Source: Chloroflexota bacterium
GTDB lineage: Bacteria; Chloroflexota; Chloroflexia; QHBQ01; JADMIH01
DNA: 5,493 nt
Assembly: GCA_015478675.1 (NCBI GenBank)
Contig: JADMIH010000222.1
Coordinates: 1-5,493 of the forward strand
Reading direction: 5' to 3'
Shown: positions 1 to 5,493 of the stretch, one piece after another
Position numbering within the stretch: position 1 is the stretch's first letter
How the letters are laid out: each line of letters starts with the position of its first letter
Made by a program: the position numbers and the translations under genes
The notes under the pieces: model-generated
What the model saw: only the letters and a program-made list of their open reading frames with translations
Database searches by the model: none
What the model was told of the DNA's origin: nothing

Positions 1-17
1 TCTCCCCTTGTGGGAGA
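1..17. repeat. Short palindrome at the left window edge
   Basis: tctccc (1-6) and gggaga (12-17) form a perfect six-base stem around a five-base loop, followed by a G-rich run. This pattern resembles short dispersed extragenic palindromes found between genes in many bacteria. It may extend beyond the window. The rest of 1-97 holds several C/G tracts but no gene and no convincing T-tailed terminator for the anti-sigma gene. Confidence 0.35.
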
Positions 18-97
18 GGGGGCTTTAATCACCCTTGTAACCCCGTCAGGGGATTGCCCCCCCACCCCTAATGTAAGGAATCGACCCCTTTTTAGGA

Positions 98-1885
98 TTA
101 CCTGGGAGTGGCAGTTGGGGCTACATAGCTATCCGCGAAGCGCATCCAGAGATAATCTTGGCTATACATGAAGCGTATCACACGGTCGGCTGTCCAGAGG
201 GCATAGCCATTCTCGTAAGGCTGCCAGGCGGCTGTTGTATTTGTCTCCGGCTCAACTGCCCAACCTAATGCCTGCTGAATACTCATCCCTTCTATCGTTT
301 CGTTATAGTAGATTTTGCCGAAGCCGCGCACCGGCGCGTACAGGCCCGCCGGGGGCGTAGCCAGGGGCTGCACCGTAGGATCACCGTCTCGATAGGTATC
401 TGGGAACGATGCCCAGGTGCCTACCGTATCGTTTGGACCGCCGATAAAGACGTAGATGGTTTGCGTGTCGCCTCTCCAGAACATATAGCCGTTCTGGAAG
501 CGCTCTCCGGCTGCGAGCGATATAGCACTTTCGTAAGCCGTTGGGCAGCCCGCTCGGTTGCGCACGACAGGGTTGTTATCCCAGATTTTGCCAAAACCAT
601 TCACAGGCATAATACCGCATGGCGGAGTTGGTGTAGGCGGAGACGTGACGTGCGGTGTGGGCGTGCTCTTTACAGGCGTGGCGCTTGGGGTCGCTCGGCG
701 CGTGGGTGTGGGCACGACTGTATGCGTCGGTGTAACTATGGCTGTGGCTGTGGCTGTGCTGCGTGCTGTGGGGGTCTGCGAAGGCGGCTCCGCTGTTTGG
801 GTTGGCCCGCTGGTAGAGGTGGGCGTCGATGTGTATGTCGCGGCCATCGTAGGCGTAGACGGCACAGTCGTAGCAGTCGCGCTGGGCACGGTTGTTGGGC
901 TTGCCTTGACAGCTGTGGCTGTGGCTGCTGACCGGACAGGGGTGATAGACGCGACGGTACCCGTCACCTCGGACGGCGCCACAGGCGTATACTCAGGAGT
1001 AATTTGAGCGACTGCGGTATTGCGCGGGCGCGGTGTGTCGGTAGGCGCAGAGGTCGCAGTCGGTATCGCCGTCTTTGTAGGTGTGCTGGTGGCTGTGGGG
1101 GTATAGGCGGCCACAGTGAAAGTCAAAGTAAGAGGTTGCCTGTCAAGCTGCGAGCCATCTACGCCCAGACTGATACGTGGGGCATCCACACGAACCTCGT
1201 AGCTTGCGCCGGGCTGCCAACGGCCAGCCTTTGGCATCAACGTCAACGCCGGCCCGCTGCCGGTATTCGTAACAGTGATAGATACTGGAACTGACACGGG
1301 GGGCTTCACATCGGTTTCCCAGAGAGTTGTGTGGCTCACAGCGTCAGCATGGTTCTCAGGATCCGTCATCAACACACGTTTGCTAAAAAGTACATGTACG
1401 GGCTGCGTATATGCGGTGATGGGTGACTCCTCACTCAGCGCGGCAGCAGCTGCGGAGCCATCCTTGCGTACAAGCATCACCACAAGTACAACAGCCATGA
1501 CACCAACGAGCAGCGCAGCAGGCAAGGCTCTAGACCAGCCTCTACCTACGTTGCTGAAGGCGGTCGCAAAACTCTGCTTTCTCCTGGCCTGGGCTGGAGC
1601 GAGTAGAGTACCAGGTATGGGACCACGTGCGGGCGCGTTACCGGAGATGCGCTTGCTGCTGTTGCCTTGTGCCTCTATAGCACGCCACACATCGCGCCGC
1701 AAACCGACGGGCGGAATGGGCACGGACAAGGCACGAATATCCGCTCCTATAGCTCTATATTCGGCAAGGCTGTGGCGGCAACTCTCGCAAGATGCCAGGT
1801 GCGATTCAACCTGGACCCGTTCGCCCTGCGTGACCACCCCATCGTAGTAGGCAGACAGCAGTGGCCGGACCTCGTTGCAATTCAT
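98..1885 (-). CDS. Membrane-anchored anti-sigma factor (ZAS zinc finger) with extracellular Ig-like domain, Thr/Pro stalk and twin-repeat C-terminal domain
   Basis: This is the probable partner of the ECF sigma factor encoded 54 bases upstream in the same direction. It should bind that sigma inside the cell and release it on an outside signal. The 595-residue protein begins with a ZAS-type putative zinc finger: C3, then H29-x3-C33-x2-C36. A single membrane span lies at about 120-139, followed by R140-K141, so the N-terminus is cytoplasmic and the rest outside. Residues ~155-258 look like a Big_5/SbsA-type Ig-like domain, 261-422 are a Thr/Pro/Ser stalk, and 427-588 hold two related units that each start with a GFGKI motif (430-434 and 521-525) and later carry an NGY motif. 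C423 and C447 could form a disulfide. The ATG at 1885 is preferred because GGGGGAG lies 5 bases upstream; an in-frame TTG at 1909 would add eight residues and lacks such a site. Anti-sigma role: high confidence. Ligand: unknown. Confidence 0.9.
   Translation of the reverse strand: MNCNEVRPLLSAYYDGVVTQGERVQVESHLASCESCRHSLAEYRAIGADIRALSVPIPPVGLRRDVWRAIEAQGNSSKRISGNAPARGPIPGTLLAPAQARRKQSFATAFSNVGRGWSRALPAALLVGVMAVVLVVMLVRKDGSAAAAALSEESPITAYTQPVHVLFSKRVLMTDPENHADAVSHTTLWETDVKPPVSVPVSITVTNTGSGPALTLMPKAGRWQPGASYEVRVDAPRISLGVDGSQLDRQPLTLTFTVAAYTPTATSTPTKTAIPTATSAPTDTPRPRNTAVAQITPEYTPVAPSEVTGTVASITPVRSAATATAVKASPTTVPSATATTVPSTPTMAATYTSTPTSTSGPTQTAEPPSQTPTARSTATATAIVTPTHTVVPTPTRRATPSATPVKSTPTPHVTSPPTPTPPCGIMPVNGFGKIWDNNPVVRNRAGCPTAYESAISLAAGERFQNGYMFWRGDTQTIYVFIGGPNDTVGTWASFPDTYRDGDPTVQPLATPPAGLYAPVRGFGKIYYNETIEGMSIQQALGWAVEPETNTTAAWQPYENGYALWTADRVIRFMYSQDYLWMRFADSYVAPTATPR
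122..619 (-). other. Twin-repeat extracellular sensor-like domain of the anti-sigma factor
   Basis: Two copies of a roughly 70-80 residue unit close the anti-sigma protein. Both begin PV-x-GFGKI-[WY] and later show an aromatic NGY-x-[FL]-W motif followed by a short beta-like stretch (IYVFI in copy 1, VIRFMY in copy 2). Copy 2 contains ALGW where LGFP repeats carry their signature, so an LGFP-like, cell-wall-associated fold is possible. That assignment is weak and rests on motif resemblance only. The position at the tip of a long stalk suggests a ligand-binding or wall-contact module. Confidence 0.55.
620..1105 (-). repeat. Low-complexity Thr/Pro/Ser stalk coding segment
   Basis: This in-frame segment encodes residues ~261-422 of the anti-sigma factor, an extended run rich in Thr, Pro, Ser and Ala with TPT-type repeats. 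At DNA level there are short hexamer runs, such as gctgtg repeated three times at 741-758 and again around 912-927. It probably acts as a rigid, possibly glycosylated spacer that lifts the C-terminal module off the membrane. The skewed composition also opens long spurious frames on the plus strand. Confidence 0.75.
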
Positions 1886-1895
1886 GAACGCTCCC
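1886..1895 (-). promoter_or_regulatory. Ribosome binding site that fixes the anti-sigma start
   Basis: Read on the minus strand this is GGGGGAG followed by five bases and the ATG at 1885. It decides in favour of that ATG over the upstream in-frame TTG at 1909. Confidence 0.7.
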
Positions 1896-1939
1896 CCAAA
1901 GTGGTACAAAACTCTACTCTAACTCTCATACTCAAGGCT

Positions 1940-2572
1940 CTAACCTTCTAACCGGCTAGGGCTTTCGCCCGTGATAACATCAGGCTCAGCACCAGGTGCG
2001 TGGCCGTACCGCGCCAGGTAGGCCTGCCTGAACTCCTCGCGAGCGCGAAAGAGGAGCGACTTCACTGCCGAGCGGCTTGCCCCCATCACCTCGCCTATCT
2101 CATCACACGACATCCCCTGATACTCTTTCAAGATCAACGCCATACGGTGCTTGGGGGTGAGCTTGTCCAGCACCGCCTGCACTTCGCCTGACGTCTCGAA
2201 CTGGTTGTATTCACCCACCGGGTCGTCATCAGCCGCAGGCTCGATGGCGGGATTGGTGTCAAATGTCTCCCAGGGGAGCCACTTTATCAACTTACGCCGC
2301 CTCAGCACGTCCATACAGGTGTTTGAGGCTATGCGATGCAGCCATGCCGAAAGGTTGAGGTCGGGGCTCGTGCGAGGCAGCGCCATGTACGCCTTGACGA
2401 AGGTGTCCTGCGTCAGGTCGTAGGCATCTTCGCTATTCCCCATAAGCCGGTAAATAAAGGCGTAGAGGCGCCGCTCGTAGCGACTGTAAATCGCTTCGAA
2501 AGCTGCCACGTCACCCTCGCGTGCCTTTGCTACCCAGCTTTTCTCATCAATGGACAAGGCGAAACCTTCCAT
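1940..2572 (-). CDS. ECF-type RNA polymerase sigma-70 family factor
   Basis: This encodes a 210-residue extracytoplasmic-function sigma factor that would direct RNA polymerase to a small regulon. Region 2 spans about residues 23-95. It contains the AFEAIYSRYERRLY core-binding helix, the DAYDLTQDTFVKAY segment of region 2.2 and the AWLHRIASNTCMDVLRRR stretch of regions 2.3-2.4. An acidic linker at about 104-130 follows. Region 4 (about 130-186) has LTPKHRMALILKEYQGMSCDEIG leading into the helix-turn-helix GASRSAVKSLLFRAREEF. No region 1 or 3 is present, as expected for the group. The ATG at 2572 is chosen: AGGAGG at 2584-2589 lies 11 bases upstream, whereas the alternative GTG at 2584 overlaps that site. 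It is the first gene of an operon with the anti-sigma gene downstream. Family assignment is certain; the regulon and ECF subgroup are not known. Confidence 0.97.
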   Translation of the reverse strand: MEGFALSIDEKSWVAKAREGDVAAFEAIYSRYERRLYAFIYRLMGNSEDAYDLTQDTFVKAYMALPRTSPDLNLSAWLHRIASNTCMDVLRRRKLIKWLPWETFDTNPAIEPAADDDPVGEYNQFETSGEVQAVLDKLTPKHRMALILKEYQGMSCDEIGEVMGASRSAVKSLLFRAREEFRQAYLARYGHAPGAEPDVITGESPSRLEG

Positions 2573-2583
2573 CCGGTGGCCCA

Positions 2584-2589
2584 CCTCCT
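2584..2589 (-). promoter_or_regulatory. Shine-Dalgarno site of the sigma gene
   Basis: Minus-strand AGGAGG, a strong consensus site. It lies 11 bases before ATG 2572, a slightly long spacing, and abuts GTG 2584, which rules out that GTG as the likely start. Confidence 0.65.
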
Positions 2590-2597
2590 GTTAGTAA

Positions 2598-2623
2598 AAC
2601 GGAGACAAAGGTCACAGGTTGCA
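2598..2623 (-). promoter_or_regulatory. Candidate ECF-type promoter, probably autoregulatory
   Basis: On the minus strand TGCAAC (2618-2623) is followed by exactly 16 bases and CGTT (2598-2601). This resembles the AAC / N16 / CGT pattern recognised by many ECF sigma factors, for example TGAAAC-N16-CGTA for Bacillus SigW. Transcription would begin near 2591, giving a short leader that holds only the AGGAGG site before ATG 2572. ECF genes are commonly autoregulated, so the encoded sigma is the obvious candidate user. It was found by eye and is a single match. Confidence 0.45.
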
Positions 2624-2656
2624 GAGCTAACTGAAGTTATGGATTATGAATTATAA

Positions 2657-2685
2657 ATTATGAATTGAGAATTACGGTAATCCAA
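2657..2685 (-). promoter_or_regulatory. Candidate sigma-70-like promoter facing the sigma/anti-sigma operon
   Basis: On the minus strand TTGGAT (2680-2685), a 17-base spacer and CATAAT (2657-2662) form the mirror image of the plus-strand promoter, produced by the same inverted repeat. Transcription would start near 2650, about 78 bases before ATG 2572. The -35 box is weaker than its partner. This could provide basal expression of the operon, with the ECF-type promoter closer to the gene adding induced expression. Confidence 0.35.
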
Positions 2686-2693
2686 TTCATAAT
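2665..2693 (+). promoter_or_regulatory. Candidate sigma-70-like promoter facing the DA1-like gene
   Basis: TTGAGA (2665-2670), a 17-base spacer and CATAAT (2688-2693) match the housekeeping consensus at 5 of 6 positions in each box. Transcription would start near 2700, leaving a leader of about 225 bases before the DA1-like start, with the small ORF at 2718 inside it. The promoter lies inside the inverted repeat, so AT-richness could inflate the match. Confidence 0.45.
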
Positions 2694-2717
2694 TGCGGCT
2701 TCAGCGGAGAAGGCGGC

Positions 2718-2903
2718 ATGACCTCCTCTGTTACTAAAGGCGAGTGCTACGCAGTACTTTTTGGCTTATCTGGTAGGAGCTACGGTGTAAACATTTATGG
2801 TATCATGAAACGTCGCGTGAAGCATAATGCCGCCTACTTGCGTATATCTGTTGAGACAACAGGAGAGCAAGGAAACACCGTCAGCATGAGGCCGTCGATA
2901 TGA
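2718..2903 (+). CDS. Possible small leader ORF (61 residues) before the DA1-like gene
   Basis: This is a hypothetical small protein with no recognised domain. In its favour, GGAGAAGG (2706-2713) lies four bases before the ATG, the plus-strand promoter candidate would start transcription about 18 bases upstream, and its stop lies 20 bases before the next start, which has no clear ribosome binding site of its own. Against it, the peptide has no visible fold, signal sequence or membrane span, its reading frame ends inside a 14-bp tandem repeat, and a chance ORF of this length is common. It contains a basic patch (KRRVKH) in the middle. It may be a translated leader, or simply chance. Confidence 0.25.
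   Translation: MTSSVTKGECYAVLFGLSGRSYGVNIYGIMKRRVKHNAAYLRISVETTGEQGNTVSMRPSI
2798..2806 (+). promoter_or_regulatory. Possible extended -10 promoter closer to the DA1-like gene
   Basis: TGGTATCAT fits an extended -10 (TG-n-TATAAT with one mismatch in the hexamer). No convincing -35 is seen 17 bases upstream. It would start transcription near 2813, with a leader of about 110 bases. It would be an alternative to the promoter at 2665-2693. Confidence 0.25.
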
Positions 2904-2918
2904 GGCCGTCGATATGAG
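2886..2918. repeat. 14-bp tandem repeat just before the DA1-like start
   Basis: The unit atgaggccgtcgat occurs at 2886-2899 and 2900-2913 without a mismatch, and the first five bases recur at 2914-2918. Each copy begins with ATG, so three ATG codons in different frames precede the true start at 2924. The copies at 2886 and 2900 both run into TGA after five sense codons, and the one at 2914 reads six codons to TAA at 2932. The unit length is not a multiple of three. Confidence 0.85.
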
Positions 2919-2923
2919 ATTGT

Positions 2924-3874
2924 ATGAGAGCTAAAGAGCGTTATGTAACCGCGCCCGTGCGCGGGCTATGGTGCAACCTGTGCGGCTCCAGGCTGGCGGG
3001 CAAAGGCAGCATGGCCGGTGGCATCATCACCAGGCACCGCGAGGTGCAGTGGACAGAGGCCACGGGCAAGGTTTCTACATGGTCGCTTTGCGCTCAGTGC
3101 TACGCCGAGCGGTTGAGCTGCGCGGCGTGCGGCTTGCAGGTGGGTGCCCAGGCTTTCATGCTTGAGGGCGAAGCTGGTATCTACTGCAAGCACTGTTTCG
3201 AGGAACGCCCCAGATGTGACACTTGCGGCTGCCCTGTAGGTTCGCACTACTGGACACGCTCTGACGGCAGGAAGCTGTGCGACGGGTGCCAGTCCACCGC
3301 AGTCTCCGACCCGGCACAAGCTCATGCTCTCTACAAGCGGGTGCGTTCCTCTCTCGCCCAGCTCCTCGGTATTTCCCTGCGCGAACCATGCCAGTTGAAG
3401 CTCGCCAACAGACGACAACTCCTTGAGTTGATTGAGAAGTCCTCACTGCACAGCCTGGACGCCGACAGTCGCGGGCGCTGTTTCGGGCTATTTATTCAGG
3501 AGGGGCGGCACAAGGCGGTCTTTGTAGAGTACGGCTTGCCGCAAATTGTGCTGCTCGAAGTGATGGCGCACGAGTACGCGCACGCCTGGCAGAGCGAGAA
3601 CTGCCCCAGGGGGATCTTGCCGGAAGTACAGGAAGGATTCGCTGAATGGGCAGCTTACAAACTGCTACAGGCATGGGGTTGCAGGCGCCGCTCGGAGAGA
3701 ATGTTGCGCCGGGAAGATATATACGGGCGTGGCCTCAAAAAGATGCTCCAATGGGAAGCAGAAGGCGGCCAGGCAGAGGTCTTCAGAAAGATCAAGCGCG
3801 AGCCGCCGAACCTCAAAGAACAGTCACCGCTTCGCGGAATCGCGAATAATGAGCTACGAGCGGGATTACGCTAG
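2924..3874 (+). CDS. DA1-like protein: LIM-type zinc fingers plus HExxH metallopeptidase
   Basis: This 316-residue protein has no signal peptide or membrane span, so it is probably cytoplasmic. Residues 17-122 carry six CxxC pairs (C17/C20, C56/C59, C66/C69, C88/C91, C98/C101, C119/C122) that pair into three LIM-like zinc fingers. The C-terminal half holds the peptidase: YGLPQIVLLEVMAHEYAH, with H216 and H220 as zinc ligands and E217 catalytic, then AW and LPEVQEGFAEW, where E237 is the likely third ligand. From memory, the order and spacing follow plant DA1 closely: PRCxxC, the DGRKLC motif, the segment to the LYGLPRLLTG-like strand, AHExxHAW and the VEEG motif. Plant DA1 is a ubiquitin-activated peptidase; its N-terminal ubiquitin-interacting motifs are absent here, so substrate and activation must differ. 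ATG 2924 follows an in-frame stop at 2915-2917 and has no clear ribosome binding site; GTG at 2957 would also keep every zinc ligand. Family: high confidence. Role: unknown. Confidence 0.88.
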   Translation: MRAKERYVTAPVRGLWCNLCGSRLAGKGSMAGGIITRHREVQWTEATGKVSTWSLCAQCYAERLSCAACGLQVGAQAFMLEGEAGIYCKHCFEERPRCDTCGCPVGSHYWTRSDGRKLCDGCQSTAVSDPAQAHALYKRVRSSLAQLLGISLREPCQLKLANRRQLLELIEKSSLHSLDADSRGRCFGLFIQEGRHKAVFVEYGLPQIVLLEVMAHEYAHAWQSENCPRGILPEVQEGFAEWAAYKLLQAWGCRRRSERMLRREDIYGRGLKKMLQWEAEGGQAEVFRKIKREPPNLKEQSPLRGIANNELRAGLR

Positions 3875-3895
3875 CTCATAATCGGTGATTCCGCG
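3833..3895. repeat. Long imperfect palindrome across the end of the DA1-like gene
   Basis: A nine-base outer arm (3833-3841, cgcggaatc) pairs with 3887-3895. A seven-base inner arm (3849-3855, atgagct) pairs with 3873-3879, and a four-base tip (3859-3862) pairs with 3869-3872 around a six-base loop. The seven bases between outer and inner arms also pair in part. The left half lies within the last codons of the DA1-like gene and the stop codon falls in the right inner arm. It may help end convergent transcripts or protect the messenger 3' end. Confidence 0.6.
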
Positions 3896-3909
3896 CAGGC
3901 GGAACTTTT
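3889..3909 (+). terminator. Rho-independent terminator candidate for the DA1-like gene
   Basis: ttccgc (3889-3894), a four-base loop and gcggaa (3899-3904) form a perfect six-base stem, followed by cttttactt. It sits 14 bases after the stop codon and just before the end of the convergent lipoprotein gene. Its left arm is shared with the long palindrome at 3833-3895, so the two folds exclude each other. The short stem and four-T tract make it moderate in strength. Confidence 0.55.
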
Positions 3910-5347
3910 ACTTCACCACGCTCATCGTCTTTTGCAGCGATTGCTGGTCGGTGGCTGATACGAATGCTGTTGCATCACCGGTGTGGGTAAAGGCGTACCA
4001 GCGGCCACCCTGAGTCCAGAAATTGCCGCTCTTAGTCGCTGTCCTGAAGGTCTCACGGATAGCAGTATCGAACTCATTGGCGTCTTCCTGGCTGTCCCAC
4101 ACGTAACTCTCGTAAAGAACCGCCGAGTCACCATTCTGGTAAAAGGCGTACGAGCCGCCTCCCCAGCCTGCTGCAGCTACGTCAGGGTTGGAAGCGCCTG
4201 TGATTTTCAGCATCTCCTGGAGATCGAACTCGCCTACTGTGCCCATATCTGTGGCAGTCCAACCTGTGCCAAGTGTGTTTGTGAGAGGCTGCAACACCAC
4301 AGATTTAGGATTATCACGCGGCTTCTCTATATACTTCTCAGGGTGAAGTATCTGTTCGGTTGAGAGGGGCGGGTCGGTCAGCGCTGCATTGACAGCGTTG
4401 TTGCCATCTATCTGCCTGAGCGCGCTTACAAACGCAGACCCCGCGTTATAAGGAAAGGTCAAACCATCTTGTATGTACTGCGGGGCGCTGTCAAAGACGG
4501 CTGTTGAGGCGGCGCTGCTCTCCTGGACCAGTTTCCTCAGGTCGGAGGTAGACATGTACTGCTGTGCGTACTGTATACCCGTAAGATTGGCATCACCTTC
4601 CACCAGCGCGCGAACAGCCGAATCGCGGTCGTCGTTTTGACTCTGATCAGGGATCAGCTTGTTCAAATTGTAGTTGTCGTCCTGTAAGCTGTGGACGAAC
4701 TCGTGTGCCAGGGTTTCGCGCGCTACCGGGTCGAGCGTGCCGCTGTCGTTGCGGGCGAAGAGTTCTTTTGTATCCGAGTCGTAGTAACCTGCTACCTGCT
4801 CGGTTAGCAAATCTACCTGGAGCTGGTAGAGGTCTGTCGAGCGGTTATCAAGCAAGCGAAGCAACCACGCCTCTGTCGCATCTCGCACAGCGTCTTTCTT
4901 CGGATAGTCTTTGCTCAGGCTCTTGAGAAGATTGTCGTGCATCTGGCTCTGGGTAACGAAAGCCTCCGGCACATCCCCGGTCGGCTTGAGACCGCGCACC
5001 TGGATTACATCGGCTTCAACTTCTTGAAGCTGCTTTTTTATCGCTGCGCTGATGGTGCCAGGTGTTGCTCCCTGGGCCGTCGTGTCAGTAGGTTCTGCTG
5101 TGCCTGCGACCCCTGCGACCCCTGTGGTCTCTGTGGGCGCGGCTACGGTGCTTTCGGCTGTTGGCTGAGATGGTGGCGCCACCTCAGTTCCAACTGCTGT
5201 TGGGCTTCCAGGCAGGAACTGCGAAGAAGAGGCCACGGTGGGGGTAGGCTGCGAGGCGGTAGGCGTCTGCGCCGAAGGCAGCCCCGTTGGGTCACAAGCT
5301 GCAAGCAATACAACAAGTAGGACTGCCAGCAATGAACGTTGGCGCAT
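3908..5347 (-). CDS. Lipoprotein with HExxH zinc metallopeptidase domain
   Basis: This encodes a 479-residue exported lipoprotein and probable membrane-anchored zinc protease. The signal sequence MRQR plus a hydrophobic core ends in the lipobox L15-A-A-C18, so C18 would be lipidated. Residues 20-100 are a Thr/Pro/Ser/Ala-rich tether. The folded part starts near 100; the sequence EQVAGYYD (183-190) precedes ETLAHEFVHSLQDD, where H215 and H219 are zinc ligands and E216 the catalytic residue. E250 in the ALVEGDA motif is the likely third ligand, as in gluzincins. Later motifs (PYNAGSAFV, PPLSTEQILHPEKY, AAGWGGGSY) recur, as far as I recall, in uncharacterised Chloroflexota peptidases of this type. 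It is not related to the DA1-like enzyme beyond the HExxH motif. ATG 5347 is supported by AGAAGG about 8 bases upstream and by the promoter at 5396-5424. It ends convergently with the DA1-like gene and is probably monocistronic. Substrate unknown. Confidence 0.88.
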   Translation of the reverse strand: MRQRSLLAVLLVVLLAACDPTGLPSAQTPTASQPTPTVASSSQFLPGSPTAVGTEVAPPSQPTAESTVAAPTETTGVAGVAGTAEPTDTTAQGATPGTISAAIKKQLQEVEADVIQVRGLKPTGDVPEAFVTQSQMHDNLLKSLSKDYPKKDAVRDATEAWLLRLLDNRSTDLYQLQVDLLTEQVAGYYDSDTKELFARNDSGTLDPVARETLAHEFVHSLQDDNYNLNKLIPDQSQNDDRDSAVRALVEGDANLTGIQYAQQYMSTSDLRKLVQESSAASTAVFDSAPQYIQDGLTFPYNAGSAFVSALRQIDGNNAVNAALTDPPLSTEQILHPEKYIEKPRDNPKSVVLQPLTNTLGTGWTATDMGTVGEFDLQEMLKITGASNPDVAAAGWGGGSYAFYQNGDSAVLYESYVWDSQEDANEFDTAIRETFRTATKSGNFWTQGGRWYAFTHTGDATAFVSATDQQSLQKTMSVVK

Positions 5348-5395
5348 GAAATATCCCTTCTTTGCTAATGGGAGCGCCGCGAACGCTCATAGCTC

Positions 5396-5424
5396 AGTAT
5401 ATGGGGTTGGCCGTAGCGCGTCAA
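5396..5424 (-). promoter_or_regulatory. Sigma-70-type promoter of the lipoprotein gene
   Basis: On the minus strand TTGACG (5419-5424) is followed by exactly 17 bases and TATACT (5396-5401), matching the housekeeping consensus at 5 of 6 positions in each box. Transcription would begin near 5389, giving a leader of about 42 bases. A small gagcg/cgctc inverted repeat (5372-5376 and 5384-5388) lies right at the start of that leader and might form a 5' hairpin. This is the clearest promoter in the window. Confidence 0.7.
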
Positions 5425-5493
5425 GGAAAGCTCCGCCGGTAAGAGTTCAGATTTAGGGTGGAGCAATCTTCTTGGGGTATCTGTGCACCGCTA

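Follow-up and report, generated by a model that had tools for sequence, protein, structure and literature searches.

A three-finger DA1-family peptidase in a Chloroflexota genome and its relation to plant DA1

The open reading frame encodes a DA1-family peptidase

The window, by which we mean the whole stretch of 5,493 nucleotides of Chloroflexota DNA analysed here, carries an open reading frame encoding a genuine DA1-family peptidase, a three-finger variant of a bacterial kind that was already known (Table 1). Of the bacterial proteins found here, those most closely related to plant DA1 on sequence comparison form a separate Chloroflexota class with a true LIM domain, and are not of the window protein's lineage.

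The frame has GC fractions of 0.61, 0.49 and 0.70 at the three codon positions, and a protein 96% identical to its product (P0001) has the same N-terminus. Six CxxC pairs, at residues 17, 56, 66, 88, 98 and 119, make up three Cys4 fingers, which are followed by an HExxH-x16-E domain. The Pfam DA1-like profile (PF12315) scores 30.5 bits against a cut-off of 25 (E 2.9e-7, residues 196-249), in a match that covers 54 of the 213 profile positions. A preliminary description of this DNA had proposed the same order of fingers and peptidase, had named the motifs PRC-x2-C, DGRKLC and YGLP and had suggested the profile check; the architecture and all three motifs are found in the protein, and the profile score lies above its cut-off. 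The cytoplasmic location proposed there is consistent with our finding, by a crude hydropathy rule, no strongly hydrophobic run at the N-terminus.

Table 1. Features of the window, numbered from its first nucleotide.
Feature	Coordinates	Strand	Basis or remark
ECF sigma factor and, after it, zf-HC2 anti-sigma factor	98-1909 and 1940-2584	-	divergent from the DA1-like gene, upstream
DA1-like peptidase with LIM-like fingers, 316 aa	2924-3874	+	ORF, Pfam scan, relatives
Finger 1, residues 17-59, CNLC...CAQC, long loop	2972-3100	+	best fit finger A
Finger 2, residues 66-91, CAAC...CKHC	3119-3196	+	best fit finger C
Finger 3, residues 98-122, CDTC...DGRKLCDGC	3215-3289	+	best fit finger D
Peptidase domain, residues 128-297	3305-3814	+	structure model resembles M1-type catalytic domain
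HEYAH zinc-binding/catalytic motif (HExxH, residues 216-220; H216, E217, H220)	3569-3583	+	
E237, third zinc ligand by homology (HExxH-x16-E)	3632-3634	+	aligns with the third-ligand Glu of AtDA1
Y267, invariant, possibly the transition-state Tyr	3722-3724	+	
Hvo_1808-like protein, 479 aa, lipoprotein-like, LAHEFVH	3908-5347	-	convergent neighbour

The idea of a bacterial DA1 is not new. A passage of Dong et al. (2017; PMC5322733) compares DA1 with Roseiflexus proteins, citing Burroughs 2011, and several of the relatives from Chloroflexota are already named 'protein DA1' in public records. No other title on bacterial DA1 or LIM proteins was recognised among the titles and abstract openings searched, which included few subscription papers, and the available portions of PMC4506424 and PMC3710099 contain no mention of DA1. 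The window protein is not an isolated surprise: homologues are in print, and 78 of 400 sampled Chloroflexota genomes carry a match.

In an alignment of the window protein with 38 of its 87 relatives, hand-picked and mostly full-length, the invariant positions include C66, C69, C88, C91, C98, C101, C119 and C122 and, in the catalytic half, H216, E217, H220, W222, E237 and Y267. The domain might also be read as a DA1-fold scaffold without proteolysis in the window lineage; the invariance of H216, E217, H220, E237 and Y267 in all 39 rows makes such a loss improbable.

One PDB library served for comparing the models of the window protein and of plant DA1. For the window model, M1-type domains are the leading matches of a second comparison, and the protein appears to resemble the M1 aminopeptidase catalytic domain in its modelled fold and has the HExxH...E motif; M1 aminopeptidases are not known to have LIM-like fingers. 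Foldseek matches include PprI/IrrE and GATA fingers, at E 0.12 and weaker. No solved LIM domain stands among the 50 structure matches listed, which span residues 111-298 and hardly the fingers, and there is no DA1 entry among the 60 of 82 sequence matches listed or the 10 of another search.

The fingers are LIM-like and apparently a reduced set

The fingers of the window protein are LIM-like but not canonical LIM domains. The canonical LIM spacing is C-x2-C-x16-23-H-x2-C-x2-C-x2-C; it is not present in the window protein, whose Cys4 fingers are joined by six residues, and the LIM profile (PF00412) scores 15.3 bits, below its cut-off of 22.9. The suggestion that LIM-type fingers had been kept is upheld as far as three Cys4 LIM-like fingers go and fails on the LIM score, the fingers being apparently a reduced A-C-D set. 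Among the 39 aligned proteins, profile matches at E <= 0.01 were found to DA1-like in 38, LIM in 28, DZR_2 in six, DZR in four and Peptidase_M78 in two.

The assignment was made by scoring each window finger against fingers A-D of six four-finger relatives. Finger 1 fits A best, with a mean score of 50.7 against 22.9-31.5 for the others. Finger 2 fits C best (75.5) with A second, and finger 3 fits D best (80.2) with B second, runners-up that a duplication of two-finger units would predict. In five of six other members of the window group, too, A is the best fit for finger 1; the sixth (P0060) ties A (42.3) with C (42.4), and the group therefore probably lacks finger B of the four-finger layout and keeps A, C and D. 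We rejected a fused A/B origin of finger 1, as the segment means favour A in the window protein and the same five members; P0060 ties here too, and single pairs vary.

Fingers per protein were counted by a pair-spacing rule that requires Cys at the start of each pair and misses the HxxC pairs of LIM-type proteins. By this rule Chloroflexales proteins have two fingers, those of Anaerolineae and several others four, and two loci (L040 and L136) eight. In the window group (P0001-P0061) three fingers were counted in 38 of the 43 proteins of at least 270 amino acids and two in the remaining five, while in the Omnitrophota group four of the seven proteins listed have six and the others four, two and two. 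The DA1-like proteins in records of Roseiflexus and Chloroflexus share the peptidase and fingers C-D with the window protein at 34-37% identity; they have two fingers only, whereas the window group adds finger A. By the crude hydropathy rule, strongly hydrophobic N-termini are found in L111 and in many proteins of the Omnitrophota and Bacillota groups.

Fingers and peptidase align with plant DA1

In a profile-profile comparison the family and six plant DA1 proteins aligned along 233 columns, the fingers among them (probability 98.9, E 1.2e-17). Homology to plant DA1 in the same domain order, as first proposed, is borne out by this alignment across fingers and peptidase and by the intact catalytic residues. 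In a 21-row alignment, H418, E419, H422, E439 and Y501 of Arabidopsis DA1 (AtDA1) correspond to H216, E217, H220, E237 and Y267 of the window protein, and all 12 of its finger Cys fall on AtDA1 finger ligands, which in AtDA1 are His at H220 and H263. Finger 1 aligns with C172/C175 and H220/C223; fingers 2 and 3 map pair by pair to the AtDA1 LIM-like domain, so that four CxxC/H pairs stand before the peptidase in both. C101 of finger 3 is the equivalent of AtDA1 C274, and a section of PMC5322733 describes the C274Y change as removing both ubiquitylation by BB and peptidase activity toward BB.

The profile evidence could also be taken for generic zinc ribbons fused to an unrelated zincin, the LIM score of the window protein being below the cut-off and double-zinc-ribbon profiles matching some members, but we regard a chance resemblance as very improbable, since fingers and peptidase align together with plant DA1 in one profile comparison and have residues and spacing in common with it.

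Arabidopsis DA1/DAR proteins (P0103) thus share with the window protein LIM-like fingers directly before a DA1 peptidase, HExxH-x16-E, the C274 and Y501 equivalents and DGRKLC. They differ in having four fingers rather than three, a canonical LIM domain, His at the two positions given above and an insert ahead of the strand preceding HExxH. A Pfam scan matched no ubiquitin-interacting motif (UIM) in the window protein, in which only 16 residues precede finger 1, whereas AtDA1 gives UIM_2; the preliminary description was right that ubiquitin-related N-terminal motifs are missing.

A LIM-type Chloroflexota class lies nearer to plant DA1

A separate Chloroflexota class combines a true LIM domain, a LIM-like domain and the DA1 peptidase. 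It was examined in all 21 of the matching Chloroflexota genomes with a weaker best E, of about 1e-18 to 1e-32; 20 of these have the LIM signature WH-x2-[HC]F and 18 the canonical LIM spacing; L153 has neither. Six of these proteins, when scanned, scored 41-63 bits for LIM and 55-69 bits for DA1-like and gave no UIM match. The window protein has in common with this class (L100-L104, L138, L139 and others) a bacterial origin and fingers joined to a DA1 peptidase; the LIM-type proteins have the true LIM, CxxH in the LIM-like domain, EEGFC in most and YG[DE]GFR, where the window protein has EGFAEW and YGRGLK.

For each of six plant DA1 queries, the eight best BLAST hits among the bacterial proteins compared were the first seven LIM-type proteins and P0102, at 88-124 bits and mostly over near-full bacterial length; the window protein scored 55-63 bits in BLASTP against the same six. 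In an unrooted tree of 59 of 60 hand-picked rows, with flowering plants as the only plants, a split at 100/98 separated the plants, the LIM-type proteins and two Acidobacteriota proteins from everything else, a grouping to be read with its long branches in mind, and the window protein fell in a 10-row three-finger clade (100/99). A tree joining the plants to the window clade was rejected (p-AU 0.00093); one joining the plants to the LIM-type proteins without the two Acidobacteriota lay 7.6 log units below the free tree and was not rejected (p 0.075). Against the plant/LIM-type grouping stands DGRKLC, which is common to plants and the window class and not to the LIM-type proteins, five of which, with P0102, differ from the window protein at G115-R116 in the 21-row alignment.

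That shared motif would also suit a recent transfer of the window lineage itself from plant to bacterium or the reverse. We consider this highly improbable, given the rejected topology, the grouping of plants with LIM-type Chloroflexota and the two Acidobacteriota, and the position of the window clade among bacterial, mostly Chloroflexota, proteins. The lineage nearest to plant DA1 is not that of the window but a different Chloroflexota branch, by BLAST, tree and p-AU. In this unrooted tree, with flowering plants as the sole plants, a transfer could have gone either way, and the 'ancestral form' suggested earlier is one possible reading.

Distribution in bacteria

Of 2304 candidates in the protein search, 87 were relatives at E <= 0.001. 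A scan of contigs from named genomes found 49 loci, of which 42 have Chloroflexota-type titles and the other seven come from Omnitrophota (two), Acidobacteria (two), Bacillota, Gracilibacteria and one further bacterium. In seven genomes known to carry a member, PF12315 gave a match at E <= 0.001 in four and above the cut-off in one; because this profile alone detects bacterial members poorly, alignment A1 was used for the genome searches. At E <= 0.001, 73 of the 78 matching Chloroflexota genomes had a best E no higher than 1.5e-18. Matches were present in 13 of 14 genomes in the group of the Omnitrophota genome, in that of the Bacillota genome in 34 of 149 (29 with best E 2.8e-15 or lower and the peptidase covered; up to 11 match rows within a single genome) and that of L040 in two of 19, one strongly. 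The Acidobacteriota group had 38 matching genomes among 199, only six of them with best E < 1e-16; most of the others, short matches around HExxH in long frames, are by eye probably M1 aminopeptidases.

Several DA1-like genes lie close together on one strand in L115 (four, 3622-13587) and L114 (three, 5022-8736); most encode signal-peptide-like N-termini and may be exported zinc-finger proteases in tandem. A phage origin was considered and set aside, as a search of viral contigs by two short patterns produced 76 matches, none of them confirmed as a relative. So was a role in anti-phage defence: no PADLOC model was matched by the window protein or L101, and the kinase and ABC matches in L043 belong to neighbour genes.

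Gene neighbourhoods

The neighbourhood survey covered 84 loci that have a DA1-like ORF; some are not independent, L045 and L125 being one place. A VWA gene lies directly downstream on the same strand in seven (L001, L002, L004, L008, L012, L019, L043) and three genes downstream in L003. In Anaerolineae the operon order is DZR-FHA, PP2C, kinase, FHA-FHA-ABC transporter, DA1-LIM-like, VWA, VWA (L001, L002, L008 and L043; L019 in part), with domains scanned in L043 and assigned by BLAST in L001, L002 and L008; in L008 and L019 there is a 4-base overlap between the DA1-like and VWA genes. The L043 operon is followed by a gene for an S8 subtilase with zinc ribbons. For other systems, the available text of PMC7159879 describes neighbours that are kinase, PP2C and stand-alone vWA genes; it has no match for LIM or DA1.

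A kinase gene adjoins the DA1-like gene on the same strand in L116, L134, L135 and L136. In L108, L119, L120 and L122 the adjoining gene encodes 1,315-1,442 amino acids with a double zinc ribbon, a class III cyclase and an AAA domain, with a 4-base overlap in L119 and L120; an FHA_ABC identity for the L119 and L122 neighbours was discarded, as only zinc ribbons are shared. The L124 neighbour was judged, by length and BLAST alone, to be a likely further case. Nine neighbour queries found no match within five genes at the window, seven LIM-type loci and many further loci, so the kinase, VWA, cyclase and helicase associations are minority and lineage-specific.

The helicase gene, UvrD/AddA-like, is the next gene after the DA1-like one in 10 loci and the second in L026; all 11 loci come from Chloroflexales or unspecified Chloroflexota records. 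This adjacency bears on a different reading, in which the window protein would be an IrrE/ImmA-style stress-response protease, its fingers binding nucleic acid or a regulator and its peptidase cleaving a repressor or anti-sigma factor, for example within the neighbouring ECF sigma/zf-HC2 pair. The divergent pair, the Foldseek hits and the two Peptidase_M78 matches point the same way. We nevertheless think this reading unlikely: the Foldseek E-values are weak and M1-type domains lead the second structure comparison, helicase adjacency is confined to one lineage, and the sigma neighbourhood is known from the window alone, the sole contig of its clade examined.

The zf-HC2 anti-sigma factor contains a long stretch rich in Thr and Pro, and its LGFP-like tail scores below cut-off. 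The convergent gene beside the DA1-like gene encodes a second HExxH protein, which scores 136 bits against the haloarchaeal Hvo_1808 surface family, below the cut-off of 200, and has no match in a Pfam scan. Across the convergent gene ends runs an imperfect inverted repeat (3819-3909; 38 nt arms, 74%), which also covers the C-terminal tail of the window protein, a tail not found in most relatives.

Proposed function and significance

We propose, with somewhat more confidence than doubt, that the window protein is a cytoplasmic, finger-gated DA1-family zinc metallo-endopeptidase (clan MA, gluzincin-like). By analogy with plant DA1, from which we infer proteolysis, latency and finger docking, the C-terminal domain would cut a partner protein and the tandem Cys4 LIM-like fingers would hold a substrate or an upstream signal protein, keeping the peptidase latent until bound, as is thought for the plant LIM-like domain. 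Unlike in plant DA1, gating would proceed without ubiquitin-binding motifs; the cue may come from inside the cell, for instance from Ser/Thr phospho-signalling or cyclase proteins of the sort that some relatives have as gene neighbours.

A broader scheme is possible, though we hold it on the doubtful side: bacterial DA1 peptidases could be the proteases through which operons for Ser/Thr-phosphorylation or cyclic-nucleotide signalling exert their output, and their LIM-like finger units, arranged in tandem (2, 3, 4, 6 or 8 fingers), would be gained and lost as interchangeable docking modules. The LIM-type version might have passed from Chloroflexota to plants, the bacterial cue being replaced by ubiquitin, and the window protein would be a reduced three-finger offshoot outside the operon.

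The best leads are to be found outside the window, in the LIM-type Chloroflexota class and the signalling operons. Being closer to plant DA1 than the published Roseiflexus comparison, that class makes the origin of the plant gene testable, and the kinase, phosphatase, FHA and VWA genes of the conserved operons offer candidate bacterial activators and substrates. The compact, UIM-free bacterial versions, of roughly 230-320 residues, would allow a direct test of the effect of the fingers on the protease.
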